Shown: positions 1 to 64,000 of the stretch, one piece after another
How positions within the stretch are numbered: the stretch's first letter is position 1
Layout of the letters: each line of letters begins with the position of its first letter
From: Halosegnis longus
Lineage (GTDB): Archaea; Halobacteriota; Halobacteria; Halobacteriales; Haloarculaceae
Direction: 5' to 3'
Assembly (NCBI RefSeq): GCF_009663395.1
Contig: NZ_QKNW01000001.1
Location: 372,001-436,000 of the forward strand
Length of the DNA stretch: 64,000 nt
The notes under the pieces: model-generated
Database searches by the model: none
What the model saw: only the letters and a program-made list of their open reading frames with translations
What the model was told of the DNA's origin: nothing
Program-made: the position numbers and the translations under genes

Positions 1-373
1 CGAGGCGCGACTCGCCCACATCCACCAGCAGATGTCGGATATGCGCGACGCGCTCCGTCGCGGTGACTTCGACGAGACGTTCGAGCTGGCGGAACACGAC
101 TCGCTGTCGCTTGCCGCGACGACGATGACCGGCCCGGCCGCGTGGGTGTACTGGCAGCCCGAGACGCTGGAGATCTTCGAGACCGTCCGCGAGCTTCGCG
201 GCGAGGGCATCCCCGTCTACTACTCGACGGATACCGGCGCGTCCGTCTACGTGAACACGACCGCCGAGTACGTCGACCGCGTGGAGAGCGCCATCGCCGA
301 ACTCGTCCCGACGCGCGTCTGGGAAGTCGGCGGTCCCGCCCGGATTCTCGACGACTCCGAGGCGCTGTTCTGA
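1..373 (+). CDS. mvaD: Phosphomevalonate/diphosphomevalonate decarboxylase, C-terminal part
   Basis: This is the last 123 codons of a gene that begins before the window; the open frame runs from base 2 to the TGA at 371-373. The tail carries a segment reading TTMTGPAAWVYWQPETLEIF and then an STDTGASVYVNT stretch, which matches the GHMP-kinase C-terminal region of haloarchaeal mevalonate-pathway decarboxylases, where it contributes to the substrate pocket. The enzyme makes isopentenyl (di)phosphate for archaeal lipids and carotenoids in the cytoplasm. In Haloferax the orthologue is known to act on phosphomevalonate; which substrate applies here cannot be read from this part. Confidence 0.8.
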   Translation, partial: EARLAHIHQQMSDMRDALRRGDFDETFELAEHDSLSLAATTMTGPAAWVYWQPETLEIFETVRELRGEGIPVYYSTDTGASVYVNTTAEYVDRVESAIAELVPTRVWEVGGPARILDDSEALF

Positions 374-429
374 CGCCGCGGCGAGGACACACGCAGGGGG
401 TTCAAGCGGCCGGCGCACCAACGTCGCGT

Positions 430-1548
430 ATGCACGTTGCCGTCTTCGGCGCTGGCTACGCCGGGCTGACTGCGGTCCGCCGGCTCGAACGCTCACTTCC
501 CGACAGCGTCGACCTGACGCTCGTCACCGACGAACCCTATCATCTGGTCCAACACGAACTCCACCGGGCGATTCGCCGCCCGGACGTGACCGACACCATC
601 TGTCTCCCGCTGGAAGACGTGACCGGCCGCGCGAGGCTCCGTATCGAACGCGTCGAGTCGGTCGACCCCGCGGGCGGCACCGCGACGCTCGCCGACGGGG
701 AAATCGAGTACGACTACGCCGCCGTCTGTCTCGGAGCCGAGACCGCCTTCCACGGGCTGGACGGCGTCGAAGAGCACGCGATTCCGCTCAAGCGACTCGA
801 ACACGCAGAGCGCATCCGAGCCTCGGTTCACGCCGCCGAGGGCGGGGATATCGTCGTCGGCGGGGGCGGTCTCTCCGGGATTCAGGTCGCCGGCGAACTC
901 GCCGCGCTCGCCGACGAGGAGGAGTACGACGCGAACGTCACGCTCGTCGAGCGGAACGAGTCGGTCGCGTCGGGCTTCGAGCCGGCGTTCCAGCGCGCGA
1001 TTTCCGAGGAACTGACCGAGCGGGACGTGACGGTACAGACGGGCGTCGGCGTCACCGGCGCGGACGACGATCACGTCCATCTCGACACCGACGAGTCGCT
1101 CGCCTACGAGACGCTCGTCTGGACCGGGGGCATCCGCGGCCCGGACGCGCTGGCCGGCGAGCGCGCCGCGACCCGCGAGACGCTGCGCGGCGAGAACGGG
1201 ACTTTCTACGTCGGCGACAGCGCCCGCGTCACTGACGCGAACGGCGCGGCGGTCCCGGCGAGCGCACAGACCGCGCTCCGCGAGGCGAAGGTGGCAGCGG
1301 ACAACATCGCCGCGCTCGCAGAGCACGACCTGTCAGAGGCGGGCGGCTTCGCGCCGTCGCTGGACCGCTACAGCTTCGACTCGCCGGGGTGGGTCGTGAC
1401 GGTCGGCGACGGCGCGGTCGCGCAGGTCGGCCCGACCGTCCTCCGCGGGCAGGCGGCCCGCACCGCGAAGGCGAGCATCGGGGCGGCACACCTCTCCTCG
1501 ATAGGGGCGATTACGAACGCCTCGACGCTGGTGCGCGACGAGCTGTAA
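430..1548 (+). CDS. NDH-2-like FAD/NAD-dependent oxidoreductase
   Basis: A 372-aa pyridine nucleotide-disulphide type flavoprotein. An FAD-binding GxGxxG element (VFGAGYAGLTA) lies at residues 4-14, a second dinucleotide fold (VGGGGLSGIQVAGEL) near 138-152, and a C-terminal FAD-contacting YVGDSARV near 258. This order is that of type II NADH dehydrogenases and related sulfide:quinone reductases. No redox-active CxxC is present, which argues against a thioredoxin-reductase-like role. The frame is open upstream to base 142 by chance; the ATG at 430 is chosen because the FAD motif follows at once. A membrane-associated NADH:quinone role is inferred, not shown. Confidence 0.75.
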   Translation: MHVAVFGAGYAGLTAVRRLERSLPDSVDLTLVTDEPYHLVQHELHRAIRRPDVTDTICLPLEDVTGRARLRIERVESVDPAGGTATLADGEIEYDYAAVCLGAETAFHGLDGVEEHAIPLKRLEHAERIRASVHAAEGGDIVVGGGGLSGIQVAGELAALADEEEYDANVTLVERNESVASGFEPAFQRAISEELTERDVTVQTGVGVTGADDDHVHLDTDESLAYETLVWTGGIRGPDALAGERAATRETLRGENGTFYVGDSARVTDANGAAVPASAQTALREAKVAADNIAALAEHDLSEAGGFAPSLDRYSFDSPGWVVTVGDGAVAQVGPTVLRGQAARTAKASIGAAHLSSIGAITNASTLVRDEL

Positions 1549-1908
1549 TCAGATGAAGGGGACGCCGACGGCCGACGGAGAGGTGACGTTCGCGGCCGCG
1601 AGCACGGAGAGCACGACGACTGAGGCGACCCACGCGACGAGCGCGATACCCGCGGCGGCCGTCCAGCCGACGCGGTAGCGACTGCGCACGACGAGCAGAT
1701 ACGCCAGCAGCGTCGCGACCGGGCCGACGATTGGGACATCGCCCACGAGCCAGCCGACGACGCCCCACACGAGGGCCCCGAGGGCGGCGGTCACGACGGC
1801 GTGGCTGTAATCGCGACTCGACGCGAGCAGACTCGCGCCGACGTGGATACCGATACCGCCCACGAGTAGGCTGACGACGAAGACGACGATGTTGTCGGAG
1901 AGTGCCAT
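1549..1908 (-). CDS. Four-helix membrane protein of unknown function
   Basis: The 119-aa product has about four hydrophobic segments (roughly residues 7-29, 37-56, 59-75 and 83-105) with short loops and no charged catalytic motif. I do not recognise the family. The ATG at 1908 overlaps the stop of the upstream gene in a TGATG junction, so translation is probably coupled to the 269-aa gene at 1908-2717; a GTG three bases earlier is possible. It converges with the oxidoreductase at 430-1548, with the stop codons adjacent. Confidence 0.6.
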   Translation of the reverse strand: MALSDNIVVFVVSLLVGGIGIHVGASLLASSRDYSHAVVTAALGALVWGVVGWLVGDVPIVGPVATLLAYLLVVRSRYRVGWTAAAGIALVAWVASVVVLSVLAAANVTSPSAVGVPFI

Positions 1909-2717
1909 CACCCGTCCGAGGCGGGCCTCGCTGAAAGTGATTGTGTCGGCGACAGCCCGTCGGGAAGGGCGGTCGCGTCGACCAGCGGCGTCATGAGTGC
2001 GTCCGACTCGGGGAGGTCGGCGTCAAGTCCGGCCGCGGTCGCGACGGTGGCGAGGAAGGTCGCCTCGCGACACGGCAGGTCGGTGGCCGTGCCCGCGACG
2101 CCGCCGTCGTGGTGGGCGAGGACGCCTTCGATGCCGCGTCCGACGGCGGCCGGGTCTCCGTCGAGGACGCCTTCGAGGAACGCGACGCGGCCGCCGTAGA
2201 GCCGCCGTTCCTCGCGGCCGGTCGTCTCGAAGAACCCCTGTCTCGTGAGTCGCGTCGTCTCGGCCGCGAGGCGGTCGGTGGCTTCGGCCACGGTCTCGGC
2301 GTCGCCGCCGGCCCCGGCAGCGAGCGCACGGTAGTAGTCGATGTCGAGTGCGCCTCGCTCATCGAGGTCGGGGAGCGTCGCGTGTTCGACCGCCCGCAGG
2401 AGTTGTCGAGCCAGCCCCGGAACGGCCTGCTTTGCGCCGGCGAGCGTCGCTGCACGCAGCGCGAAGTACCGCTCGGCCACGACGTTCGTGCCGGCGTCGG
2501 CCGCGCCGGCGTGGAGGTTGCTCGCCGCGTCGAACCGCCGGCGCGCGCCGTCGGAGTCGGCCTCGATGGCGAGGAGTCCTGCGGCGACCTTCTCGCCGAG
2601 TGCAGCCGTCGTCGCACGGTACGGCCCGACGTTCTCGGGAACGCCGCGGGCAAGTTTGTCCGTCCGGTCGGCGAACGTCTCGCGTTCCTCGGCCAGCCAG
2701 CCGTCGAGTCGCTGCAT
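1908..2717 (-). CDS. Alpha-helical soluble protein of unknown function
   Basis: A 269-aa, Ala-rich acidic protein with no signal peptide or membrane segment. Its composition and regular helix-forming blocks (for example YFALRAATLAGAKQAVPGLA near 81-100) suggest a TPR-like or Imm49-type helical bundle, but no diagnostic motif is visible. It is the first gene of a two-gene unit with the membrane protein at 1549-1908. The ATG at 2717 lies 51 bases from the stop of the SDR gene upstream, so it may also belong to the thi-SDR transcript. Function unknown. Confidence 0.55.
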   Translation of the reverse strand: MQRLDGWLAEERETFADRTDKLARGVPENVGPYRATTAALGEKVAAGLLAIEADSDGARRRFDAASNLHAGAADAGTNVVAERYFALRAATLAGAKQAVPGLARQLLRAVEHATLPDLDERGALDIDYYRALAAGAGGDAETVAEATDRLAAETTRLTRQGFFETTGREERRLYGGRVAFLEGVLDGDPAAVGRGIEGVLAHHDGGVAGTATDLPCREATFLATVATAAGLDADLPESDALMTPLVDATALPDGLSPTQSLSARPASDG

Positions 2718-2768
2718 ACGCGACGTAGGTGCGACGGCGGGATACTACTCCGGCCGAACCGGTTCGGC

Positions 2769-3491
2769 TCAAAACCGCTCGTAGATGTCCTCGCGAAAGA
2801 GGTCGAGTTCGGTGACCGCCGCGGGCGAGGATTGTGAGAGGACGTACGCCACCGCGTCGGCCACGTCCTCGACGGCGAGTTCGGCGTCGGGGTCGAGTCG
2901 GTCACTGTTCGGCTGGTCGCGGAACTCTGCACCGAACTCAGTCGGTACGCCTGAGGGGTTGACGACGCCGACCTGTACGCCCTCGGGGCCGACGCGGCCG
3001 GCGAGACTCGCGGCGAAGCCGCGGAGCCACCACTTCGAAGCCGCGTAAATCGGGGTGGCCGTGCTCGGATACTTTCCCTTGTAGCTCCCGAGGAAGACGA
3101 CCGCACCCGACCGCTCGCGAATCGCCGGCAGCGCGGCCCGAACCGTGTAGAAGGCTCCCTTCACGTTCACGTCCGTCACCTGTTCGAACTGGTCGAGGGA
3201 GAGCTCCGACAGTGGCACGTCCGGCTGTTCGCCCGTGCCGGCGTTGACGACGACGCCGTCGAGGCGGCCGAACCGGTCGAGCGTCGCGTCGACGAGACTC
3301 GCGACGGCCGCGGGGTCGGTCACGTCCGTCGGAACGGCGAGTGCATCCGTCGGCAGGTCCTCGCGCACGCGGTCGAGTCGACTCTCGCTTCGGGCGGCGA
3401 GGACGACCCGGTAGCCGTCGGCTGCCAGTCGACGGGCAGTCGCGGCCCCGATCCCCGAACTCGCCCCCGTGACGAGAACGACCTCGGCCAT
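2769..3491 (-). CDS. Short-chain dehydrogenase/reductase
   Basis: A classical SDR of 240 aa. The cofactor motif VTGASSGIGAAT is at residues 6-17, a VNAG-type motif near 84-87, the catalytic Ser lies in a GSYKGKY segment, and the Tyr-x-x-x-Lys pair is in IYAASKWW near 150. The Arg after the second beta strand (AARSE) favours NADP(H). The start overlaps the stop of thiM in a TGATG junction, making it the third gene of a thiE-thiM-SDR operon. The substrate is unknown; co-transcription with thiamine genes is the only context clue. Confidence 0.8.
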   Translation of the reverse strand: MAEVVLVTGASSGIGAATARRLAADGYRVVLAARSESRLDRVREDLPTDALAVPTDVTDPAAVASLVDATLDRFGRLDGVVVNAGTGEQPDVPLSELSLDQFEQVTDVNVKGAFYTVRAALPAIRERSGAVVFLGSYKGKYPSTATPIYAASKWWLRGFAASLAGRVGPEGVQVGVVNPSGVPTEFGAEFRDQPNSDRLDPDAELAVEDVADAVAYVLSQSSPAAVTELDLFREDIYERF

Positions 3492-4306
3492 CAGTGCAGT
3501 TCCGTGATGCGCTCCTCGTCGGGCGCGGCTTCGGCGGCGTCGAGACCGGCGATAGCATCGAGGAACGCCGTCCGGTAGCTGGCCGGCCCCTCGAAGTCGC
3601 CGTACGCGCCGGCGGCAGCACGCTCACCGGCGCGGCCGTACGCGAGCGTCCCCGCGAGCACGGCGTCGAGGGTGTCTGTGACGGCACCCGCGAAGACGGC
3701 CTGTGTCACCCCCTGCATACAGCCGGTGCCGACGAACTGGCCCATCAGTTCGTGGCCCGCCTCGATTTCGAAGGCGCGGTCGGCGGTCGCGACCACGTCG
3801 GTCGCTCCGGAGGCGACGACGACCGCTCCGGTGTCGGCGGCCACGGCCGTCGCGTCGCGTGCAATCTCCGAGTAGTCGCCCACGGACTCGACCCCCCGAA
3901 CGTCGGCCGTCTCGCCGGCGAGCGCCGTGATTTCGCCGTAGTTCCCGTTGATGACGGCGATGTCGAGGTCGGTCGTGAGCCGCCCTGCGGTCTCGTCGCG
4001 GGCCGGCGTCGCGCCCACGCCGACCGGGTCGAGGACGATGGGCACGTCGTGGTCCATCGCCGAGCGGCCGGCCGCGAGCATCGTCTCGACGCCCTGCTCG
4101 TCGGTCGTCCCCATGTTGAGCAGGAGTCCGTCGGCGCCGGCGACCATGTCGACCACGTCGTTCTCGTCGTCGGACATCACCGGCAGCCCGCCCCAGAAGA
4201 GGGCGGCGTTGGCCACGTCGTTCACCGTGACGGCGTTGGTGATACAGTTGACGAGCGGACTCACCTCGGCGATGGCGTCGAAGGCACCGTCGAGGTCGGG
4301 GTTCAT
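3491..4306 (-). CDS. thiM: Hydroxyethylthiazole kinase
   Basis: A 271-aa ribokinase-fold enzyme that phosphorylates 4-methyl-5-(2-hydroxyethyl)thiazole with ATP for thiamine salvage. Diagnostic stretches are LVNCITNAVTVNDVANAAL near 18-36, the PVMSDDENDV segment, LDPVGVGATPAR near 94-105 and a C-terminal GTGCMQG containing the family Cys near 195. Its length matches the family. The ATG overlaps the thiE stop (ATGA), so the two are co-translated. Together with ThiE it joins salvaged thiazole phosphate to the pyrimidine moiety. Confidence 0.92.
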   Translation of the reverse strand: MNPDLDGAFDAIAEVSPLVNCITNAVTVNDVANAALFWGGLPVMSDDENDVVDMVAGADGLLLNMGTTDEQGVETMLAAGRSAMDHDVPIVLDPVGVGATPARDETAGRLTTDLDIAVINGNYGEITALAGETADVRGVESVGDYSEIARDATAVAADTGAVVVASGATDVVATADRAFEIEAGHELMGQFVGTGCMQGVTQAVFAGAVTDTLDAVLAGTLAYGRAGERAAAGAYGDFEGPASYRTAFLDAIAGLDAAEAAPDEERITELH

Positions 4307-4938
4307 TGCTCGACCCCCGCGCCGACGACGGTTTCACGCAGCGACCGGGTCGCAGCCTCCGGGTCGTCGGTGTCGGTAATCGCGGAGATGACCGCGACGC
4401 CGTCAGCGCCGGCCGCGATTACGTCGCGGGCGTTCGTCACGTCGATGCCCCCGATACCGACGAACGGGATATCGACGGCCGCGTCGATTGCGCGAACGGC
4501 GTCGAGCCCAATCTCGGACTCCTCGGGGTCGGTCTCCTTCGACCCGGTGGCGAACACCGCGCCGACGCCGAGATAATCCGCGCCCGCGGCCGCCGCTTCC
4601 TCGGCGGCTTCGACCGTCGACACCGACCGGCCGATGATGGCATCGCCACCTAACTGCTCGCGGGCGACTCCGACGGGGAGGTCGTCGTCCCCGAGGTGGA
4701 CGCCGTCGGCGTCGATGGCGGCCGCGAGGTCGACCCGGTCGTTGACGATGAGGGGAACGTCGGCCGCGCGCGTCACCTCGCGGAGCCGTCGGCCGAGGTC
4801 GTACCGCTCGCGGACGCTCGTCGCCTTCTCGCGCAGTTGCACCACGTCGACGCCGCCGGCGATGGCCGCCTCGACCGTCTCGACGGTCGGATGTGTCGAA
4901 AAGCGGGCCTCGGTCACGAGATACGTCTGTAAATTCAT
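4303..4938 (-). CDS. thiE: Thiamine-phosphate synthase
   Basis: A 211-aa TIM-barrel enzyme that couples HMP-diphosphate with thiazole phosphate to give thiamine monophosphate. Visible motifs are QLREK (substrate pyrophosphate binding), NDRVDLAAAIDADGVHLG, GVGAVFATGSK and the C-terminal GIGGID phosphate loop. It is the first gene of the operon. A TATA-like CTTATC on the minus strand at about 4962-4967 lies 26-27 bases before the ATG, indicating a leaderless transcript. No TPP riboswitch was recognised in the 184 bases upstream. Confidence 0.92.
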   Translation of the reverse strand: MNLQTYLVTEARFSTHPTVETVEAAIAGGVDVVQLREKATSVRERYDLGRRLREVTRAADVPLIVNDRVDLAAAIDADGVHLGDDDLPVGVAREQLGGDAIIGRSVSTVEAAEEAAAAGADYLGVGAVFATGSKETDPEESEIGLDAVRAIDAAVDIPFVGIGGIDVTNARDVIAAGADGVAVISAITDTDDPEAATRSLRETVVGAGVEQ

Positions 4939-5122
4939 CGGTGGTAGTTACTGGTGGTCGCGATAAGGGCGTTTCGCTCGCTCATCTCCACCGAACAGTC
5001 CGGGCTACACAAAATCGAGTAGCTACGACAGCAGCTCGCGAGGGCCCGCGAGCGACTACTCGACCGGAAGAGCGCGTCACCCCGTCCGGGGGATATTTAC
5101 CCGAAAGTGGCGACACCACCGC

Positions 5123-6778
5123 ATGGACGATTCGAGCGACGCGGCTGCGACCGTCGGCGAGGCGGTTGTCGCGGCGATGGCCGAGGCCGGTATCGACGCG
5201 GCGTTCGGCATCCCGGGCAAGCAGACGCTCCCGCTGAACGAGGCGATGGCGAGCAACGATATCCGGTACGTCGTCGCCCGCCACGAGACCGCGGTCAGCC
5301 ACCAGGCGTGGGGGTACGCCGAGACGACGGGCCGGCCTGCGGCGACGGTCGTCATCCCCGGCCCGGGCGACCTGAACGCGGCTAACGGGCTGAAGAACGC
5401 CCACAACGACTGTACGCCGCTGTTTCACCTCGCCGTGGAGACGGCCCCGGAGGTGCGCGGCGGCGACGGCATCCACGAGACTCCCCCGGAGGTGTACGAC
5501 GAACTGGTGAAGGCAAACTACACCGTCGCGTCGCCGGCGAGCGCGGCCGCGACCGTCACCGAGGCGGTCGAGGAGGCGACCACCCACCCCAAAGGTCCCG
5601 TCCGCGTCGGCATCCCGAAGACGTTTCTCGGACAGACGGTCGCGTCGGCCGCGGCGGGCGCGCGCGACGAACGCGGCCCGAAACAGCCGGCTTCCGACGC
5701 CCTCGCGCGGGCGAGTGCCCTGCTTGCCGACGCAACGCGACCGGCGCTCCTCGCGGGAGGTGGCGTGCGGGCGAGCGACGCCGCCGGGAGCCTCGAAGCG
5801 CTCGCCGACCACCTGAACGCGCCCGTCGTGACGACGTACAAGGGGAAAGGCACGCTCGCCGAGGACCACCCGCTGTCGGCTGGAGTGTTGTGCGGCGGAA
5901 CCAGCCCGGCGGTGGCGTCCGTTCTCGAAGACGCGGACGCGCTGCTCGCGGTCGGGACAGATTTCGACGCCGTCGCGACCGGCGAGTGGGGGTACGACCT
6001 CCCCGACCGCCTCGTCCACGTCACCTACCACGCGAGCGATATCGGGACGGGATACGACCCCGCGGTCGGCATTCTCGCGGATGCTGACGCGACGCTTCGG
6101 GCGCTCCGCGAGTCGCTGCCGGCGGGCGACGGCGACGGAGAGCGGCGAGCGCAGGACGCGCGGGCCGCCGACCGAGCGCGGCTCGACGCACTGGTCGATA
6201 CGCACGACGGAAACCCCACCTCCGTTGAGGCGCTCCGGGCCGTCCGCGAGGCGGTCCCGCGGGAGGCGACGGTGGCGGTCGACGCCGGCGGCTTCCGCAT
6301 CTGGGCGCTCGTCGCCTTCCCGGCGTACGGCCCGCGCCGGTACGTCAATCCGGGGTCGTGGGCGACGATGGGAACCGGGCTTCCGTCGGCAATCGGGGCG
6401 ACGGTCGCGAACCCGGACCGCGAGGTCGTCGCGCTCACCGGCGACGGCGGCCTGATGATGTGTCTCCACGAGCTCCACACGCTCGCCGCCGAATCGCTGG
6501 AGGTGACGGTGGTCGTCTTCCGCAACGACGACTACGCCATCATCAGCGAGGAGGCGACCCGGAGCTACGGGCTCAAAGAAGTCGCCTACGGCTGGGGCGA
6601 CACCCCGGTCGAGTTCACCGCGCTCGCGGAGTCGATGGGCGTGGCCGGCTACAGCGCACACGCGGTCGATGAAATCCCCGCCACCGTCTCCGAGGCGCGA
6701 GCGAGCGACGGGCCGGCGCTCGTCGAGGTGCGGACGGACCCGACGGAGCCACAGGCCAGCGAGTGGATGCGGCGGTGA
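5123..6778 (+). CDS. Thiamine-diphosphate-dependent enzyme (acetolactate synthase/decarboxylase family)
   Basis: A 551-aa three-domain TPP enzyme. The N-terminal Pyr domain has the catalytic Glu in RHETAVSHQAWG (about residue 55), a central nucleotide-like domain follows, and the C-terminal PP domain carries GDGG near 438 and the distal Asn in FRNDDYA, the Mg-diphosphate motif. It resembles acetolactate synthase large subunits, benzoylformate decarboxylase and related lyases. No small regulatory subunit or ilvC is adjacent, so a branched-chain role is not supported. A TATA-like ATATTTAC at about 5092-5100 precedes the ATG by about 27 bases. It is divergent from thiE, placing a TPP user beside TPP synthesis. 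Confidence 0.8.
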   Translation: MDDSSDAAATVGEAVVAAMAEAGIDAAFGIPGKQTLPLNEAMASNDIRYVVARHETAVSHQAWGYAETTGRPAATVVIPGPGDLNAANGLKNAHNDCTPLFHLAVETAPEVRGGDGIHETPPEVYDELVKANYTVASPASAAATVTEAVEEATTHPKGPVRVGIPKTFLGQTVASAAAGARDERGPKQPASDALARASALLADATRPALLAGGGVRASDAAGSLEALADHLNAPVVTTYKGKGTLAEDHPLSAGVLCGGTSPAVASVLEDADALLAVGTDFDAVATGEWGYDLPDRLVHVTYHASDIGTGYDPAVGILADADATLRALRESLPAGDGDGERRAQDARAADRARLDALVDTHDGNPTSVEALRAVREAVPREATVAVDAGGFRIWALVAFPAYGPRRYVNPGSWATMGTGLPSAIGATVANPDREVVALTGDGGLMMCLHELHTLAAESLEVTVVVFRNDDYAIISEEATRSYGLKEVAYGWGDTPVEFTALAESMGVAGYSAHAVDEIPATVSEARASDGPALVEVRTDPTEPQASEWMRR

Positions 6779-6780
6779 GG

Positions 6781-6960
6781 CTACGACTCGGCCGCGTACT
6801 CCAGGATGCGCGGCGTCACGAGAAACTCTGCGACGGCGAGCAGCACGATGAACCACCGCGTCGCTCCCTCGGCCGCGGTGAATGCGAGAAACAGGAGCGC
6901 AGTCGCGCTCGCTGCACCGATACCGTAGCGAATGAGGGGACTGTCGAGGGTACTGCTCAT
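6781..6960 (-). CDS. Small membrane protein (59 aa)
   Basis: An ATG at 6960 opens a 59-codon frame ending at TAG 6781-6783. The product begins MSSTLDSPLIRYGIGAAS and shows two hydrophobic stretches, about residues 12-28 and 36-48, separated by a short GATRW turn. It follows the Lrp regulator stop by seven bases on the same strand, so the two form an operon. I recognise no family. Size, acidic end residues and operon position make it a credible small transmembrane partner or target of the regulator. Confidence 0.6.
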   Translation of the reverse strand: MSSTLDSPLIRYGIGAASATALLFLAFTAAEGATRWFIVLLAVAEFLVTPRILEYAAES

Positions 6961-6967
6961 CGGTCGG

Positions 6968-7456
6968 TCACCCCTCCTCGGGCGGCGCGTCGGCGTCGTC
7001 GAGGAATCCGTGGTACGGACAGACGTACTCGTCGCGGATGAGCTGTTCGTCGACGACCCGAAGCCCGGCCGCGTCGAGTTCCTCGCTGATGCGGTTGAGG
7101 TCGTCGTGGTCGCGGCCGATGGCGTTCACGTAGACGTTCCGCTCGCCGGTCATGATTTCACGGACGGCGGTCACCCCACGAATCGTACGGGCCTCGTTGG
7201 CGAGTTCATCGCGTTCGGGAATCGGTGCCGTACAGATAATCTTCGTGTACAGGGGGTAGCCGGCGAGGTCGTAGTCGATGTCGATGTGGTAGCCACGGAT
7301 GACGCCGCTTTCTTCCAGCTTGTTGAGCCGGGTCCGAACCGTGCTCGAAGACAGTCCCAGCTCCTCTGCGATATCGGTGGACGACGTCGAGCGCGCGTCC
7401 TGCTGGAGATAGTACAGAATATGCTTGTCGACAGAGTCCAACTCGCCGTCTTTCAT
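6968..7456 (-). CDS. Lrp/AsnC-family transcriptional regulator
   Basis: A 162-aa one-component regulator. The N-terminal helix-turn-helix (LDSVDKHILYYLQQDARSTS through VRTRLNKLEESG, residues 5-50) is followed by a RAM/AsnC effector domain with the GVTAVREIMTGERNV strand-helix pattern. A GYHIDIDYDLAGYP linker is typical of haloarchaeal members. It reads divergently from the APC-Usp transporter at 7769, a likely target. A TATA-like TTATAT on the minus strand near 7485-7490 lies about 30 bases before the start. The effector, probably an amino acid, cannot be named. Confidence 0.85.
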   Translation of the reverse strand: MKDGELDSVDKHILYYLQQDARSTSSTDIAEELGLSSSTVRTRLNKLEESGVIRGYHIDIDYDLAGYPLYTKIICTAPIPERDELANEARTIRGVTAVREIMTGERNVYVNAIGRDHDDLNRISEELDAAGLRVVDEQLIRDEYVCPYHGFLDDADAPPEEG

Positions 7457-7768
7457 GGGTGGTGACCGTTGGGCCGCGGGCGCAATATAAGCTTGTCACG
7501 CCGGTGCGCCCGGAACGGCACAGGTCATGGGTGTGTTACCATGCACCAGCATAGACAACAGTAACGAACTATAATGCCGCCTTCCGTGACGAATCGTCAA
7601 TAAGAGCGGTCGATTTATCTGTTTCCGTCACCGAATGTATGTACACAGCAATGCGACGTATCTATCTCTCCACGAGTACGCCATCATGAAGTTCGGGCAA
7701 CTCAGTACACACCACGGTTCGGTCAACGCACAGGCGGTCTCGGTCGTCGCGCGGGCCGGTGAGACGAG
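7457..7768. promoter_or_regulatory. Divergent promoter region between lrp and the APC-Usp transporter
   Basis: These 312 bases hold two divergent promoters. On the minus strand a TATATT-type box near 7485-7490 serves lrp. On the plus strand a TTTATCT box at about 7614-7620 probably starts transcription near 7643. Downstream of it lie two short frames linked by ATGA junctions to the transporter (listed separately). A five-base inverted repeat CATGG/CCATG lies near 7527-7544, too weak to call an Lrp site. Confidence 0.5.
7651..7689 (+). CDS. Possible leader mini-ORF 1 (12 aa)
   Basis: ATG at 7651 encodes a 12-residue peptide starting MRRIYLS and ending at TGA 7687-7689. The predicted transcript start (near 7643) lies just upstream. 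The stop overlaps the next short frame's ATG in an ATGA junction. No homology is known to me; chance occurrence is possible. Confidence 0.25.
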   Translation: MRRIYLSTSTPS

Positions 7769-7772
7769 ATGA
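7686..7772 (+). CDS. Possible leader mini-ORF 2 (28 aa) coupled to the transporter
   Basis: ATG at 7686 overlaps the stop of the 12-aa frame, and the TGA at 7770-7772 overlaps the transporter ATG (7769) in a second ATGA junction. The 28-aa product starts MKFGQLSTHHG and is basic to neutral, unlike the acidic proteome. An in-frame ATG at 7635 would extend it to 45 aa. Two successive ATGA junctions suggest translational coupling, but coding is unproven. Confidence 0.35.
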   Translation: MKFGQLSTHHGSVNAQAVSVVARAGETR

Positions 7773-9940
7773 AGGAACTCGAACGGGACCTCGGACTGCC
7801 GTCGGTGCTCGCTATCAGCATCGGCGCGATGATCGGGAGCGGTATCTTCATCCTGCCGGCGCTCGCGCTCGACATCGCCGGTCCGTCCGTCATCTTCGCG
7901 TACGCGCTGGCCGGACTGCTCGTCGTTCCGGCGGCGCTCTCGAAGTCGGAGATGGCGACCGCGATGCCGGAAGCCGGCGGTACCTACATCTACATCGAAC
8001 GCGGGATGGGACCGCTGCTCGGTACGATTGCCGGCGTCGGAACGTGGTTCTCGCTGTCGTTCAAGGGGGCACTCGCGCTCGTAGGGGGCGTCCCGTACCT
8101 GCTCATCCTGTTTGACCTCCCGGCCGAGCCGGTCGCGTTAGGGCTGGCGGCAGTGCTCATCCTCATCAACATCGTGGGGGCGAAACAGACCGGCCGGCTC
8201 CAGGTGGTCATCGTCGTCGTGATGCTCGCGGCGCTGGGCTGGTTCGCGGCCGGGAGCGCACCGCTCGTCGAATCGGCGAACTACGCGGACTTCTTCGGCG
8301 ACGGTATCGGCGGACTGCTCGCCGCGACCGGGCTGGTGTTCGTCTCGTACGCGGGCGTTACGAAGGTCGCGAGCGTCGCCGAAGAGGTCGAGGATCCGGG
8401 CCGGAACATCCCGCTCGGCATCCTCGGCTCGCTCGGCTTCACGACGATACTGTACGTCGCAATCGTGTTCGTCCTGGTCGGCGTGACCGACCCGGGAACC
8501 ATCGCTGGCTCCGACACGCCGGTGGCGATTGCCGCCGAGGCGACGCTCGGCCGACTCGGTGAAATCGTCATCATCATCGCGGCCATGCTCGCGCTCATTT
8601 CGACGGCGAACGCGGGGATTCTCTCGTCGTCGCGGTATCCGCTGGCGATGAGCCGCGACAAGCTCGCGCCGCCGTCGCTGGCCGACGTGAGCGACCGGTT
8701 CGGCACGCCGGTGAACGCCATCACGCTCACGGGCGCGGTGTTGCTCGTCTTGATCGCGTTCGTCCCGATTCTCGACATCGCGAAGCTCGCGAGCGCGTTC
8801 CAGATTCTGGTGTTCGCGCTCATCAACCTCGCGCTCATCGCCTTCCGCGAGGGGAGCGCGGAGTACGAACCGGAGTTCACCTCGCCGCTGTACCCGTGGA
8901 TGCAGGTGTTCGGGTCCGTCACGGGCCTGCTCCTGTTGACTCAGATGGGGTCGGTCGCGCTCATCGGTGCGGCCGTCATCATCGTCGGGAGCGTCCTCTG
9001 GTATCTGTTCTACGTCCGGTCGCGGGTCGACCGCGAGGGCGCGGCGACGGACGCCGTCCGGCGTCGGGTCGGTCGTGACGTGCTCACGGAGACGGAGGCC
9101 GCAGTCGACACCACCAGCCGCGAGGTGCTCGTCGCGCTCACGAAGAACCTCGACGAGAGCCGAGAGCGCGCGCTCGTCGCCATGGCCGCCGACATGGTAC
9201 GAGCAGACGACGGCCGCGTCGTCGTCGCGCGGTTCGAGGAGGTGCCCGACCAAGCGCCGCTCACCGAGGACGTGACGACGCAGTCGCCGGCCGACCGCTC
9301 GTACGAGACCCGCATCGAGGGGTTGTCTGCGGAGTTCGACGTTGACATTGAGGCGGACGAAATCGTGAGCCACGACACCAAACACGCGATGGTCAACTTC
9401 GCGCGCGAGCGGGGCGTCGACTCCATCGTCGCGGAACACGAGCCGCTGCGGCTCCGGTCGCGGCTGTTCGGCGACCCCATCGACTGGGTCGTCCGACACG
9501 CCCCGTGTGACGTGTTGCTCGTCGACAATCTCGGATACGACCGGCCACAGCGGATTGCGCTGTCGGGCGACGGTGACCCGTATCCGCCACTCGCGGTCAA
9601 CGTGGCCGGGGCCTTCGCCGCCGCGAACGACGGCGAGGTGTCGCTGTGGTACCCCGCCGACTGGCAGGGCACGGAGACGTACAGGGAGACCATCGCCGAG
9701 TACCAGACCGAGCTTTCGGAGCTACTGTCGGTGCCGGTGCGAACGAAATCCGTCGGCAGCGATCAACAGACGGACGCAGACGTGGTGGTACGGCGCGGAA
9801 CCGACCAGCGACTCCGCGGCGCGCTGTTCGACAGCGGACCGGCGCTCCCGAGTCCGGGCTGTACGACGGTGACCGTGTACCCACACGAGTCACAGCGACC
9901 GAGTCTCGGCCGCCGGCTGCTCGAACGGCTCACGTTCTGA
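7769..9940 (+). CDS. APC-family amino acid transporter with C-terminal UspA domains
   Basis: A 723-aa fusion. Residues 1 to about 430 are an APC permease of about 12 helices: the N-terminal IGAMIGSGIFILPALAL signature binds the substrate backbone, and the EAGGTYIYIERGMG segment is typical of the cationic amino acid transporter subgroup. Residues of about 445-590 form a universal-stress-protein domain (VLVALTKNLDE at its start, CDVLLVDNL at its end), followed by a second, degenerate Usp-like segment of about 130 aa. Such cytoplasmic Usp tails are common on haloarchaeal transporters and are thought to be regulatory. The start codon is decided by the MKELERDLGLPS N-terminus; GGTGA at 7758-7762 is a possible ribosome-binding site. 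Confidence 0.88.
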   Translation: MKELERDLGLPSVLAISIGAMIGSGIFILPALALDIAGPSVIFAYALAGLLVVPAALSKSEMATAMPEAGGTYIYIERGMGPLLGTIAGVGTWFSLSFKGALALVGGVPYLLILFDLPAEPVALGLAAVLILINIVGAKQTGRLQVVIVVVMLAALGWFAAGSAPLVESANYADFFGDGIGGLLAATGLVFVSYAGVTKVASVAEEVEDPGRNIPLGILGSLGFTTILYVAIVFVLVGVTDPGTIAGSDTPVAIAAEATLGRLGEIVIIIAAMLALISTANAGILSSSRYPLAMSRDKLAPPSLADVSDRFGTPVNAITLTGAVLLVLIAFVPILDIAKLASAFQILVFALINLALIAFREGSAEYEPEFTSPLYPWMQVFGSVTGLLLLTQMGSVALIGAAVIIVGSVLWYLFYVRSRVDREGAATDAVRRRVGRDVLTETEAAVDTTSREVLVALTKNLDESRERALVAMAADMVRADDGRVVVARFEEVPDQAPLTEDVTTQSPADRSYETRIEGLSAEFDVDIEADEIVSHDTKHAMVNFARERGVDSIVAEHEPLRLRSRLFGDPIDWVVRHAPCDVLLVDNLGYDRPQRIALSGDGDPYPPLAVNVAGAFAAANDGEVSLWYPADWQGTETYRETIAEYQTELSELLSVPVRTKSVGSDQQTDADVVVRRGTDQRLRGALFDSGPALPSPGCTTVTVYPHESQRPSLGRRLLERLTF

Positions 9941-9949
9941 ACGGGCGCG

Positions 9950-11329
9950 TCAGGCCCGTGGGAGCGTCACCGAGAACACGGCTCCCCGCTGCTCGTCGGG
10001 GACAAGCACGTCGTCGGGAGCCTCGCCGGCGCCCGTGATATCGAGTCGGCCCTCGTAGCTGCGAACCATCTCTCTGACCAGATACAGCCCGAAGCCGTTG
10101 CTCGGCTCGTCGAGCTCGGAGACGCCCTTCTCGAGAATCGCGTCGCGCTGGTCGGGCGGGACTCCGGGACCGTTGTCCGCGACGTGGACCGTGACGCCGG
10201 CGGTCGTCCCGCCGGAGGTCTCTCCCCCACCTTCGTCCGACGGAGAGGCAGGTCGCTCGGTCGACGGCGAAAACGATGTCTCACGCGCCGTGACGGCCAC
10301 CCGCGGCTGGTCCGTGTCGTTGTGGACGACCGCGTTCGTGAGGATGTTCTCGAACACGCGACCGAGGAGTCCGTCGGCGAGTACGGCGTCGGGCACCTCG
10401 TCCAGCCCGCGAGTGGTGACCTCGACGGCGGAGTAGCTGCCCTCAAGCAGATCGATCTTCTCGCGGAGCGTCTCGGGAAGCGACATCGGCTCGCGCTCGT
10501 GTGGCCCGTCGGTTTCGAGCGCCGCCGTGAGCTCTCGCATCGTCTCGATCAGTTCCGTGAGGTCGTCGACGCGGTCGCGAATCACGTCGAGATGCTCGTT
10601 GACGGGGTCGTCCGCGTCGAGGCGGGTCCGGGCCGTCTGCGTCTCGACGTTGACGACGTTGAGTCCGTTGAGGATGTCGTGGCGTATCGTCCGGTTCAGC
10701 AGTTCGAGCCGCTCGCGTTCCCGTTCGATTGTTCGCTCGTACTCGTGGCGCTCGGTCAGGTCACGCGTCACCTTGGTGAACCCGCGGAGCGTCTCGTCGT
10801 CGCCGCGAATCGCCGTGATGGTCACGCGCGCCCAAAACCGGCTGCCGTCCTTGTGGACCCGCCACCCCTCGTCCTCGACGCGGCCGTCTCGGGCCGCGGT
10901 GGCGAGATTCCGCTCCGGCCGTCGGTGCTCGCGGTCCTCGGCGGAGTAGAACGTCGAAAAGTGGTCGCCGACGATTTCGTCGGCGTCGTATCCCTTGAGC
11001 TGTCTCGCCCCCTCGTTCCACGTCTGGACGATACCGTCGGGCGTGATGAGGAAGATGGCGTAATCGGAGACGGTCTGGACCAGCTCCTCGAACTGGACCC
11101 GGTCGCGGGCGGGCGCGGTCTCGGTCGCTCGCCACCAGATCGTTGCCCCCTCCGGTCCGGTCTTCTTCTGTAGCGTCCCCTCGGTCGACAGACGCTGCAA
11201 CACGTCCTCGATAATATCCGGGTCGCCGTCGAGGTGAGAACGAAGTTCGGTCGTCGTGTGCGGCTCCGTCCCGACGGAATCGAGGACGGCCCTTCTAATG
11301 TCCGCCCGCGCTGTCGGTGAGCCGGTCAT
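9950..11329 (-). CDS. PAS-domain sensor histidine kinase with N-terminal winged-helix-like region
   Basis: A soluble 459-aa kinase. Residues 8-68 resemble a small winged helix (ADIRRAVLDSVG, then TELRSHLD and IEDVLQRLSTEGTLQKK), residues of about 80-195 are a PAS sensor (FLITPDGIVQTWNEGARQLK), the phospho-acceptor His217 lies in NRTIRHDILNG, and the HATPase domain (300-458) shows ENILTNAVVHND, ADNGPGVP and NGFGLYLV. There is no membrane segment, so it senses a cytoplasmic signal. No response regulator is adjacent, as is usual for haloarchaeal orphan kinases. It converges with the transporter, nine bases between stops. Confidence 0.85.
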   Translation of the reverse strand: MTGSPTARADIRRAVLDSVGTEPHTTTELRSHLDGDPDIIEDVLQRLSTEGTLQKKTGPEGATIWWRATETAPARDRVQFEELVQTVSDYAIFLITPDGIVQTWNEGARQLKGYDADEIVGDHFSTFYSAEDREHRRPERNLATAARDGRVEDEGWRVHKDGSRFWARVTITAIRGDDETLRGFTKVTRDLTERHEYERTIERERERLELLNRTIRHDILNGLNVVNVETQTARTRLDADDPVNEHLDVIRDRVDDLTELIETMRELTAALETDGPHEREPMSLPETLREKIDLLEGSYSAVEVTTRGLDEVPDAVLADGLLGRVFENILTNAVVHNDTDQPRVAVTARETSFSPSTERPASPSDEGGGETSGGTTAGVTVHVADNGPGVPPDQRDAILEKGVSELDEPSNGFGLYLVREMVRSYEGRLDITGAGEAPDDVLVPDEQRGAVFSVTLPRA

Positions 11330-11528
11330 CTATCTGTCCCGCGTGTGCCGGCTGTCGATACAGCCGTTCAGCGAGCGGTTACCGTCGCGACCGACTCGAC
11401 TGCGATGCACCGACGGCGCGTCCTGCGGTCGTTCCCCCACGTACATGGTCTCGTCTACGAGCGAGAGCCAAATTAATCAGTTGTTTCCAGAAGCAGTTCC
11501 GGTTACTCGTCGTGTCAGTAGCGGCTTC

Positions 11529-12758
11529 TCAGAGGGTTCCGGTGAGGATGTCGCGGACGCGACCGTGGTCGAACAGCCGGTCGTCGCTACCGAAATCCGG
11601 GTAGCTGTCGCCGTTCTCGTACCCCGGCCACGCGCCGAACTGCTCGGGGTAGAGCTGCTTTGCCGTCATCTCGAGCTGGAAGAGGTTCATCAGCGGCCCC
11701 TGCCAGCGGGTCCCCTGTGCGTACACGCGGTCGTTCTGGACCGCCGAGAGGTCGCTGGCGACGGGGTCGTCCCGCAGATTCTGCTGGAGCTGGTCGAAGT
11801 CCACGGAGTCGGTCACCGTCCAGAGCGCGAGAATCGCGTCCGGGTCGGCCTCGACGACCGCCTCCATGTCGACCTGATTGAACGCGGCACCGTCGAACTC
11901 CGCGTCGGCGAACGCGTCGACGGCCCCCAGCGGCCGGGTGTGGGTGTTCCAGTACCCCTCGGCGTTCAGCCGAAGCACGTAGATGCTCGACAGGTCGGTC
12001 GAGAGGGAGAGATACGCGACGCTCGGGCGGTCGGACTCCGCCGGAAGGTTGGAGTCGACGGTCCCGAGCAGTTCCTCGTGGACGGACGCCATCGCCTCGT
12101 AGCGGGCGCGCTCGCCGTACAGCGACGCGACTTGCTCGAACAGGTACCAGAGACTGTTGTACTCGTAGTCGTCTGCCCACGCCTGTGGCGGCGTCGCCTG
12201 ATAGCTGCTGTAGTAGTTACCGAACCACGGGCCGACGTTGTCGGCGATTTCATCGATGTCGGTCCGGTTCCAGTTCTCCTGTGTCGTCACCCACGCGGGG
12301 TCGACGAGATGGAGGTCGCTGTCGAGGGCGTACAACTCCTCCTTGCCGAAGCCGTAGCCGCCCGCCTTGTCAGCCCACTCGATTTCGACGCCGTCCATCC
12401 CGGCGGTGAAGTACTCCATCGCGGCCGCGGTGCCGTCCCACCACAGCGAGTTCACCGTGTCTCCCTGCCCCAGCGCCGTCGCCATGTCGGGGAACCACGG
12501 GAAGTGTGTGAAGACGTTCGTCGGCGGCTCGTCGAGGGTCACCTCGCCGACCGGCGAGATGGTGCCCGTGTACTCCTGTCGGGGCGTCTCGGTCGCCGTG
12601 GCGTCGGCGTCGGTGTCCGTCGCGGTATCCGTCGCCGTCGGCTCCGACCCGCTCTGGCTCGAACAGCCCGCGAGCAGTCCGCCACCCACCACCGCGCCGC
12701 CGTATTTCATGTACTCTCTCCGCGTCGGTCCCACCCGCTCGTTCGAATCGTCGACCAT
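11529..12758 (-). CDS. Iron(III)/siderophore-type ABC substrate-binding lipoprotein
   Basis: A 409-aa secreted binding protein. The N-terminus has a twin-arginine segment (PTRREYMKYGG) and a lipobox LLAGC at about 31-35, followed by a Thr/Asp-rich linker typical of haloarchaeal lipoproteins. The mature part fits the FecB/BtuF class III fold: a TNVFTHFPWFPDMATALG segment in the first lobe and a QNDRVYAQGTRWQGPLMN segment near the C-terminus. A TTAG-N6-CTAA metal-regulator site lies five bases before the start codon. No permease or ATPase gene of this class is adjacent, so it must work with subunits encoded elsewhere. Confidence 0.82.
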   Translation of the reverse strand: MVDDSNERVGPTRREYMKYGGAVVGGGLLAGCSSQSGSEPTATDTATDTDADATATETPRQEYTGTISPVGEVTLDEPPTNVFTHFPWFPDMATALGQGDTVNSLWWDGTAAAMEYFTAGMDGVEIEWADKAGGYGFGKEELYALDSDLHLVDPAWVTTQENWNRTDIDEIADNVGPWFGNYYSSYQATPPQAWADDYEYNSLWYLFEQVASLYGERARYEAMASVHEELLGTVDSNLPAESDRPSVAYLSLSTDLSSIYVLRLNAEGYWNTHTRPLGAVDAFADAEFDGAAFNQVDMEAVVEADPDAILALWTVTDSVDFDQLQQNLRDDPVASDLSAVQNDRVYAQGTRWQGPLMNLFQLEMTAKQLYPEQFGAWPGYENGDSYPDFGSDDRLFDHGRVRDILTGTL

Positions 12759-12762
12759 ACTC

Positions 12763-12776
12763 TTAGGCCACCCTAA
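12763..12776. promoter_or_regulatory. DtxR-family-type operator before the iron-binding lipoprotein gene
   Basis: Sequence TTAGGCCACCCTAA, half-sites TTAG and CTAA separated by six bases. It lies between a minus-strand TATA-like TATATTTA (about 12776-12783) and the start codon at 12758, over the expected transcription start, so binding would repress. The same TTAG-N6-CTAA form occurs at 15821-15834 and 19418-19431. Confidence 0.65.
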
Positions 12777-12894
12777 ATATACAAAAGGGTTCTGAAGATT
12801 AGGTCGGCCAAACTTACCCCTCTCGTAGCAGCGTTCGACAGTTCTGTATCGCGATTAGTAGTTTATGCTCGGAACTGCGGCCCGACCGAAGACG

Positions 12895-13005
12895 TCACTC
12901 GAATCGGAACTCAAAGCGCGTGCCGTCGGGTTCGCTGTCGGTGACGGCGAGCCGCAAGCCGGGGGTTTCGGCGACACTCCGGACGATGCTCAGTCGCCGG
13001 TAGAA
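12895..13005 (-). pseudogene. Remnant: C-terminus of a histidine-kinase ATPase domain
   Basis: In the frame closed by TGA at 12895-12897, the last 36 codons read through RRLSIVRSVAET, LRLAVTDSEPDG and end TRFEFRFE. This is the terminal helix and last two strands of a haloarchaeal HATPase domain (the equivalent of the usual G-x-G-L-x-I-V-R segment onward). Upstream, the same frame becomes Arg-rich nonsense because it lies antisense-frame to the znuB-like gene at 12990. So a kinase gene has lost everything but its 3' end, perhaps when the metal transporter operon was inserted or by deletion. Confidence 0.6.
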
Positions 13006-13985
13006 CCGTCGTCGGTCGTCGTGATTGCCCCCATCTCCGGGCTCGCGTCGTCGCCGTGGCCGTCCTGTACTCGGCCGACCGCGACCGCGGCCACGTAGAT
13101 GGCGACCGCACAGAGCACGACCACGCCGCCCGCGGTCGCGCCAGCGTAGTAGGCGACGGCGATACCGAGTACGACCGACAGTTCCGCGAGCAGCACCGAG
13201 ACGACGAGCGATTCGGTGAAGCTGCGTGACACCTGCGTCGCCCCGGCGACCGGGACGACCAGCATCGCGGCCACGAGGATGACGCCCATAATCTGCATCG
13301 CGCCGACGACGACGAGCGCCGTCGTCATCACCATGAGCCGATTGTACCATGCCACGGGGAGGCCGGACACCGCGGCGGCCGTCTCGTCGAAGGTGACGTA
13401 CAGCAGTTGATTCCGGGTGAGTCCGACCACGCCGACGACGACGGCGAACAGCACGAGCAGGATGGCCGCGCTCTGTTGGGTCACCGTCGAGAGGTTGCCG
13501 AACAGATACTGGTCGACGCTGACGGTCAGCCCGCCGGCGTTGATGCTGATGAGCGTCGTCCCGAGCGCGAACCCGGTCGAGAGCACGATGGCCATCGACA
13601 CGTCGTTGTACGCGTCGGTCGCCTCGGAGATGAGTTCGATGAACAGCGCGGCGATGACGGCGACGACGACGGCCGTCAGATACGGCGTCACTCCCAGGTC
13701 GATGACGGCGTTGAGGAACAAGCCGACGGCGACCCCGGCGAAGGCGGTGTGGGCGAGCGCGTCACCGATGAGCGCCAACTGCCGGTGGACGAGGAACGTC
13801 CCGATGAGCGGGGCCATCACGCCGATACAGAGGCCGACGAGCAGCGCCCGGTGCATGAACGCGTACTCCAGGATGCCGAGGCCGGTGATTCGAAACAGGA
13901 CGTTCATGAGCTCAGACCAGAGCGACAACAGCCAGTAGAGCGGCGCAAGCACCGTGTCGAGCGTCGTCTGGAGGGCGATGTTCAC
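12990..13985 (-). CDS. znuB: Zinc/manganese-type ABC transporter permease
   Basis: A 331-aa ABC-3 family permease with about eight hydrophobic helices. The segment LIGDALAHTAFAGVAVGLFL near residues 74-93 is the conserved region of this family, and MQIMGVILVAAMLVVPVAGA near 215-235 is another signature. It pairs with the ATPase at 13982-14719 (ATGA overlap) and the binding protein at 14716-15765. The transported ion (Zn or Mn) cannot be decided from the permease. The C-terminal tail after about residue 300 is short and polar and overlaps the kinase remnant downstream. Confidence 0.88.
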   Translation of the reverse strand: MNIALQTTLDTVLAPLYWLLSLWSELMNVLFRITGLGILEYAFMHRALLVGLCIGVMAPLIGTFLVHRQLALIGDALAHTAFAGVAVGLFLNAVIDLGVTPYLTAVVVAVIAALFIELISEATDAYNDVSMAIVLSTGFALGTTLISINAGGLTVSVDQYLFGNLSTVTQQSAAILLVLFAVVVGVVGLTRNQLLYVTFDETAAAVSGLPVAWYNRLMVMTTALVVVGAMQIMGVILVAAMLVVPVAGATQVSRSFTESLVVSVLLAELSVVLGIAVAYYAGATAGGVVVLCAVAIYVAAVAVGRVQDGHGDDASPEMGAITTTDDGSTGD

Positions 13986-14719
13986 GACGATTCCCCCATG
14001 ACCGCGGCGGTGCCGAACGCCCGCGCCAGCGCGTCGCTCGCCGTGAACTCTGCTGTCGGCCCGTCGAAGTAGATGCGGCGGTTGAGACAGACGACCCGCC
14101 GTGCGTGGTCCGTGACCGCCCCGAGGTCGTGTTCGATGAGGACGACGGTGATACCGCGGTCGTTCAGCGACGCCAGGAGTTCGTAAAACGCCTCGACGGA
14201 CTCGGCGTCGACGCCGACGGTCGGCTCATCGAGCACGAGCAGGTCCGCCTCGCTGGCGAGCGCCCGCGCGATGAACGCCCGCTGGCGCTGGCCGCCCGAC
14301 AGCTGCGTGATACGGCGATTGGCGAACGCCGACATCCCGACGGTGTCGAGCGCCTCGTCGACGATGTCCCAATCCGCCGTCGAGAGCGTACCGAAGCCGA
14401 CGTGTGGGAATCGGCCCATCTTCACCACCTCGCGGACGGTAATCGGCATCTCTTTCGAGGCGCTGGCGTGTTGGGCGACGTAGCCGAGTCGGGAGCCGTC
14501 GTCGAAGGCGTGGGCCGGCTCGCCGAACAGTCGTGCGGTGCCGCGGTCGGGTTCCAACAGCCCGAGCATCAGCTTCATCAGCGTCGATTTCCCCGACCCG
14601 TTCGGCCCGACGACGGCGAGATGCTCGCCGGCGTCGACCGTGAGGTCGATATCTTCGACGACCGGCGTCGCGGTGTAGCCGAACGTGACGTTCGAGAGGT
14701 CGATGACGCGCTCGCTCAC
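13982..14719 (-). CDS. znuC: Zinc/manganese-type ABC transporter ATP-binding protein
   Basis: A 245-aa ABC ATPase with Walker A GPNGSGKST near 38-46, signature LSGGQRQR, Walker B ADLLVLDEPTVGVD and the H-loop IEHDLG. The start is taken as GTG 14719, which overlaps the stop of the binding-protein gene (GTGA) and gives the normal N-terminus VSERVIDLSNVTFGY; a longer open frame to 14839 lies inside that gene. It is the energy-coupling subunit of the metal importer, at the inner face of the membrane. Confidence 0.9.
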   Translation of the reverse strand: MSERVIDLSNVTFGYTATPVVEDIDLTVDAGEHLAVVGPNGSGKSTLMKLMLGLLEPDRGTARLFGEPAHAFDDGSRLGYVAQHASASKEMPITVREVVKMGRFPHVGFGTLSTADWDIVDEALDTVGMSAFANRRITQLSGGQRQRAFIARALASEADLLVLDEPTVGVDAESVEAFYELLASLNDRGITVVLIEHDLGAVTDHARRVVCLNRRIYFDGPTAEFTASDALARAFGTAAVMGESS

Positions 14720-15765
14720 GCGAAGTTCCTCCACTCGTCGGCCCAGCCGTCGGGACCGGCCGCCTCTGGCGATTTGTTGCCGAGCACGACCTCGAAGGTG
14801 GGCATGTTGATGTTGTACGCGATTTCGGCGTAGCCCCACTCCGCCTCGACCCAGTCCTCGCGAACGCCTGCGTACGGGGTGACCGGAAAGTAGGCCTCTG
14901 CCTGCGTCTCCTCGATGAGTTGGACGGCGGGGCGGCGCGCCTCGAAGACGCCGTTGGCGATGTAGCGGATGTCGTTCTCGGCGATGACCTGCTGTGCGCG
15001 GCGGATATCCTCGGGAGCCACGTCACCGCTGGCTGCGAGATTCGTCACGAGCGGGCGCATCTCCACGTCGTAGCGCACACCGATATACTGGAAGGCGTTG
15101 TGAGCGGCGAGCTGTACCACCCTGCGAGGTGCGGCGTCGAACATCGCCCGATAGTCGGCGTGAATCGCGTCAAGCGTCTCTGTCTTGTACGTCTCGCCGT
15201 TCGACCGGAGTTGTTCCTCGTGGTCGGGCGCGAGGTCGACCAGTCCGTCGGTGATGTTGTCGACCGATGTCTTTGCCCGCAGCGGGTCGAGCCAGAAGTG
15301 GGGGTCGAGCCCCTGTCGGTCGCCGACCCCCTCCTCCTCGCGGTCGAGGCTCGCGGCGAGGTCGACCAGCTCGACGCCCTCGCGGGAGTTAATGAGTCGG
15401 GTGTCGATGTTGTCGTCGTCGAGCGTCTGGATGGCGCGGTCGGCCCACGGCTGGAACCCCGGTCCGACGTGGATGAACGCGTCCGCCTCGATGATGTCCC
15501 GCGTGACGCTGGCGTTCGGCTGCCAGCCGTGGCCGTGGAGTCCCGTCGGTACGAGGTTCTCGATTCGGACGGGCGTCCCCGCGGCGACGTTTCGGGCAAA
15601 GTCGTAGAAGCTGAAGAAGGAGGCGACGGCGACGGGACCGTCACCGGCGTCGGTCGCGTTGCCGAGACAGCCCGCAAGCCCGGTCGCGACTGCTCCCGCG
15701 CCTGCGGCGAGCGCCCGGCGTCTCGACAGCCGAGGGTTGCTGTCCGCACGGTGAGTCGTCTGCAT
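14716..15765 (-). CDS. znuA: Zinc/manganese-type ABC substrate-binding lipoprotein
   Basis: A 349-aa cluster A-I binding protein. It has a Tat motif (SRRRALAAGAG) and lipobox GLAGC at about 28-32. Metal-ligand candidates are the His residues in TGLHGHGWQP, DPHFWLDP and AAHNAFQYIGV plus an acidic residue late in the chain. The His-rich acidic loop typical of many zinc-specific members is short here, so Mn remains possible. The start is ATG 15765, with MQTTHRADS before the signal; an ATG at 15789 would add eight residues. A 20-bp inverted repeat lies about 50 bases upstream. Confidence 0.85.
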   Translation of the reverse strand: MQTTHRADSNPRLSRRRALAAGAGAVATGLAGCLGNATDAGDGPVAVASFFSFYDFARNVAAGTPVRIENLVPTGLHGHGWQPNASVTRDIIEADAFIHVGPGFQPWADRAIQTLDDDNIDTRLINSREGVELVDLAASLDREEEGVGDRQGLDPHFWLDPLRAKTSVDNITDGLVDLAPDHEEQLRSNGETYKTETLDAIHADYRAMFDAAPRRVVQLAAHNAFQYIGVRYDVEMRPLVTNLAASGDVAPEDIRRAQQVIAENDIRYIANGVFEARRPAVQLIEETQAEAYFPVTPYAGVREDWVEAEWGYAEIAYNINMPTFEVVLGNKSPEAAGPDGWADEWRNFA

Positions 15766-15817
15766 GAGTGCTCGATGGTTAGACACCACAGCCTATAGTT
15801 CTACGCTTCGAAACACA

Positions 15818-15837
15818 GAATTAGATTTGTCTAATTC
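15818..15837. promoter_or_regulatory. Perfect inverted repeat upstream of the metal transporter operon
   Basis: GAATTAGA and TCTAATTC, two eight-base arms separated by TTTG. The core (15821-15834) is TTAG-N6-CTAA, the same half-sites as at 12763 and 19418. It lies 53 bases before the znuA start and 161 bases before katG on the other strand, so it most likely controls the metal importer; an effect on katG is possible but less likely. Confidence 0.7.
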
Positions 15838-15937
15838 ACGTGAACGCGAGCGCGAGAGGTGAGCCAGAGAGACGCTAACGGTTGTCACCCTACGACTGGA
15901 AAACCCACAGACTGCACGCCGGCGTGTCGCTTGTTGA

Positions 15938-18139
<2,202 letters not shown>

Positions 18140-18157
18140 CCCCGCGGCCGCGACCGA

Positions 18158-18163
18158 TTTTTT
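18158..18163 (+). terminator. T-run terminator after katG
   Basis: Six T residues 19 bases after the katG stop, preceded by a GC-rich stretch; poly-T tracts are the usual archaeal intrinsic termination signal. Confidence 0.45.
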
Positions 18164-18262
18164 CGCCGTCGACCCCCGACCGTGAGCGCGGCGAGTCTCG
18201 GGTCGACCGACGCTACGCCCGGCGACCGAACCTGCTTTCTCGCCGGACGGAAACGAGCGCGT

Positions 18263-19375
18263 ATGGACCGACAGCAGCGCGTCGAAGCCTGTCGTCGCGA
18301 GCTCGCGAACGCGGACGCGGCGGCGGCAATCATCTTTCCCAGCATCGACATGGCGTATCTCTCCGGCTTCACCGACGAGCCGATGGAGCGGGTGTTGTTC
18401 CTCATCGTCCCCCGCGAGGGCGACCCGGTCTTCGTCGCCCCGGAGATGTACGACGAACAGATTCGCGACGCCTCGTGGGTCGAAGATATCCGGACGTGGG
18501 GCGACGGCGACGACCCGTACGCGCTCGTCGAGACGGTCGCAGCGGCGTTCGGGTTCGCGGGCGAGCGCATTCTCGTCGACGACCGCATGTGGGCACAGTT
18601 CACGACGGAACTGCGCGAGCGGTTTCCGGACGCGACGTTCGGTCTCGCGAGCGAGGCCGTCGGCCCCCTGCGGCTCCGGAAGGACGACGCCGAACTCGCG
18701 GCGCTGCGGGCTGCGGCGTCAGTTGCCGACGCGGCGAGCGTGGCGGTTCGGTCACTCGGTGGCGACGCGGTCGGGCTGACCGAGCGCGAACTCGCGGCAC
18801 GCATCGAGACGGAACTGACGACTCGCGGCGGGGACGGCGTCTCCTTCGAGCCAATCGTTGCCTCAGGTCCCAACGGCGCGAAGCCCCACCACCGGCACGG
18901 CGACAGAGAAATCGAAGCCGGCGACCCCGTCGTCCTCGATTTCGGAACGCGCGTCGACGGCTATCCGAGCGACCAGACGCGGACCGTCGTCTTCGAGGGG
19001 ACGCCGCCCGAGCCGTTCGAGCAGGTCCACGAAACGGTCCGCGAGGCGTTGGAGGCCGGCGTCGACGCCGTCGAGCCGGGCGTCACCGCACACGAGGTCG
19101 ACGCGGCGGCCCGGCAGGTCATCGAGGACGCCGGCTACGGCGAGCAGTTCATCCACCGGACGGGCCACGGGCTCGGGTTGGAGGTCCACGAACCGCCGTA
19201 CATCGTCGAGGGGAACAACCAGCCGCTCGAACCGGGGATGGTGTTTTCCGTCGAGCCGGGCATCTATCTCGACGGCGAGTTCGGCGTCCGTATCGAGGAT
19301 ATCGTCGCCGTCACCGACGACGGCTGTGAGCGACTGAACGACTCACCGCGCGGCTGGCGAGGAGAAGGCCGGTAG
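18263..19375 (+). CDS. M24-family Xaa-Pro peptidase
   Basis: A 370-aa creatinase-fold metallopeptidase that releases N-terminal residues preceding proline or cleaves X-Pro dipeptides. The five metal ligands are visible: Asp in VVLDFGTRVDG, Asp in YPSDQTRT, His in HRTGHGLGLEVH, Glu in FSVEPGIYLDG and Glu in GVRIEDIV. The N-terminal half (about 1-130) is the non-catalytic creatinase-like domain. The start is ATG 18263 (MDRQQRVEACR); the frame is open to 18182 but the extra residues are not conserved-looking. Cytoplasmic. Confidence 0.9.
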   Translation: MDRQQRVEACRRELANADAAAAIIFPSIDMAYLSGFTDEPMERVLFLIVPREGDPVFVAPEMYDEQIRDASWVEDIRTWGDGDDPYALVETVAAAFGFAGERILVDDRMWAQFTTELRERFPDATFGLASEAVGPLRLRKDDAELAALRAAASVADAASVAVRSLGGDAVGLTERELAARIETELTTRGGDGVSFEPIVASGPNGAKPHHRHGDREIEAGDPVVLDFGTRVDGYPSDQTRTVVFEGTPPEPFEQVHETVREALEAGVDAVEPGVTAHEVDAAARQVIEDAGYGEQFIHRTGHGLGLEVHEPPYIVEGNNQPLEPGMVFSVEPGIYLDGEFGVRIEDIVAVTDDGCERLNDSPRGWRGEGR

Positions 19376-19417
19376 AACGGTTTTGGCCGTCCTAAAAATC
19401 GGAACGTCTTTACTGTT

Positions 19418-19431
19418 TTAGGTAGACCTAA
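19418..19431. promoter_or_regulatory. DtxR-family-type iron box before an unknown operon
   Basis: TTAGGTAGACCTAA is a perfect palindrome with six-base arms around AG. It lies five bases after a TATA-like CTTTAC (19408-19413) and six bases before the ATG at 19437, covering the expected transcription start. The site is the closest of the three in this window to the TTAGGT...ACCTAA form I associate with haloarchaeal SirR/Idr iron regulators. Confidence 0.75.
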
Positions 19432-19436
19432 CCTGC

Positions 19437-19496
19437 ATGGAACGGGAGCGAACGAGCCGTCGACGCCGACAGGACGGAGGGGAGACGGATGAGTGA
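19437..19496 (+). CDS. Possible leaderless mini-ORF (19 aa)
   Basis: ATG 19437 lies 26 bases after the centre of the TATA-like CTTTAC, so it would be at or next to the 5' end of the transcript. The product is MERERTSRRRRQDGGETDE, very basic then acidic. Its TGA overlaps the first codons of the 98-aa gene (ATG 19489), and a GGAGG at 19476-19480 inside it could be that gene's ribosome-binding site. Coding is plausible but unproven. Confidence 0.35.
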   Translation: MERERTSRRRRQDGGETDE

Positions 19497-19785
19497 GTCG
19501 TCGTTACACGCGCTGCGCGACCGCATCGAGACGCTGGCGAGTGAGACGGGAAGCTACTATCTGGTCTGTGCCCGGTGTGGCGACCGACCGGTGCCGGCCG
19601 CGACGCTCAGATTCGAGAGCCGTGCCGTCGCGCGCGTCGCCGCAGACGTGACAGCGCAGTACCGGAGCCGGCTCCGGGAGTACGACCCCGCCTTGCCCCG
19701 CTACGAAATCATCGTCTGTGAGACCGGCCCGGAGACGGGGTCGCGACCGTTCGACGCCGGACTCGCCACCCACTCGGAGGCGTAG
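19489..19785 (+). CDS. Small CxxC protein of unknown function (DUF7552-like)
   Basis: A 98-aa acidic protein with a CARCG zinc- or metal-type knuckle at about residues 25-29 and an ALPRYEIIVCE strand toward the end. I associate this pattern with a haloarchaeal domain of unknown function (DUF7552, from memory). It is the first full gene after the iron box and is followed one base after its stop by the 261-aa gene, so both are in one iron-responsive transcript. A GGAGG lies nine bases upstream. A role in iron limitation is inferred only from the operator. Confidence 0.6.
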   Translation: MSESSLHALRDRIETLASETGSYYLVCARCGDRPVPAATLRFESRAVARVAADVTAQYRSRLREYDPALPRYEIIVCETGPETGSRPFDAGLATHSEA

Positions 19786-19786
19786 G

Positions 19787-20572
19787 ATGGCCGTCGAGAC
19801 TCACATCGACGACGCCATCGAGCGCGCGAGCGACGAGCGCGCTGTTATCGCAGACAAACGGGACGCCATCGCGCAGTTCACGGAACGCGTCGCCGAGCTG
19901 TCGCCGGCGTCGGAGGCGACCGCGACGCCCGCCATCGCGACGACCGGCGGACTGGCCGAGGGAAGCGACGCCGGCGACAGCCGGTGTCGCACGGTCCGAC
20001 AGGCGTTCGCCGAGACGGTGTATCCACACGCGCTCGATGAGATCGAGGGGACGGAGTCGGTCCACGCCGCCATCGGCAACGAACTCTCCGAGGAGTTGGC
20101 CGTCGCGCTCGCGCCGGCGACGGACGCGGCCTTCTCCGCGACGCTGAAGCGTGCACTCGTCAACGAGGCGGAGTCGCGCCGGGCGGAGACAGCCGTGTTG
20201 GTTCGCGCGCTCGGACGCGAGGTCGACCAGCTACAGCGGGCCGAGACGCTCGTCGAGGAGGTGACGGGCTGGATTGACGAGGCGGAGGAGACGCCGCTGA
20301 CCGAACTCGGCTTCGACGCCCTCCACGCGCGCCACGAGCGACTCGCCGACTACCGCGACCGGTGTGAGACCGTCGTCAGCGAGCGGCAGGCGTTTCTCGA
20401 CGGGACGACCAACACCGGCGCGGACGTGGGCGTGAGCCACCGGCTGTTCCCGTCGTATCTGTACCAGTCGTTCCCGGACGAACATCCGGCGCTCGCGACC
20501 GTCGCCCGCCTCGATTCTACCTGTGAATCCTGTCAGCGGGCGGTCCGGGCGCACCTCACCCGGCGAGCGTAG
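19787..20572 (+). CDS. Coiled-coil-like protein of unknown function (DUF7260-like)
   Basis: A 261-aa soluble, Glu/Ala/Arg-rich helical protein. Helical stretches of heptad character run through most of the chain (for example HIDDAIERASDERAVIADKR near 6-25), and it ends with a CESCQRAVRAHL motif carrying two Cys. It resembles the haloarchaeal DUF7260 family, from memory. The ATG is one base after the stop of the 98-aa CxxC protein. With that gene it forms a putatively iron-regulated pair of unknown function; both having CxxC-type knuckles hints at metal or redox chemistry. Confidence 0.6.
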   Translation: MAVETHIDDAIERASDERAVIADKRDAIAQFTERVAELSPASEATATPAIATTGGLAEGSDAGDSRCRTVRQAFAETVYPHALDEIEGTESVHAAIGNELSEELAVALAPATDAAFSATLKRALVNEAESRRAETAVLVRALGREVDQLQRAETLVEEVTGWIDEAEETPLTELGFDALHARHERLADYRDRCETVVSERQAFLDGTTNTGADVGVSHRLFPSYLYQSFPDEHPALATVARLDSTCESCQRAVRAHLTRRA

Positions 20573-20578
20573 CTACTT

Positions 20579-20953
20579 CTATCCCTCGCGTTGAATCAGG
20601 ACGACGAGCACTCCAATCAGGGCGACCTGAATCGCCTTGTCCACGTAGCCGAGCGTGGAGAAGCTCCCCGCGTTAAGAACGTACCACGCGACGATCTGTC
20701 CGAGCGTCCACAGCGCGCCGAGCGCGTAGAGCGGCTGTCGTGGGACGTCAACGTCGAGCGCGAGCACGGCGGCTCCGCCGAGGAAACCGATGCCCGCGAC
20801 GGCGAAGCTGATGCCGTACGTCGAGAGTCCGTACAACGAGACCAGATACAGATGCAGGAGTCCGGTCGCGACCGCGAGCGCGATGCCGGCCCAGTGGACC
20901 GAGGTGAGCGACCCCGCCTGGACGCCCCCACCTGTTGCTTCTCGAGTTCCCAT
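20579..20953 (-). CDS. Four-helix membrane protein (DUF7475-like)
   Basis: A 124-aa integral membrane protein with hydrophobic segments at about 21-40, 45-68, 76-96 and 104-120 and a Gly-rich polar N-terminus. The final residues QREG are cytoplasmic or exposed. The pattern (VHWAGIALAVATGLLHLYLV) is one I associate with a small haloarchaeal family of unknown function. It converges with the 261-aa gene, six bases between stops, and is probably monocistronic. Confidence 0.6.
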   Translation of the reverse strand: MGTREATGGGVQAGSLTSVHWAGIALAVATGLLHLYLVSLYGLSTYGISFAVAGIGFLGGAAVLALDVDVPRQPLYALGALWTLGQIVAWYVLNAGSFSTLGYVDKAIQVALIGVLVVLIQREG

Positions 20954-20980
20954 ACGTCGTGTGAGGGCGTGACACGACTT

Positions 20981-22087
20981 TTAGTTGAGGGTCGCGGAGA
21001 CGTGCTCTCGAATCTCACTGGCGAACCGGTCGCTGGCGAATCGGTCGCGAGAGAGAAACGGCCGGAGGTCGCTGTCGAGTGCCGCGGCGACCGTCTCGGC
21101 CGCGCCCTCGATGCCGTGAAACAGCAGTCGGTCGTCGCCGCCGAGCACGTCGACCTGTCCGCCCTCGTTGGGCGCGAACGGGACCATCCCGGCGGCGGCG
21201 TACTCGGCGACGGCCATCCCGAAATGCTCGGTCGGCTTCATGTTGAGTCCGTAGCGGTAGCGACCGAGCAGCGTCTCGACGCGGTCGCGCGACACGTCGG
21301 TTTCGACGCGGACGCCCTCGCTGCGTGCGGCCGCCGACTCGACCCGGCGGACGTACTCCCGGTAGGCGGTCGGCGCGGAGCCGACGACGCGACAGGTGAG
21401 GTCGTACCCGCGTGCGCGGAGCCGTTCGACCACCTCGATGGCGTTGAGGACGCGCTTGTCCGGCGCGATGCGCCCGAGCACGAGCACGCCGGCGTCGCGG
21501 TCGACCCACGGGCGACCCTCGATTGGGTCGACGGGCGGGTGACACACCGTCGGGCGGACCCCGTAGATGTCGGCCGTCACGTCGGCGGTCCACGCCGAGT
21601 TCGCCAGCAGCCGGGTCGGCCCCTCGAGCTGGCTGCGGTCGGGCGCGGCGAGTCGCGACCAGAGACCGTCGAGTGGCCCAGTTTCCCCGGCGTCGACGCG
21701 GTCGACGTAAAACTGCGGAAAGTGGACGTACTGCACCGACGGCCCTGAGATTGCGAGTTCGTTCGCCGTGCTGACGACGACATCGAACTCGCCGCGGCGA
21801 CGGCGGAGATACGCTCGCAGAAGCACCGACCGGGCGGGGAGTTGGGGGCCGAGACGCGGCGCGGCGCGGTTCAGCCCGGCCGCGAGTGCACGGCTTCCGG
21901 GCGGCGTCGCCACCGTCACGTCGAACGGTACGTCGAACTTCGCGGCCACGCGCTCGGGAGCCGTCGCCGACAGCGTGAACAGCGTCACGTCGTGGACGGC
22001 GTCGAGGGCGGCACAGACGTGGAGACACACCATGTCCGCACCCCCCTCGAAATCGAGCGTGTTGTGGAACACCGCGACCTTCGCCAT
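20981..22087 (-). CDS. Family 4 glycosyltransferase
   Basis: A 368-aa GT-B glycosyltransferase. The N-terminal lobe begins MAKVAVFHNTLDFEGGADMV (acceptor-side loop) and the C-terminal lobe has VLVLGRIAPDKRVLNAIEVV and the E-x7-E nucleotide-sugar motif in EHFGMAVAEYAAAG. The frame is open to 22243, but ATG 22087 is chosen because the fold begins there. It is divergent from the biosynthetic operon at 22170, 82 bases apart. Sugar and acceptor are unknown; ALG11-like members modify lipid-linked sugars, and the nearby CDP-alcohol transferase makes a lipid acceptor conceivable. Confidence 0.85.
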   Translation of the reverse strand: MAKVAVFHNTLDFEGGADMVCLHVCAALDAVHDVTLFTLSATAPERVAAKFDVPFDVTVATPPGSRALAAGLNRAAPRLGPQLPARSVLLRAYLRRRRGEFDVVVSTANELAISGPSVQYVHFPQFYVDRVDAGETGPLDGLWSRLAAPDRSQLEGPTRLLANSAWTADVTADIYGVRPTVCHPPVDPIEGRPWVDRDAGVLVLGRIAPDKRVLNAIEVVERLRARGYDLTCRVVGSAPTAYREYVRRVESAAARSEGVRVETDVSRDRVETLLGRYRYGLNMKPTEHFGMAVAEYAAAGMVPFAPNEGGQVDVLGGDDRLLFHGIEGAAETVAAALDSDLRPFLSRDRFASDRFASEIREHVSATLN

Positions 22088-22169
22088 ACGCCTCGTGGGG
22101 GCGCAGTCGGCTTGAACCCTGTCGCCGGCGGCGACAGTGTATTGGTGAACGCACCCACAGTTTGCGGTA

Positions 22170-24104
22170 GTGAACTGCTTGGTAGTGGGAGCCGGCAGCG
22201 TGGCACGCGAGTACGTCGCCGGCGTCGCGGACACGGACCTCACCGTGACTGGTGTCTGTGACCTCGACCGCGAGCGCGCGAGTGCGCTCGCCGCCGACCT
22301 CGACGCGACCGCCTACACCGACCTCGATGCGATGCTCGCCGCGGAGTCCGCGCCGCTCGTCGTGAATCTCACGAGCCACGAGGCACACGCCCCGGTGACC
22401 CGCACCTGTCTCGACGCGGACCGACACGTCTTCTCGGAGAAGCCGCTGGCGATGGACGCCGCGACCGCAGCCGACCTCGTTTCCCTCGCTCGGGACCGAA
22501 CCCTCGCGCTCGGCTGCGCGCCAGCGAACCCCGCCGGCGACGTGCAGCGACACGCCCGAACGCTGCTGGCCGACGGCCGACTCGGCGACGTGCAGTTCGT
22601 CACCGCGACGGCGAACGTCGGCCGCGTCGGCGCGTGGCACGACCGCCCCGACTCCTTCCTCCGCGTCGGGCCGCTGTACGACGGTGGCGTCTATCCGCTC
22701 ACCCTGCTCGTCGCGTGGTTCGGCCGCGTCGAGCGGGTCCGGCGGGCCGACGCCCTCCCGCTGTGGCCCGGGGACGCCGACCCGGACGAAAGCTACACCG
22801 ACGCGCCACACGTCGAAGCGACCCTCGAGTTCGCCGACGGCCCGACCGTCGCGCTCCGGGCCAGCTTCTACGTCGACCACCGGAGCCGCGAGTTCTACGG
22901 GCTGGAGTGTCACGGCGACGACGGCACCCTGTATCTGGACGACACCGGCGCGCTCGCCGCCGAGGAGTCGGCCGTCACGGTCCGGGGCGGGGACCGTGAG
23001 CCGACGACCGCCCCTCATCCGGTTCCGCGTCGCGAGCAGTCGCGGCTCGAAGCCGTCGAGCGACTGGCCGACTCGGTTCGACAGGGAACCCCGGACCGGA
23101 CGACCGCGTGCCGCGGGGCACACGTCGTCGCGGTGTGTAACGCCGTCGAGGCGGCTGCCGAGACGGGTGGCGGGGAAGCCGTCGAGACCGACGCTCCCGC
23201 GGGAACGTGCCCCAAGCGCGTCTGGCGACCCGAACCCAGCACTGCCGACAGGGCGCTACATCTTCCACCGGTCGGCTTCGGCTGTTCGCGGTATCGCCAC
23301 GGCGACTACGTGACGCCGGCACTCGGCGCGGCCGTCGACGCCGGCTATCGGCTGTTCGACACGGCGGAACTGTACGGCAACGAGTGGCGACTCGGCGACC
23401 TGCTCGCCGACGGTCCGGACCGCGACACCGTCTTCCTGCTCGGGAAGCCGTGGCGCACGAACCACGGCCCCGGTCACCTCGAACGCGCCTGTCGCAGCTC
23501 GCTCGCGGAGCTCGGAGCCGACGCCTTCGACTGCTACGCGCTCCACTGGCCCGGCGCGTGGGAACACACCGGCCCCCTCTCGCAACTCTCGAAGAAGCCG
23601 GTGGCCGAACAGGAGCGGGTGACGTTTCCAACCGACGAGAACGGAGACCCGGCACGCGCGAGCCACACCCTCCTCGATACGTGGCGACGGATGGAGGCTC
23701 TCGTCGACGAGGGGTTGGCCCGGACGCTCGGACTCTGTAATGTGACGCTGCCGCAGTTGGCCGCCGTCGCTGACGAGGCGCGGATTCCGCCCGCTCTCGT
23801 GCAGGTGGAGTCGAATCCGTACGCTCCCCGTCACACCCTCGTCCGGTGGTGTCACCGCCACGGCATCCGCGTCGTCGCTCACTCGCCGCTCTCGACTGCG
23901 CTTCGCGATGACTCGGTCGTCCGGTCCGTCGCCGACAGACACGACATCGCGCCGACGACCGCGCTGTTGGCGTGGCAGGTCCAGCGGGGCGTCGTCCCGA
24001 TTCCGACGACGACCGACCCCGCACACGCGACGGCGAATCTCGCGGCCGCGCGCCACCGACTCGACGAGCAAGGAATGGCACAGTTGGACGGGCTAGTCCG
24101 ATGA
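22170..24104 (+). CDS. Gfo/Idh/MocA oxidoreductase - aldo/keto reductase fusion
   Basis: A 644-aa two-domain protein. Residues 1 to about 340 are a Gfo/Idh/MocA dehydrogenase: NAD(P)-binding VVGAGSVAREY at 5-15 and the family EKP in FSEKPLAMD near 91-99. The usual catalytic Asp-x-x-x-His helix is replaced by GGVYPLTLLVAWF, with no His. Residues of about 365-644 are an aldo/keto reductase with the tetrad Asp and Tyr in FDTAELYGNE, Lys in LLGKPW and His in ALHWPG. So the AKR half looks active, while the MocA half may act on an atypical substrate. First gene of a six-gene overlapping operon; a single polypeptide suggests channelling of two redox steps. Confidence 0.85.
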   Translation: MNCLVVGAGSVAREYVAGVADTDLTVTGVCDLDRERASALAADLDATAYTDLDAMLAAESAPLVVNLTSHEAHAPVTRTCLDADRHVFSEKPLAMDAATAADLVSLARDRTLALGCAPANPAGDVQRHARTLLADGRLGDVQFVTATANVGRVGAWHDRPDSFLRVGPLYDGGVYPLTLLVAWFGRVERVRRADALPLWPGDADPDESYTDAPHVEATLEFADGPTVALRASFYVDHRSREFYGLECHGDDGTLYLDDTGALAAEESAVTVRGGDREPTTAPHPVPRREQSRLEAVERLADSVRQGTPDRTTACRGAHVVAVCNAVEAAAETGGGEAVETDAPAGTCPKRVWRPEPSTADRALHLPPVGFGCSRYRHGDYVTPALGAAVDAGYRLFDTAELYGNEWRLGDLLADGPDRDTVFLLGKPWRTNHGPGHLERACRSSLAELGADAFDCYALHWPGAWEHTGPLSQLSKKPVAEQERVTFPTDENGDPARASHTLLDTWRRMEALVDEGLARTLGLCNVTLPQLAAVADEARIPPALVQVESNPYAPRHTLVRWCHRHGIRVVAHSPLSTALRDDSVVRSVADRHDIAPTTALLAWQVQRGVVPIPTTTDPAHATANLAAARHRLDEQGMAQLDGLVR

Positions 24105-24907
24105 GCGCCGACGCCTTACGCCGGCGCTGGTGGGCCGTCGTCGTCGCGAGCGCGCTCGCGACCGCCGGTGTCGGGGTGCTCGTCGCGCGTGCGCTCTCGC
24201 CAGCCGCGGGGGGACGGTGGCTCGCCGGCGCGCTCGCTCCGGTGGTCTTTCTCGCGTGGTTCCTCCGACGCACGCTCTCGGAGAACCGACCGCCCGAGGA
24301 CGCCCCCGAATCGGGCGTCTATTCCACCCTCGGGGTGGCGAACGGAATCACCGTCGGGCGCGGCTGGCTCTACGCGTGTCTGGGTGGGTTCGTGCTCACC
24401 GTCCCGCCGACCGGGACGGCGTGGCGGTGGCTGCCGGCCGTCGCGTACGGCGTCGGTATCGGGCTCGACTGGGTCGACGGCGCGGCCGCCCGAACCGTGA
24501 GCCGCCGGACGCAGTTGGGCGAGCGACTCGACCTCGCGTTCGATACGATGGGGTTCCTGCTCGCGCCGGTCGTCGGCGTCGTCTGGGGGGCGCTTCCGGT
24601 GTGGTATCTGTCGGTGTCGGCCGCGCGGTATCTGTTCAAGCTCGGCTGCTGGCTCCGGGAGTACCGCGGGCTTCCGGTGGGAGAGCTGCCGGAGAGCCGC
24701 GTCCGACGGCCGCTGGCCGCCCTCCAGATGCTCACCATCGCCGTCGCGCTCGTCCCCCTCGTGCCGGCGAGCGTCGCGTGGCCGCTCGCCACGGGGGCCA
24801 TGATTCCAACGCTCGTGGTGTTCCTCCGCGATTATCTGTCGGTTACTGGACGACGGAACGAAGCAAACGCTAAAGAACGTACACCCGTAACCCGAGTAGA
24901 TGAGTGA
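24101..24907 (+). CDS. CDP-alcohol phosphatidyltransferase family protein
   Basis: A 268-aa membrane enzyme. The catalytic signature is complete: Asp-x2-Asp-Gly in DWVDGAAAR near 126-134, then Gly-x3-Asp-x3-Asp in GERLDLAFD near 143-151. About six hydrophobic helices surround it, beginning with WWAVVVASALATAGVGVL. The enzyme joins an alcohol to a CDP-activated lipid (or the reverse). Start ATG 24101 overlaps the fusion gene's stop (ATGA). Its presence in an operon with GTP cyclohydrolase and reductases is unusual and points to a lipid-linked or membrane-attached product. Confidence 0.85.
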   Translation: MSADALRRRWWAVVVASALATAGVGVLVARALSPAAGGRWLAGALAPVVFLAWFLRRTLSENRPPEDAPESGVYSTLGVANGITVGRGWLYACLGGFVLTVPPTGTAWRWLPAVAYGVGIGLDWVDGAAARTVSRRTQLGERLDLAFDTMGFLLAPVVGVVWGALPVWYLSVSAARYLFKLGCWLREYRGLPVGELPESRVRRPLAALQMLTIAVALVPLVPASVAWPLATGAMIPTLVVFLRDYLSVTGRRNEANAKERTPVTRVDE

Positions 24908-25685
24908 CGTGTCACACCATGGCACCCGGATGGTCGCCCTGCAGATCGACGACTACGGTCCGTGGACGACCACGCCGGAGCCACGACGGGAGACTGACCT
25001 CCAGGCGCTCCAGTCGCGGCTGTTCGCGACCGTCGCCGACTTCTTCGCCCGGTTCGACGGCTACGCCTTCGCCGACCGCTACGACAACATGGTCGGCGTC
25101 GCGAACGGGGCCGACCCGGCCGTCTTCGAACGGCTCCAGACACAGGTCGCGAATCAGTACCCCGTAACGGTAAGCGTCGGCGTCGGCACGGCCGGAACGC
25201 CCCGGACGGCGCTGGAGGCCGCCAACGGCGTCCTCCAGCAGGCCGGCAGCGCACAGGACGCAGACCGGACCGAGGTCCACGACCACCGGGTCGTCGACGA
25301 CGCGACGACGGGGACCGTGACGATTGCCCACTTCGACGTGGTGGACGCGACGGGCACCCTGACCGACCGCGTCTCGTCCGCCGAGGCGGGCCACACCATC
25401 CGCCGCGCCGTGCTCGAACTCCGCGAGCAGATGTGGGAGCGCCACGGCGCGGTCACCCAGTTCGTCGGGGGCGACAACGCCATCGCCGTCTGTCCGTCGC
25501 TGACGCCGTCGAAACTCGACGCCGTCAACGACCACGTGCGCGAGACGACGGGGGTGGAGCTACAGGTCGGTATCGGACGCGGGCCGACCGCCCACGCCGC
25601 CGGCGACGACGCGAAGCACGCACTCGAACACTGCCGCGAGACGGGCGAGCGCATCCACGCCGCGTTCAGCCTCGTCGAACGATGA
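24900..25685 (+). CDS. arfA: GTP cyclohydrolase III (IIa)
   Basis: A 261-aa enzyme that opens the GTP imidazole ring to give 2-amino-5-formylamino-6-ribofuranosylamino-pyrimidinone phosphate (FAPy), the first step of archaeal riboflavin and F420 synthesis. Signatures shared with Methanocaldococcus GCH III are IDDYGPWT, ETDLQALQSRL, DRYDNMVGVANG, GSAQDADRTEV and the polymerase-like FVGGDNAIAV. ATG 24900 overlaps the previous gene by eight bases; a second ATG at 24930 gives an N-terminus closer to the methanogen enzyme. In this operon the FAPy product could feed either flavin synthesis or a separate pterin-like pathway. Confidence 0.92.
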   Translation: MSDVSHHGTRMVALQIDDYGPWTTTPEPRRETDLQALQSRLFATVADFFARFDGYAFADRYDNMVGVANGADPAVFERLQTQVANQYPVTVSVGVGTAGTPRTALEAANGVLQQAGSAQDADRTEVHDHRVVDDATTGTVTIAHFDVVDATGTLTDRVSSAEAGHTIRRAVLELREQMWERHGAVTQFVGGDNAIAVCPSLTPSKLDAVNDHVRETTGVELQVGIGRGPTAHAAGDDAKHALEHCRETGERIHAAFSLVER

Positions 25686-26683
25686 TCGACGCACGCCGAC
25701 TCTACTTCACGGACCCCTGCGAGGTCGAGGTCAGAACCGTCACGCTGGACGCCCCCGACGAGGGCGAAGTCGTCGTCGAGACGACCGAGTCGGGCATCAG
25801 TCCCGGCTCCGAACTGCTCGTCTATCGGGGCGAGTTCCCCGAGGAGACCGCCGTCGACGAAACCATCGAGGCGCTCGCCGGCACCTTCGAGTATCCGCTG
25901 CCGTACGGTTACGCCGCCGTCGGCACCGTCACCGACTGCGGCGCGGGCGTCGACGAGTCGTGGCGCGGGCGCACCGTCTTCGCCTTCGAGCCACACGCAG
26001 ACCGGTTCGTCGCGTCAACCGACACGCTCGTCCCCTTACGCGAGGGAGTTACGCCGACGGAGGCCACCCTGCTCCCGTCGGTGGAGACGGCGACGAATCT
26101 CGTCCTCGACGGGGCACCCCGCGTCGGGGAGGAGGTCGTCGTCTTCGGCGCGGGACTCGTCGGGCTGTGTACCGTCCACATCCTCTCGGAGTTCCCGCTG
26201 TCGGAGCTGACGGTCGTCGAGCCGGTTGACACGCGCCGACGCCTGGCAGCGCAGTTCGGCGCGGACCGAACTATTACACCCGCGGCCGTGGGGAGCGACG
26301 CCGCACCCGCGAATACTGACATGGTGTACGAGCTGTCCGGCCGCCCGACGACGCTCGACGACGCGATCGAGACGGTCGGCTACGACGGGCGCGTCGTCGT
26401 CGGCTCGTGGTACGGGAAGAAACGCGCGCCGATCGACCTGGGCGGGTCGTTCCACCGCGACCGCATCAGCCTCGAATCCAGTCAGGTGAGCACCATCGAC
26501 CCCGACCTCCGGGGGCGGTGGGACCGCGAGCGCCGGTTCGACGTGGCGTTCGACCACCTCCAGACGCTCGACACCGAGCGGCTGTGCGGCGAGGCGTTCG
26601 CCTTCGACGCCGCGGCCGACGCCTACCGGACACTCGCGGACGGCACCGTCGAGCGACCACACGTCACCTTCACCTACCGATGA
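25682..26683 (+). CDS. MDR-family (zinc-less alcohol dehydrogenase-like) oxidoreductase
   Basis: A 333-aa medium-chain dehydrogenase fold. The cofactor-binding motif VVFGAGLVGLCTVHIL is near 156-171 with an acidic residue after the second strand (VVEPVD), favouring NAD. The usual catalytic-zinc Cys is absent: the region reads SGISPGSELLVYRG instead of a GxCGSD form, and no four-Cys structural zinc lobe is present. This resembles the BchC-like branch of MDR enzymes. ATG 25682 overlaps the arfA stop (ATGA). The substrate is unknown, presumably the product of another enzyme in the operon. Confidence 0.8.
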   Translation: MIDARRLYFTDPCEVEVRTVTLDAPDEGEVVVETTESGISPGSELLVYRGEFPEETAVDETIEALAGTFEYPLPYGYAAVGTVTDCGAGVDESWRGRTVFAFEPHADRFVASTDTLVPLREGVTPTEATLLPSVETATNLVLDGAPRVGEEVVVFGAGLVGLCTVHILSEFPLSELTVVEPVDTRRRLAAQFGADRTITPAAVGSDAAPANTDMVYELSGRPTTLDDAIETVGYDGRVVVGSWYGKKRAPIDLGGSFHRDRISLESSQVSTIDPDLRGRWDRERRFDVAFDHLQTLDTERLCGEAFAFDAAADAYRTLADGTVERPHVTFTYR

Positions 26684-27075
26684 CAGCACCAGAACCATAC
26701 ACGCTCACCGTCCGCCGCGAGTTCGTCGCCCAACACTACCTCACCGTTCCCGACCCCGGGCCCGTAGAGGGGGAGCCACACAGCCACGTCTTCACCGCCG
26801 AGGTGGCGTTCGCCGGTCCAGAGCTGGACGAGTACGGCTACCTCGTCGACATCGACGCCGTCGAGGAGCGGCTCGACGCGCTGGAGACCCGCTACCGGGA
26901 CACCCTGCTCAACGACCTCCCCGAGTTCGACGGGCAGAATCCGAGCGTCGAGCGGTTCGCGGCGGCGTTCGGCGACCGACTGGCCGACGACCTCACCGAC
27001 CCGAACCCGACCACGCTCACCGTCCGGCTCTGGGAGGACGACCTCGCGTGGGCGAGCCACGAGCGGAAACTGTGA
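26680..27075 (+). CDS. 6-pyruvoyl-tetrahydropterin synthase-like protein lacking the catalytic Cys
   Basis: A 131-aa T-fold protein of the PTPS/QueD family. Three zinc ligands are visible: His19 in AQHYLTV and His34 and His36 in EPHSHVF. The substrate-side GQNPSVERFA matches the family NPT-x-E motif and the final WEDDLAWA matches the conserved WE strand. The loop between the first His and the HxH, where PTPS and QueD carry the catalytic Cys, has none (VPDPGPVEGE). This suggests altered chemistry as in other Cys-less PTPS subfamilies. ATG 26680 overlaps the previous stop by four bases. A pterin or FAPy-derived substrate is inferred from arfA. Confidence 0.8.
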   Translation: MTAPEPYTLTVRREFVAQHYLTVPDPGPVEGEPHSHVFTAEVAFAGPELDEYGYLVDIDAVEERLDALETRYRDTLLNDLPEFDGQNPSVERFAAAFGDRLADDLTDPNPTTLTVRLWEDDLAWASHERKL

Positions 27076-27872
27076 CCGCCGACGGTCACGACCACGGCAG
27101 ACGCCGCTACCTGACTGCAAAGCACTCTGTCGACAAGCGGGCACGCAACGAACAGGTCCGACAGCGACTGCTCGCTGAACTGCCGGCTACCCCCCGAGTG
27201 GTCGAGTGGGGACCCGGCGTCGGGCTGTCGGTTCCGACGCTGTGCGACTGGACGAATCTCGACGCCTACCACGGTATCGAGGCCGACCCGACGCTGGCGG
27301 CGTTTGCTCGGTCGCTCGTCCCGCGGCTGTTCGCCCGGAGCGGGGAGGACGCCCCCGACGCAGCGTTCACCGTCGGTGACGCGCTCGCGACGCGGACGGA
27401 GCCGTGTGACCTGCTGTACGCACAGTCGTTCTTCGACCTCGTGCCGGTGGAGTCGGCACTCGATGCCGTACGGGAGCGCGTCACCCCCGGCGGCCTCGCG
27501 TACGCGCCCCTCACGTTCGACGGGAAGACGACGTTTTTGCCCCGCCGTCCGAACGACGAGGCGGTACTCGGAGCGTTTCACGACACCATCGACGCGACCG
27601 ACGGCCGGAGTCGGGCGGCGACCACACTTCTCGACGCGCTCGGCGAGCGCGACGCGACGGTGCTGGCCGTCGGGAGCTCTGACTGGGTGGTTCGGCCGCG
27701 CGCGGGCGCGTATCCGGCCGACGAGCGCTACTTCCTGTCGTCGATTCTCGACATCATCGAGGATGCGCTCGGCGGACAGGCGGCCGAGTGGCTCGCGGCG
27801 CGGCGAGAACAGCTTTCCGCCGGACAGCTCACCTACGTCGCGAACAACCACGACGTGCTGTGGCGGCCCTGA
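27072..27872 (+). CDS. Class I SAM-dependent methyltransferase-like protein
   Basis: A 266-aa protein with a Rossmann methyltransferase core: motif I VVEWGPGVGLSVPTL near 48-62, acidic residue after strand 2 in HGIEADPTLAAF, and a later LLYAQSFFDLVP segment. The middle carries a GGLAYAPLTFDG strand in place of motif III. The start GTG 27072 overlaps the PTPS-like stop (GTGA); a longer frame begins at 27048. It is the last gene of the six-gene operon and ends head-to-head with a PAP2 gene (stops adjacent). It would methylate the pathway product; the substrate is unknown. Confidence 0.72.
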   Translation: MTADGHDHGRRRYLTAKHSVDKRARNEQVRQRLLAELPATPRVVEWGPGVGLSVPTLCDWTNLDAYHGIEADPTLAAFARSLVPRLFARSGEDAPDAAFTVGDALATRTEPCDLLYAQSFFDLVPVESALDAVRERVTPGGLAYAPLTFDGKTTFLPRRPNDEAVLGAFHDTIDATDGRSRAATTLLDALGERDATVLAVGSSDWVVRPRAGAYPADERYFLSSILDIIEDALGGQAAEWLAARREQLSAGQLTYVANNHDVLWRP

Positions 27873-28412
27873 TTACCGGTCGGTGAGCGGCGACCACCGA
27901 GCGAGCACGACCCCGGCGAGCGCGACGGCTCCGACGCCGATTGCGACCCCGGCGAACGTATCCGTCAGGTAGTGGGTGCCGAGATAGACGCGGGAGACGG
28001 CGACCAGCAGCGCGAGCGGGGCGACGACCCCGACCGGTAGTTCATCGGAGCGCCACGCCGTGAGCGCGAACACCGTGCCGGCGGCCGCATGACCCGAGGG
28101 AAACGAGGAGGCGACGGCCTCGCCGGTGGTCTGACACACGGGCATCGGGGGGAACGGGCGCGCGACGACCGCCATCAGGGTCGCGACGACGACGCCGGTG
28201 ATGGCGAGGGCGATACCGGCGCGTTCGGTCTCCTCGCGCCAGCCGGCAGCGAAGAAGAGTCCGAGGAAGACGAGCGCCGCGGTCGCGGAGCCGAGTCCCG
28301 TGACCGAGGTGAGCAGTTTCGTCGCCAGCGGCGACCGGAAGTCAGCGAGCAGCAGTGCGGTCTGCGTGTCGAGCGCGAACAGCCAGTCGAGCAGCCTCCC
28401 GAGCGCATCCAT
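27873..28412 (-). CDS. PAP2-family membrane phosphatase
   Basis: A 179-aa integral membrane phosphatase with about five helices. All PAP2 signature parts are present: KxxxxxxRP is degenerate (VARPFPPMP), PSGH in SSFPSGHAAAG, and SR-x5-H-x3-D in SRVYLGTHYLTD. The active site faces outside. Such enzymes dephosphorylate lipid phosphates or polyprenyl diphosphates. It is convergent with the arfA operon, with no base between the stops, so it is not co-transcribed, but a functional link to the lipid-type enzymes there is possible. Confidence 0.88.
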   Translation of the reverse strand: MDALGRLLDWLFALDTQTALLLADFRSPLATKLLTSVTGLGSATAALVFLGLFFAAGWREETERAGIALAITGVVVATLMAVVARPFPPMPVCQTTGEAVASSFPSGHAAAGTVFALTAWRSDELPVGVVAPLALLVAVSRVYLGTHYLTDTFAGVAIGVGAVALAGVVLARWSPLTDR

Positions 28413-28443
28413 CGCCGTACGTATCGAGAGAACGCCGATAGAC

Positions 28444-28908
28444 CTACCGGTGGTCGCTCGCCCGCGCCCGGAGTTCTCGGCTCACGACCCACGCCGCAAG
28501 TAACCAGATACCCACCTCGATGAAGAAGGAGCGACTCCACAGGTAGTACCAGACGAACTCGCCGGGCGGAATCGCGAGGGGCGTCGGCGGCTCGATGAGG
28601 GGCCATCCGAGGAAGTACGCGTCCGTCGGCCGGCCGTTGACGACGATGTGGAGCGCGTCGGCAGCGAGATGCGAGGCCCACCCGACGGCGAGCACGAGCC
28701 ACCGACCCCCGCGGAGCGCGAGGACGACGAACACGGGCGCGAGCAGCGCCGTGTGCCCGACGGTGTGGAACAGGTCCACCAGCCCCGCTGAGGCGAGCGG
28801 CTTGTCCACGAGGTCGGGGAGCGCGGCTCCGATGACGGCGGCGACGACGGAGAGGCCGCGCGCTCGCGCGAGCAGCCACGCAATCACGAGGTGGGTGGCA
28901 AACAGCAC
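28444..28908 (-). CDS. YdjM-like membrane-bound metal-dependent hydrolase
   Basis: A 154-aa membrane protein. Conserved polar residues sit in ATHLVIAWLL, ALPDLVDKPL, FHTVGHTALLAP and SHLAADALH, the His/Asp pattern of the YdjM (LexA-induced) metal-dependent hydrolase family. The start is taken as GTG 28908, seven bases after the stop of the P-loop/DRTGG gene, giving VLFATHL. The frame remains open farther upstream but inside that gene. It ends an apparent three-gene operon with acd; the substrate is unknown. Confidence 0.72.
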   Translation of the reverse strand: MLFATHLVIAWLLARARGLSVVAAVIGAALPDLVDKPLASAGLVDLFHTVGHTALLAPVFVVLALRGGRWLVLAVGWASHLAADALHIVVNGRPTDAYFLGWPLIEPPTPLAIPPGEFVWYYLWSRSFFIEVGIWLLAAWVVSRELRARASDHR

Positions 28909-28915
28909 GACCGTC

Positions 28916-29986
28916 TCAGTCCCCGCCCGTAGTCCCGACGAGCGCGTCCACGTCGGCGTGTGTCTCCAGCAGGTCGCGCACGACGGCGACGGTCTCCTCG
29001 TTCTGCGTTCGGCCGCCGCTGATGATTGTCTCGGCGCGCTCGACCGTCGTGAGCGTGTCGCCCGGGACGGAGAGCACGGGCGTGTTCGACTCCTCGGCCT
29101 TGCCGAGCACCGACCCCGAAGGCTGGTGGCCGCCGGTGAGGACGAGACACCGGACGCTGTTGGCCTCGATGGCCGCCGTTGCGATGTCAGCGCGGTCGCC
29201 CCCGGTGATGACGGCCGTGTCGCGCGACCGCCGGAAGTGCCGGAGCGCGGCCTCGGCACCCATCGCGCCGACGGCGAACCGCTGGACGAGCACGTCTTGG
29301 TTCCCCTCGACGAGCGTGTCGGCACCGAGTTCGTCCGCCAGCTCCGCGACGGTGACGCCAGTCAGTTCGGGGGCGACGGGGAGAATACCGAACACCGGGA
29401 CGTCGCGGGTAGAGAGATACGGCACCACGTCGGACTCGACGGCGTCGTAGGTGGCGTCGTCGACGCGGTTGAACACGACGCCGGCGAGCCGGTCGCCGAT
29501 GTCCTCGATTGCGGCGAGTACGTCGTCGATGTCGCCCGGCTCGGTGTACTCGGCGACGAGCACCACGTCGGCGTCGAGGAGTTCGGCCACTTCTGGGTCG
29601 GTCAGACCGACAACCCCACCTGTACGCACGTTCCCGCCCCCCTCGATGAACATCCGGTCGGTTCCCTCGGCGAGCCCCTTGTACGCCTCGCGGATGCGGT
29701 CGTTGAGCTCCGTGGTGTCCTCGCGGCCGCGGATGGCCCCCTCGATGAACGTGGGCGAGTAGACGACCGGCTCCATCTCGTGCATCTCGGCGTCCGTCCC
29801 GAGGACGGCGCGCGCGAGCATCGGGTCCTCGTCGAGCGTCTTGCCGACGACGCTCTGGAGGCGCGTCCCCTTCGGCTTCATGTAGCCGACCGATTGGCCC
29901 CGGTCGGCGGCGATGCGGGCAAGGGCGACGGTGATCGCGGTCTTGCCGGTGCGTTCGGCTGTTGCTGTGACGAGTAACGGGTTCAT
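28916..29986 (-). CDS. P-loop AAA_26 / DRTGG domain protein (Pta N-terminal-like)
   Basis: A 356-aa protein with two modules. Residues 1 to about 210 form a dethiobiotin-synthetase-like P-loop domain (TATAERTGKTAIT at 7-19, MFIEGGGNVRTGG near 114-126). Residues of about 215-330 are a DRTGG domain. The same pair forms the N-terminal half of long bacterial phosphotransacetylases, without the catalytic Pta domain. ATG 29986 overlaps the acd stop, so it is co-translated with the ADP-forming acetyl-CoA synthetase. A regulatory role on acetyl-CoA/acetate flux is inferred. Confidence 0.82.
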   Translation of the reverse strand: MNPLLVTATAERTGKTAITVALARIAADRGQSVGYMKPKGTRLQSVVGKTLDEDPMLARAVLGTDAEMHEMEPVVYSPTFIEGAIRGREDTTELNDRIREAYKGLAEGTDRMFIEGGGNVRTGGVVGLTDPEVAELLDADVVLVAEYTEPGDIDDVLAAIEDIGDRLAGVVFNRVDDATYDAVESDVVPYLSTRDVPVFGILPVAPELTGVTVAELADELGADTLVEGNQDVLVQRFAVGAMGAEAALRHFRRSRDTAVITGGDRADIATAAIEANSVRCLVLTGGHQPSGSVLGKAEESNTPVLSVPGDTLTTVERAETIISGGRTQNEETVAVVRDLLETHADVDALVGTTGGD

Positions 29987-32094
29987 TGGAGTTGCTCGGG
30001 GTCGACGGTGAGTCGCAGGTCGACGGCCCGGACCCCGTCGGGCGTCGCGACCAGTGGGTTCACGTCCAGTTCCACGATGCTCGGGAAGTCGGCCACCAGC
30101 TGGGAGACGCGCCGAATCGCGTCGACGGTCGCGTCCAGATCGACGGGCGTGCGACCGCGCGCGCCGCGCAACAGCGGCGCGGCGTCGATGTCGGCGGTCA
30201 TCTGTTCGGCCTCGCCCGCGGCGACCGGCGCGAGCCGGAAGGTGGTGTCTTCGAGCACCTCCACGAAGACGCCGCCCAGCCCGAACATGACGAGCGGGCC
30301 GAACTGCGGGTCGCGGTGGCTCCCGACGATTGTCTCGACCCCGTCGTCGAGGTCGAGCATCTCCTGCACCTGCACGCCGAGAATCCGGGCGTCCGGCTGG
30401 TAGCTCCTCGCGCGGCTCACCAAATCCTCGTACGTGTCCGCAACGTCGGCGGCCGAGACGCCGACCCTGACGCCGCCGATGTCGGACTTGTGGAGGATAT
30501 CCGGCGAGACGATTTTCATCACCACGTCGCCGTCGATGCGAGCAGCGACCTCGGCGGCGGCGGTCGGGTCGTCCACGACCTCGCCCTCCGGCGTGGGAAT
30601 CCCGTAGGCGTCGAACAGCTCCATCGCCTCGACGCCGAGACGGTTGTCGCCCCGCTCTTCCACCTGCGAGAGAATCTCGCGGACGCGCTCGCGGTCGGCG
30701 TCGATTGGTTCGGGGGCCTCGTAGCGTCGCCCCCGGATGTCGCGGTACTCGGCGAGCGCCTCCAGTCCGGCGACCGCGCGGGCGGGGTCGAAGTAGGAGG
30801 GAATCGACCGCTCGCGAAAGGTCTCGCGGGCGGGCGCGAGCGTCTCGCCGCCCATCAGACAGACGGCGACCGGCACGTCGTGGGCTGTCGCGGTGTCGGC
30901 GACTGCGTCACCGAGCGCAGCGAAGTCCAGCGTAGCGGTCGGGGCGGTGATGACGACCGCCGACCCAACGTCGCCGTCTGCGAGGGTCGTGTCGAGGGCG
31001 GTCTGGAGTCGGCCGACGTCGGCGTCACCGATTACGTCGACCGGATTGTACACGTTCGCCTCAGCGGGCATCGTCCCCTGCAGGTCGGAGATGGTCGCGT
31101 CGGAGAAGGAGGCGAGCCGGAGGCGGTCGGCGTCGCCGACGGCGTCGGTCGCCATCACGCCCGGACCGCCGGCGTTGGTGACGACGGCCACGCCGTCGGA
31201 GTCGGGAACGAGGCCGCCGGCGAGCGCGCGGGCGCTGTCGAACAGCTCCTGCACGGAAGTCGCACGGAGCACGCCCGCCGCGTCCAGTCCGGCCTCGTAG
31301 GCGCTGTCCGCGCCGGCAATCGCACCCGTGTGTGAGGAGGCGGCCTGCGCGCCGGCGTCGGTCCGGCCCGACTTCACAACGACGACCGGGGTGTCGGGCG
31401 TCGTCTCGCGGGCCGCCGCCACGAAGCCCCGCCCGTCGACGACGCTCTCCAGGTAGCCGACGATAACGTCCGTGTCGGAGTCGTCTCCCCACGCCCGGAC
31501 GAAGTCCGTCTCGTCGAGGACGCTCTTGTTGCCCAGCGAGACGATATCGTTGAAGCCGAGACCCGCTTCGAGCGCCCAGTCGACGACGGCGGTGACGAAC
31601 GCGCCCGACTGGCTCATGAACGAGACGTTGCCCGCGGGCGGAAGCGCCGGGCCGAAGGTGGCGTTCATCGACAGCGAGGTCGCCATCACGCCGAGGCTGT
31701 TGGGGCCGACGAGCGCCATGTCGTAGGCTTCGGCCGTCTCCCGGAGGTCACGTTCGCGGGCCGCACCGTCGGCTCCTGTTTCGCCGAAGCCGGCCGTCAG
31801 GACGACGACGTTGTCGACGCCGGCCTCGCCACACTCCTCGATAACGTCGAGCACGTAGTCGGGCGGGACGGCGACGACGGCCACGTCGGCGTCCGCCTCG
31901 GCGACGCCATCGAGACACGGCTCGCCGAGCACCGTCTCGCGGCGCGGATTCACCGGGAGCGTGGTGCCGGCGTAGCTGTCGAGGAGATTCTCGGTGACGG
32001 CTCTGCCGACGGACCCCTCGCGTTCCGTCGCGCCGACGACGGCGACGCGGTCGGGGTCGAACAGCCCGGCAACGTCGGCCGACCCCTCGGTCAT
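29983..32094 (-). CDS. acd: Acetate--CoA ligase (ADP-forming), fused alpha-beta
   Basis: A 703-aa enzyme that converts acyl-CoA, ADP and phosphate to acid, ATP and CoA, the archaeal route of acetate formation and substrate-level phosphorylation. The order is CoA-binding domain (VAVVGATEREGSVGRAV), ligase domain with the phospho-His in SSHTGAIAGAD near 255, then a C-terminal ATP-grasp with MKIVSPDILHKSDIGGV. Haloarchaeal enzymes carry this fused form. ATG 32094 is chosen; the frame opens to 32175 without conserved sequence. It heads the operon with the P-loop/DRTGG and YdjM-like genes. Confidence 0.92.
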   Translation of the reverse strand: MTEGSADVAGLFDPDRVAVVGATEREGSVGRAVTENLLDSYAGTTLPVNPRRETVLGEPCLDGVAEADADVAVVAVPPDYVLDVIEECGEAGVDNVVVLTAGFGETGADGAARERDLRETAEAYDMALVGPNSLGVMATSLSMNATFGPALPPAGNVSFMSQSGAFVTAVVDWALEAGLGFNDIVSLGNKSVLDETDFVRAWGDDSDTDVIVGYLESVVDGRGFVAAARETTPDTPVVVVKSGRTDAGAQAASSHTGAIAGADSAYEAGLDAAGVLRATSVQELFDSARALAGGLVPDSDGVAVVTNAGGPGVMATDAVGDADRLRLASFSDATISDLQGTMPAEANVYNPVDVIGDADVGRLQTALDTTLADGDVGSAVVITAPTATLDFAALGDAVADTATAHDVPVAVCLMGGETLAPARETFRERSIPSYFDPARAVAGLEALAEYRDIRGRRYEAPEPIDADRERVREILSQVEERGDNRLGVEAMELFDAYGIPTPEGEVVDDPTAAAEVAARIDGDVVMKIVSPDILHKSDIGGVRVGVSAADVADTYEDLVSRARSYQPDARILGVQVQEMLDLDDGVETIVGSHRDPQFGPLVMFGLGGVFVEVLEDTTFRLAPVAAGEAEQMTADIDAAPLLRGARGRTPVDLDATVDAIRRVSQLVADFPSIVELDVNPLVATPDGVRAVDLRLTVDPEQLQ

Positions 32095-32214
32095 CGCACA
32101 CCTCGGTCGCGAGACGCGAGCGCGGTCGTACGTATCGTGTGTATCATCCTCGAAGGGAGTTGGCACCCGCGACACAAGAAGCTACACCCGGTGGCGTTCG
32201 TGCGGGTCGAGCGA

Positions 32215-33483
32215 TTACGGGAACAGTCCGCGCATCTCGTGGGCGCTGCCGACGCGTTCGAGCGCGACGATGTAGGCCGCGGTCCGGAGGTCCGGCGCGT
32301 CGCGGGCCGCGTAGGCGTCGAGCGTCTCGTCGAAGGCGCGCGCCAGCCGGGTTTCGAGGTCGTCGTTCACCTGTTCGAGGTCCCACGAGTACTGCTGGGA
32401 GTTCTGGACCCACTCCAGATACGAGACGATGACGCCGCCCGCGTTCGCGAGGATGTCGGGGACGACCGGGATGTCGCGCTCGCGGAGGATCATGTCGGCG
32501 TCGAAGGTCGTCGGACCGTTCGCGGCCTCGACGATGGCGTCGGCGCGGATGTCCTCGGCCACGTCGGGCGTGATGACGTTCTCGATGGCGGCGGGGATGA
32601 GCGCGTCCACGTCGAGCCGGAGCAGGTCGCCGTTGGTGATTTGGTCGGCGTCGTCGTAGCCGTTCGGCTCGTCCTCGTAGCCGGCCATCACGCCGTTCTC
32701 GGAGATGTACTGCTCGATGGCCATCACGTCGAGACCGTCGGGGTCGTGGAGCGCGCCGGACACGTCGGAGACAGCCACGATATTCGCACCCATCGAGGAG
32801 AGCAGTCGGGCGGTGACGGAGCCGACGTTTCCGAATCCCTGCACGGCGATGGTGGCGTCTTCGAGTCGGCGGTCGAAGAAGTCGAACGCCCGGCGGGTGG
32901 TGACGGCGACGCCACGACCGGTCGCCTCGACGCGGCCCGCGGTGCCGCCGACCTCGATGGGTTTGCCCGTCACCACGTCGGGGATGACGTAGCCGCCGTA
33001 CATCGAGTAGGTGTCCATCATCCACGCCATCTCCTGTCCGCCGGTGTTGATGTCCGGGGCCGGCACGTCCATGTCGGGACCAATCATCCGGCGAATCCCC
33101 TCGGTGTAGCGGCGGGTGAGACTCTCCACCTCGCGGTCGGACATGTCGTTCGGGTCGACGACGACCCCGCCCTTCGCGCCGCCGTACGGGAGGTCGACGA
33201 GCGCGGTCTTCCACGTCATCCAGCCGGCGAGGGCCGTCACCTCGTCCTGCGTGACGCTGGGGTGATAGCGGACGCCGCCCTTGAACGGGCCGCGCGCGGA
33301 GTCGAACTGACACCGATACCCCTCGTACACCTCGACGCTCCCGTCGTCGCGCTCGATGGGAAGCGTCACCTTCAGCGTGCGCTCGGGGTGTTTGAGTCGC
33401 TCGAACACGCCGGCGTCGATGTCGGCGTACGGCTCGGCGTTGTCCATCTGGGCGAGCATGTTGCCCAGTGCGTCCTCTGCCAT
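32215..33483 (-). CDS. gdhB: Glutamate dehydrogenase
   Basis: A 422-aa hexameric-type Glu/Leu/Phe/Val dehydrogenase that interconverts glutamate and 2-oxoglutarate plus ammonia. The catalytic Lys is in LPYGGAKGGVVVDPND near 105-120, the glutamate-binding DINTGGQEMAWMMDTYS near 152-168, and the coenzyme fold AVQGFGNVGSVTARLL near 217-232. Length fits. A TATA-like CTTAAATAC on the minus strand near 33509-33517 lies about 27-30 bases before the ATG. Cofactor preference (NAD or NADP) is not decided. Confidence 0.95.
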   Translation of the reverse strand: MAEDALGNMLAQMDNAEPYADIDAGVFERLKHPERTLKVTLPIERDDGSVEVYEGYRCQFDSARGPFKGGVRYHPSVTQDEVTALAGWMTWKTALVDLPYGGAKGGVVVDPNDMSDREVESLTRRYTEGIRRMIGPDMDVPAPDINTGGQEMAWMMDTYSMYGGYVIPDVVTGKPIEVGGTAGRVEATGRGVAVTTRRAFDFFDRRLEDATIAVQGFGNVGSVTARLLSSMGANIVAVSDVSGALHDPDGLDVMAIEQYISENGVMAGYEDEPNGYDDADQITNGDLLRLDVDALIPAAIENVITPDVAEDIRADAIVEAANGPTTFDADMILRERDIPVVPDILANAGGVIVSYLEWVQNSQQYSWDLEQVNDDLETRLARAFDETLDAYAARDAPDLRTAAYIVALERVGSAHEMRGLFP

Positions 33484-33551
33484 ACGCCCCCGTGACGGCC
33501 GTCGTATTTAAGCCATGTTACTTCGGCCGAGTCGCGACAAAACTTGCGAGG

Positions 33552-34982
33552 CTACTCGCCCTCGAAGGCGCGAGGGAGCGTCTCCACGAGGTCACTCGCC
33601 GTGAGGCCCGCGCCGTGAGACTCGTGGAGGATATCGCCCGCCCGACCGTTAGCGTACGCGCCGACGGCCGCAGCGTCGCGGGGTCGGAGCAGGCAGGCGA
33701 GCGCGCCGACCGTCCCGGCGAGCACGTCACCGGTCCCGCCGACGGTCATGCCGGGGTTGCCGGTCCGGTTGCGGCGGGTGCGCTCGCCGTCTGAAATCAC
33801 GTCCTCGGCCCCCTTCACGAGGAGCGTGTGGCCCACCTCGGCCGCGAACGATTCGACCAGCGCAGCCCGGCGTTCGGGGTCGTCGGCCGTCTCGCCACCC
33901 ATCGCGCGGAGTTCGCCCTGGTGTGGCGTACAGACGAGCGTGGCGTCGGTCTCGACCTCGGGGACGACCTGCAAGGCGTCGGCATCAACGACCGCGGTTC
34001 CGTCGTACTGTTCGAGGAAGGAGCCGACGGCATCGAGGGTGTCGTCGTGGTCACCCAGTCCCGGCCCGAAGACGACGGTGTCGTGCTCGCGCGCACGGGG
34101 CAGAATCTCGTCGACGTGGGCGGGGGCGAGCCGCGTCCCGTCGTAGCCGTGGACGATGAGGTCCTCCGCGTACCCCTGTACGTCGCTCGCAATCGCGTCC
34201 GGGCAGGCGACGCGCACGAGGTCGGCCCCGGCCCGGAGGGCGGCCTGTGCGGCGAGTGCTGGCGCACCGGTGTAGGGACCGCCGCCGACGACGAGCACCT
34301 CGCCGTGGTCGCCCTTGTGCGAGTCGGGGAGCCGGGAGAGCCGAAGCAGGTCGCCGCTGGCGACGAACGTCTCTGCGGCGGCCGGAATTCCGATGTCGGC
34401 GACCGTCACGTCGGCGTCGAGATCGGCGAGACCGGGCTTGGTGTCGTGGAAGGTGACGACCGACTCGGCGTCGACTGCGACCCCCGCAGCGGCACCCGTG
34501 TCGGTATCGACGCCGGAAGGCGTATCGACCGCCAGTACGGGCGCGTCGGCGTCGTTGAGCGCGCGTGCGACTGTGGCCTCCGGCTCGCGGAGCGCACCGG
34601 TCACGCCAGTCCCGAGCATCGCGTCGACGGCGAGTGCCGGCGAACCGAGGTCGAAGTCGCGCGAGTCGGTGACGACGCGCGTGTCGATATCCGTCTGTTC
34701 GAGCGCGTCCCAGTTCTCGCGGGCGATGTCGGTGGTGATGGTCTCGGGGCGACCGAGCAGGTGGACGGTCACGTCGCGCGTCCGCAGGAACCGCGCGGCG
34801 ACGAGGGCGTCACCGCCGTTGTTGCCGCGGCCACAGACGAGCGCGACGCCGTCGCCCTCGTCGGTTCGGGCACGCACCTCGCGCGCGACCGCGTTCCCGG
34901 ACGACTCCATCAGCTGTTTGCGCGGGACGCCGAGCGCCTCGCTGTTCGCGTCCACGACGGCTATCTCGTCGCTCGTAATCAT
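33552..34982 (-). CDS. nnr: Bifunctional NAD(P)H-hydrate epimerase / ADP-dependent dehydratase
   Basis: A 476-aa fusion that repairs damaged NAD(P)H hydrates. Residues 1 to about 210 are the NnrE epimerase (CGRGNNGGDALVAARFL near 49-65, VDTPSGVDTDTG near 150). Residues of about 220-476 are the NnrD dehydratase with a ribokinase-like fold, GPGLGDHDD, and the catalytic loop in NPGMTVGGTGDVLAG. Start ATG 34982 gives the normal MITSDEIAVVDAN. The frame extends to 35117 inside the acylphosphatase gene. It is 38 bases from that gene on the same strand and probably co-transcribed. Confidence 0.93.
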   Translation of the reverse strand: MITSDEIAVVDANSEALGVPRKQLMESSGNAVAREVRARTDEGDGVALVCGRGNNGGDALVAARFLRTRDVTVHLLGRPETITTDIARENWDALEQTDIDTRVVTDSRDFDLGSPALAVDAMLGTGVTGALREPEATVARALNDADAPVLAVDTPSGVDTDTGAAAGVAVDAESVVTFHDTKPGLADLDADVTVADIGIPAAAETFVASGDLLRLSRLPDSHKGDHGEVLVVGGGPYTGAPALAAQAALRAGADLVRVACPDAIASDVQGYAEDLIVHGYDGTRLAPAHVDEILPRAREHDTVVFGPGLGDHDDTLDAVGSFLEQYDGTAVVDADALQVVPEVETDATLVCTPHQGELRAMGGETADDPERRAALVESFAAEVGHTLLVKGAEDVISDGERTRRNRTGNPGMTVGGTGDVLAGTVGALACLLRPRDAAAVGAYANGRAGDILHESHGAGLTASDLVETLPRAFEGE

Positions 34983-35020
34983 ACCGGTGACTTCGACAGC
35001 CGAGGAGTAAAAGCCAGGCG

Positions 35021-35302
35021 TCAGCGCCGAATCGCGAAGCCGTCTTCGCCCTCGGGGTCGGTGTACTCGACGGTCACGTCCTCGACGCGGGCCTGTGGAC
35101 TCCCCTCGTGACACCACTCGACCATCGCCGCCACCTGCTCGCGTGGCCCCTCGAAGACGGCCTCGACGCGCCCGTCGTCGAGATTCTCGACCCAGCCGTC
35201 GACGCCGCGTTCGCGGGCGGCGTCGCGGGTGGTCGCGCGGTAGAAGACGCCCTGTACCCGACCGGAGACGAAGACGTGTGCGCGGGTTCGGTCCTCGCTC
35301 AT
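35021..35302 (-). CDS. acyP: Acylphosphatase
   Basis: A 93-aa acylphosphatase that hydrolyses carboxyl-phosphate bonds. The active-site loop with the phosphate-binding Arg is VSGRVQGVFYRATTRDAA at 12-29, and the catalytic Asn is in DGWVENLDDGRVEAVF. Length and motifs are those of the family. A TATA-like element rich in T (GTTTTCC, minus strand near 35327-35333) precedes the start by about 27 bases. It leads a likely two-gene unit with nnr. Confidence 0.93.
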   Translation of the reverse strand: MSEDRTRAHVFVSGRVQGVFYRATTRDAARERGVDGWVENLDDGRVEAVFEGPREQVAAMVEWCHEGSPQARVEDVTVEYTDPEGEDGFAIRR

Positions 35303-35339
35303 GGGGATGGATACGCTGGGCGAAAGGAAAACGTCGGGG

Positions 35340-35738
35340 CTATTCGAGCGAGTCGAACAAGCTGACGACGCGGCGCTCGACTTCGTCGCGGATCGCGGCG
35401 ACTTCCTCGGGGGATTTGCCGTCGGGGTCGTCGAGCGCCCAGTCGTGGCTCTCGACGCCGTCGGGGAGCGTGAGCGTCGAACAGCCCATCGTCGCGACGA
35501 CGGTCGAGCGGGCGAGTTCCTCGTCGGTGATGGCCCGTGGCGTCCGGTCCGAGAGGTCGATACCGACCTCGCGCATCGCGTCGATTACCTCCGCGTGGAC
35601 GGAGTCGGCGGGACGTGTGCCACCAGTTACGATGTCGTAGTCGAGGGCGCGGCGGTCGCGCTCGCGCTCGGCGAAGGCGGTGGCCATCTGCGAGCGGCCG
35701 GCGTTCTGGACACAGACGAAGGCGAGTGTCGTGGTCAT
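35340..35738 (-). CDS. arsC: Arsenate reductase, low-molecular-weight phosphatase type
   Basis: A 132-aa ArsC of the LMW protein-tyrosine-phosphatase fold. The P-loop C-x5-R is VCVQNAGRSQMA, with Cys9 as nucleophile and Arg15. A second Cys in ATMGCSTLTLP near 84 matches the redox cascade of thioredoxin-coupled ArsC. The late acid DWALDDPDGKSPEE is the family Asp loop. It reduces arsenate to arsenite for export by Acr3. ATG 35738 overlaps the acr3 stop, making it last in arsR-acr3-arsC. Confidence 0.92.
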   Translation of the reverse strand: MTTTLAFVCVQNAGRSQMATAFAERERDRRALDYDIVTGGTRPADSVHAEVIDAMREVGIDLSDRTPRAITDEELARSTVVATMGCSTLTLPDGVESHDWALDDPDGKSPEEVAAIRDEVERRVVSLFDSLE

Positions 35739-36862
35739 GATTGTGAGAGATTCGACGTGTTACGCCAGTCGAGACGGCGTTGGAAGGCGAGCGCGACGTT
35801 GACGAGCGCGAGCAGGACGGGCACCTCAATGAGCGGGCCGACGACGGTCGCGAAGGCGACGCCGGAGCCGACACCGAACACCGCGACCGCGACCGCAATC
35901 GCGAGTTCGAAGTTGTTGGAGGCGGCGGTGAAGCCGATGGCCGTCGTCGTCTCGTAGTCCGCGCCGGCGGATTTCCCCATCGCGAAGCTCACGAGGAACA
36001 TCACGACGAAGTAGACCGTGAGCGGGACCGCGAGCAGGAGCACGTCGCCCGGCGTCGCGAGGATGCGGCCGCCCTGCGTGGCGAACATCACGACGACGGT
36101 GAACAGGAGCGCGATCAGCGTGAGCGGGTCGATACGCGGCACGACCGTCTGCTCGTACCACTCCGTGCTCTTGGCGCGCGTGCCGACGTAGCGACTCAGG
36201 AAGCCAGCGGCGAAGGGAATCCCGAGGAAGACGGCGATGGCCTCGATGACCTGTCGCGGCGAGACGGCGAAGCTGTCGATTTGGGTCGCGAGTGCGTCGA
36301 GCCCCAACAGCGAGGGCGCGACGAGCGCGAACAGCCAGACGTAGACGCCGTAGGTGAGAATCTGAAAGAGGCTGTTGAACGCGACGAGCCCGGTGACGTA
36401 CTCGGTGGAGCCGTCGGCGAGCTCGTTCCAGACGAGCACCATCGCGATACACCGCGCCATCCCGATGAACACCAAGCCGAGGAAGTACTCCGGGCGGGCG
36501 GGCAGTCCGGGCACGACGCCGCCGAAGAAGACGACCGCCAGCCCGAACATCAGCGTCGGCCCGATGAGCCAGTTCTGGACGAGACTCAAGCTGAGGACGC
36601 GCCAGTTCGAAAAGACCGCGCGCAGTTTGCCGTACTCCGCTTTCGCGAGCGGCGGATACATCATCAGGATGAGTCCGATCTCGACCAGTCGGAACCGTTC
36701 GATGGGGGCGGTCACGTCGGGCGCGAGCGCACCGAGTCCGACGCCGACCGCCATCGCGCCGAGAATCCAGACGGAGAGATACTTGTCGAGGAAATCCATC
36801 GAGCGCGGGTCGCCACAGGCCTCACAGCCGCAGTTCGGCCCGTGCTCGTGGACCTCACTCAT
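35735..36862 (-). CDS. acr3: Arsenite efflux pump Acr3
   Basis: A 375-aa ACR3-family arsenite permease with about ten helices. Hallmarks are MYPPLAKAEYGKL near 70, GMARCIAMVLVWNELADG containing the essential Cys near 135-152, and a late ETTTAIGFTAASNNFELAIA. An extra N-terminal segment before the first helix reads HEHGPNCGCEACGDP, giving two His and three Cys close together, which many family members lack. ATG 36862 overlaps the end of arsR by eight bases. It expels arsenite across the membrane. Confidence 0.93.
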   Translation of the reverse strand: MSEVHEHGPNCGCEACGDPRSMDFLDKYLSVWILGAMAVGVGLGALAPDVTAPIERFRLVEIGLILMMYPPLAKAEYGKLRAVFSNWRVLSLSLVQNWLIGPTLMFGLAVVFFGGVVPGLPARPEYFLGLVFIGMARCIAMVLVWNELADGSTEYVTGLVAFNSLFQILTYGVYVWLFALVAPSLLGLDALATQIDSFAVSPRQVIEAIAVFLGIPFAAGFLSRYVGTRAKSTEWYEQTVVPRIDPLTLIALLFTVVVMFATQGGRILATPGDVLLLAVPLTVYFVVMFLVSFAMGKSAGADYETTTAIGFTAASNNFELAIAVAVAVFGVGSGVAFATVVGPLIEVPVLLALVNVALAFQRRLDWRNTSNLSQS

Positions 36863-37232
36863 CGATGGTCCCGTCGAGGACGGTCACGAGTGCGACCGCC
36901 CGGGTCGTCGCCCGGTAGTGTTTCCAGCGACCGTCGGTCCGGCTCGCGACGAGTCCGGCGTCAGTCAGCTTCGAGAGAGCGTGACTCAGCCCGCTCTCGG
37001 AGATATCTGAGAGATGATTCAACTCACAGACACAGAGTTCACCGTCGGCGGCCACGAGTGCACGCACCAGTCGGTAGCGCGTCTCGTTGGCTAACGCAGA
37101 GAGCACGTCGAGCCCCTGTAACCCACCGCCGAGCGATTCCAACTCCTCGAGTCGCTGCTGTACGTCCTCGTCGCGACACGAACCGAGTTCGTCTTCGAGA
37201 TACCGGCCGAGCCGGTCTGCGGACTGTGCCAT
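36855..37232 (-). CDS. arsR: ArsR-family repressor
   Basis: A 125-aa winged-helix repressor. The metalloid-binding site is in GELCVCELNHLSD near 70-82, two Cys separated by Val on the recognition-side helix, followed by the DNA helix ISESGLSHALSKLTDAGLV and wing VASRTDGRWKHYRAT. This is the As(III)-responsive arrangement. ATG 37232 is chosen since it gives a normal length; the frame runs to 37304. A nine-base-arm inverted repeat lies three bases upstream of the start, and acr3 and arsC follow by overlap. Confidence 0.92.
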   Translation of the reverse strand: MAQSADRLGRYLEDELGSCRDEDVQQRLEELESLGGGLQGLDVLSALANETRYRLVRALVAADGELCVCELNHLSDISESGLSHALSKLTDAGLVASRTDGRWKHYRATTRAVALVTVLDGTIDE

Positions 37233-37235
37233 CAG

Positions 37236-37261
37236 TACAGTTGAGAACCCGTTCAACTGTA
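37236..37261. promoter_or_regulatory. Inverted-repeat operator of the ars operon
   Basis: TACAGTTGA and TCAACTGTA, nine-base perfect arms separated by eight bases, ending four bases before the arsR ATG at 37232. On the coding strand the distal arm coincides with the only AT-rich TATA position about 27 bases before the ATG. Occupancy would therefore block promoter and start, fitting autorepression by the ArsR encoded next to it. Confidence 0.75.
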
Positions 37262-37331
37262 AGCGTTGCGCGTCTGTGGCGACTACGGAGTCGCACATAG
37301 CCACACGGAGTCAAAGGGAGGCCCAGAGCGG

Positions 37332-38249
37332 CTACTCGCCGCCGGTGCGGAGATAGAAGAACACGTAGGTCTGTGCGTAGCCGGCGTAGCGGTCGCCGAA
37401 CTGTCGGCGAATCTTCCGGGAGGTGTCGGCGTAGTTGTCGCCGTCACAGTCGGGGTAGTACTCCTCGATTGCCGTCTGAATCCACGTGTCGAGGGGGACG
37501 GCTTCGAGGAAGTCGAGCGAAAAGAGGAGCACGCAGTCTGCGACCTTGTCCCCGACGCCGACGAACTGGGTGAGATACTCGCGTGCGGCCTCGTAGTCGA
37601 GGTCGCGCGCGTGTGCGGGGTCAGCTTCCCCGGTGGCGACCATCTCCGCCGTGCGCTGAACGTACGGCGCACGGTAGCCGAGCGAGAGGTCACGGAGGTC
37701 GGCTTCCGTGGCCGCAGCGAGCTGGTCGGGCGTCGGGAACGCGAAGTAGGTGTCGCCGTCGAAGGTGACCCGCTCCCCGTACTGCTGTGCGAGTCGCATG
37801 CACATCCCGTGGATGCGTTCGACGCGCATCTGTGCCGAGCAGATGAAGGAGACGAGACACGGGAACGGCGGGTCGCGCACGAGTCGCATCCCGCGATACT
37901 CTGTAAAGGCTCGCTCCAACAGCGGGAGGTCGGGACAGTCGTCGATGATGGCGTCGAGGTCGTCGTCCAGTCGGAGCAGACGGGTGAGGTACGCAGGTGC
38001 CTCGGGCGTGGACGCCTCCCACTCGACGTGATCGTCAAGCTGGCGGACTCGTATTACCTGCGGCTCGTCGGTGTCGGTGAACGTTGCCGGCAGTACGGTG
38101 TGATACCACGCGTCGCTCCCCCACGCGTGGTCGTCTTCGAACATGCCGTCGTCGGCGCGGTCCCAGAGATACGTTTGGCCCGACTCGACGGTCGCCTGCA
38201 TGTCGAAGCCGCCCGGAAGCTCGGCGACAGAAATCGTCCCCTCGTGCAT
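37332..38249 (-). CDS. ogg: 8-oxoguanine DNA glycosylase/AP lyase (OGG1-like)
   Basis: A 305-aa base-excision repair enzyme. The helix-hairpin-helix with the catalytic Lys is FVGVGDKVADCVLLFSLD near 228-245, followed by the conserved Asp in AVPLDTWIQTA. The N-terminal part (about 1-110) has the OGG_N-like beta fold beginning FDMQATVESGQTYLW, and SFICSAQMRVERIHGM is the family interdomain helix. It excises oxidised guanine from DNA. The start ATG 38249 leads a probably single gene. Confidence 0.88.
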   Translation of the reverse strand: MHEGTISVAELPGGFDMQATVESGQTYLWDRADDGMFEDDHAWGSDAWYHTVLPATFTDTDEPQVIRVRQLDDHVEWEASTPEAPAYLTRLLRLDDDLDAIIDDCPDLPLLERAFTEYRGMRLVRDPPFPCLVSFICSAQMRVERIHGMCMRLAQQYGERVTFDGDTYFAFPTPDQLAAATEADLRDLSLGYRAPYVQRTAEMVATGEADPAHARDLDYEAAREYLTQFVGVGDKVADCVLLFSLDFLEAVPLDTWIQTAIEEYYPDCDGDNYADTSRKIRRQFGDRYAGYAQTYVFFYLRTGGE

Positions 38250-38336
38250 ACCCGCAGTGGGTGGCGCGCGCGCTTTGTGGTTGCGATAGCGGTCGCTGTC
38301 GGGCGGGGTGGCCTGTGGACCCTGGCGTCCGAGGAG

Positions 38337-38576
38337 TTAGTCGGCGGCTGCCGGCGTCGGCTGCTGGGTCTGTTCGTCCTCCATACCGTCGGTCAGTTCG
38401 TCTGCGAGTGCAAACACTGCCCGCTTGTGGTCGGTCTTCGATTTGTGGATAGATGTCGGCCGCACGCCGAGAGAAGCGTAGTCGTCGTGTTCGATGGTGG
38501 TGTCTGAAAGCTCTTCGTAGTGGGTTCGTACCTCCGCGAGAAGCCCGTGGAGGTGAATCAGCTCCTGCTTTTTCAT
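38337..38576 (-). CDS. UPF0058 family protein
   Basis: A 79-aa helical protein starting MKKQELIHLHGLLAEVRTHY, the conserved N-terminus of UPF0058, a euryarchaeal family with no known function; residues GVRPTSIHKSKTDHKRAVF are its second conserved block. The His-rich first helix could bind metal. ATG 38576 is chosen over a TTG two codons earlier. An AATATAACC box on the minus strand near 38601-38609 is about 28 bases upstream, a good leaderless promoter. Confidence 0.85.
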   Translation of the reverse strand: MKKQELIHLHGLLAEVRTHYEELSDTTIEHDDYASLGVRPTSIHKSKTDHKRAVFALADELTDGMEDEQTQQPTPAAAD

Positions 38577-38728
38577 GGACAACCACCGCTTACGCTTGGA
38601 GGGTTATATTATTATCCTGAGAACGTGTACCACACATTCGTGTATATCGGCAGCTACCGGCAATAACGGCCGTCTTCCGGGGACGGAGATGACGAACGGC
38701 TTTTGCGCGGCCGGCTACACCCTCGGGT

Positions 38729-39127
38729 ATGAGCTACGACGACCATCTCGACCGCGCGCTGGAAGAGACGGACGCAAGCAGCAGTGCGAGTCGCTTCTCG
38801 CTGCCGGACCCGTCGCTGCGCGCCGACGGCAACTTCACGCTCTTGGAGAATCTCAACGACATCGTGACCCGGCTCAACCGCGACACCGACCACGTCGTGA
38901 AGTATCTCCAGACGGAGCTCGGCACCGCGGCGAGTCTCGACGACGGCCGGGTTCGGCTGACCGGCTCGTTCAAAGAGTCACGCGTGCGCGAGGCGCTGGA
39001 GGCGTACGCCGACGACTTCGTCATCTGTCCGGAGTGTAACCTCCCGGATACGAAGCTCGTCGAGGAAAACGGAACGACGTACAGACAGTGTGAGGCCTGC
39101 GGTGAGCGGACGCGCGCCGAAAGTTAG
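38729..39127 (+). CDS. eif2b: Translation initiation factor aIF-2 beta subunit
   Basis: A 132-aa eIF2-beta/eIF5 domain protein, part of the aIF2 complex that carries initiator Met-tRNA to the ribosome. The central alpha-beta domain has NLNDIVTRLNRDTDHVVKYL and the C-terminal zinc ribbon has VICPECNLPDTKL and QCEACGERTRAES, four Cys in two CxxC pairs. Length is normal for the archaeal subunit. A T-rich GCTTTTG near 38698-38704 precedes the ATG by about 27 bases. Confidence 0.95.
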   Translation: MSYDDHLDRALEETDASSSASRFSLPDPSLRADGNFTLLENLNDIVTRLNRDTDHVVKYLQTELGTAASLDDGRVRLTGSFKESRVREALEAYADDFVICPECNLPDTKLVEENGTTYRQCEACGERTRAES

Positions 39128-39300
39128 AGCGTCTGCATCGTTTCGAGGTCGCGTTCGGTACGGGCGAACTCGGAAAGACGGTTCTCGGCGTTACAGTCCG
39201 GACAGTAGAACGTCTCGGACGGGTCCGGCAGGTCGTTGGGCGACTCCTCCCAGCTCTTCTCGCAGTCGGGACACAGCAGCCGGACGTAGGTTTCGACCAT
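39124..39300 (-). CDS. Small zinc-ribbon protein (58 aa)
   Basis: ATG 39300 opens a 58-codon frame starting MVETYVRLLCPDCEKSWEES. Two CPDC knuckles, at residues 10-13 and 33-36, form a zinc ribbon. The rest is acidic with no other motif. Its TAA overlaps the aIF-2 beta stop codon on the opposite strand. Small haloarchaeal zinc-finger proteins of this form are common and mostly uncharacterised; a nucleic-acid or protein-binding adaptor is the natural guess. Confidence 0.7.
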   Translation of the reverse strand: MVETYVRLLCPDCEKSWEESPNDLPDPSETFYCPDCNAENRLSEFARTERDLETMQTL

Positions 39301-39343
39301 ATCCGAGCCACGACGGCCGCCGGTGAAAAACTTTGGAACTCCT

Positions 39344-40324
39344 TTACGCGGTCGCGACGCCCTCGGCCTCCAGCAGCTCCTTGTAGCGGTTGCGGATGGT
39401 GACCTCGGAAATGTTGGCGACCTCCGACACCTCCGACTGTGTCACCTTCTCGTTGGTGAGCAGCGCGGCCGCGTACACTGCGGCGGCGGCGAGTCCAACG
39501 GGGGACTTGCCCGAGAGCATGCCGTCCTCGCGGGCCGCTTCGATGAGCTCGCGGGCGCGAATCTCGGCCTCGTCCGAGAGGTCGAGGTCGGAGGCGAACC
39601 GGGGAACGTAGCTCTCCGGATTCGCCGGCGCGACCTCCAGCCCGAGTTCGCGCACGACGTAGCGGTAGGTGCGCGTCAGCTCCATCTTGTCGATGCGCGA
39701 CACCGAGTGTACCTCGTCGAGGCTGCGGGGGACACCGGCCTGTCGCGCGGCGGCGTAGACGGCCGCGGTCGCGACGCCCTCGATGGAGCGACCGGGCAGC
39801 AGGTCCTCGTTGAGCGCGCGGCGATAGATGACGGAGGCGGTCTCGCGGACGTTCTCCGGCAGGCCAAGCGCCGAGGCCATGCGGTCGATTTCACCGAGCG
39901 CCTGCTTGAGGTTACGCTCCTTGGAGTCGCGGGTGCGGAACCGCTCGTTCCAGGTGCGAAGCCGCTGCATCTTCTGGCGCTGGCGATTGGACAGGGAGTT
40001 GCCGTAGGCGTCTTTGTCCTGCCAGCCGATGTTCGTCGACAGCCCCTTGTCGTGCATCATGTTCGTCGTCGGTGCGCCGACGCGGGACTTCTGGTCGCGC
40101 TCCGCGGAGTCGAACGCGCGCCACTCCGGGCCGCGGTCGATATTCGTGTCGTCGACGACGAGCCCGCAGTCGCCACAGACGGTCTCGCCGTGTTCCGCGT
40201 CGCTCTCCAGGCGGCCGCCACACTCCGGACACGTCAGCTCGGACTCCTGTTCGCTCTCGTTTTCGTCTTCGTCGGTCGTCTCCGTCTCGGTTCCTCGGTA
40301 CGTGCGAATTTGTGAGTTACTCAT
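39344..40324 (-). CDS. tfb: Transcription initiation factor TFB
   Basis: A 326-aa archaeal TFIIB homologue. The N-terminal zinc ribbon has CPECGGRL and CGDCGLVV pairs near 34-58, the B-finger/linker follows with DRGPEWRAFDSAE, and two cyclin repeats occupy about 130-326 with the recognition helix in SEVSEVANISEVTIRNRYK. It bridges TBP-TATA and RNA polymerase. Haloarchaea encode several TFBs with different promoter preferences; which paralogue this is cannot be told here. A strong TATA box at about 40413-40420 implies a 5' leader of about 65 bases. Confidence 0.95.
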   Translation of the reverse strand: MSNSQIRTYRGTETETTDEDENESEQESELTCPECGGRLESDAEHGETVCGDCGLVVDDTNIDRGPEWRAFDSAERDQKSRVGAPTTNMMHDKGLSTNIGWQDKDAYGNSLSNRQRQKMQRLRTWNERFRTRDSKERNLKQALGEIDRMASALGLPENVRETASVIYRRALNEDLLPGRSIEGVATAAVYAAARQAGVPRSLDEVHSVSRIDKMELTRTYRYVVRELGLEVAPANPESYVPRFASDLDLSDEAEIRARELIEAAREDGMLSGKSPVGLAAAAVYAAALLTNEKVTQSEVSEVANISEVTIRNRYKELLEAEGVATA

Positions 40325-40388
40325 GATAGGGTTGGAAAACTCAGCGGGCCAGAGAGGTGGAGAGAGGTAGATGGCCGGTGCCCGCTTG

Positions 40389-40420
40389 CTAACTGTTAGT
40401 TAGTTAGCCTAGTATATAAA
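40389..40420 (-). promoter_or_regulatory. tfb promoter with TATA box and inverted repeat at the start site
   Basis: Read on the minus strand, a TTTATATA box (40413-40420) is followed by tandem CTAA units and an inverted repeat CTAAC-T-GTTAG at 40389-40399. The repeat is 20-27 bases after the TATA, at the expected transcription start, so it could be a repressor site acting on tfb. Confidence 0.55.
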
Positions 40421-40536
40421 GATTGTGCCAGCAGCTGCTCAATTCCCCCGTATACGGCGGTTCTCGTCGTGCGAACCCCGGAGAGGGACTGGAGAAACGC
40501 CCGTTTCGGGTAATCGATACTGAAAAACGCTTCTAT

Positions 40537-40764
40537 CTACTTCATGTCCGACGGCAGGGTGACGGCGGCGTAGACGATGATGCCGAGCGTCACGAGACCG
40601 AAGACGGCGGAGTCGATGGTCCACGACTGGGCGATGCCGTACAGACCGTAGGTGGCTGCACCGAGCACGGTGACGGCGACGGCGTGTTTCCACCGGAGCT
40701 TGATTGCGCGAAGCACGGGGTTCGGTTCGACGTACTGGGTCTCGTTGGCGTTACTCTGTGACAT
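40537..40764 (-). CDS. Small membrane protein (75 aa)
   Basis: A 75-aa protein with a polar N-terminus (MSQSNANETQYVEPNPVLRA), a basic LRWKH stretch, and two hydrophobic segments at about 27-45 and 50-68. The RWKH residues before the first helix suggest the N-terminus is cytoplasmic. I recognise no family. It is divergent from the RDD gene at 40838 and stands alone. Confidence that it is real comes from start position and the clean membrane pattern. Confidence 0.55.
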   Translation of the reverse strand: MSQSNANETQYVEPNPVLRAIKLRWKHAVAVTVLGAATYGLYGIAQSWTIDSAVFGLVTLGIIVYAAVTLPSDMK

Positions 40765-40837
40765 ACTCGCTTGTCCGCGTGGGGGGACGTAACTGTTGTG
40801 GGAACACGCTCATAAGCGGTGCCGACCTGCCGGAGAT

Positions 40838-41350
40838 ATGGCCGACGAGAACGCACCGTGGTCGAGCCGGCTCGTCTCACTGTACCCCTCGCGCAAGCCA
40901 CCAGAGCCACAGCTCGACACTGCGGGGGAACGGGGCGTGCTCCGCGACCGCATCCTCGCTGCGGGGTTCGACGCGCTCGTCTGTTTCGCCGTCATCGAAG
41001 CCCCGCTCCTGTGGGTCCTCGACGTGGTCTCGGCAGGCCAGTTCGGCGAGTCGGCCCTGTTTTGGGTCGTCGCCGTCGCCGGGCTGCTCCCGCTCGTGAG
41101 CACGTACGCGTTCGCCTTCGAGTGGCAGTACTCCCGTACCCCGGGGAAGGTGTGGCAGCGACTCATCACCGTCTCCGACGACGGGACGCCGTGTACGCTG
41201 TTCGCGAGCGCGCTCCGGAACCTCGCGCGCTATCTCGATTATCTGGGCGTGCCGCCGCTGGCGCTGGGCGTGGCGATTGCGGCGTTCGACGACGAGGGAA
41301 AACGAGTCGGCGACCGTATGGCAGAGACGGTCGTCGTCAGGTCACGATAG
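40838..41350 (+). CDS. RDD family membrane protein
   Basis: A 170-aa integral membrane protein with the Arg-Asp signature in LRDRILAAGFDALVCF, and the second conserved RDD block in EWQYSRTPGKVWQRL. Three hydrophobic segments fit the family. The function of RDD proteins is mostly unknown, some are linked to ion transport. ATG 40838 is chosen; a TATA-like CATAAG at about 40810-40815 precedes it by 26 bases. Its end overlaps the ABC ATPase gene on the other strand by nine bases. Confidence 0.8.
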   Translation: MADENAPWSSRLVSLYPSRKPPEPQLDTAGERGVLRDRILAAGFDALVCFAVIEAPLLWVLDVVSAGQFGESALFWVVAVAGLLPLVSTYAFAFEWQYSRTPGKVWQRLITVSDDGTPCTLFASALRNLARYLDYLGVPPLALGVAIAAFDDEGKRVGDRMAETVVVRSR

Positions 41351-42463
41351 CTGCGTCTTGTTGCGGACGGCGGTGGAGCTACCGATCTGCTCGCCGGAGT
41401 CCGCGTCGAACAGCATGATGTTCTTGTTGTCGAGTTCCAGCCCGTACTCCTGTTTGTCACCGACGAAGTCGGGGTGGGTGACGACCGTGATCTCGCCGAA
41501 CGGCGTGTCGAAGAAGCTGTGTGTCGCGTCGCCGAGCGGCTCATCCAGCTTGTGGGATGCCTGAATCCCGGCGTCCGAGTCGTCGACTACCTCGATATAC
41601 TGGGGGCGGATACCGACGCGCACCGACCGGCCGTCGTAGCGGTCGAGCAGGCCGTCAGGGCGCGTGATATCGTAGCTGTGCTCGCCGACTTCGACCGACG
41701 CGCCGCCGTCGAGCGAGACGGTGGCGTCGAAGAACTGCGCGGTCGGCTGCCCGATGAAGCTCGCGACGAACTCGCTCTTCGGGTCGTCGTACACCTTCTT
41801 CGGCGGGCCGACCTGTTCGAGGTTGCCGTCGTTCATGACGGCGACGCGGTCCGAGAGCGTCATCGCCTCCTCCTGGTCGTGGGTGACGTACAGGACGGGA
41901 CAGCCAATCTGGTCGGTGACCTCCTCCACGATGGGCCGGAGCTCTCGCTTCAGCTTCGCGTCGAGGTCGCTCATCGGCTCGTCGAACAGGAAGACGGTCG
42001 GGTCACGCACGAGCGAGCGCCCGAGCGCGACGCGCTGTTGTTGCCCGCCGGAGAGGCTGGCCGGACTCTTGTCCAACTGCTCTGTGATCTGAAGCAGCTC
42101 AGCGGCGTCGTCCACCTTCTTGTACCGCTCTTGTTTGGACTCGCCGGCGATTTTCAGCCCGTACGCCATGTTGTCGCGCACGCTCATGTGCGGATACAGG
42201 GCGATGTCCTGAAACAGCAGGGCGATGTCGCGCTGCTGTGGCGGCAGGTCGGTCACGTCGTGGTTGTCGAACGTGATAGTGCCGCCGGAAGGGGTGTCGA
42301 GCCCGGAGACGCACCGGAGCGTCGTGGTCTTGCCACAGCCGGACGGGCCGACGAGCGTGATGAACTCGTCGTCGTGGATTGTGAGGTCGATACCATCGAC
42401 GGCGACGACTGCGTCGCTGCCGTCGCCGAACACGCGGGAAACGTTGTCGAGTGTGACTGTCAT
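41342..42463 (-). CDS. CUT1-type sugar ABC transporter ATP-binding protein
   Basis: A 373-aa ATPase of the MalK/UgpC/MsmK class. Walker A GPSGCGKTTTL near 38-48, signature LSGGQQQRVALG, Walker B VFLFDEPMSDLD and H-loop YVTHDQEEA are intact, and residues of about 240-373 form the TOBE regulatory domain (VRVGIRPQYIEV). ATG 42463 overlaps the permease stop (ATGA); the longer frame to 42670 is inside that gene. It powers import by the three upstream subunits. Confidence 0.92.
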   Translation of the reverse strand: MTVTLDNVSRVFGDGSDAVVAVDGIDLTIHDDEFITLVGPSGCGKTTTLRCVSGLDTPSGGTITFDNHDVTDLPPQQRDIALLFQDIALYPHMSVRDNMAYGLKIAGESKQERYKKVDDAAELLQITEQLDKSPASLSGGQQQRVALGRSLVRDPTVFLFDEPMSDLDAKLKRELRPIVEEVTDQIGCPVLYVTHDQEEAMTLSDRVAVMNDGNLEQVGPPKKVYDDPKSEFVASFIGQPTAQFFDATVSLDGGASVEVGEHSYDITRPDGLLDRYDGRSVRVGIRPQYIEVVDDSDAGIQASHKLDEPLGDATHSFFDTPFGEITVVTHPDFVGDKQEYGLELDNKNIMLFDADSGEQIGSSTAVRNKTQLS

Positions 42464-43356
42464 AGTGAGCGAATCTGGAAGCCTTTCAGTAGGTAACTCT
42501 GCAGGAAGTACGCGAACAGGAGCGGCGGAATCGTCGTCAGCATGGAGACGGCCATCACCTGCCCCCACGGCGCGCCGTAGCCCGTGTTGATGAGCTGGAG
42601 CAGGCCGGGAGCGAACGTCATCTGCTGTTGTTCCGGCAGCAGGATGGACGCGAAGGTGTAGTCGTTCCACGCGAGCGCGAACGCGAACAGCGCCGACGCG
42701 ATAATCGCCGGCTGCGTCTGTGGAATGACCACGTCACGGAAGCCGCGCCACCGGCTCGCACCGGCGACCCACGCGGATTCCTCCATCGCCTCCGGAATCG
42801 TCTGGATGTACTTCCACATCAGCCAGACGGAGAAGGGCATGGAAATCGCCGTCAGCGCGACGATGAGTCCCACGCGCGTCCCCAGTAGTCCGAGGTTCCG
42901 CCAGATGAGATACAGCGGCAGTCCGAGCACGATGGGGCTGAACATGTAGCCGAACAGGAGGAACCGTGCGAAGTTCTCCTTGTGGCCGAACTCTAATCGC
43001 GCCAGCCCGTAGCCGGCGATGAGCGAGACGATGACGACCAGCACAATCGTGCCGAGCGTCACGACGACGCTGTTGAAGATGAACGTCCCCACGGAACTCC
43101 CGATGAGGTCGGTGTAATACTCAAGCGTGAACGTCTCCCCGGTCGGAAGCCACGAGACCGCCTCGCGCCCGCTGCGCGTCTTCAGCGAACTCTGGAGCAT
43201 CCAGTAGATGGGGAACATGATGAGGACGAAGAAGAACGCCGCGCTGAGCGAGAGCAACAGCTGATACAGCGTGTCCGCCGTCCGGAAGTCGAGCCCGAAG
43301 ATCCCGCGGATGGAATCCGGGTCGAGTCCGCTCTCGTCGGGTGTGTCGGTGCTCAT
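42460..43356 (-). CDS. CUT1 sugar ABC permease, MalG-like
   Basis: A 298-aa permease with six helices. The EAA loop that docks the ATPase is ESAWVAGASRWRGFRDVVIP near 204-223. The N-terminal 30 residues are acidic and cytoplasmic before the first helix (FFFVLIMFPIYWMLQSSLK). ATG 43356 overlaps the MalF-like stop. Together with that protein it forms the membrane channel; the substrate is likely a carbohydrate or glycerol phosphate. Confidence 0.92.
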   Translation of the reverse strand: MSTDTPDESGLDPDSIRGIFGLDFRTADTLYQLLLSLSAAFFFVLIMFPIYWMLQSSLKTRSGREAVSWLPTGETFTLEYYTDLIGSSVGTFIFNSVVVTLGTIVLVVIVSLIAGYGLARLEFGHKENFARFLLFGYMFSPIVLGLPLYLIWRNLGLLGTRVGLIVALTAISMPFSVWLMWKYIQTIPEAMEESAWVAGASRWRGFRDVVIPQTQPAIIASALFAFALAWNDYTFASILLPEQQQMTFAPGLLQLINTGYGAPWGQVMAVSMLTTIPPLLFAYFLQSYLLKGFQIRSL

Positions 43357-44288
43357 GTCTCCACCTCACTGCTCGGGTTGAACGCCTTGAAGTAGGCGAT
43401 GCCGCCGATGGCGAGGAAGACGAACATCACGACTGCGAGCGCGTTCGCCAGCCCGAGGTTGAAGTTCTGGAACCCTTCGATGTACGCCAACACCGGGAGG
43501 GTGGTCGTTGCACTACCGGGACCGCCCTGCGTCAGCGTCCAGATGAGATCGAACTTGTTGAACATGAAGATAGACCGGAGCAGCACCGCAACGAGGATGA
43601 CGCCCTGAATCCGGGGGAGCGTCACGTCACGGAACATCTCCCACTTGTTCGCGCCACACACGCGTGCGGCCTCGTAGAACCGCGACGGAATCGAGCGCAG
43701 CTGCGCGAGCGTGAAGATGGTGATGAACACCGAGAACTTCCACGTCCCGATGAGAATCAACAGCGGCATCGCCAGCGAGCGCTGGCCGAGCGGCGCGTCG
43801 TTCGGACTCCACAGCCCGAGCAAGTTCGCGCCGAGTTCCTGAATCACGCCGAAGGACGGCGAGAGCATGAACGTCGCGAGCAGCGTCACCACGATGGTCG
43901 GAATTAGGTACGACGTGAACACGACCGCCGTGATGAGCCGCTGGGCGCGGTTGATTCGGTTGAGCGTCATCGCCATCCACAGCCCGACGATGAGCTGGAG
44001 GATGGTGCTGCCGACCATGAACACGACACCACGGATGAGGGAATCCCAGAATCGGTCGATCTGGAACACCTCAACGTAGTTTTGGAGACCGACGAACGGC
44101 CACGTCTGTGCGGCGAGCGACACCTCGTGCAGCGAGGTGTACACTGCATACCCCACCGGGATGATTGAGATGACTAGATACAGCAGGATAACCGGCAGAA
44201 TCGACAGAAAGCCGACGTGCCGTTCCGTGAGCGGGAGCTGTGAGAGCGAGAAGCCGCGCTGGTCGCCGGTCTTGACCTCACTCGCCAT
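43353..44288 (-). CDS. CUT1 sugar ABC permease, MalF-like
   Basis: A 311-aa permease with six hydrophobic helices, starting at LPVILLYLVISIIPVGYAV near 32-50. The EAA loop is YEAARVCGANKWEMFRDVTL near 204-223, and the late TQGGPGSATTTLPVLAYIEG is a typical CUT1 feature. It is separated from the binding-protein gene by 33 bases and overlaps the MalG-like gene, so all four genes are one operon. Confidence 0.92.
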   Translation of the reverse strand: MASEVKTGDQRGFSLSQLPLTERHVGFLSILPVILLYLVISIIPVGYAVYTSLHEVSLAAQTWPFVGLQNYVEVFQIDRFWDSLIRGVVFMVGSTILQLIVGLWMAMTLNRINRAQRLITAVVFTSYLIPTIVVTLLATFMLSPSFGVIQELGANLLGLWSPNDAPLGQRSLAMPLLILIGTWKFSVFITIFTLAQLRSIPSRFYEAARVCGANKWEMFRDVTLPRIQGVILVAVLLRSIFMFNKFDLIWTLTQGGPGSATTTLPVLAYIEGFQNFNLGLANALAVVMFVFLAIGGIAYFKAFNPSSEVET

Positions 44289-44321
44289 GTGACCACCTCC
44301 GCGCTGACAGAGCTACCTGCG

Positions 44322-45866
44322 TCATCGATCGAATGCTTCTCGGGCCTCTTCCATGAGTCGTTCTGCTTCACCCTTTCCGTACTCGTAGGCTTCCTGCGGG
44401 GTGCTGCTTCCGGTAACGACGTCGTTCACCATCTCAGCCTGGTGGAACGAGCGGAAGTAGTAGACGCCAATCGGGCTGTTAGCCAGCACGCCCGGCTCAT
44501 CGTTGCGACCGTACGCGGTCGGGAAGATGTCGTTGGCAACCTTCCGCATCTGTTCGAGCGTCTGTGGGTACTCCTGGAACTGCTGATAGCTGCCGAACTC
44601 CTCGCTGTCGACGACATCCGAGAAGGCCGGGAGGAATCGGCCCGGCTCTGTCTCGTACATATTGCGACCACGAGTCTCGTCCTGGCCGTAACAGTACGAG
44701 AGGAAGTCACGGCCACCCTCCGTCATGTCTGCGGAGTCGAAGAGGTGGTGGCCGTCCATCGTCGGGTTCTCAAGCAGCGTGTCCTCGCGAGCGATGCCGC
44801 CCTCCTCCCAGAGCGGGAGAATCTCGACGCCCGTGTTGTTGACGATAGCATCAACGCCAGCGCCGGCTGCCGCACTAACCGGCCACGCGTTGAGGTGGTA
44901 CTGCTGTGCGAAGCTTCCGCTGACCCAGTTCTGGATGGAGCTACCCCAGCCGAGCGAGGTCGGGTCGTAGGAGTACTCTGCGAGTTCACCCATGAACTCA
45001 AGCAGTCGGACGATGGTGTCCTCGTTCTCCTCGTAGAGAAGCTCAACCTCGGCCTCCGCGAGATTGTCCGCGTCGGGGTTGACGAATCCGAGTTCGGAAG
45101 CACCCATCAGCCCGAGATACGTCTGGAACTCGTCGTGTGCCTTGCCGGTTCGCTGGCCGGCGAGCCCGAAGCCGCGCACGTCCATGTCCGACTCGTCGAT
45201 GACGCGGGCGTTCTCCAGCATCTCCTGGAAGTTCGTCGGCACCTCCAGCCCGAGCTGGTCGTACACGTCGGTGCGGTAGAGGAACGTGCCCACGTACGCG
45301 CCGTGTGGCAGCTCGTAGTAGGTATCCGTTTCGTCCTCGCGCTGGATGCTGTACGGGCTCCCGATGAGTTCACCGTTCAGCTCCTCTGCCTGCTCGACCA
45401 CGTCGCCGACATCGGCGAAGTACCCCTCCGCGAAGAAGTCGCCGACCTGCTCGAACGTCGAGGAGTTCATCTCCGGCGGGTTGCCGGCCTGCACGAGCCG
45501 GCCGAGCTCGCTCTCCTGATTGCCGGAGAAGCCGGAGTAGCGGACGTTGACGGTCGTCCCGTCCTCGTTTTGGGACTCGAAGTCGGGGACGAGCTCGTCC
45601 TCCCACTTCGTCTGCCACGCTTCGTTGCTGTAGTCGGTGATGAACAGCACTTCACCGCCGACTTCGCTGCTTCCACCGTCACCGCCACCGTCACCGTCGC
45701 CACCACCGCTTCCGTTGCCGCCACCGCCGTTGCCGTTACCGCCGCTCGAACAACCGGCGAGTGCTGCTGCGCTCATCGCCCCGGCCGCCGACAGCGCCTT
45801 CCGGCGACTCAGCGACCATTCCTCGTCGATGTCGTCAGGGACGACATCCATGTCGTTATCTGCCAT
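44322..45866 (-). CDS. Sugar ABC transporter substrate-binding lipoprotein
   Basis: A 514-aa extracellular solute-binding protein family 1 member. It has a Tat motif SRRKALSAAG near 20-29, lipobox AALAGC near 34-39, and a long Gly/Asn/Asp linker before the mature fold (EVLFITDYSNEAWQTKWEDE). The C-terminal part ends in short Glu/Arg-rich helices. It is first in the operon. A minus-strand TTTATC near 45895-45900 lies about 31 bases before the ATG. The ligand cannot be named; no glycosidase is adjacent. Confidence 0.9.
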   Translation of the reverse strand: MADNDMDVVPDDIDEEWSLSRRKALSAAGAMSAAALAGCSSGGNGNGGGGNGSGGGDGDGGGDGGSSEVGGEVLFITDYSNEAWQTKWEDELVPDFESQNEDGTTVNVRYSGFSGNQESELGRLVQAGNPPEMNSSTFEQVGDFFAEGYFADVGDVVEQAEELNGELIGSPYSIQREDETDTYYELPHGAYVGTFLYRTDVYDQLGLEVPTNFQEMLENARVIDESDMDVRGFGLAGQRTGKAHDEFQTYLGLMGASELGFVNPDADNLAEAEVELLYEENEDTIVRLLEFMGELAEYSYDPTSLGWGSSIQNWVSGSFAQQYHLNAWPVSAAAGAGVDAIVNNTGVEILPLWEEGGIAREDTLLENPTMDGHHLFDSADMTEGGRDFLSYCYGQDETRGRNMYETEPGRFLPAFSDVVDSEEFGSYQQFQEYPQTLEQMRKVANDIFPTAYGRNDEPGVLANSPIGVYYFRSFHQAEMVNDVVTGSSTPQEAYEYGKGEAERLMEEAREAFDR

Positions 45867-45998
45867 AGTCGTTCATCTGTGCTAATTCAACCATGATAAA
45901 TCTACTGGCCATTCACTGCCATGTTCAATTATTTTGTTACCAACGTACGCTGAAAATAGTACATACGTTTCCGCTGGTTAGTTCGACGGGGGAATGTA

Positions 45999-46283
45999 TT
46001 AAACTGTGAATAGGTGACCGTCGGTCGGCACGTCGAACAAACCGATGCGCGCGCCCGCGTCAAGCCACGCGTGCCCGTACGAGAAGGCGGCGAGCGCGTT
46101 GACGGGGTCGTCGTTCGCGCGGAAGTGCTGTCCGTCGTCCAGATACGACTCGGCCATCTCCAGACACTCCTCTGCGGCCTCGTACAGCGGCGAGTCGGGA
46201 CGAGCAGCGACGGTCGCCGCCTCCAGCGCCTCGGCCAGTAGCTCCCCGTAGCGGTCCATCTTCTCCTCTAGGTCGGCTGGCAT
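45999..46283 (-). CDS. DUF357 family protein
   Basis: A 94-aa helical protein. The C-terminal half matches DUF357: SYLDDGQHFRANDDPVNALA and then FSYGHAWLDAGARIGLF, an archaeal helical-hairpin family of unknown function. ATG 46283 (MPADLEEKMDRYGEL) is chosen because the frame upstream is not acidic. It is divergent from the thioredoxin reductase-like gene at 46366. Some DUF357 proteins are associated with RNA-related operons, but no link is visible here. Confidence 0.82.
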   Translation of the reverse strand: MPADLEEKMDRYGELLAEALEAATVAARPDSPLYEAAEECLEMAESYLDDGQHFRANDDPVNALAAFSYGHAWLDAGARIGLFDVPTDGHLFTV

Positions 46284-46365
46284 ACCCGCGCTTGCGTCCG
46301 TACCCGTTTGATGGTTCGTACTTCGCTGGCGCAAGCTAATTGTGACTCCACCGGCTACCCGTAGT

Positions 46366-47412
46366 ATGACCGAATCACCCGAACACCGGCGGCTCATCGT
46401 CGCCGGCACCGGTATCGCCGGCCTGAGCGCCGCCATCTACGCCGCCCGTTCGAACAACGACCCGCTCGTTCTCGAAGGGGTCGAACCCGGCGGCCAGCTC
46501 ACCCTCACGACCGACGTGGCGAACTATCCGGGGTTCCCGGAGGGCATCGCCGGCCCAGACCTCGTGAACAACATGAAAGAACAGGCCACGCAGTTCGGGG
46601 CCGAGATTGACCACGGCGTCGTCGTGGACGTCGACGACTCCACGCGACCCTTCGAGGTCGAACTGCGCGACGGGACCCGCTACACCTGTGACGCGTTCAT
46701 CGCCGCCTCGGGTGCGAGTGCCCGCACGCTCGGCGTCCCCGGGGAAGACGAACTCATGGGCTACGGGCTCTCGACGTGTGCCACCTGTGACGGCGCGTTC
46801 TTCCGCGACGAGGAGATGCTGGTCGTCGGAGGCGGCGACGCCGCGATGGAGGAGGCCAGCTTCCTGACGAAGTTCGCCTCCACGGTCCACATCGCCCACC
46901 GTCGCGAGGAGTTCCGCGCCGAGGACTACTGGATCGACCGCGTGAACGAGCAGGTCGAAGCGGGCGACATCGAGATTCACCGCAACACCGAGCTGCTGGA
47001 AATCCACGGCTCCCCCGAAGAGGGTGTCGACCACGTCACCCTTGCGGAACACCCCGAGGGCCACCCCTCCGAGAAGCTAGACGACCCCGACACCCGGACC
47101 TACGACTTCGACGTGGGCGCGGTGTTCTACGCCATCGGTCACACCCCGAACGCCGAGTATCTCGACGGGACGGACGTACAGACCGACGAGGAGGGGTACA
47201 TCATCACGCAGGGTGGCCGCGGCGGCGGTCAGACCGCGACCGACGTGGACGGCATCTTCGGTGCCGGCGACGTGGTGGACTTCCACTACCAGCAGGCCGC
47301 GACCGCCGGCGGCATGGGCGTGAAGGCGGCCCTCGACGCCGACGACTACCTCGAAGACGAGGCGCGGGCAGCAGCCGGCAGTGAACTCGAGGCGGCGGCA
47401 GACGACGATTAG
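46366..47412 (+). CDS. trxB: Thioredoxin reductase-like flavoprotein
   Basis: A 348-aa TrxB-family FAD/NAD(P)H enzyme. The FAD motif VAGTGIAGLSAAIYAAR is near 13-29, the redox-active pair in STCATCDGAFF near 136-146, the NAD(P) motif VVGGGDAAMEEA near 153-164, and the terminal FAD motif GIFGAGDVVD. ATG 46366 follows a TATA-like GCTAATTG by about 27 bases. It reduces thioredoxin or a thioredoxin-like protein in the cytoplasm. A C-terminal acidic tail extends past the normal end. Confidence 0.9.
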   Translation: MTESPEHRRLIVAGTGIAGLSAAIYAARSNNDPLVLEGVEPGGQLTLTTDVANYPGFPEGIAGPDLVNNMKEQATQFGAEIDHGVVVDVDDSTRPFEVELRDGTRYTCDAFIAASGASARTLGVPGEDELMGYGLSTCATCDGAFFRDEEMLVVGGGDAAMEEASFLTKFASTVHIAHRREEFRAEDYWIDRVNEQVEAGDIEIHRNTELLEIHGSPEEGVDHVTLAEHPEGHPSEKLDDPDTRTYDFDVGAVFYAIGHTPNAEYLDGTDVQTDEEGYIITQGGRGGGQTATDVDGIFGAGDVVDFHYQQAATAGGMGVKAALDADDYLEDEARAAAGSELEAAADDD

Positions 47413-47469
47413 ACCCACGTCGGAGTTCCGAACCCACAGGGTCAAGGGTCGCGCACGCGAGACATCGGT

Positions 47470-47754
47470 ATGGTAGACAACACGGTCGAACTGACGCTAT
47501 CGGGTCCGGACGGCGACGACGAACTCACGCTTCCCGCGCCCCTCATCGACATGTTCTCCGAGAACGACGAGTCGGCCGCTGAGGTCGTCGGCGACCTCGC
47601 GATGATCAACGCCGCCCAGCAGATTCACGCCGCGACGGCACACGGGCAGGGCGAGCCGTCCGAGGAGCTGGAGGCCGTCGAGTCGCTCCTGATGAGCCAG
47701 TTCGAAGAGCGGTTCGGCCAGACGTTCGGCGAGATGACCGGCCACCAGCACTGA
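47470..47754 (+). CDS. Haloarchaeal protein of unknown function (DUF7545-like)
   Basis: A 94-aa acidic soluble protein beginning VDNTVELTLSGPDG, with a short beta N-terminus and helical remainder (EVVGDLAMINAAQQIHAATA). No Cys and no catalytic motif. I associate it with a small haloarchaeal family (DUF7545, from memory). It lies between the thioredoxin reductase-like gene and the MaoC-like gene, all on one strand with gaps of 57 and 46 bases. Confidence 0.55.
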   Translation: MVDNTVELTLSGPDGDDELTLPAPLIDMFSENDESAAEVVGDLAMINAAQQIHAATAHGQGEPSEELEAVESLLMSQFEERFGQTFGEMTGHQH

Positions 47755-47800
47755 ACCGCAGTCGCCACAGTTTCTTTGTCACCGTCCGCGACCGACGGGT

Positions 47801-48178
47801 ATGGATATCGAGCCGGGACACGTCGAGGTCGCACAGCGGACCTTCACCGAGGCGGACGTGCAGACGTTCGCCGAGGTGAGCCGCGACCGCGGCGACCACC
47901 ACCTCGAACGCGACGACGAGGGGCGACTGCTCGTCCACGGGCTGTTGACGGCGACGCTCGCCACCGAAATCGGCGGCCGGTTCACCGTGCTCGCGCGACG
48001 GATGAGCTACCAGTTCCGGCGGCCGGTGTACGCCGGCGAGACGATACGGTGTGAGACGGAGTTCACGACCGTCGAGGAGCGTTCCGACGGCCGGACGGAG
48101 GTCGTCGCGGAGGCGACGTTCACGCGCGAGCGCGACGGCGCGGTCGTGGTGACCGGCTCGTTCGACGGGGTCGTCTGA
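47801..48178 (+). CDS. MaoC-like hot-dog dehydratase
   Basis: A 125-aa single hot-dog domain. The hydratase-2 catalytic pair is visible: the acidic-His segment DRGDHHLERDDEG and the following LLVHGLLTATLATEIGG near 48-64. Such enzymes hydrate or dehydrate acyl-CoA (or acyl-ACP) intermediates. The end residues VVTGSFDGVV form the terminal strand. Leaderless initiation is supported by a T-rich TTTCTTTG near 47771-47778. The substrate is not evident from the neighbours. Confidence 0.82.
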   Translation: MDIEPGHVEVAQRTFTEADVQTFAEVSRDRGDHHLERDDEGRLLVHGLLTATLATEIGGRFTVLARRMSYQFRRPVYAGETIRCETEFTTVEERSDGRTEVVAEATFTRERDGAVVVTGSFDGVV

Positions 48179-48228
48179 GCGGGCGAGGTACCGCAGGAGT
48201 CAAATCCTCCCGCTCGCAATGGACGGTA

Positions 48229-49107
48229 ATGGGACGAATCGAGCGGAAGGTCGACGAACTGCTCCGAGAGGACGCGTCGATGCGCGAGCCGCTGGAGTTT
48301 CTCCTCGACCACGACGGCCCGATAACGTGGGGAGAGGCCTCCGAGGAGATGTCGAGCGGTGAGTGGGGGCGACTCATCGAGAAAGGCGTCCTGACGGACG
48401 CCGGCGAAGGGTTCGAACTCGCCGACGCCGAAGAGGTCGAAGCCGGCTTGGCCGAAGACACCGAAAGCGACGACGGCGACGGCGTCGACCACGACTCCTC
48501 GTGGTCACAGTACGACAAGCTGGCCGGCGTCGCGGCGGTCTCGATGATGGCCGGCTACGCCATCACGCCGATCGGAAACGCGGTCGGAAGCACGCTCGAC
48601 CTCGTGCTCGGCCCGATTCAGGCTGCGCTTCCCTTCTACGGCGTCATCCTCGTGTTAGCCGTCCTGACGGGACTCGTCACCTCGCTGCTGCAGGCGAACC
48701 TGATGGACACCGAGGTGATGGCACAGTACCAAGAGCAGATGAAGTCGATGCAACAGCGCCGCAAGGACGCACAGGAGCGGGGCGACGACGAGGAGCTCGA
48801 ACGCATCCAGGAAGAGCAGATGGAGGCGATGGGCGACAACATCGGGATGTTCAAAGAGCAGTTCCGCCCGATGGTGTGGATTATGCTCGTCACGATTCCG
48901 GTGTTCCTGTGGATGTACTGGATGGTCCGCAACGGGCAGGTCACCGGTGCCGGCGTGACGATGCCGCTGCTCGGTGAGCGAGGCTGGACGGAGGGTGCAC
49001 TCGGGCCGCTCCGGACGTGGATCCTCTGGTACTTCCTCTGCTCGATGAGCTTCAATCAGCTCATCCGGAAGTCGCTGAACCTCCAGACCACGCCCGACAC
49101 CTCGTAA
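48229..49107 (+). CDS. DUF106 (EMC3/TMCO1/YidC-like) membrane protein with N-terminal winged-helix-like domain
   Basis: A 292-aa protein. Residues of about 15-75 look like a small winged helix (PLEFLLDHDGPITWGEASEE then GRLIEKGVLTDAG). Residues of about 98-292 are the DUF106 insertase core: a first helix pair, an extended charged coiled-coil (QQRRKDAQERGDDEELERIQ) and a terminal helix set. Archaeal DUF106 proteins are homologues of membrane protein insertases of the Oxa1 superfamily. Many lack the N-terminal extension. In archaea the gene is usually between adk and cmk; here cmk and cbf5 follow but secY and adk are absent. Confidence 0.85.
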   Translation: MGRIERKVDELLREDASMREPLEFLLDHDGPITWGEASEEMSSGEWGRLIEKGVLTDAGEGFELADAEEVEAGLAEDTESDDGDGVDHDSSWSQYDKLAGVAAVSMMAGYAITPIGNAVGSTLDLVLGPIQAALPFYGVILVLAVLTGLVTSLLQANLMDTEVMAQYQEQMKSMQQRRKDAQERGDDEELERIQEEQMEAMGDNIGMFKEQFRPMVWIMLVTIPVFLWMYWMVRNGQVTGAGVTMPLLGERGWTEGALGPLRTWILWYFLCSMSFNQLIRKSLNLQTTPDTS

Positions 49108-49167
49108 GCGGGTCACACACCGTCCGCCAAGGGTAATCTCTTTTACCGCGACTCCCGGAAGGGAGAC

Positions 49168-49743
49168 ATGCTGATTACCATCTCCGGCCCGGCCGGCAGC
49201 GGGAAGTCCACGGCCGCCGCGGCACTCGCCGACGAACTCGGCTACGACCACGTCTCCGGTGGTGACATCTTTCGCGAACTCGCCGCCGAGAAGGGGTTGA
49301 CGCCGCTCGAGTTGAACAAGCTCGCCGAGGAGGACGACGCCATCGACCGCGACCTCGACCGGCGGCTGCGCGATTTGGCAGCGAGTCGTGATGACCTCGT
49401 CCTCGAATCCCGGCTGGCCGGCTGGATGGCCGGCGAACACGCCGACTTCCGCATCTGGCTCGATGCACCCCTCGACGTGCGCGCCGAACGCGTCGCCGAC
49501 CGCGAGGACAAAGACCCCGAACTCGCTCGCACCGAGACCGAAGCCCGCGCCGACAGCGAGGCGAAACGCTATGCCGACTACTACGACATCGACATCGGCG
49601 ACCTCTCCATCTACGACCTCGTGTTGAACACCGCCCGGCTCGGCGAGAAGGGGATGATCGAGCCAATCGTGGCCGTCATCGAGGCGTACAACCCCGAGGG
49701 CGACGAGGGGAAGACGCCGGTCACCGTCGACTACGAGTTCTGA
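49168..49743 (+). CDS. cmk: Cytidylate kinase (archaeal Cmk)
   Basis: A 191-aa P-loop kinase that converts CMP (and dCMP) to the diphosphate with ATP. The P-loop [14 protein letters not shown] is at 6-19, followed by the GGDIFRELA segment and the acceptor residues RDEDKD-like ([14 protein letters not shown] near 111-124). The overall acidic composition and length match archaeal Cmk. A TATA-like TCTTTTACC at about 49138-49146 precedes the ATG by 26 bases. The Cbf5 gene follows by two bases. Confidence 0.92.
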
Positions 49744-49745
49744 CG

Positions 49746-50612
49746 ATGCGGGCTCCGCCCGACGAGCGCACGCCGGAGGAACTGCTCGCGTTCGGCGTCG
49801 TCAATCTGGACAAACCTCCGGGGCCGTCGGCCCACCAGGTCGCCGGCTGGATGCGCGACCACGCCGACCAGGAGCGTGCCGCCCACTCGGGGACGCTCGA
49901 CCCGAAGGTGACGGGCTGTCTCCCCACCCTGCTCGGGACCGGCGTCCGGCTGGCGCAGGTGTTCGACGACGCCGTCAAGGAGTACGTCGCCGTCCTCGAA
50001 CTCCACGGCCGCACCCCCGCGAATCTCGACTCGGTCGTCGCCGAGTTCGAAGGCGAGATTTACCAGAAGCCGCCGCGCAAGAGCGCCGTCGCCCGCCGGC
50101 TTCGGGTTCGCGAGATTCACGACCTCGACGTCATCGAGACGGACGAGCGTCGTGTCCTCCTCCGGGTGCGGTGTGAGTCGGGCACCTACATCCGGAAGCT
50201 GTGTCACGATATCGGACTCGCGCTCGGTACGGGTGCACACATGGGTGACCTCCGGCGGACGGCGACGGCGACGTTCGACGACACCACGCTCGCGACGATG
50301 CACGAGTTCCACGACGCCGTCACCGAGTGGCGCGACCACGGCGACGAGACGTGGCTCCGTGAGGTGGTACAGCCGGCAGAGCGCGTCCTCCGAGACGTTC
50401 CACGCGTCACGGTCGCAGAGAGTGCCGTCCCCGAAATCGCGGAGGGCGCACCGGTGTACGCGCCCGGCGTCCTCGAGAGCGAGACGAGCGAGGACGGAAC
50501 GTTCGTGGCCTGCTACGCCCCGAACGGCTCCGTCGTCTGCATCGGCACGCTGGTCGGCGACCCGGCGGCGACGAGCGGCCCCGTAGTCGAGTTGGAGCGC
50601 GTGTTACTCTGA
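49746..50612 (+). CDS. truB: RNA-guided pseudouridine synthase Cbf5
   Basis: A 288-aa TruB-family enzyme, catalytic subunit of H/ACA guide ribonucleoproteins that modify rRNA. The N-terminus VNLDKPPGPSAHQVAGWM and the catalytic Asp in HSGTLDPKVTGCL near 39-51 are typical, as are YQKPPRKSAVARRLRVREI and a C-terminal PUA domain (about 205-288, ending VELERVLL). It follows cmk by two bases, the conserved archaeal gene pair, and converges with the mscS gene with nine bases overlap. Confidence 0.95.
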   Translation: MRAPPDERTPEELLAFGVVNLDKPPGPSAHQVAGWMRDHADQERAAHSGTLDPKVTGCLPTLLGTGVRLAQVFDDAVKEYVAVLELHGRTPANLDSVVAEFEGEIYQKPPRKSAVARRLRVREIHDLDVIETDERRVLLRVRCESGTYIRKLCHDIGLALGTGAHMGDLRRTATATFDDTTLATMHEFHDAVTEWRDHGDETWLREVVQPAERVLRDVPRVTVAESAVPEIAEGAPVYAPGVLESETSEDGTFVACYAPNGSVVCIGTLVGDPAATSGPVVELERVLL

Positions 50613-51506
50613 TTGCGCCGCGGATTCGGCGTCGTCTGCGTCCTCGGCGTTCTCGACGCTAATCTCGCCCGTGAGCTGCTGGTACGGGTACGGCATCTCG
50701 ATGCTCTCGGCGTCACACCGCTCCTTGACGGCCTGGACGTACTCCGAGCGGATGCGGCTCACGTCGGCGCGCGATGGGTCTGCAATCCAGAAGCGGGCGT
50801 TGAGTCCGACGTACGAGTCCGCGAGTTCGGTGAGCCGGACGCTCACGCCCGGGTCAGCGAGTATCTCGCTGTGGGCGTTCGCCTCCTCGATGATAACGTC
50901 GCGGGCGTGGTCGAGGTCCTCCTCGTAGCCGACGCCGAAGAGGAACTGGAGCCGGCGTTTGTCCTTCGCGACGGGGTTTTCGAGCGCGGTGTTCGCGAGT
51001 TCGCTGTTCGGGACTGTGATGAGCCCGTTGTCGAAGGTGCGGACCCGCGACACCCGAAACGAGATGTCCTCGATGATGCCCTCGTTGTCGTTCCACTCGA
51101 TCCAGTCGCCGATCTTCACTTTCGGGTCGCCGATGAGGAACGCACCCGCGACGAGGTTGCCGATGAGGTCCTGTGAGGCGAAGCCGATTGCGAGAGTCAA
51201 CGCTGCGACGATGGTTGCGAGCGACGAGAGGAGATTCCCGAAGCCGGCGACGGCAAAGCCAATCGTGACGGCGAGAAAGCCGACGCCGACGAGGGTGAGC
51301 TTTCTGGCCGGCTTCACGAGCGTGTCGCCGGCTCCCCGCGCCTGCAGAGTTCGCTCCGCGAGCGGGACGAGGAGTGCCTTCCCGACGTAGTAGACGACCG
51401 CGACCGTGAGCAGAAACGTCGCCGCGTTCGTCGCGAACTCGACGACGTTCGGAACGAGCGTGTTCTGGACGTACTCCCGTATCGTTGCGACCTGAAGTGG
51501 TGTCAC
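50604..51506 (-). CDS. mscS: Small-conductance mechanosensitive channel
   Basis: A 300-aa MscS-family channel. Three membrane segments run from about residue 20 to 120, the last being the pore helix region (TLAIGFASQDLIGNLVAGAF). The soluble beta domain starts GDPKVKIGDWIEWNDNEG and the vestibule follows. It opens under hypo-osmotic shock. The frame extends to a GTG at 51557, but GTG 51506 (VTPLQVATI) is preferred: a minus-strand TTATGT near 51529-51534 is about 26 bases before it, giving a leaderless start. The C-terminus is acidic and disordered. Confidence 0.85.
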   Translation of the reverse strand: MTPLQVATIREYVQNTLVPNVVEFATNAATFLLTVAVVYYVGKALLVPLAERTLQARGAGDTLVKPARKLTLVGVGFLAVTIGFAVAGFGNLLSSLATIVAALTLAIGFASQDLIGNLVAGAFLIGDPKVKIGDWIEWNDNEGIIEDISFRVSRVRTFDNGLITVPNSELANTALENPVAKDKRRLQFLFGVGYEEDLDHARDVIIEEANAHSEILADPGVSVRLTELADSYVGLNARFWIADPSRADVSRIRSEYVQAVKERCDAESIEMPYPYQQLTGEISVENAEDADDAESAAQSE

Positions 51507-51592
51507 AGCCCAATCTCTCGCGGCCGCTACATAACTTCGGAGGACGCGAAACGACACGCTTAACGGCGAACCCGTATTTCTTTCAGATGCTT

Positions 51593-51663
51593 GGGACCGT
51601 GGGGTAGTGGTATCCTCTGCGGATGGGGTCCGTTGGACCCGAGTTCAATTCTCGGCGGTCCCA
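51593..51663 (+). tRNA. trnP: tRNA-Pro (anticodon GGG)
   Basis: A 71-nt cloverleaf: acceptor GGGACCG (51593-51599) pairs with CGGTCCC (51656-51662) and A follows as discriminator. The anticodon loop ATGGGGT (51623-51629) gives anticodon GGG at 51625-51627, reading CCC. The T arm is CCGAG-TTCAATT-CTCGG. The 3' CCA is not encoded, as is normal in haloarchaea, and there is no intron in the anticodon loop. Confidence 0.92.
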
Positions 51664-51934
51664 TACCAACTTCAAATCACCCTTATAGCGACGTATACCA
51701 CCGAGAGCGCGTTCTCAACACAGGACAGTTGCTCGTATCGCACCGACCACGCGCCGGGAGGCTACGGCGTCTGGAGCCACCGTCTTTTAATACGAAAACC
51801 GGCGTTTGTCCGGACAACGGCCCACGAGACGGTGCGACTGCTCGCGGCGAGCAGTTACTCCCCATGGAACGAAACACGACACTCGTGTTGCTCACCCCCC
51901 ATGCTCACACCTGACGTGCGGCCGGGATTCAACA
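51664..51934. promoter_or_regulatory. Pilin upstream region with TATA boxes and a start-site palindrome
   Basis: No convincing gene. A TTTTAATA box (51785-51792) is followed at the expected start site by a perfect 12-base palindrome TTGTCCGGACAA at 51806-51817, giving a leader of about 120 bases before the pilin ATG. A second TATA-like CTTATAG at 51682-51688 is farther up. A 16-codon frame (51864-51914) lies in the leader but stops 21 bases before the pilin. Function of the palindrome as an operator is inferred. Confidence 0.5.
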
Positions 51935-52375
51935 ATGGATATTAAGAACCTCTTCGACGACGACTCGGCAGTTTCGCCGGTCATCGGCGTGATTCTGATG
52001 GTCGCCATCACGGTGATTCTGGCGGCCGTCATCGGCACGTTCGTCCTCGGTCTGGGCAGCAACGTCCAGAGCGCACCGACGACGCAGTTCAGCTTCGATT
52101 ACAGCGATCCGGCAAGTGGCGACGGACAGATCGTTACCGTCACCCACGATGGTGGTGACACAATCGATCCGGCTGCACTGTCTGTGCAGTACACGAAGGC
52201 GAGTGACGACACTTCGGCCACGAAGCAGTGGGCCGATGCAAGTGTCTCGGAAGTCTCGTCCGGTAATTCGATTGAGACTGATAGTGCGGCAAAGTCTGGC
52301 ACCACGGTCCGAGTCGTTTGGGCACCAGAAGGCGGTGACACCTCCCAGACACTCTCGACCAGTCAAGTTCCGTAA
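51935..52375 (+). CDS. pilA: Type IV pilin-like protein
   Basis: A 146-aa precursor of a surface pilin. The N-terminus has a charged start (MDIKNLFDDDS), then the class III signal and hydrophobic stem AVSPVIGVILMVAITVILAA at residues 12-31, the DUF1628-type Pilin_N signature cleaved by the archaeal prepilin peptidase. The mature part is a Thr/Ser/Asp-rich beta domain. No other pil genes are nearby, as is common for haloarchaeal pilins. Adhesion is the likely role. Base usage is less GC-rich than its neighbours, and it lies beside tRNA-Pro. Confidence 0.85.
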   Translation: MDIKNLFDDDSAVSPVIGVILMVAITVILAAVIGTFVLGLGSNVQSAPTTQFSFDYSDPASGDGQIVTVTHDGGDTIDPAALSVQYTKASDDTSATKQWADASVSEVSSGNSIETDSAAKSGTTVRVVWAPEGGDTSQTLSTSQVP

Positions 52376-52397
52376 CGCGGTAAACTACAGTTCGCAA

Positions 52398-52407
52398 TCT
52401 TTCTTTT
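52398..52407 (+). terminator. Pyrimidine-rich terminator after the pilin gene
   Basis: TCTTTCTTTT-type tract 23-32 bases beyond the pilin stop; poly-T rich tracts terminate transcription in archaea. Confidence 0.45.
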
Positions 52408-52669
52408 GACGACCACGACGTTCAGGAGTCTCTGCTCCGTGTGTGGCTTGTACAGTTTGCGCTCACAGACACAGGAGCAGCAGCTACGTCGAGTTTGGAC
52501 ACGGGACGGCGAACAGCCGTCCCTGGGTTGGTCGCTGGACCAATGAACATACACGGTGTCGGGGACGCACCCGTCCGTGTAGCTACACCGATGTAGCGGA
52601 TCTCATTAAGCGTAGGGACTCCCTCACAACACTGAGCCGCAGTAGAATGCTCACGCTCTCGCCGACAGG
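52408..52669. other. Gene-free stretch between the pilin terminator and the LLM oxidoreductase
   Basis: No supported protein gene. The central part (52503-52588) is a run of inverted repeats listed separately; the 3' part (52590-52669) shows nothing I can name. Frames here are shadows with no start context. Confidence 0.6.
52503..52588. ncRNA. Candidate structured RNA or multi-hairpin element
   Basis: Consecutive inverted repeats: GGGACGGC (52503-52510) with GCCGTCCC (52516-52523) around GAACA; TTGGTC (52528-52533) with GACCAA (52538-52543) around GCTG; TACACGG (52550-52556) with CCGTGTA (52575-52581), containing GGTG/CACC inside; and the 12-base palindrome GTGTAGCTACAC (52577-52588), which competes with the previous stem. 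The density is far above chance in a short non-coding stretch. Strand and function are unknown: a small RNA, a regulatory leader or terminator are all open. Confidence 0.4.
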
Positions 52670-53704
52670 TTACGCCGGCCGCGGCGCGACGCCGACCGCC
52701 TCGGCGATGAGTTCGTGCGACCGGAGTTTCGTCTCGTGGTCGGGCGCAATCTGCTGGAGCATCACCTCCTCGGCACCGAGCCGGTCGGTGAGCTGGTCGA
52801 ACAGGCTCGCGAGCGTCTCGGGACTACCGGATATCGCACGCGGGAACTCGCCGTCATCGAGGGTCGGGGGGGTCGGCTCGGGGACGCCGCCGAGTTCGTC
52901 GATAGCCGCCTCGACGGTGGGTCGGGATCCGACCTCGCCGCGTTGTATCCGTTGATACGAGGCCTCGGCGACGGCGCGGTAGCGGGCGGCTTCCGCGTCG
53001 GTGTCGCCGGCAATCGCGTTGAGCGCGACCATCACCGTCGGCGAGTCGACGCCGACCGGCGAGTCGGACGGCTCGAAGTGCTCGCGGTAGGTCTGGCAGG
53101 CGCGCTCGCCGAAGCCCGGGCGGATGAATCCGGCAAAGCAGTAGGGCAAGCCGAGCTTGCCGGCGATTTCACCGCTCGACGGACTGGAGCCGAGCACCCA
53201 CGGTGCGGCCGTGCCGGTCCCCGACCGCGGGAGTTCGATGTCGCTGTACGGATGGTCGTCGGGGAACTGTTCGTACAGATGTGAGATGACGGCTTCGATT
53301 TTCTCGGTGTGGTCCTCGTTCGGGTTCTGGACGCGACGGCTCGTCTGGAGCGCCCGGTCGACCGCGGGCGAGCCGTTGGCCCGACCGAGTCCGGCGTCGA
53401 TGCGGCCGGGTGCGAGCGCGTCCAGCGTGGCGAACACCTCGGCCACCTTGTACGGGCTGTAGTGGTTGAGGAGGACGGCTCCGGAGCCGAGGCGAATCGA
53501 GTCGGTCGCGCCGGCGAGTCGGCCGAGTAACACCTCCGGCGTGGTGCCGGCGAGCGACTCGCCGCGGCCGTGGTGTTCTGCGACCCAGACACGCTCGAAG
53601 CCGAGGGACTCAGCGTGTCGTGCAGTTTCGACCGTGTTGGCGAAGGCGTCGGTCGCCGTGCCGTCACGGGGGACCGGCGAGAGGTCGACGAGCGAGAGGT
53701 TCAC
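52670..53704 (-). CDS. LLM-class flavin-dependent oxidoreductase
   Basis: A 344-aa luciferase-like TIM barrel. The N-terminus LSLVDLSPVP, VAEHHGRGESLAGTTPEVLL near 43-62, SIRLGSGAVLLNHYSPYKVA near 70-89, and the glycine-rich GLGRANGSP are typical of the bacterial-luciferase family, which uses FMN or F420. Residues YPVGVD-type loops near 210 set the substrate pocket. Substrate unknown. A minus-strand CTTTTATCT near 53724-53732 precedes ATG 53704 by 24-27 bases. It appears to be a single gene. Confidence 0.88.
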   Translation of the reverse strand: MNLSLVDLSPVPRDGTATDAFANTVETARHAESLGFERVWVAEHHGRGESLAGTTPEVLLGRLAGATDSIRLGSGAVLLNHYSPYKVAEVFATLDALAPGRIDAGLGRANGSPAVDRALQTSRRVQNPNEDHTEKIEAVISHLYEQFPDDHPYSDIELPRSGTGTAAPWVLGSSPSSGEIAGKLGLPYCFAGFIRPGFGERACQTYREHFEPSDSPVGVDSPTVMVALNAIAGDTDAEAARYRAVAEASYQRIQRGEVGSRPTVEAAIDELGGVPEPTPPTLDDGEFPRAISGSPETLASLFDQLTDRLGAEEVMLQQIAPDHETKLRSHELIAEAVGVAPRPA

Positions 53705-53765
53705 GATTATGCTTGGCGTGAGGAGATAAAAGCGCTTGTCCGGCGAGTCAGATGAGTCGGGGGAG

Positions 53766-53993
53766 TCAAGAGAGTGCCCGGCCGGCCGGAGAGACGACGT
53801 ACCACGTCCGCGGTTCGTTCCCGAGCTGGTGGACGAATCCGGAATCGACGAGCGCGTCGACGACGGCGTCGGGATTGTCGATACCGTTATTGGCAGCGGC
53901 GATGTGGAGGTCGGCGGCGGAACAGCCCGCAGGGTTCACACGTATTTCGCGGAGGAGCGCCAGGTGGGGGGTCGACAGCGACTGTTGGGACAT
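53766..53993 (-). CDS. Small winged-helix DNA-binding protein
   Basis: A 75-aa single winged helix: LSTPHLALLREIRVNPAGCS, recognition helix DAVVDALVDSGFVHQLG near 43-59, and a wing ending TWYVVSPAG. The fold resembles MarR/PadR-like haloarchaeal one-domain regulators. ATG 53993 lies 26 bases after a minus-strand TATATAC box, and a perfect 17-base palindrome overlaps that box, so autorepression is likely. Its neighbours (LLM oxidoreductase, PGF-CTERM protein) are the natural candidate targets. Confidence 0.65.
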   Translation of the reverse strand: MSQQSLSTPHLALLREIRVNPAGCSAADLHIAAANNGIDNPDAVVDALVDSGFVHQLGNEPRTWYVVSPAGRALS

Positions 53994-54022
53994 GATACAT
54001 GAATACGGGTGCTTTGAGTATA

Positions 54023-54039
54023 TAGCTACCCGGTAGCTA
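54023..54039. promoter_or_regulatory. Perfect palindrome over the winged-helix gene promoter
   Basis: TAGCTACC-C-GGTAGCTA, eight-base arms around one base. It overlaps the upstream edge of the minus-strand TATATAC box (about 54018-54025) of the winged-helix gene and sits 44 bases before the plus-strand TATA box of the next gene at 54080. It could control both directions. Confidence 0.65.
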
Positions 54040-54108
54040 CGGTCGGTTTCGACGGAGAAAAGCTGTCAGAGTAAAATACTTTATAATGAATCGCGTACAC
54101 CTGCGCGT

Positions 54109-54174
54109 ATGGGTACGACTGCTGTCCTGAATCTGACCCGCTCGACTCGCCGTGGGGTGGTCGGCTGTGCGTAG
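54109..54174 (+). CDS. Possible leaderless mini-ORF (21 aa) before the PGF-CTERM gene
   Basis: ATG 54109 is 26 bases after the centre of a TTTATAAT box (54080-54087), so it would be at the transcript 5' end. The peptide MGTTAVLNLTRSTRRGVVGCA ends at TAG 54172-54174, overlapping the GTG start (54167) of the next gene by eight bases. Coding is unproven; the placement suggests coupled re-initiation. Confidence 0.4.
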   Translation: MGTTAVLNLTRSTRRGVVGCA

Positions 54175-56077
54175 CCGACTGCTCGCGGTTGTCTTTGCTG
54201 CCCTCCTCATCGCGACGCCGATGGCCGGTGTCGCTGGTGCACAGGAGTCACAGGAAGACGGTCCCGAGTGGCCGACGCCGCCCGAGGCGGATAGCGCGTA
54301 CGTGACCGACGACGGCGACGTCGTCCTCGTGTACGAGCAAGAAACGGAATCCCCGACCGGCGGAACCGTCGAGACCGCGAACTTCGGGCTCGACGTGGGC
54401 GAGGGCGTTGCACACGCCCTGTTCGTCCAGAACATGACGAGCGCATCCGAGACGACCGGTGAGTTCACGACGGTGCTCGACCCGGACCGCATCGCCGCGA
54501 ACGGCTCGCTGGCGACGCCGTCGCCGGACGCGCTCTCGTCGTTCTCGCTGAACGCGGACCTCGTCCAGAGTGATACCGAGGCGAACGCCGACTTCTCGCT
54601 CGAGGCCGGTATCGACGAGAGCGCCGGCGTCGGCGGATTCGTCGAATCGGCCGACCTCGAAAACGAGCTGCGCGTCGGTCCGGACCGACTCACCGCCGAC
54701 GGTCAGCTCTCCTTCTCGACCGGCTTCGGTGCCGGCACGGAACAGAGCCAGTCGTTCACGGTGACGGAAGACGACAGCGGCTACACGCTCGATGCGGCCC
54801 AGAATCGGCCGGTGTACTCCTACTCGGTCGACAACTGGAACACCCGCAGTGCGGCCGAACAGACCATCACCCAGAACTACGGCTCGCTTGCGACCCAACT
54901 CGGCGGCGAGGCGTCCGTGACCCTGGAGTCGTACTCCTTCTCGAACGCGACGGACTCCTACGCCGACGGGATGCTCGACGTGGAGTTCACCGTCGAGTAC
55001 ACCGGCATCGACGACGGGCTCTCCGAGCAGGTCGCCACGATGCTCGCGTCCTCCGAGCAGTACGACCTGACCCAGTCCGAAGCCGAAACGGTCGGCGAGC
55101 AGATCGCCGAGATGCAGATCAACGAGGCCAGCGTCTCGACGAGTACCGGCGACGGAGCGAACGAGTACAGCTACAGCGCCGACGTTGAGAACTACGACGG
55201 CGCACTGCGTGCCTACTACACGGTGCTCCAGTCGGCGTCGATGCCGGCCGGCACCTCGCTGCCCGCCTCCTACAACGCGAGCTTCGAGCGAATCCAGCAG
55301 ACGCTCGACGCCCAACAGGAGTCCGGCATGGTCCAGACGTTCACCCTCGACGGCTCCGTCTCGCAGGCCGACAGCGGCACCGACGTGACGCTGAACGCCG
55401 GCTACGAGACCGAAAACTGGGAAGCGTACCGACAGGCGCTCGCCGACCGCGACATCGAACTCGCCAGCAGCGAGATGAGCCTCCAGGCCGGTCTCGACGG
55501 TGACGAAATCACCGCCGACGGCTCCGTGACCGTCCAGCAGGACGAACTCGTCTCGAACATGCTGAGTTCGGTGACGAGCACGACGGAGAACGGCTCCGAC
55601 GTGAGCCGGCTCGCACAGGCGTTCGAGGACGCCGGGTTCCAGCGTGCACGCACCGACATCTCCGTCAGCGACGGACAGGTCCAGATGGAAGCGGGTGCGT
55701 CGTTCCGCAACATGCAACAGCTCGCCTCGGTGTATCAGGAGCTGTCGGGCGCGGAGTCGCTCCCGTCCACCATCGTCGGTGAGCAAAACAGCTCCGACAG
55801 CTCAACCGTATACATGCGCCTGTCCGGTGCCGTCAGCGCCGACGCCACCGAGGAGGACGTGCGCGCGCTCGAACCCGTCGGCGAGGACACCGAAGTCAGC
55901 CTCGCGGGCGATCACGACCGCACGTTCCCGAGCGTCGACGTCGAGAACGCCTACGACTACCTGAACATCGACCGGTCGACGGGTACCGACACCAGCGAGG
56001 GCTCACAGCCCGGCTTCGGTGTCGCCGTCGCGCTGGTCGCACTCGCCGGCGCTGCCTTCCTCGCGCGCCGCGAGTAA
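54167..56077 (+). CDS. Large secreted PGF-CTERM surface protein of unknown function
   Basis: A 636-aa secreted protein. A Sec-type signal (VRSRLLAVVFAALLIATPMA, cleavage after AGVAGA) is followed by a Thr/Ser/Asn/Gln-rich beta repeat-like body with no Cys. The C-terminus is QPGFGVAVALVALAGAAFLA then RRE: the PGF-CTERM sorting signal for archaeosortase A processing and lipid attachment. Ten or so Asn-x-Ser/Thr sites suit N-glycosylation. GTG 54167 is chosen over GTG 54152; its start is overlapped by the 21-aa mini-ORF. The role may be adhesion or S-layer association; the body has no recognised domain. Confidence 0.75.
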   Translation: MRSRLLAVVFAALLIATPMAGVAGAQESQEDGPEWPTPPEADSAYVTDDGDVVLVYEQETESPTGGTVETANFGLDVGEGVAHALFVQNMTSASETTGEFTTVLDPDRIAANGSLATPSPDALSSFSLNADLVQSDTEANADFSLEAGIDESAGVGGFVESADLENELRVGPDRLTADGQLSFSTGFGAGTEQSQSFTVTEDDSGYTLDAAQNRPVYSYSVDNWNTRSAAEQTITQNYGSLATQLGGEASVTLESYSFSNATDSYADGMLDVEFTVEYTGIDDGLSEQVATMLASSEQYDLTQSEAETVGEQIAEMQINEASVSTSTGDGANEYSYSADVENYDGALRAYYTVLQSASMPAGTSLPASYNASFERIQQTLDAQQESGMVQTFTLDGSVSQADSGTDVTLNAGYETENWEAYRQALADRDIELASSEMSLQAGLDGDEITADGSVTVQQDELVSNMLSSVTSTTENGSDVSRLAQAFEDAGFQRARTDISVSDGQVQMEAGASFRNMQQLASVYQELSGAESLPSTIVGEQNSSDSSTVYMRLSGAVSADATEEDVRALEPVGEDTEVSLAGDHDRTFPSVDVENAYDYLNIDRSTGTDTSEGSQPGFGVAVALVALAGAAFLARRE

Positions 56078-56089
56078 CCAACAGGTTCG

Positions 56090-56100
56090 GTCTTTCTTTC
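56090..56100 (+). terminator. Pyrimidine-rich terminator after the PGF-CTERM gene
   Basis: GTCTTTCTTTC tract 13-23 bases after the stop codon, a typical haloarchaeal termination signal. Confidence 0.4.
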
Positions 56101-56162
56101 GACTGCGTTCAGTTGCCGACAGCCGTCGCTCTCGCGTCGAAAACAAGCGGAAAACGGCGAGA

Positions 56163-57914
56163 CTACCGCTTCGCGCCCGGATTCGTCACGGCACCGTTGG
56201 CCGCGGAACCGAACGTCTGGCCGTACTTCGCGAGCACGCCGGTCGTGTAGTTCGGTTCCGGCTGGTCGCGCTCGTCGAGGCGTCGTTCGAGTTCCTCGTC
56301 CGAGAGGTCCACCTCCATCGTGCGGTCGTCCACGTCGATACGGACCACGTCACCGTCTTCGAGCGCGCCGATCGGCCCGCCGACGTAGGCTTCGGGGGCG
56401 ACGTGCCCAATCATCGGGCCGCGCGTGGCTCCCGAGAAGCGCCCGTCAGTGAGCAGGGCCACGTCGTCCTCGTGGCCGGCCCCGACGACCGCCGCCGTCA
56501 CGCCGAGCATCTCGCGCATCCCGGGACCGCCCTGCGGCCCTTCGTTGCGGATGGCGAGCACGTCGCCCGACTCGATGTGCCCCTCCTGCACGTATGCCAT
56601 CGCGTCCTCTTCGTTCTCGAAGACGCGAACCGGTCCCTCGTGGTACCACTTGTCCTCGCCGGTCACTTTCAGGACCGCGCCGTCGGGCGCGAGGTTGCCG
56701 GTGAGAATCTTGATTGCGCCCTCCTCGTGGAACGGGTCGTCGACGGGCGCGAGGAAGTCCTCGTCGATGTCCGCGTCGGCGGGAAGGTGACCGCTGGCTT
56801 CGAGTTCGGCCAACTCCTCGCTGATGGTGTTACCGGTGACTGTCGCGGCGTCGCCGTCCATGTAGCCGCCCTCGACGAGCCGGCGAACGACGACCGGAAT
56901 CCCGCCGACCTCGTGGAGGTCGTTCATGACGCGGGTGCCGCCGGGCTGGAGGTTCGCAATCTTGGGCGTTCGCTTCGAGATCTCGTCGAACTCCTCGATG
57001 GAGAGGTCGATGCCGGCCTCGGCCGCGAGCGCGAGCAGGTGGAGCACGGCGTTGGTGGAGCCGCCGACGGCGACCTGCAGGGCGATGGCGTTCTCGAAGC
57101 TCGTCTTCGTGAGGATATCCGAGGGTTTGCGGTCGGCTTCGACACACTCCAAGACGAGTTCGCCCGCGCGCTCTGCGGTCTGGTAGCGTTCCGGGGCCTC
57201 TGCGGGCGGCGAGGCAGACCCGAGCGGGGCGAGTCCGAGCGCCTCCGAGATGGACGCCATCGTGTTGGCGGTGAACATCCCACCACAGGAGCCGGCACCC
57301 GGACAGGCGTCGTGTTCCATCTCCACGAGTTCGTCTTCCGTCATCTCGCCGGAGGCGACCGCGCCGACCCCCTCGAAGACGTTCTGGACGGTTATCTCGC
57401 GGCCCTCGTGGTTGCCGGGCATGATGGAGCCGCCGTACAGAAAGACGGAGGGGAGGTCGGTCCGGATGGCGGCCATCATCATCCCCGGGAGGTTCTTGTC
57501 ACAGCCGGCGACGGTGACCAGTGCGTCCATGCGCTCGCCGAAGGAGACGAGTTCGACGGAGTCGGCGATGACCTCACGTGAGATGAGTGAGGCCTTCATA
57601 CCCTCCGTCCCCATGGAGATGGCGTCGGAAATGGTGATGGTGCCGAACTCGATCGGCATCCCGCCGTTGGCGTCCACGCCGTCGAGGGCGGCCGTCGCCA
57701 CGTCGTCGAGGTGGACGTTACACGGGGTGATGTCGGCCGCGGGATTCGCGACCCCGACCATCGGGCTGGCGAGGTCGTCGTCGTCGAACCCCATCGCGCG
57801 GAACATCGCGCGGTGTGGGGCGCGTTCGGCCCCTTCGGTCACCTCACGCGACCGGAGGTCGGCGTCCTTCTCGGGGATGTCGGGTGTCTGCTCTGGCGGC
57901 TCCTGCTGGCTCAT
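56163..57914 (-). CDS. ilvD: Dihydroxy-acid dehydratase
   Basis: A 583-aa IlvD/Edd enzyme that dehydrates dihydroxyisovalerate and its homologue in valine, leucine and isoleucine synthesis. The iron-sulfur Cys are in [13 protein letters not shown] near 125 and [13 protein letters not shown] near 195, and the catalytic-loop [10 protein letters not shown] and [14 protein letters not shown] are intact. Start ATG 57914 ([12 protein letters not shown]); the frame runs far upstream to 58829 as antisense of the aldo/keto reductase. A minus-strand CTTATC near 57937-57942 is 26 bases before the start. No other ilv gene is near. Confidence 0.95.
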
Positions 57915-58019
57915 AGTAGCCGCTTGCGTTGGACAGGGATAAGGATGCACGCCCGCACAGATGTTGCAGCCACACGCCCCCGCCCACAGGTCTATTCGCG
58001 TGCCGCCCGTATCCGAGGT

Positions 58020-58841
58020 ATGGACCAGACGACACTCACGGTCGGTGGAACGGAGGTGCCGGCGCTCGGCTTCGGCACGTGGCGGCTCACGGGCGAGACC
58101 TGCTATACGGCCGTCAGGGACGCGCTCGACGTGGGGTACCGCCACCTCGACACCGCACAGGCGTACGGCAACGAGCGACAGGTCGGCGATGCACTCGCCG
58201 ACAGCGACGTGGACCGAGAAGACGTGTTCGTCACGACGAAGCTCAACGTCGGCAACCGCGAGTACGAGGACGTACTGCGAACGACCGAGGAGTCGCTCGC
58301 CCGGCTCGGGCTCTCGACGCTCGATTTGCTGCTCATCCACAATCCGGCCCAGCGCACGCCGGTCGAGGAGACGCTCGACGCGATGTGTGGCCTCGTCGCC
58401 GACGGGAAGGTGCGACACATCGGCGTCTCCAACTTCAACATCGACCGGCTCGACCGCGCCCGCCAGCACGCAACGGAGCCGATTTTCACGAATCAGGTGC
58501 AGTTCAGCCCCTACTGGCCACAGAGCGGGATGCAGGACTACTGTGACATCCACGACGTGCTGTTGACCGCTTACTCGCCGCTCGGCCACGGTGCCGTCCT
58601 CGATGACCCCGTACTCGCCGAGGTCGGGGCACGCTACGACAAGTCGGCCGTGCAGGTCGCGCTCCGGTGGCTCCTCCAGCAGGGGGTCGCAACGATTCCG
58701 AAGGCGACGAGTCGCGAACACATCGAGGCGAACTTCGACGTGTTCGACTTCGAACTCACGCCCGCGGAGATGGAGACCGTGCGCCAGCCGTCGCGCGGCC
58801 GCGCGCTCAAGGGGTTCGTCCGGGGCCACCTTCCGGGATGA
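58020..58841 (+). CDS. Aldo/keto reductase
   Basis: A 273-aa AKR barrel with the tetrad Asp and Tyr in [13 protein letters not shown] near 42-54, Lys in VTTKLN near 76, and His in LLIHNPAQR near 107. The VSNFNIDRL and [10 protein letters not shown] blocks at 137 and 240 bind the nicotinamide cofactor, favouring NADPH. It is similar in order to the AKR half of the fusion at 22170. ATG 58020 follows a weak TATA-like TCTATTC by about 28 bases. Substrate unknown. Confidence 0.9.
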
Positions 58842-58870
58842 CTTAACTCTGCGCGTGACGTACCGTTGGT

Positions 58871-59551
58871 ATGATGAAACAGCTTCGCGAAGGCGTCTGG
58901 CAGATCGAGTGCAGCGGCGTCAACGCGTATCTGGCCGACGACGGCGGGACGCTGACGCTCATCGACGCGGGGACGCCCCGCGACGAGCCGACGATTCGGG
59001 CCGCAGTGACGGATGCCGGCTACGCGCTCGCGGATATCGAGCGCGTGCTCATCACACACTACGACGTGGACCACGTCGGCGCGCTCGCCGCGCTCGAGTT
59101 GGACGCGGACATCTACATCGGGGCGGGCGACCGCGGCTTCTTAGTCGGCGACGAGAAGCCGCCGTTCGGGAATCTAAAGGGTGCACTCCAGCGCGTCACC
59201 GGCACGGTCACCACCCCACCGACCGGTGAGGTGACCGGCGTCGCGGACGGCGACACGGTCGGCTCCTTCACCGTCTACTACACGCCCGGCCACACGCCCG
59301 GTCACGTCGCGTACGTGAGCGAGGACCTCTCCGTGGCGTTCGTCGGCGACCTCGTGCGCGAGAGCGACGGCGACCTCGGCCCCTCGCCCAAGCCGATGAG
59401 CTACGACACCGAGCGCGTCCGCGACTCCATCGAGTATCTGGCCGACGCGGAACCCGCCGTCGAGGTGTTGGCGATGGGCCACGGCGTCCCGTTCGTCCGC
59501 GACGGTGCCGTTCGCCTCGCCGAGTTGGGCGAGCGCATCGCCCGTCTGTAG
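58871..59551 (+). CDS. Metallo-beta-lactamase-fold hydrolase
   Basis: A 226-aa MBL-fold protein. The metal motif is [15 protein letters not shown] near 58-72 (His, Asp, His, with Tyr in place of the usual second His), later His in [12 protein letters not shown] near 140, Asp in [10 protein letters not shown] near 160, and a terminal GHGVPF near 203. The start is MMKQL or MKQL; ATG 58871 is kept. A TATA-like CTTAACTC (58843-58850) is 25 bases upstream. It likely hydrolyses a thioester or phosphoester; glyoxalase-II-like annotation would be a guess. Confidence 0.85.
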
Positions 59552-59597
59552 CCGATTCGCCCGTGCGTTTTTGCGGCTGTCACCCCTATCTTTGGGC

Positions 59598-59972
59598 ATG
59601 AGCCGGAGCCATCCTGCCCCCACCGGCTGGAGCGAAATCGAACAGCCGCCGGGGATTGTCGAGAAGTACAATCCGCGCGACCCGACGCTGTTCGAGTACG
59701 ACGGCGCGGAGCCGATTGCCGTCCACGTGCTCCCGGAGACACAGAACGTCCACGACCGCGAGGAGCGGTGGCGCGTTGGTCTCGTTCACGGCGGAAAGAC
59801 GAACTTCGAGGGTGCCGAGCCGATTCGGACCGGCATCGCCGACCGTAGCGGTGCCTTGGCGGTGGCCGAGGAGTTCATGACCGGCTACGAGTCGCGCGTC
59901 CAGTCGGGCGAGCAGACGCTCGACGCGCTGCTTACGGCGTGTTGTGAGCCGGCGGTCGAGCGCGTCGAGTAA
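59598..59972 (+). CDS. Haloarchaeal protein of unknown function (124 aa)
   Basis: A 124-aa acidic soluble protein beginning MSRSHPAPTGWSEIEQPPGI. It has a beta-rich middle (IAVHVLPETQNVHDREERW) and a C-terminal helix with two Cys (LLTACCEPAVERVE). I do not recognise the family. Good acidic composition, a T-rich GTTTTTG about 27 bases upstream and a clean ATG support it as real. It converges directly with the gene at 59973. Confidence 0.6.
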   Translation: MSRSHPAPTGWSEIEQPPGIVEKYNPRDPTLFEYDGAEPIAVHVLPETQNVHDREERWRVGLVHGGKTNFEGAEPIRTGIADRSGALAVAEEFMTGYESRVQSGEQTLDALLTACCEPAVERVE

Positions 59973-60299
59973 TCAGGCCGCGGCGACCTCTTCTGCGACG
60001 AAGTCCGGGTCCATCAGCTTCGGGTCGAGGATGTGGCCGGCCTGTCCGCGCGCGAAGTCGGGCAGCGAGCCTTCGGCGTAGACGACGACCCGAACGTCGG
60101 GGTTCAGCTCCTTCGCGACGGGAATCGAGGTTGCGAGTCGCATCTCGGTGACGACGAGCACGTCCGCCTCGGCGATGCCGGCGGCTTCGAGCGCGTCGCG
60201 GTTTGCGGTGCCGGCGGCGGTCGTCACGTCGACACCCTCCGTCGCGAGCGCGTCGCCGAGACGCGACACGTCGTTGCCGGCGATAACAGCGCGGGTCAT
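59973..60299 (-). CDS. Small Rossmann-like protein of unknown function (DUF7126-like)
   Basis: A 108-aa alpha/beta protein: strand-helix alternation in RAVIAGNDVSRLGDALATEG, ADVLVVTEMRLATSIPVA and VRVVVYAEGSLPDF suggests a single Rossmann or response-regulator-like domain without a glycine-rich nucleotide loop. It reads on the same strand as guaAb and pyrG, 40 bases after guaAb. Family members in haloarchaea sit in this neighbourhood, from memory. A TATA-like CTTATC near 60324-60329 gives it its own promoter. Confidence 0.6.
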   Translation of the reverse strand: MTRAVIAGNDVSRLGDALATEGVDVTTAAGTANRDALEAAGIAEADVLVVTEMRLATSIPVAKELNPDVRVVVYAEGSLPDFARGQAGHILDPKLMDPDFVAEEVAAA

Positions 60300-60339
60300 A
60301 CACGTGCGTTCGCGCTGACGGTGATAAGCTTGTTCTGTC

Positions 60340-61257
60340 CTACTCGTACTCGATGGTCGCGGGCGGCTTGTGGGTCACGTCGTAGACGACCCGCGAGACG
60401 TTGTCGAGCGTTCCGGTAATCCGCGACTGGATGCGCTGGAGCGTCTGCCAGTCGAGCTCCTGTGCGCGGGCGGTCATTCCGTCGCGGGATTCGACGGACC
60501 GAACGGCGACGACCCAGCCGTGGACGCGGTTGTCACCCTTCACGCCCGTGGCCTTCCCGATGACGGCCGCAAAGGCCTGCCACGGCTCGTGTTCTGCCGT
60601 CTCCTCTTCGACGACGTGACACGACTCGCGGGCGACCTCCACCTTCTCTGCTGTCACCTCACCGACGATGCGGACGGCGAGTCCCGGGCCGGGGAACGGC
60701 ATCCGCTCGGAGATGATTTCCTCCAGTTCGAGCGCGCGGGCGACCTCGCGCACCTCGTCCTTGTAGAGGTCGCGACACGGCTCGACGATGCCGTCGAAGT
60801 CGACGACCTCGGGGAGTCCGCCCACGTTGTGGTGGGATTTGATGTTCCCCTCGGACTCGATGCGGTCTGGGTAGATGGTCCCCTGCACGAGATAGCGGGC
60901 GTCGGCCTCCCGTGCTTCGCGCTCGAACTCGCGGATGAACTGCTCGCCGATGACGTGGCGCTTCTCCTCGGGGTCAGTCACGCCTTCGAGCGCGGTGAGA
61001 AAGCGGTCGCGCGCGTCGACGACGCGAAGCCCGTCCATGAACGCGAACGTCTCGCGAATCTCCTCGGTCTCGCCTTTTCGCATCAGGCCGGTGTCAACGT
61101 AGACGGCGGTCAGGTGGTCGCCGATTGCCTCGTGGGTGAGCGCGGCGGCCACGGAGGAGTCGACGCCGCCCGAAAGCGCGATGATGGCCTCCTCGTCGCC
61201 GACGGCCTCCTGGATCTCGGCTTTCGCCTCGGGGATGAACGACTCGACATCGACCAT
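60340..61257 (-). CDS. guaAb: GMP synthase subunit B (ATP pyrophosphatase)
   Basis: A 305-aa PP-loop ATPase and dimerisation domain that aminates XMP to GMP. The PP-loop is [16 protein letters not shown] near 25-40, and the C-terminal [15 protein letters not shown] to PPATIEYE is the GMP synthetase domain. As in most archaea the glutaminase subunit A is a separate gene and is not in this window. Its start ATG 61257 shares a base with the pyrG stop, so the two are co-translated. Confidence 0.95.
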
Positions 61258-62879
61258 CAGTCGTCACCTCCGAGGACGGCATCGAGCAGGCCGACGAACG
61301 GTGGTGATGCGCGCCCGGGGCGCGAGCGGAACTCGGGGTGGAACTGCGTGCCGACGAAGTACGGGTGGTCGTCGAGTTCGAGTATCTCCATGCGATTGCC
61401 TGCACGCCCCGAGAACGTTATTCCGGCGCTTTCGAGTTCGTCGATGTACTCGGGGTTCACCTCGTAGCGGTGGCGGTGGCGCTCGGTACAGGAGTCGCCG
61501 TCGTAAAGCTCCGCGGCGAGGGTCCCCTCCTGAATCTGCGTCTCGTGGGCACCCAGCCGCATCGTCCCGCCCATGTCCTCGACTTCGTACTGCTCGGGGA
61601 GGATGGCGATGACCGGGTGTGGGGTCTCCTCTTCGAACTCCGTCGAGTCGGCGTGGTCCAGCCCGCAGACGTTGCGCGCGAACTCGATGACGGCCATCTG
61701 GAAACCGAGACACAGCCCGAGGAAGGGAACGTCGTGCTCGCGGGCGTAGCGGACGGCCTCGATCTTCCCGTCGGTCCCCCTGGCTCCGAAGCCGCCGGGG
61801 ACGACGAGTCCGTCGGCGCGTTCTAGCCGGTCGCGGTGTTCGTCGGTCATCTCCTCGGCGTCGACCCACAACACGTTCACGTCGACCCCCTGGTCGAGGC
61901 CGGCGTGTTTCAGCGCCTCGTGGACGGACAGGTAGGCGTCTTCGAGGTCGTACTTTCCGACGAGCGCGATGTCCACCTCGCCGGTGGTCTCCTGTGTGAC
62001 GAGCTCGCGCCACTCGTTTTCACGCTCCGAGGCGGGCAGCGCCTCCTCGGCGAGGTCGAGCCGCTCCATCACGTACTGGTCGAGCCCCTCGTCCTCCACG
62101 ACGAGCGGAACCTGATACACGTCTGGCACGTCGGGGTTCGAGAACACGGCGTCGGTCGGTACGTCACAGAAGAGTGCAATCTTCTCTTTCGTGTGCTGTT
62201 CGAGTTCGTCGTCGGCGCGGCCGACGAGGATGTCGGGCTGGAGTCCGATAGAGCGCAGCTCCTTCACCGAGTGTTGGGTTGGCTTCGTCTTCTGCTCGCC
62301 GTTCTGTGAGTACGGGACGAGCGTGACGTGGGTGAACAGGATGTCGCCGTCGTCCTCCTCGTGAGCGAACTGCCGGAGCGCCTCCAGATACGGCATTCCT
62401 TCGATGTCACCGACGGTGCCGCCGACTTCGATAATACACACGTCAGACCCCTCGGCCGCCTCTCGAATCCGGCGCTTGATGTCGTCGGTGATGTGGGGGA
62501 TAATCTGGACCGTCTTGCCCAGATAATCGCCCGCGCGCTCCTTCTCGATGACGTGTTGGTAGGTCTTGCCCGTCGTGATGTTGTGGTCGAAGGTCATGTC
62601 GATATCGAGGAACCGCTCGTAGTTCCCCAAATCGAGGTCGACCTCGCCGCCGTCCTTCAGGACGTACACCTCGCCGTGCTGGTAGGGGTTCATCGTGCCC
62701 GCGTCGACGTTGAGATACGGGTCGATTTTGACGGCGGTCACGTCGAACCCGGCGTTCGCGAGCAGTCGGCCGGTACTGGCGGCGGTAATCCCCTTCCCCA
62801 GTCCGGACATGACACCCCCTGTAACGAAAATGAACTTCCGACCCATGCTCGGGTCGTACTCGGTGAGTTCCGTCGGCAT
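61257..62879 (-). CDS. pyrG: CTP synthase
   Basis: A 540-aa enzyme that aminates UTP to CTP using glutamine. The N-terminal ATPase domain has [18 protein letters not shown] near 17-34 and [19 protein letters not shown]. The C-terminal glutaminase has the catalytic Cys in [15 protein letters not shown] near 385-399 and His/Glu in [12 protein letters not shown]. Start ATG 62879 ([15 protein letters not shown]); the longer frame to 63017 lacks conserved sequence. It leads the pyrG-guaAb unit, a nucleotide amination pair. Confidence 0.96.
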
Positions 62880-63003
62880 ACTGACCGTCGTCGGGGCCAC
62901 GTCAAAACCGTTGTGAATCCACCGACCCCCGACTGTCGGACCGCCGCCAGAACTGCCCGCCGCGGTGTGAACGCTTATACAGTATCGGCCAGTCGCTAGC
63001 AGC

Positions 63004-63057
63004 ATGACCGGATACACGTACCAGCGAACGCCACCGGGGGGACCGTTCCATGGCTAA
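63004..63057 (+). CDS. Possible leaderless mini-ORF (17 aa) before uspA
   Basis: ATG 63004 is 26 bases after the centre of a TTATAC box (62975-62980). The 17-residue product [17 protein letters not shown] ends at TAA 63055-63057, overlapping the uspA ATG (63050) by eight bases. Coding is unproven; the arrangement is the same as at 19437 and 54109. Confidence 0.4.
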
Positions 63058-63469
63058 GGGACAGTTCGGACACGTGCTCGTCCCGGTCGCCTCGGACGCC
63101 GACGCGGAATCCACCGCCGAAGCGCTGGCCGACCACCTCGACGCCGACCGCGTCACCGTCGTCCACGTCGTCGAGAAGGCCGGCGGCGCACCGGACAAGG
63201 CGGGCGTCGAGCAGCGAGAAGAAGCAGCGGCCGAGGCGTTCGAGCGCTTCGAGGAGGCGTACGGCGAGTCCGTCGAGACGGACATCGTCTACGACACAGA
63301 CGTTGCGGACGGACTCCTGACCGCGGCCGCCGAGGTGGGGGCCGACGCGCTCGCCTTCACGCCCCGCGGTGGCGGCTGGTTCGAGCGGCTCCTCTCGGGG
63401 AGCGTGACCCGCCAGCTACTCGACGAGACGGACCGACCCGTCGTCGTACTGCCCGGGGGCGACCAGTGA
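63050..63469 (+). CDS. Universal stress protein UspA
   Basis: A 139-aa Usp domain. [20 protein letters not shown] at 8-27 is the typical first strand-helix, and the ATP-type G-x2-G-x9-G-(S/T) region is replaced by [20 protein letters not shown] near 115-134, which keeps part of the motif. ATG 63050 is the start; its stop overlaps the permease GTG (GTGA). It probably regulates the neighbouring permease, mirroring the permease-Usp fusion at 7769. Located in the cytoplasm. Confidence 0.88.
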
Positions 63470-64000
63470 GCGACGAGGAACTCGCCAAGGACCTCGGTCC
63501 CTTCGCCGCGCTCACCATCGGCGTCGGGACGATGATCGGCGCGGGTATCTTCGTGTTGCCGCGACAGGCGATTACCGACGCCGGCTCCTTCGCCGTCGTC
63601 TCCTTCGTCCTCGGCGGCGTCATCGCACTCTTCACGGCCTTTTCCGCCTCCGAGTTGGGGACGGCGATGCCGAAATCCGGCGGTGCGTACTACTACGTGA
63701 ATCGCGCGCTGGGTCCCTTCTTCGGCTCCATCGCCGGCTGGTCGAACTGGCTCGGACTCGCCTTCGCCTCGGCGTTCTACATGGTCGGCTTCGGCCGCTA
63801 CATCCAGAACATCATCGGCGTCACCGGGAGCTTGGAACTCGGAATCATCTCGATCGCGTGGGTGAAGATTATCGGGCTGTTCGGTGCGGCGCTGTTCACC
63901 TTCGTCAACTACGTCGGCGCGAAGGAGACCGGAAAACTCCAGAACGTCATCGTCGCGATTCTCGTCGTCATCCTCGCGGCCTTTACCATCCTCGGGACGA
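63466..64000 (+). CDS. APC-family amino acid permease (cut by window end)
   Basis: The first 178 codons are visible from GTG 63466, which overlaps the uspA stop (GTGA). The product begins [20 protein letters not shown] and has the APC signature GTMIGAGIFVLPRQAI near 22-37 and KSGGAYYYVNRALGPF near 68-83, with at least five helices in view. It resembles the cationic amino acid transporter group, like the permease half at 7769-9940. The rest lies beyond the window. Confidence 0.88.
   Translation, partial: MSDEELAKDLGPFAALTIGVGTMIGAGIFVLPRQAITDAGSFAVVSFVLGGVIALFTAFSASELGTAMPKSGGAYYYVNRALGPFFGSIAGWSNWLGLAFASAFYMVGFGRYIQNIIGVTGSLELGIISIAWVKIIGLFGAALFTFVNYVGAKETGKLQNVIVAILVVILAAFTILGT

Follow-up and report, generated by a model that had tools for sequence, protein, structure and literature searches.

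Several described systems share parts with the operon analysed here, which lies in a 64,000-nucleotide stretch of Halosegnis longus DNA (the window). The Streptomyces cluster of SCO6650 and SCO6655 has homologous genes for an MDR dehydrogenase, a PTPS-fold protein, a GT4 glycosyltransferase, a methyltransferase (MT) and a CDP-alcohol phosphotransferase (CDP-AT) in comparable order, as seen in S. fungicidicus (locus L065), where the five-gene spacing from PTPS to GTP cyclohydrolase II (GCH II) would match the numbering of SCO6650 and SCO6655. It differs in using GCH II where the window has GTP cyclohydrolase III (GCH III), in its PTPS motif (HGA against HSH) and in carrying a creatininase and a PF03706 gene within the cluster and, unlike the window operon, has no Gfo-AKR fusion. 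As far as our literature search reached, no paper on this cluster, on SCO6650 or on SCO6655 was found.

The archaeal trunk of riboflavin and F420 synthesis (ArfA, ArfB, ArfC) shares the GCH III, deformylase and RibD_C reductase families, whereas the operon is without ribB, ribH and cof genes and brings an extra GCH III together with MDR, PTPS, MT, GT4 and CDP-AT. QueD/PTPS-I of archaeosine and queuosine synthesis has the fold, the zinc-type histidines and the ring-binding Glu in common with the PTPS-fold protein of the operon; in the latter, however, Glu stands for the catalytic Cys, the CxxxHGH motif is not found, and the cluster is without QueC and QueE. PTPS-I to -III are defined in PMC5041015, the accessible part of which has no group of the Cys-less type. 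BchC is a zinc-less MDR like that of the operon, near which there are no bacteriochlorophyll genes. PgsA, PssA and cholinephosphotransferase have the same catalytic motif as the CDP-AT, with matches that are weak and partial.

The operon and its surroundings

The preliminary description of this DNA had proposed six genes overlapping at every junction, and this is borne out: all six reading frames are present on the forward strand (22170-27872), with ATGA overlaps of 4 bp at A/B, C/D and D/E and an 8 bp overlap at B/C. Gene A (22170..24104) encodes a 644-aa fusion of a Gfo/Idh/MocA oxidoreductase (Pfam GFO_IDH_MocA, 3e-19) to an aldo-keto reductase (Aldo_ket_red, 4e-40), a fusion found also in L007, L010, L011, L021, L031, L036, L064 and other loci. 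Gene B (24101..24907) is the membrane CDP-AT (Pfam CDP-OH_P_transf, 9e-14). Its D-x2-DG-x2-AR-x8-G-x3-D-x3-D motif is intact, and its profile matches the CDP-AT of bacterial clusters (hhalign 99.6%, E 3e-24); the structure model was poor (pLDDT 65) and was left out. Gene C (24900..25685) is a second genome copy of GCH III. A candidate promoter-like stretch lies upstream of 24900.

Genes D and E form the core of the module. Gene D (25682..26683) encodes the zinc-less MDR, whose nearest NCBIfam model is BchC (6e-20; score 72 against a cut-off of 291) and which is ∼33–35% identical to the MDRs of bacterial clusters, with many invariant columns. Gene E (26680..27075) belongs to COG0720 (Pfam PTPS, PF01242, 7e-25) and scores 35 bits with the QueD model TIGR03367, below its cut-off of 89. 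As had been proposed, it is Cys-less, Glu replacing the QueD Cys with zinc-type His retained (AQH...HSH); canonical QueD (CARPHGH) is encoded separately, next to queE. In the PDB, gene E matches 3D7J (SCO6650) best, a protein that evidently belongs to a cluster of this type. In bacterial clusters the PTPS has HGA instead of HGH, one His being lost, and the binding mode may therefore differ between domains. Gene F (27072..27872) has no Pfam match; its predicted fold is that of a class I, Rossmann-type SAM methyltransferase (pLDDT 91; 3mgg match, E 6e-13) and its profile matches bacterial methyltransferases. Its start is probably the GTG at 27072, which gives a 4 bp GTGA overlap with gene E; the alternative GTG at 27048 would make it 28 bp.

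Divergent from the operon is a GT4 glycosyltransferase gene identified by Pfam (20981..22087, reverse strand, ATG at 22087), placed alike in Haloarcula halophila, H. pelagica and G050. The window thus has the SCO6650-type arrangement, with MDR-PTPS-MT contiguous and GT4 divergent. A DUF7475 membrane protein (20579..20953, reverse strand) is a recurrent neighbour, seen in 13 haloarchaeal loci. Convergent with the operon is a PAP2 phosphatase assigned by Pfam (27873..28412, reverse strand), which recurs in several haloarchaeal loci and in Haloarcula; in several modules it is paired with a YdjM-like membrane protein (family f12; here 28444..28911, reverse strand, start approximate). An Rfam scan of 18000-32000 returned no RNA element, and the repeats in the region were GC-rich background only.

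Distribution of the gene set and its cyclohydrolases

Among 146 Halobacteria genomes PTPS is present in 89 and MDR in 87, all 87 having both (PTPS alone in 2, MDR alone in 0; Fisher 1e-38, uncorrected for phylogeny), and the two lie within 6 kb of each other in 80 of the 87. The expected recurrence of the gene order in haloarchaea was thus found, MDR and PTPS being adjacent in most of these genomes. The set of CDP-AT, MDR, PTPS, GT4 and methyltransferase is found again in Actinomycetota, Proteobacteria, Gemmatimonadota and other archaea, and for each gene the archaeal and bacterial versions are homologous. In clusters outside Halobacteria GCH II replaces GCH III, and genes for creatininase and/or a RibD-type reductase are added; non-haloarchaeal archaea, members of the same phylum among them, combine GCH II with MDR, PTPS and GT4. 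In 92 plasmid or genome loci, mostly bacterial, we counted GT4 in 83, CDP-AT in 74, MT in 70, PF03706 in 62, GCH II in 55, creatininase in 47 and RibD_C in 40; MDR (89) and PTPS (86) are frequent by selection, since the loci were retrieved with them. Streptomyces NBC_00019 (PTPS gene alone in the stretch read) and Rhodococcus opacus pCP135 (MDR alone beside a DegT aminotransferase) were left out of the count. GT4 is a core gene in bacterial clusters and in many of the haloarchaeal ones; some haloarchaea have MDR-PTPS-GT4-MT contiguous. CDP-AT, Gfo-AKR and MT are absent from some loci.

The window operon has neither creatininase nor RibD_C; elsewhere in the genome RibD_C occurs once and the creatininase family twice, and the Haloarcula marismortui cluster includes creatininase. 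In bacterial clusters the reductase and the creatininase fill the place of the rib genes that were noted earlier as missing, and in this genome the copies at other sites do so.

Gene C matches GCH_III (PF05165) over its full length (E 2e-90), lies above the NCBIfam cut-off for GTP cyclohydrolase IIa and keeps the motifs GGDN, RYDN and QIDxYGPW; compared with M. jannaschii GCH III (MJ0145, 2QV6), 6 of 66 conserved positions differ (T5, N11, R79, L120, L176, F178). A conserved copy was found at C1:137986, so the operon copy is the extra one, and gene C is neither the sole nor the conserved riboflavin GCH III (ArfA) of the genome. In the GCH III tree it sits on a long branch within a fast clade. 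Module GCH III sequences do not form one clade, and so were recruited more than once or exchanged. Two GCH III genes are listed for 15 Halobacteria, and in 14 of these one of the two is found no more than 6 kb from the module PTPS. The proposal of a dedicated, undescribed GTP-derived pathway gains from the recurring order, the second GCH III and the recurrence of the set outside haloarchaea, but the pathway is not confined to archaea, and in bacteria GCH II fills the slot.

Branch point, route and alternatives

We compared the GCH II residue that is Tyr in E. coli. Of the 43 clusters with creatininase, 40 have Met or His there, and of the 11 that lack it, 10 have Tyr (Fisher 1e-7, uncorrected; many Met-type sequences come from Streptomyces relatives and are non-independent). 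Creatininase and Tyr-type GCH II occur together in four clusters (L103, L104, L127 and archaeal L173), so the link with the deformylase is not strict. Tyr-type GCH II is expected to release the deformylated diaminopyrimidine directly. Since Tyr-type clusters are mostly without creatininase, the pathway probably branches off at the deformylated diaminopyrimidine nucleotide and not at FAPy, which had been named as one possible precursor: FAPy is on the route, but probably as an intermediate only. That FAPy itself is the precursor, the creatininase doing something else, seems improbable to us. It would agree with the formation of FAPy by GCH III and by the Met-type GCH II SCO6655, the latter reportedly found by Spoonamore and Bandarian in 2006-2008, yet the Tyr-type clusters look as if the routes meet at the deformylated product, and the creatininase-family enzyme BrbF deformylates this very substrate (PMC9478397).

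Gene content, cross-domain conservation, the exchange of GCH II and GCH III, co-occurrence and the residue correlation are direct results of the analysis. On balance we favour a reading in which the operon represents, in haloarchaea, a widespread and undescribed biosynthetic pathway branching from the riboflavin/F420 trunk at the level of the diaminopyrimidine nucleotide. Judging by family activity and conserved motifs, the dedicated GCH III would open GTP to FAPy. A creatininase-family deformylase (ArfB type) and then a RibD_C reductase (ArfC type), as cluster content and families suggest, would give 2,5-diamino-6-ribosylamino- and then 6-ribitylamino-pyrimidinone 5'-phosphate. The weakest step has two parts: the polyol-dehydrogenase-like MDR may oxidise the side chain, and the Cys-less protein of the PTPS fold, in which the ring-binding Glu is retained and, among archaea, the zinc-type histidines as well, may bind the 2-amino-4-oxopyrimidine and close or rearrange it, perhaps to a pterin-like ring. 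The methyltransferase would then methylate and GT4 glycosylate, the haloarchaeal Gfo/Idh-AKR fusion adjusting a sugar or polyol. Finally, the membrane CDP-AT could attach the product by a phosphodiester link. The simplest partner would be CDP-archaeol, or CDP-diacylglycerol in bacteria, in which a PF03706 membrane protein may move the product.

The product seems to be GTP-derived, probably sugar-bearing and perhaps lipid-linked, and the route seems to match no known pathway to a vitamin or cofactor. The pterin product proposed earlier is plausible only. The hypothetical lipid attachment proposed earlier is strengthened by the frequency of CDP-AT in the mostly bacterial loci. Tentatively, bacteria and archaea may share an unknown membrane lipid class whose glycosylated, methylated pyrimidine or pterin head group is made from GTP without GTP cyclohydrolase I: the sugar would be reduced to ribitol and re-oxidised by the MDR, and the Cys-less PTPS-fold protein would close the ring. 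From the same start, the cell might make and export a soluble pterin or pyrimidine that carries a sugar and serves as a pigment, UV screen, signal or antibiotic, with CDP-AT making a polyol phosphodiester and no lipid. GT4 in the core, clusters in antibiotic-rich genera and on plasmids, the absence of CDP-AT from loci such as Palleronia L066 and Rhodobacteraceae L076 and its generic, weak profile matches speak for such a product; we consider it rather unlikely, as few partners are as constant as CDP-AT, whose gene in the window operon overlaps those on either side, and many loci include the membrane PF03706 protein.

A mere increase of riboflavin/F420 supply through a second arfA, with unrelated neighbours, is very improbable. 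It is known that HVO_1284 deletion leads to riboflavin auxotrophy (PMC8305020), and in 57 of the 89 genomes with the module no GCH III is listed less than 6 kb from PTPS, so that GCH III must often be shared with riboflavin synthesis; many module genomes have a single copy, which must serve riboflavin. Against this, in genus g6 four species have GCH II, three of them being without the module and without any GCH III and the fourth having GCH III only inside the module, which argues against a riboflavin role. We reject the plain riboflavin boost on the module-only GCH III of G050, from a genus with GCH II, and on partners (MDR, PTPS, GT4, MT, CDP-AT) that have no riboflavin role yet are co-conserved across domains. 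Least credible of all is that a divergent PTPS serves one of the established pterin routes (to BH4, folate/methanopterin or archaeosine). There, PTPS enzymes act on dihydroneopterin triphosphate supplied by enzymes of the GCH I/MptA type, whereas the module has GCH II or III. Gene E does belong to PF01242 and keeps His and Glu ligands, but the missing catalytic Cys, the score under the QueD cut-off and the separate canonical QueD led us to reject a QueD, BH4 or folate role.

The cluster is real and, within the reach of our literature search, undescribed. Many of its genes annotated as '6-carboxytetrahydropterin synthase' or 'GTP cyclohydrolase IIa/II, riboflavin' are likely misnamed. If our reading is true, orphan genes of many bacteria and of most haloarchaeal families would be joined in one pathway, in which GCH II and GCH III exchange in the same role from domain to domain. 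A purpose would be found for the unusual Streptomyces GCH II that retains the formyl group, and a new GTP-derived small molecule or lipid would be predicted.

The operon and its place in the genome

The six overlapping genes that the preliminary description placed at 22170-27872 are all present, with junctions in the order ATGA, eight bases, ATGA, ATGA and GTGA, the last assuming that gene F starts at 27072. The families named for them (Gfo/Idh-AKR fusion, CDP-alcohol transferase, GTP cyclohydrolase III or GCH III, zinc-less MDR dehydrogenase, 'Cys-less' PTPS-fold protein and methyltransferase) were recovered in family and profile searches; gene F gave no match to Pfam, and its predicted fold is that of a class I SAM methyltransferase. 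Glu occupies the position of the QueD catalytic Cys in the PTPS-fold protein, which by comparison of sequences retains zinc-type His residues (AQH/HSH) and the ring-binding Glu. The MDR protein resembles polyol dehydrogenases.

A second GCH III gene is indeed found, at C1:137986. In the same genome a RibD_C reductase (ArfC type) is encoded once, creatininase-family proteins twice, CDP-alcohol transferases three times and PTPS twice, namely as the window copy and as a canonical CARPHGH QueD adjoining queE. Since RibD_C, creatininase, QueD and the second GCH III all lie outside the operon, diaminopyrimidine and archaeosine synthesis have their housekeeping genes elsewhere, and those of the operon are additional copies or activities. 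A CDP-alcohol transferase gene at G000:C1:370832-371260, shortly before the left edge of the window, is about 25 kb away from the one in the operon.

In the GCH III tree the C1:137986 copy groups with its own genus; the window copy falls within a clade that evolves fast and consists mostly of GCH III genes linked to the module, the recurring gene set around MDR and PTPS. Module GCH III genes overall occupy more than one clade. The main motifs that the window enzyme shares with M. jannaschii GCH III are preserved. Elsewhere, a creatininase-family gene (L045:5342-6061, 65% identical to L160 of our genome) and a RibD_C gene (L057:2299-2898) each lie within a few kb of a housekeeping GCH III, a placing consistent with arfB/arfC linkage.

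The module in Halobacteria

GCH III is present in 142 of 146 Halobacteria genomes, module PTPS in 89 and MDR in 87, every one of these 87 having PTPS; these co-occurrence statistics ignore kinship, and the pattern spans several families and about 40 genera. MDR and PTPS are ≤6 kb apart in 80 of the 87. A listed GCH III lies ≤6 kb from module PTPS in 32 genomes, including 14 of the 15 with two listed GCH III genes. Recurrence of part of the gene order, suggested in the preliminary description, is borne out: MDR-PTPS adjacency is widespread, and in Haloarcula halophila every gene stands in the same order as in the window, with GT4 (20981-22087 in the window) again divergent. Recurring neighbours are GT4, methyltransferase, Gfo-AKR fusion, CDP-alcohol transferase, DUF7475, PAP2 and a sulfatase-like protein. 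A weakly sulfatase/alkaline-phosphatase-like family, f8, occurs in six haloarchaeal modules (e.g. L010:12659-13555, L011:12670-13551), and a sulfatase gene in 20 bacterial loci. On pHMA411 of Haloarcula marismortui (L167:10074-10385) the module PTPS match is in two pieces (H48, H49), unannotated as a gene and possibly frameshifted in this strain.

The four species sampled of one related genus (G080, G090, G141, G050) have a bacterial-type GCH II. In three of them the module is missing and so is GCH III of any kind; the fourth, G050, has GCH III solely inside its module (L064). In this single genus GCH III goes with the module, not with riboflavin synthesis. The 99% complete haloarchaeal genome G044 has module PTPS, MDR and a RibD_C gene with neither GCH III nor GCH II, reflecting either an assembly gap or another enzyme.

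Related clusters in bacteria and other archaea

Protein searches placed the MDR-PTPS pair on plasmids of Streptomyces, Rhizobium, Peteryoungia, Methylosinus, Palleronia, Thiodictyon and Microbacterium, where its neighbours, differing from one locus to another, are drawn from GT4, methyltransferase, CDP-alcohol transferase, RibD_C protein, creatininase and GCH II, the last replacing GCH III. A cytochrome b561-like gene stands beside the cluster on two Rhizobiaceae plasmids and one Chromatiaceae plasmid (L068:12988-13527, L074, L073). Scanning genome contigs added 80 loci from Actinomycetota, Alpha-, Beta- and Gammaproteobacteria, Gemmatimonadota and Myxococcota, the majority of them ordered CDP-alcohol transferase (divergent), MDR, PTPS, GT4, methyltransferase, PF03706 membrane protein, RibD_C and/or creatininase, GCH II. 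Counts of MDR and PTPS across loci reflect selection, because loci were retrieved by one or the other; other partners are unaffected. Among non-Halobacteria of the same phylum, L173 (with creatininase) and L176 have the GCH II-bearing set, and L174 and L175 the bare pair. Judged by alignment, each core gene is homologous between archaea and bacteria (MDR about 33–37% and GT4 about 33% identity; profile matches of E 3e-24 for CDP-alcohol transferase and 1e-24 for methyltransferase), and a single branch of the MDR tree separates all sampled archaeal sequences from bacterial ones.

Probable branch point and possible product

E. coli GCH II Tyr105 corresponds to Met120 in the S. fungicidicus cluster enzyme. 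The position holds Met or His in 40 of 43 cluster enzymes with a creatininase nearby and Tyr in 10 of 11 without. Clusters that depart from this pattern by having both a creatininase and a Tyr GCH II are L103, L104, L127 and the archaeal L173. According to Spoonamore and Bandarian, SCO6655, with Met here, reportedly stops at the formylated product, and Tyr restores the full reaction. The formylated GCH product is deformylated by BrbF, a creatininase-family enzyme (PMC9478397). The simplest reading of the residue pattern, and probably the right one, is that all cluster variants converge on deformylated 2,5-diamino-6-ribosylamino-pyrimidinone phosphate, which would be reached by Tyr GCH II alone, by Met/His GCH II plus creatininase, or by GCH III plus a deformylase. 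RibD_C, present in 40 loci, points to the ribitylamino form as the next intermediate.

The operon PTPS-fold protein has the Glu by which the 2-amino-4-oxopyrimidine ring is held, yet the Cys needed for known PTPS chemistry is absent from it. It would be chemically sensible, if hypothetical, for MDR to oxidize the ribityl chain beside the amine, giving the same ketone that GCH I produces by rearrangement, and for ring closure of that ketone to yield a pterin.

The structure of the S. coelicolor cluster PTPS, matched in the PDB, was deposited as 'uncharacterized protein SCO6650', so the bacterial cluster had already been noticed; the literature accessible to us, partial as it was, gave no product for it. 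Within that partial coverage, what appears new is the form taken in haloarchaea, the swapping of GCH II and GCH III, the distribution across phyla and the correlation seen at the GCH II residue. The preliminary description had proposed an undescribed pterin or FAPy pathway with a product perhaps attached to lipid. A pterin ring in the product is a tentative idea, somewhat against the odds, and for lipid attachment the chances are about even; the GT4, methyltransferase and CDP-alcohol transferase point to a product that may be glycosylated, methylated and phosphodiester-linked, possibly to archaeol. That the genes serve a dedicated pathway distinct from riboflavin is very probable.
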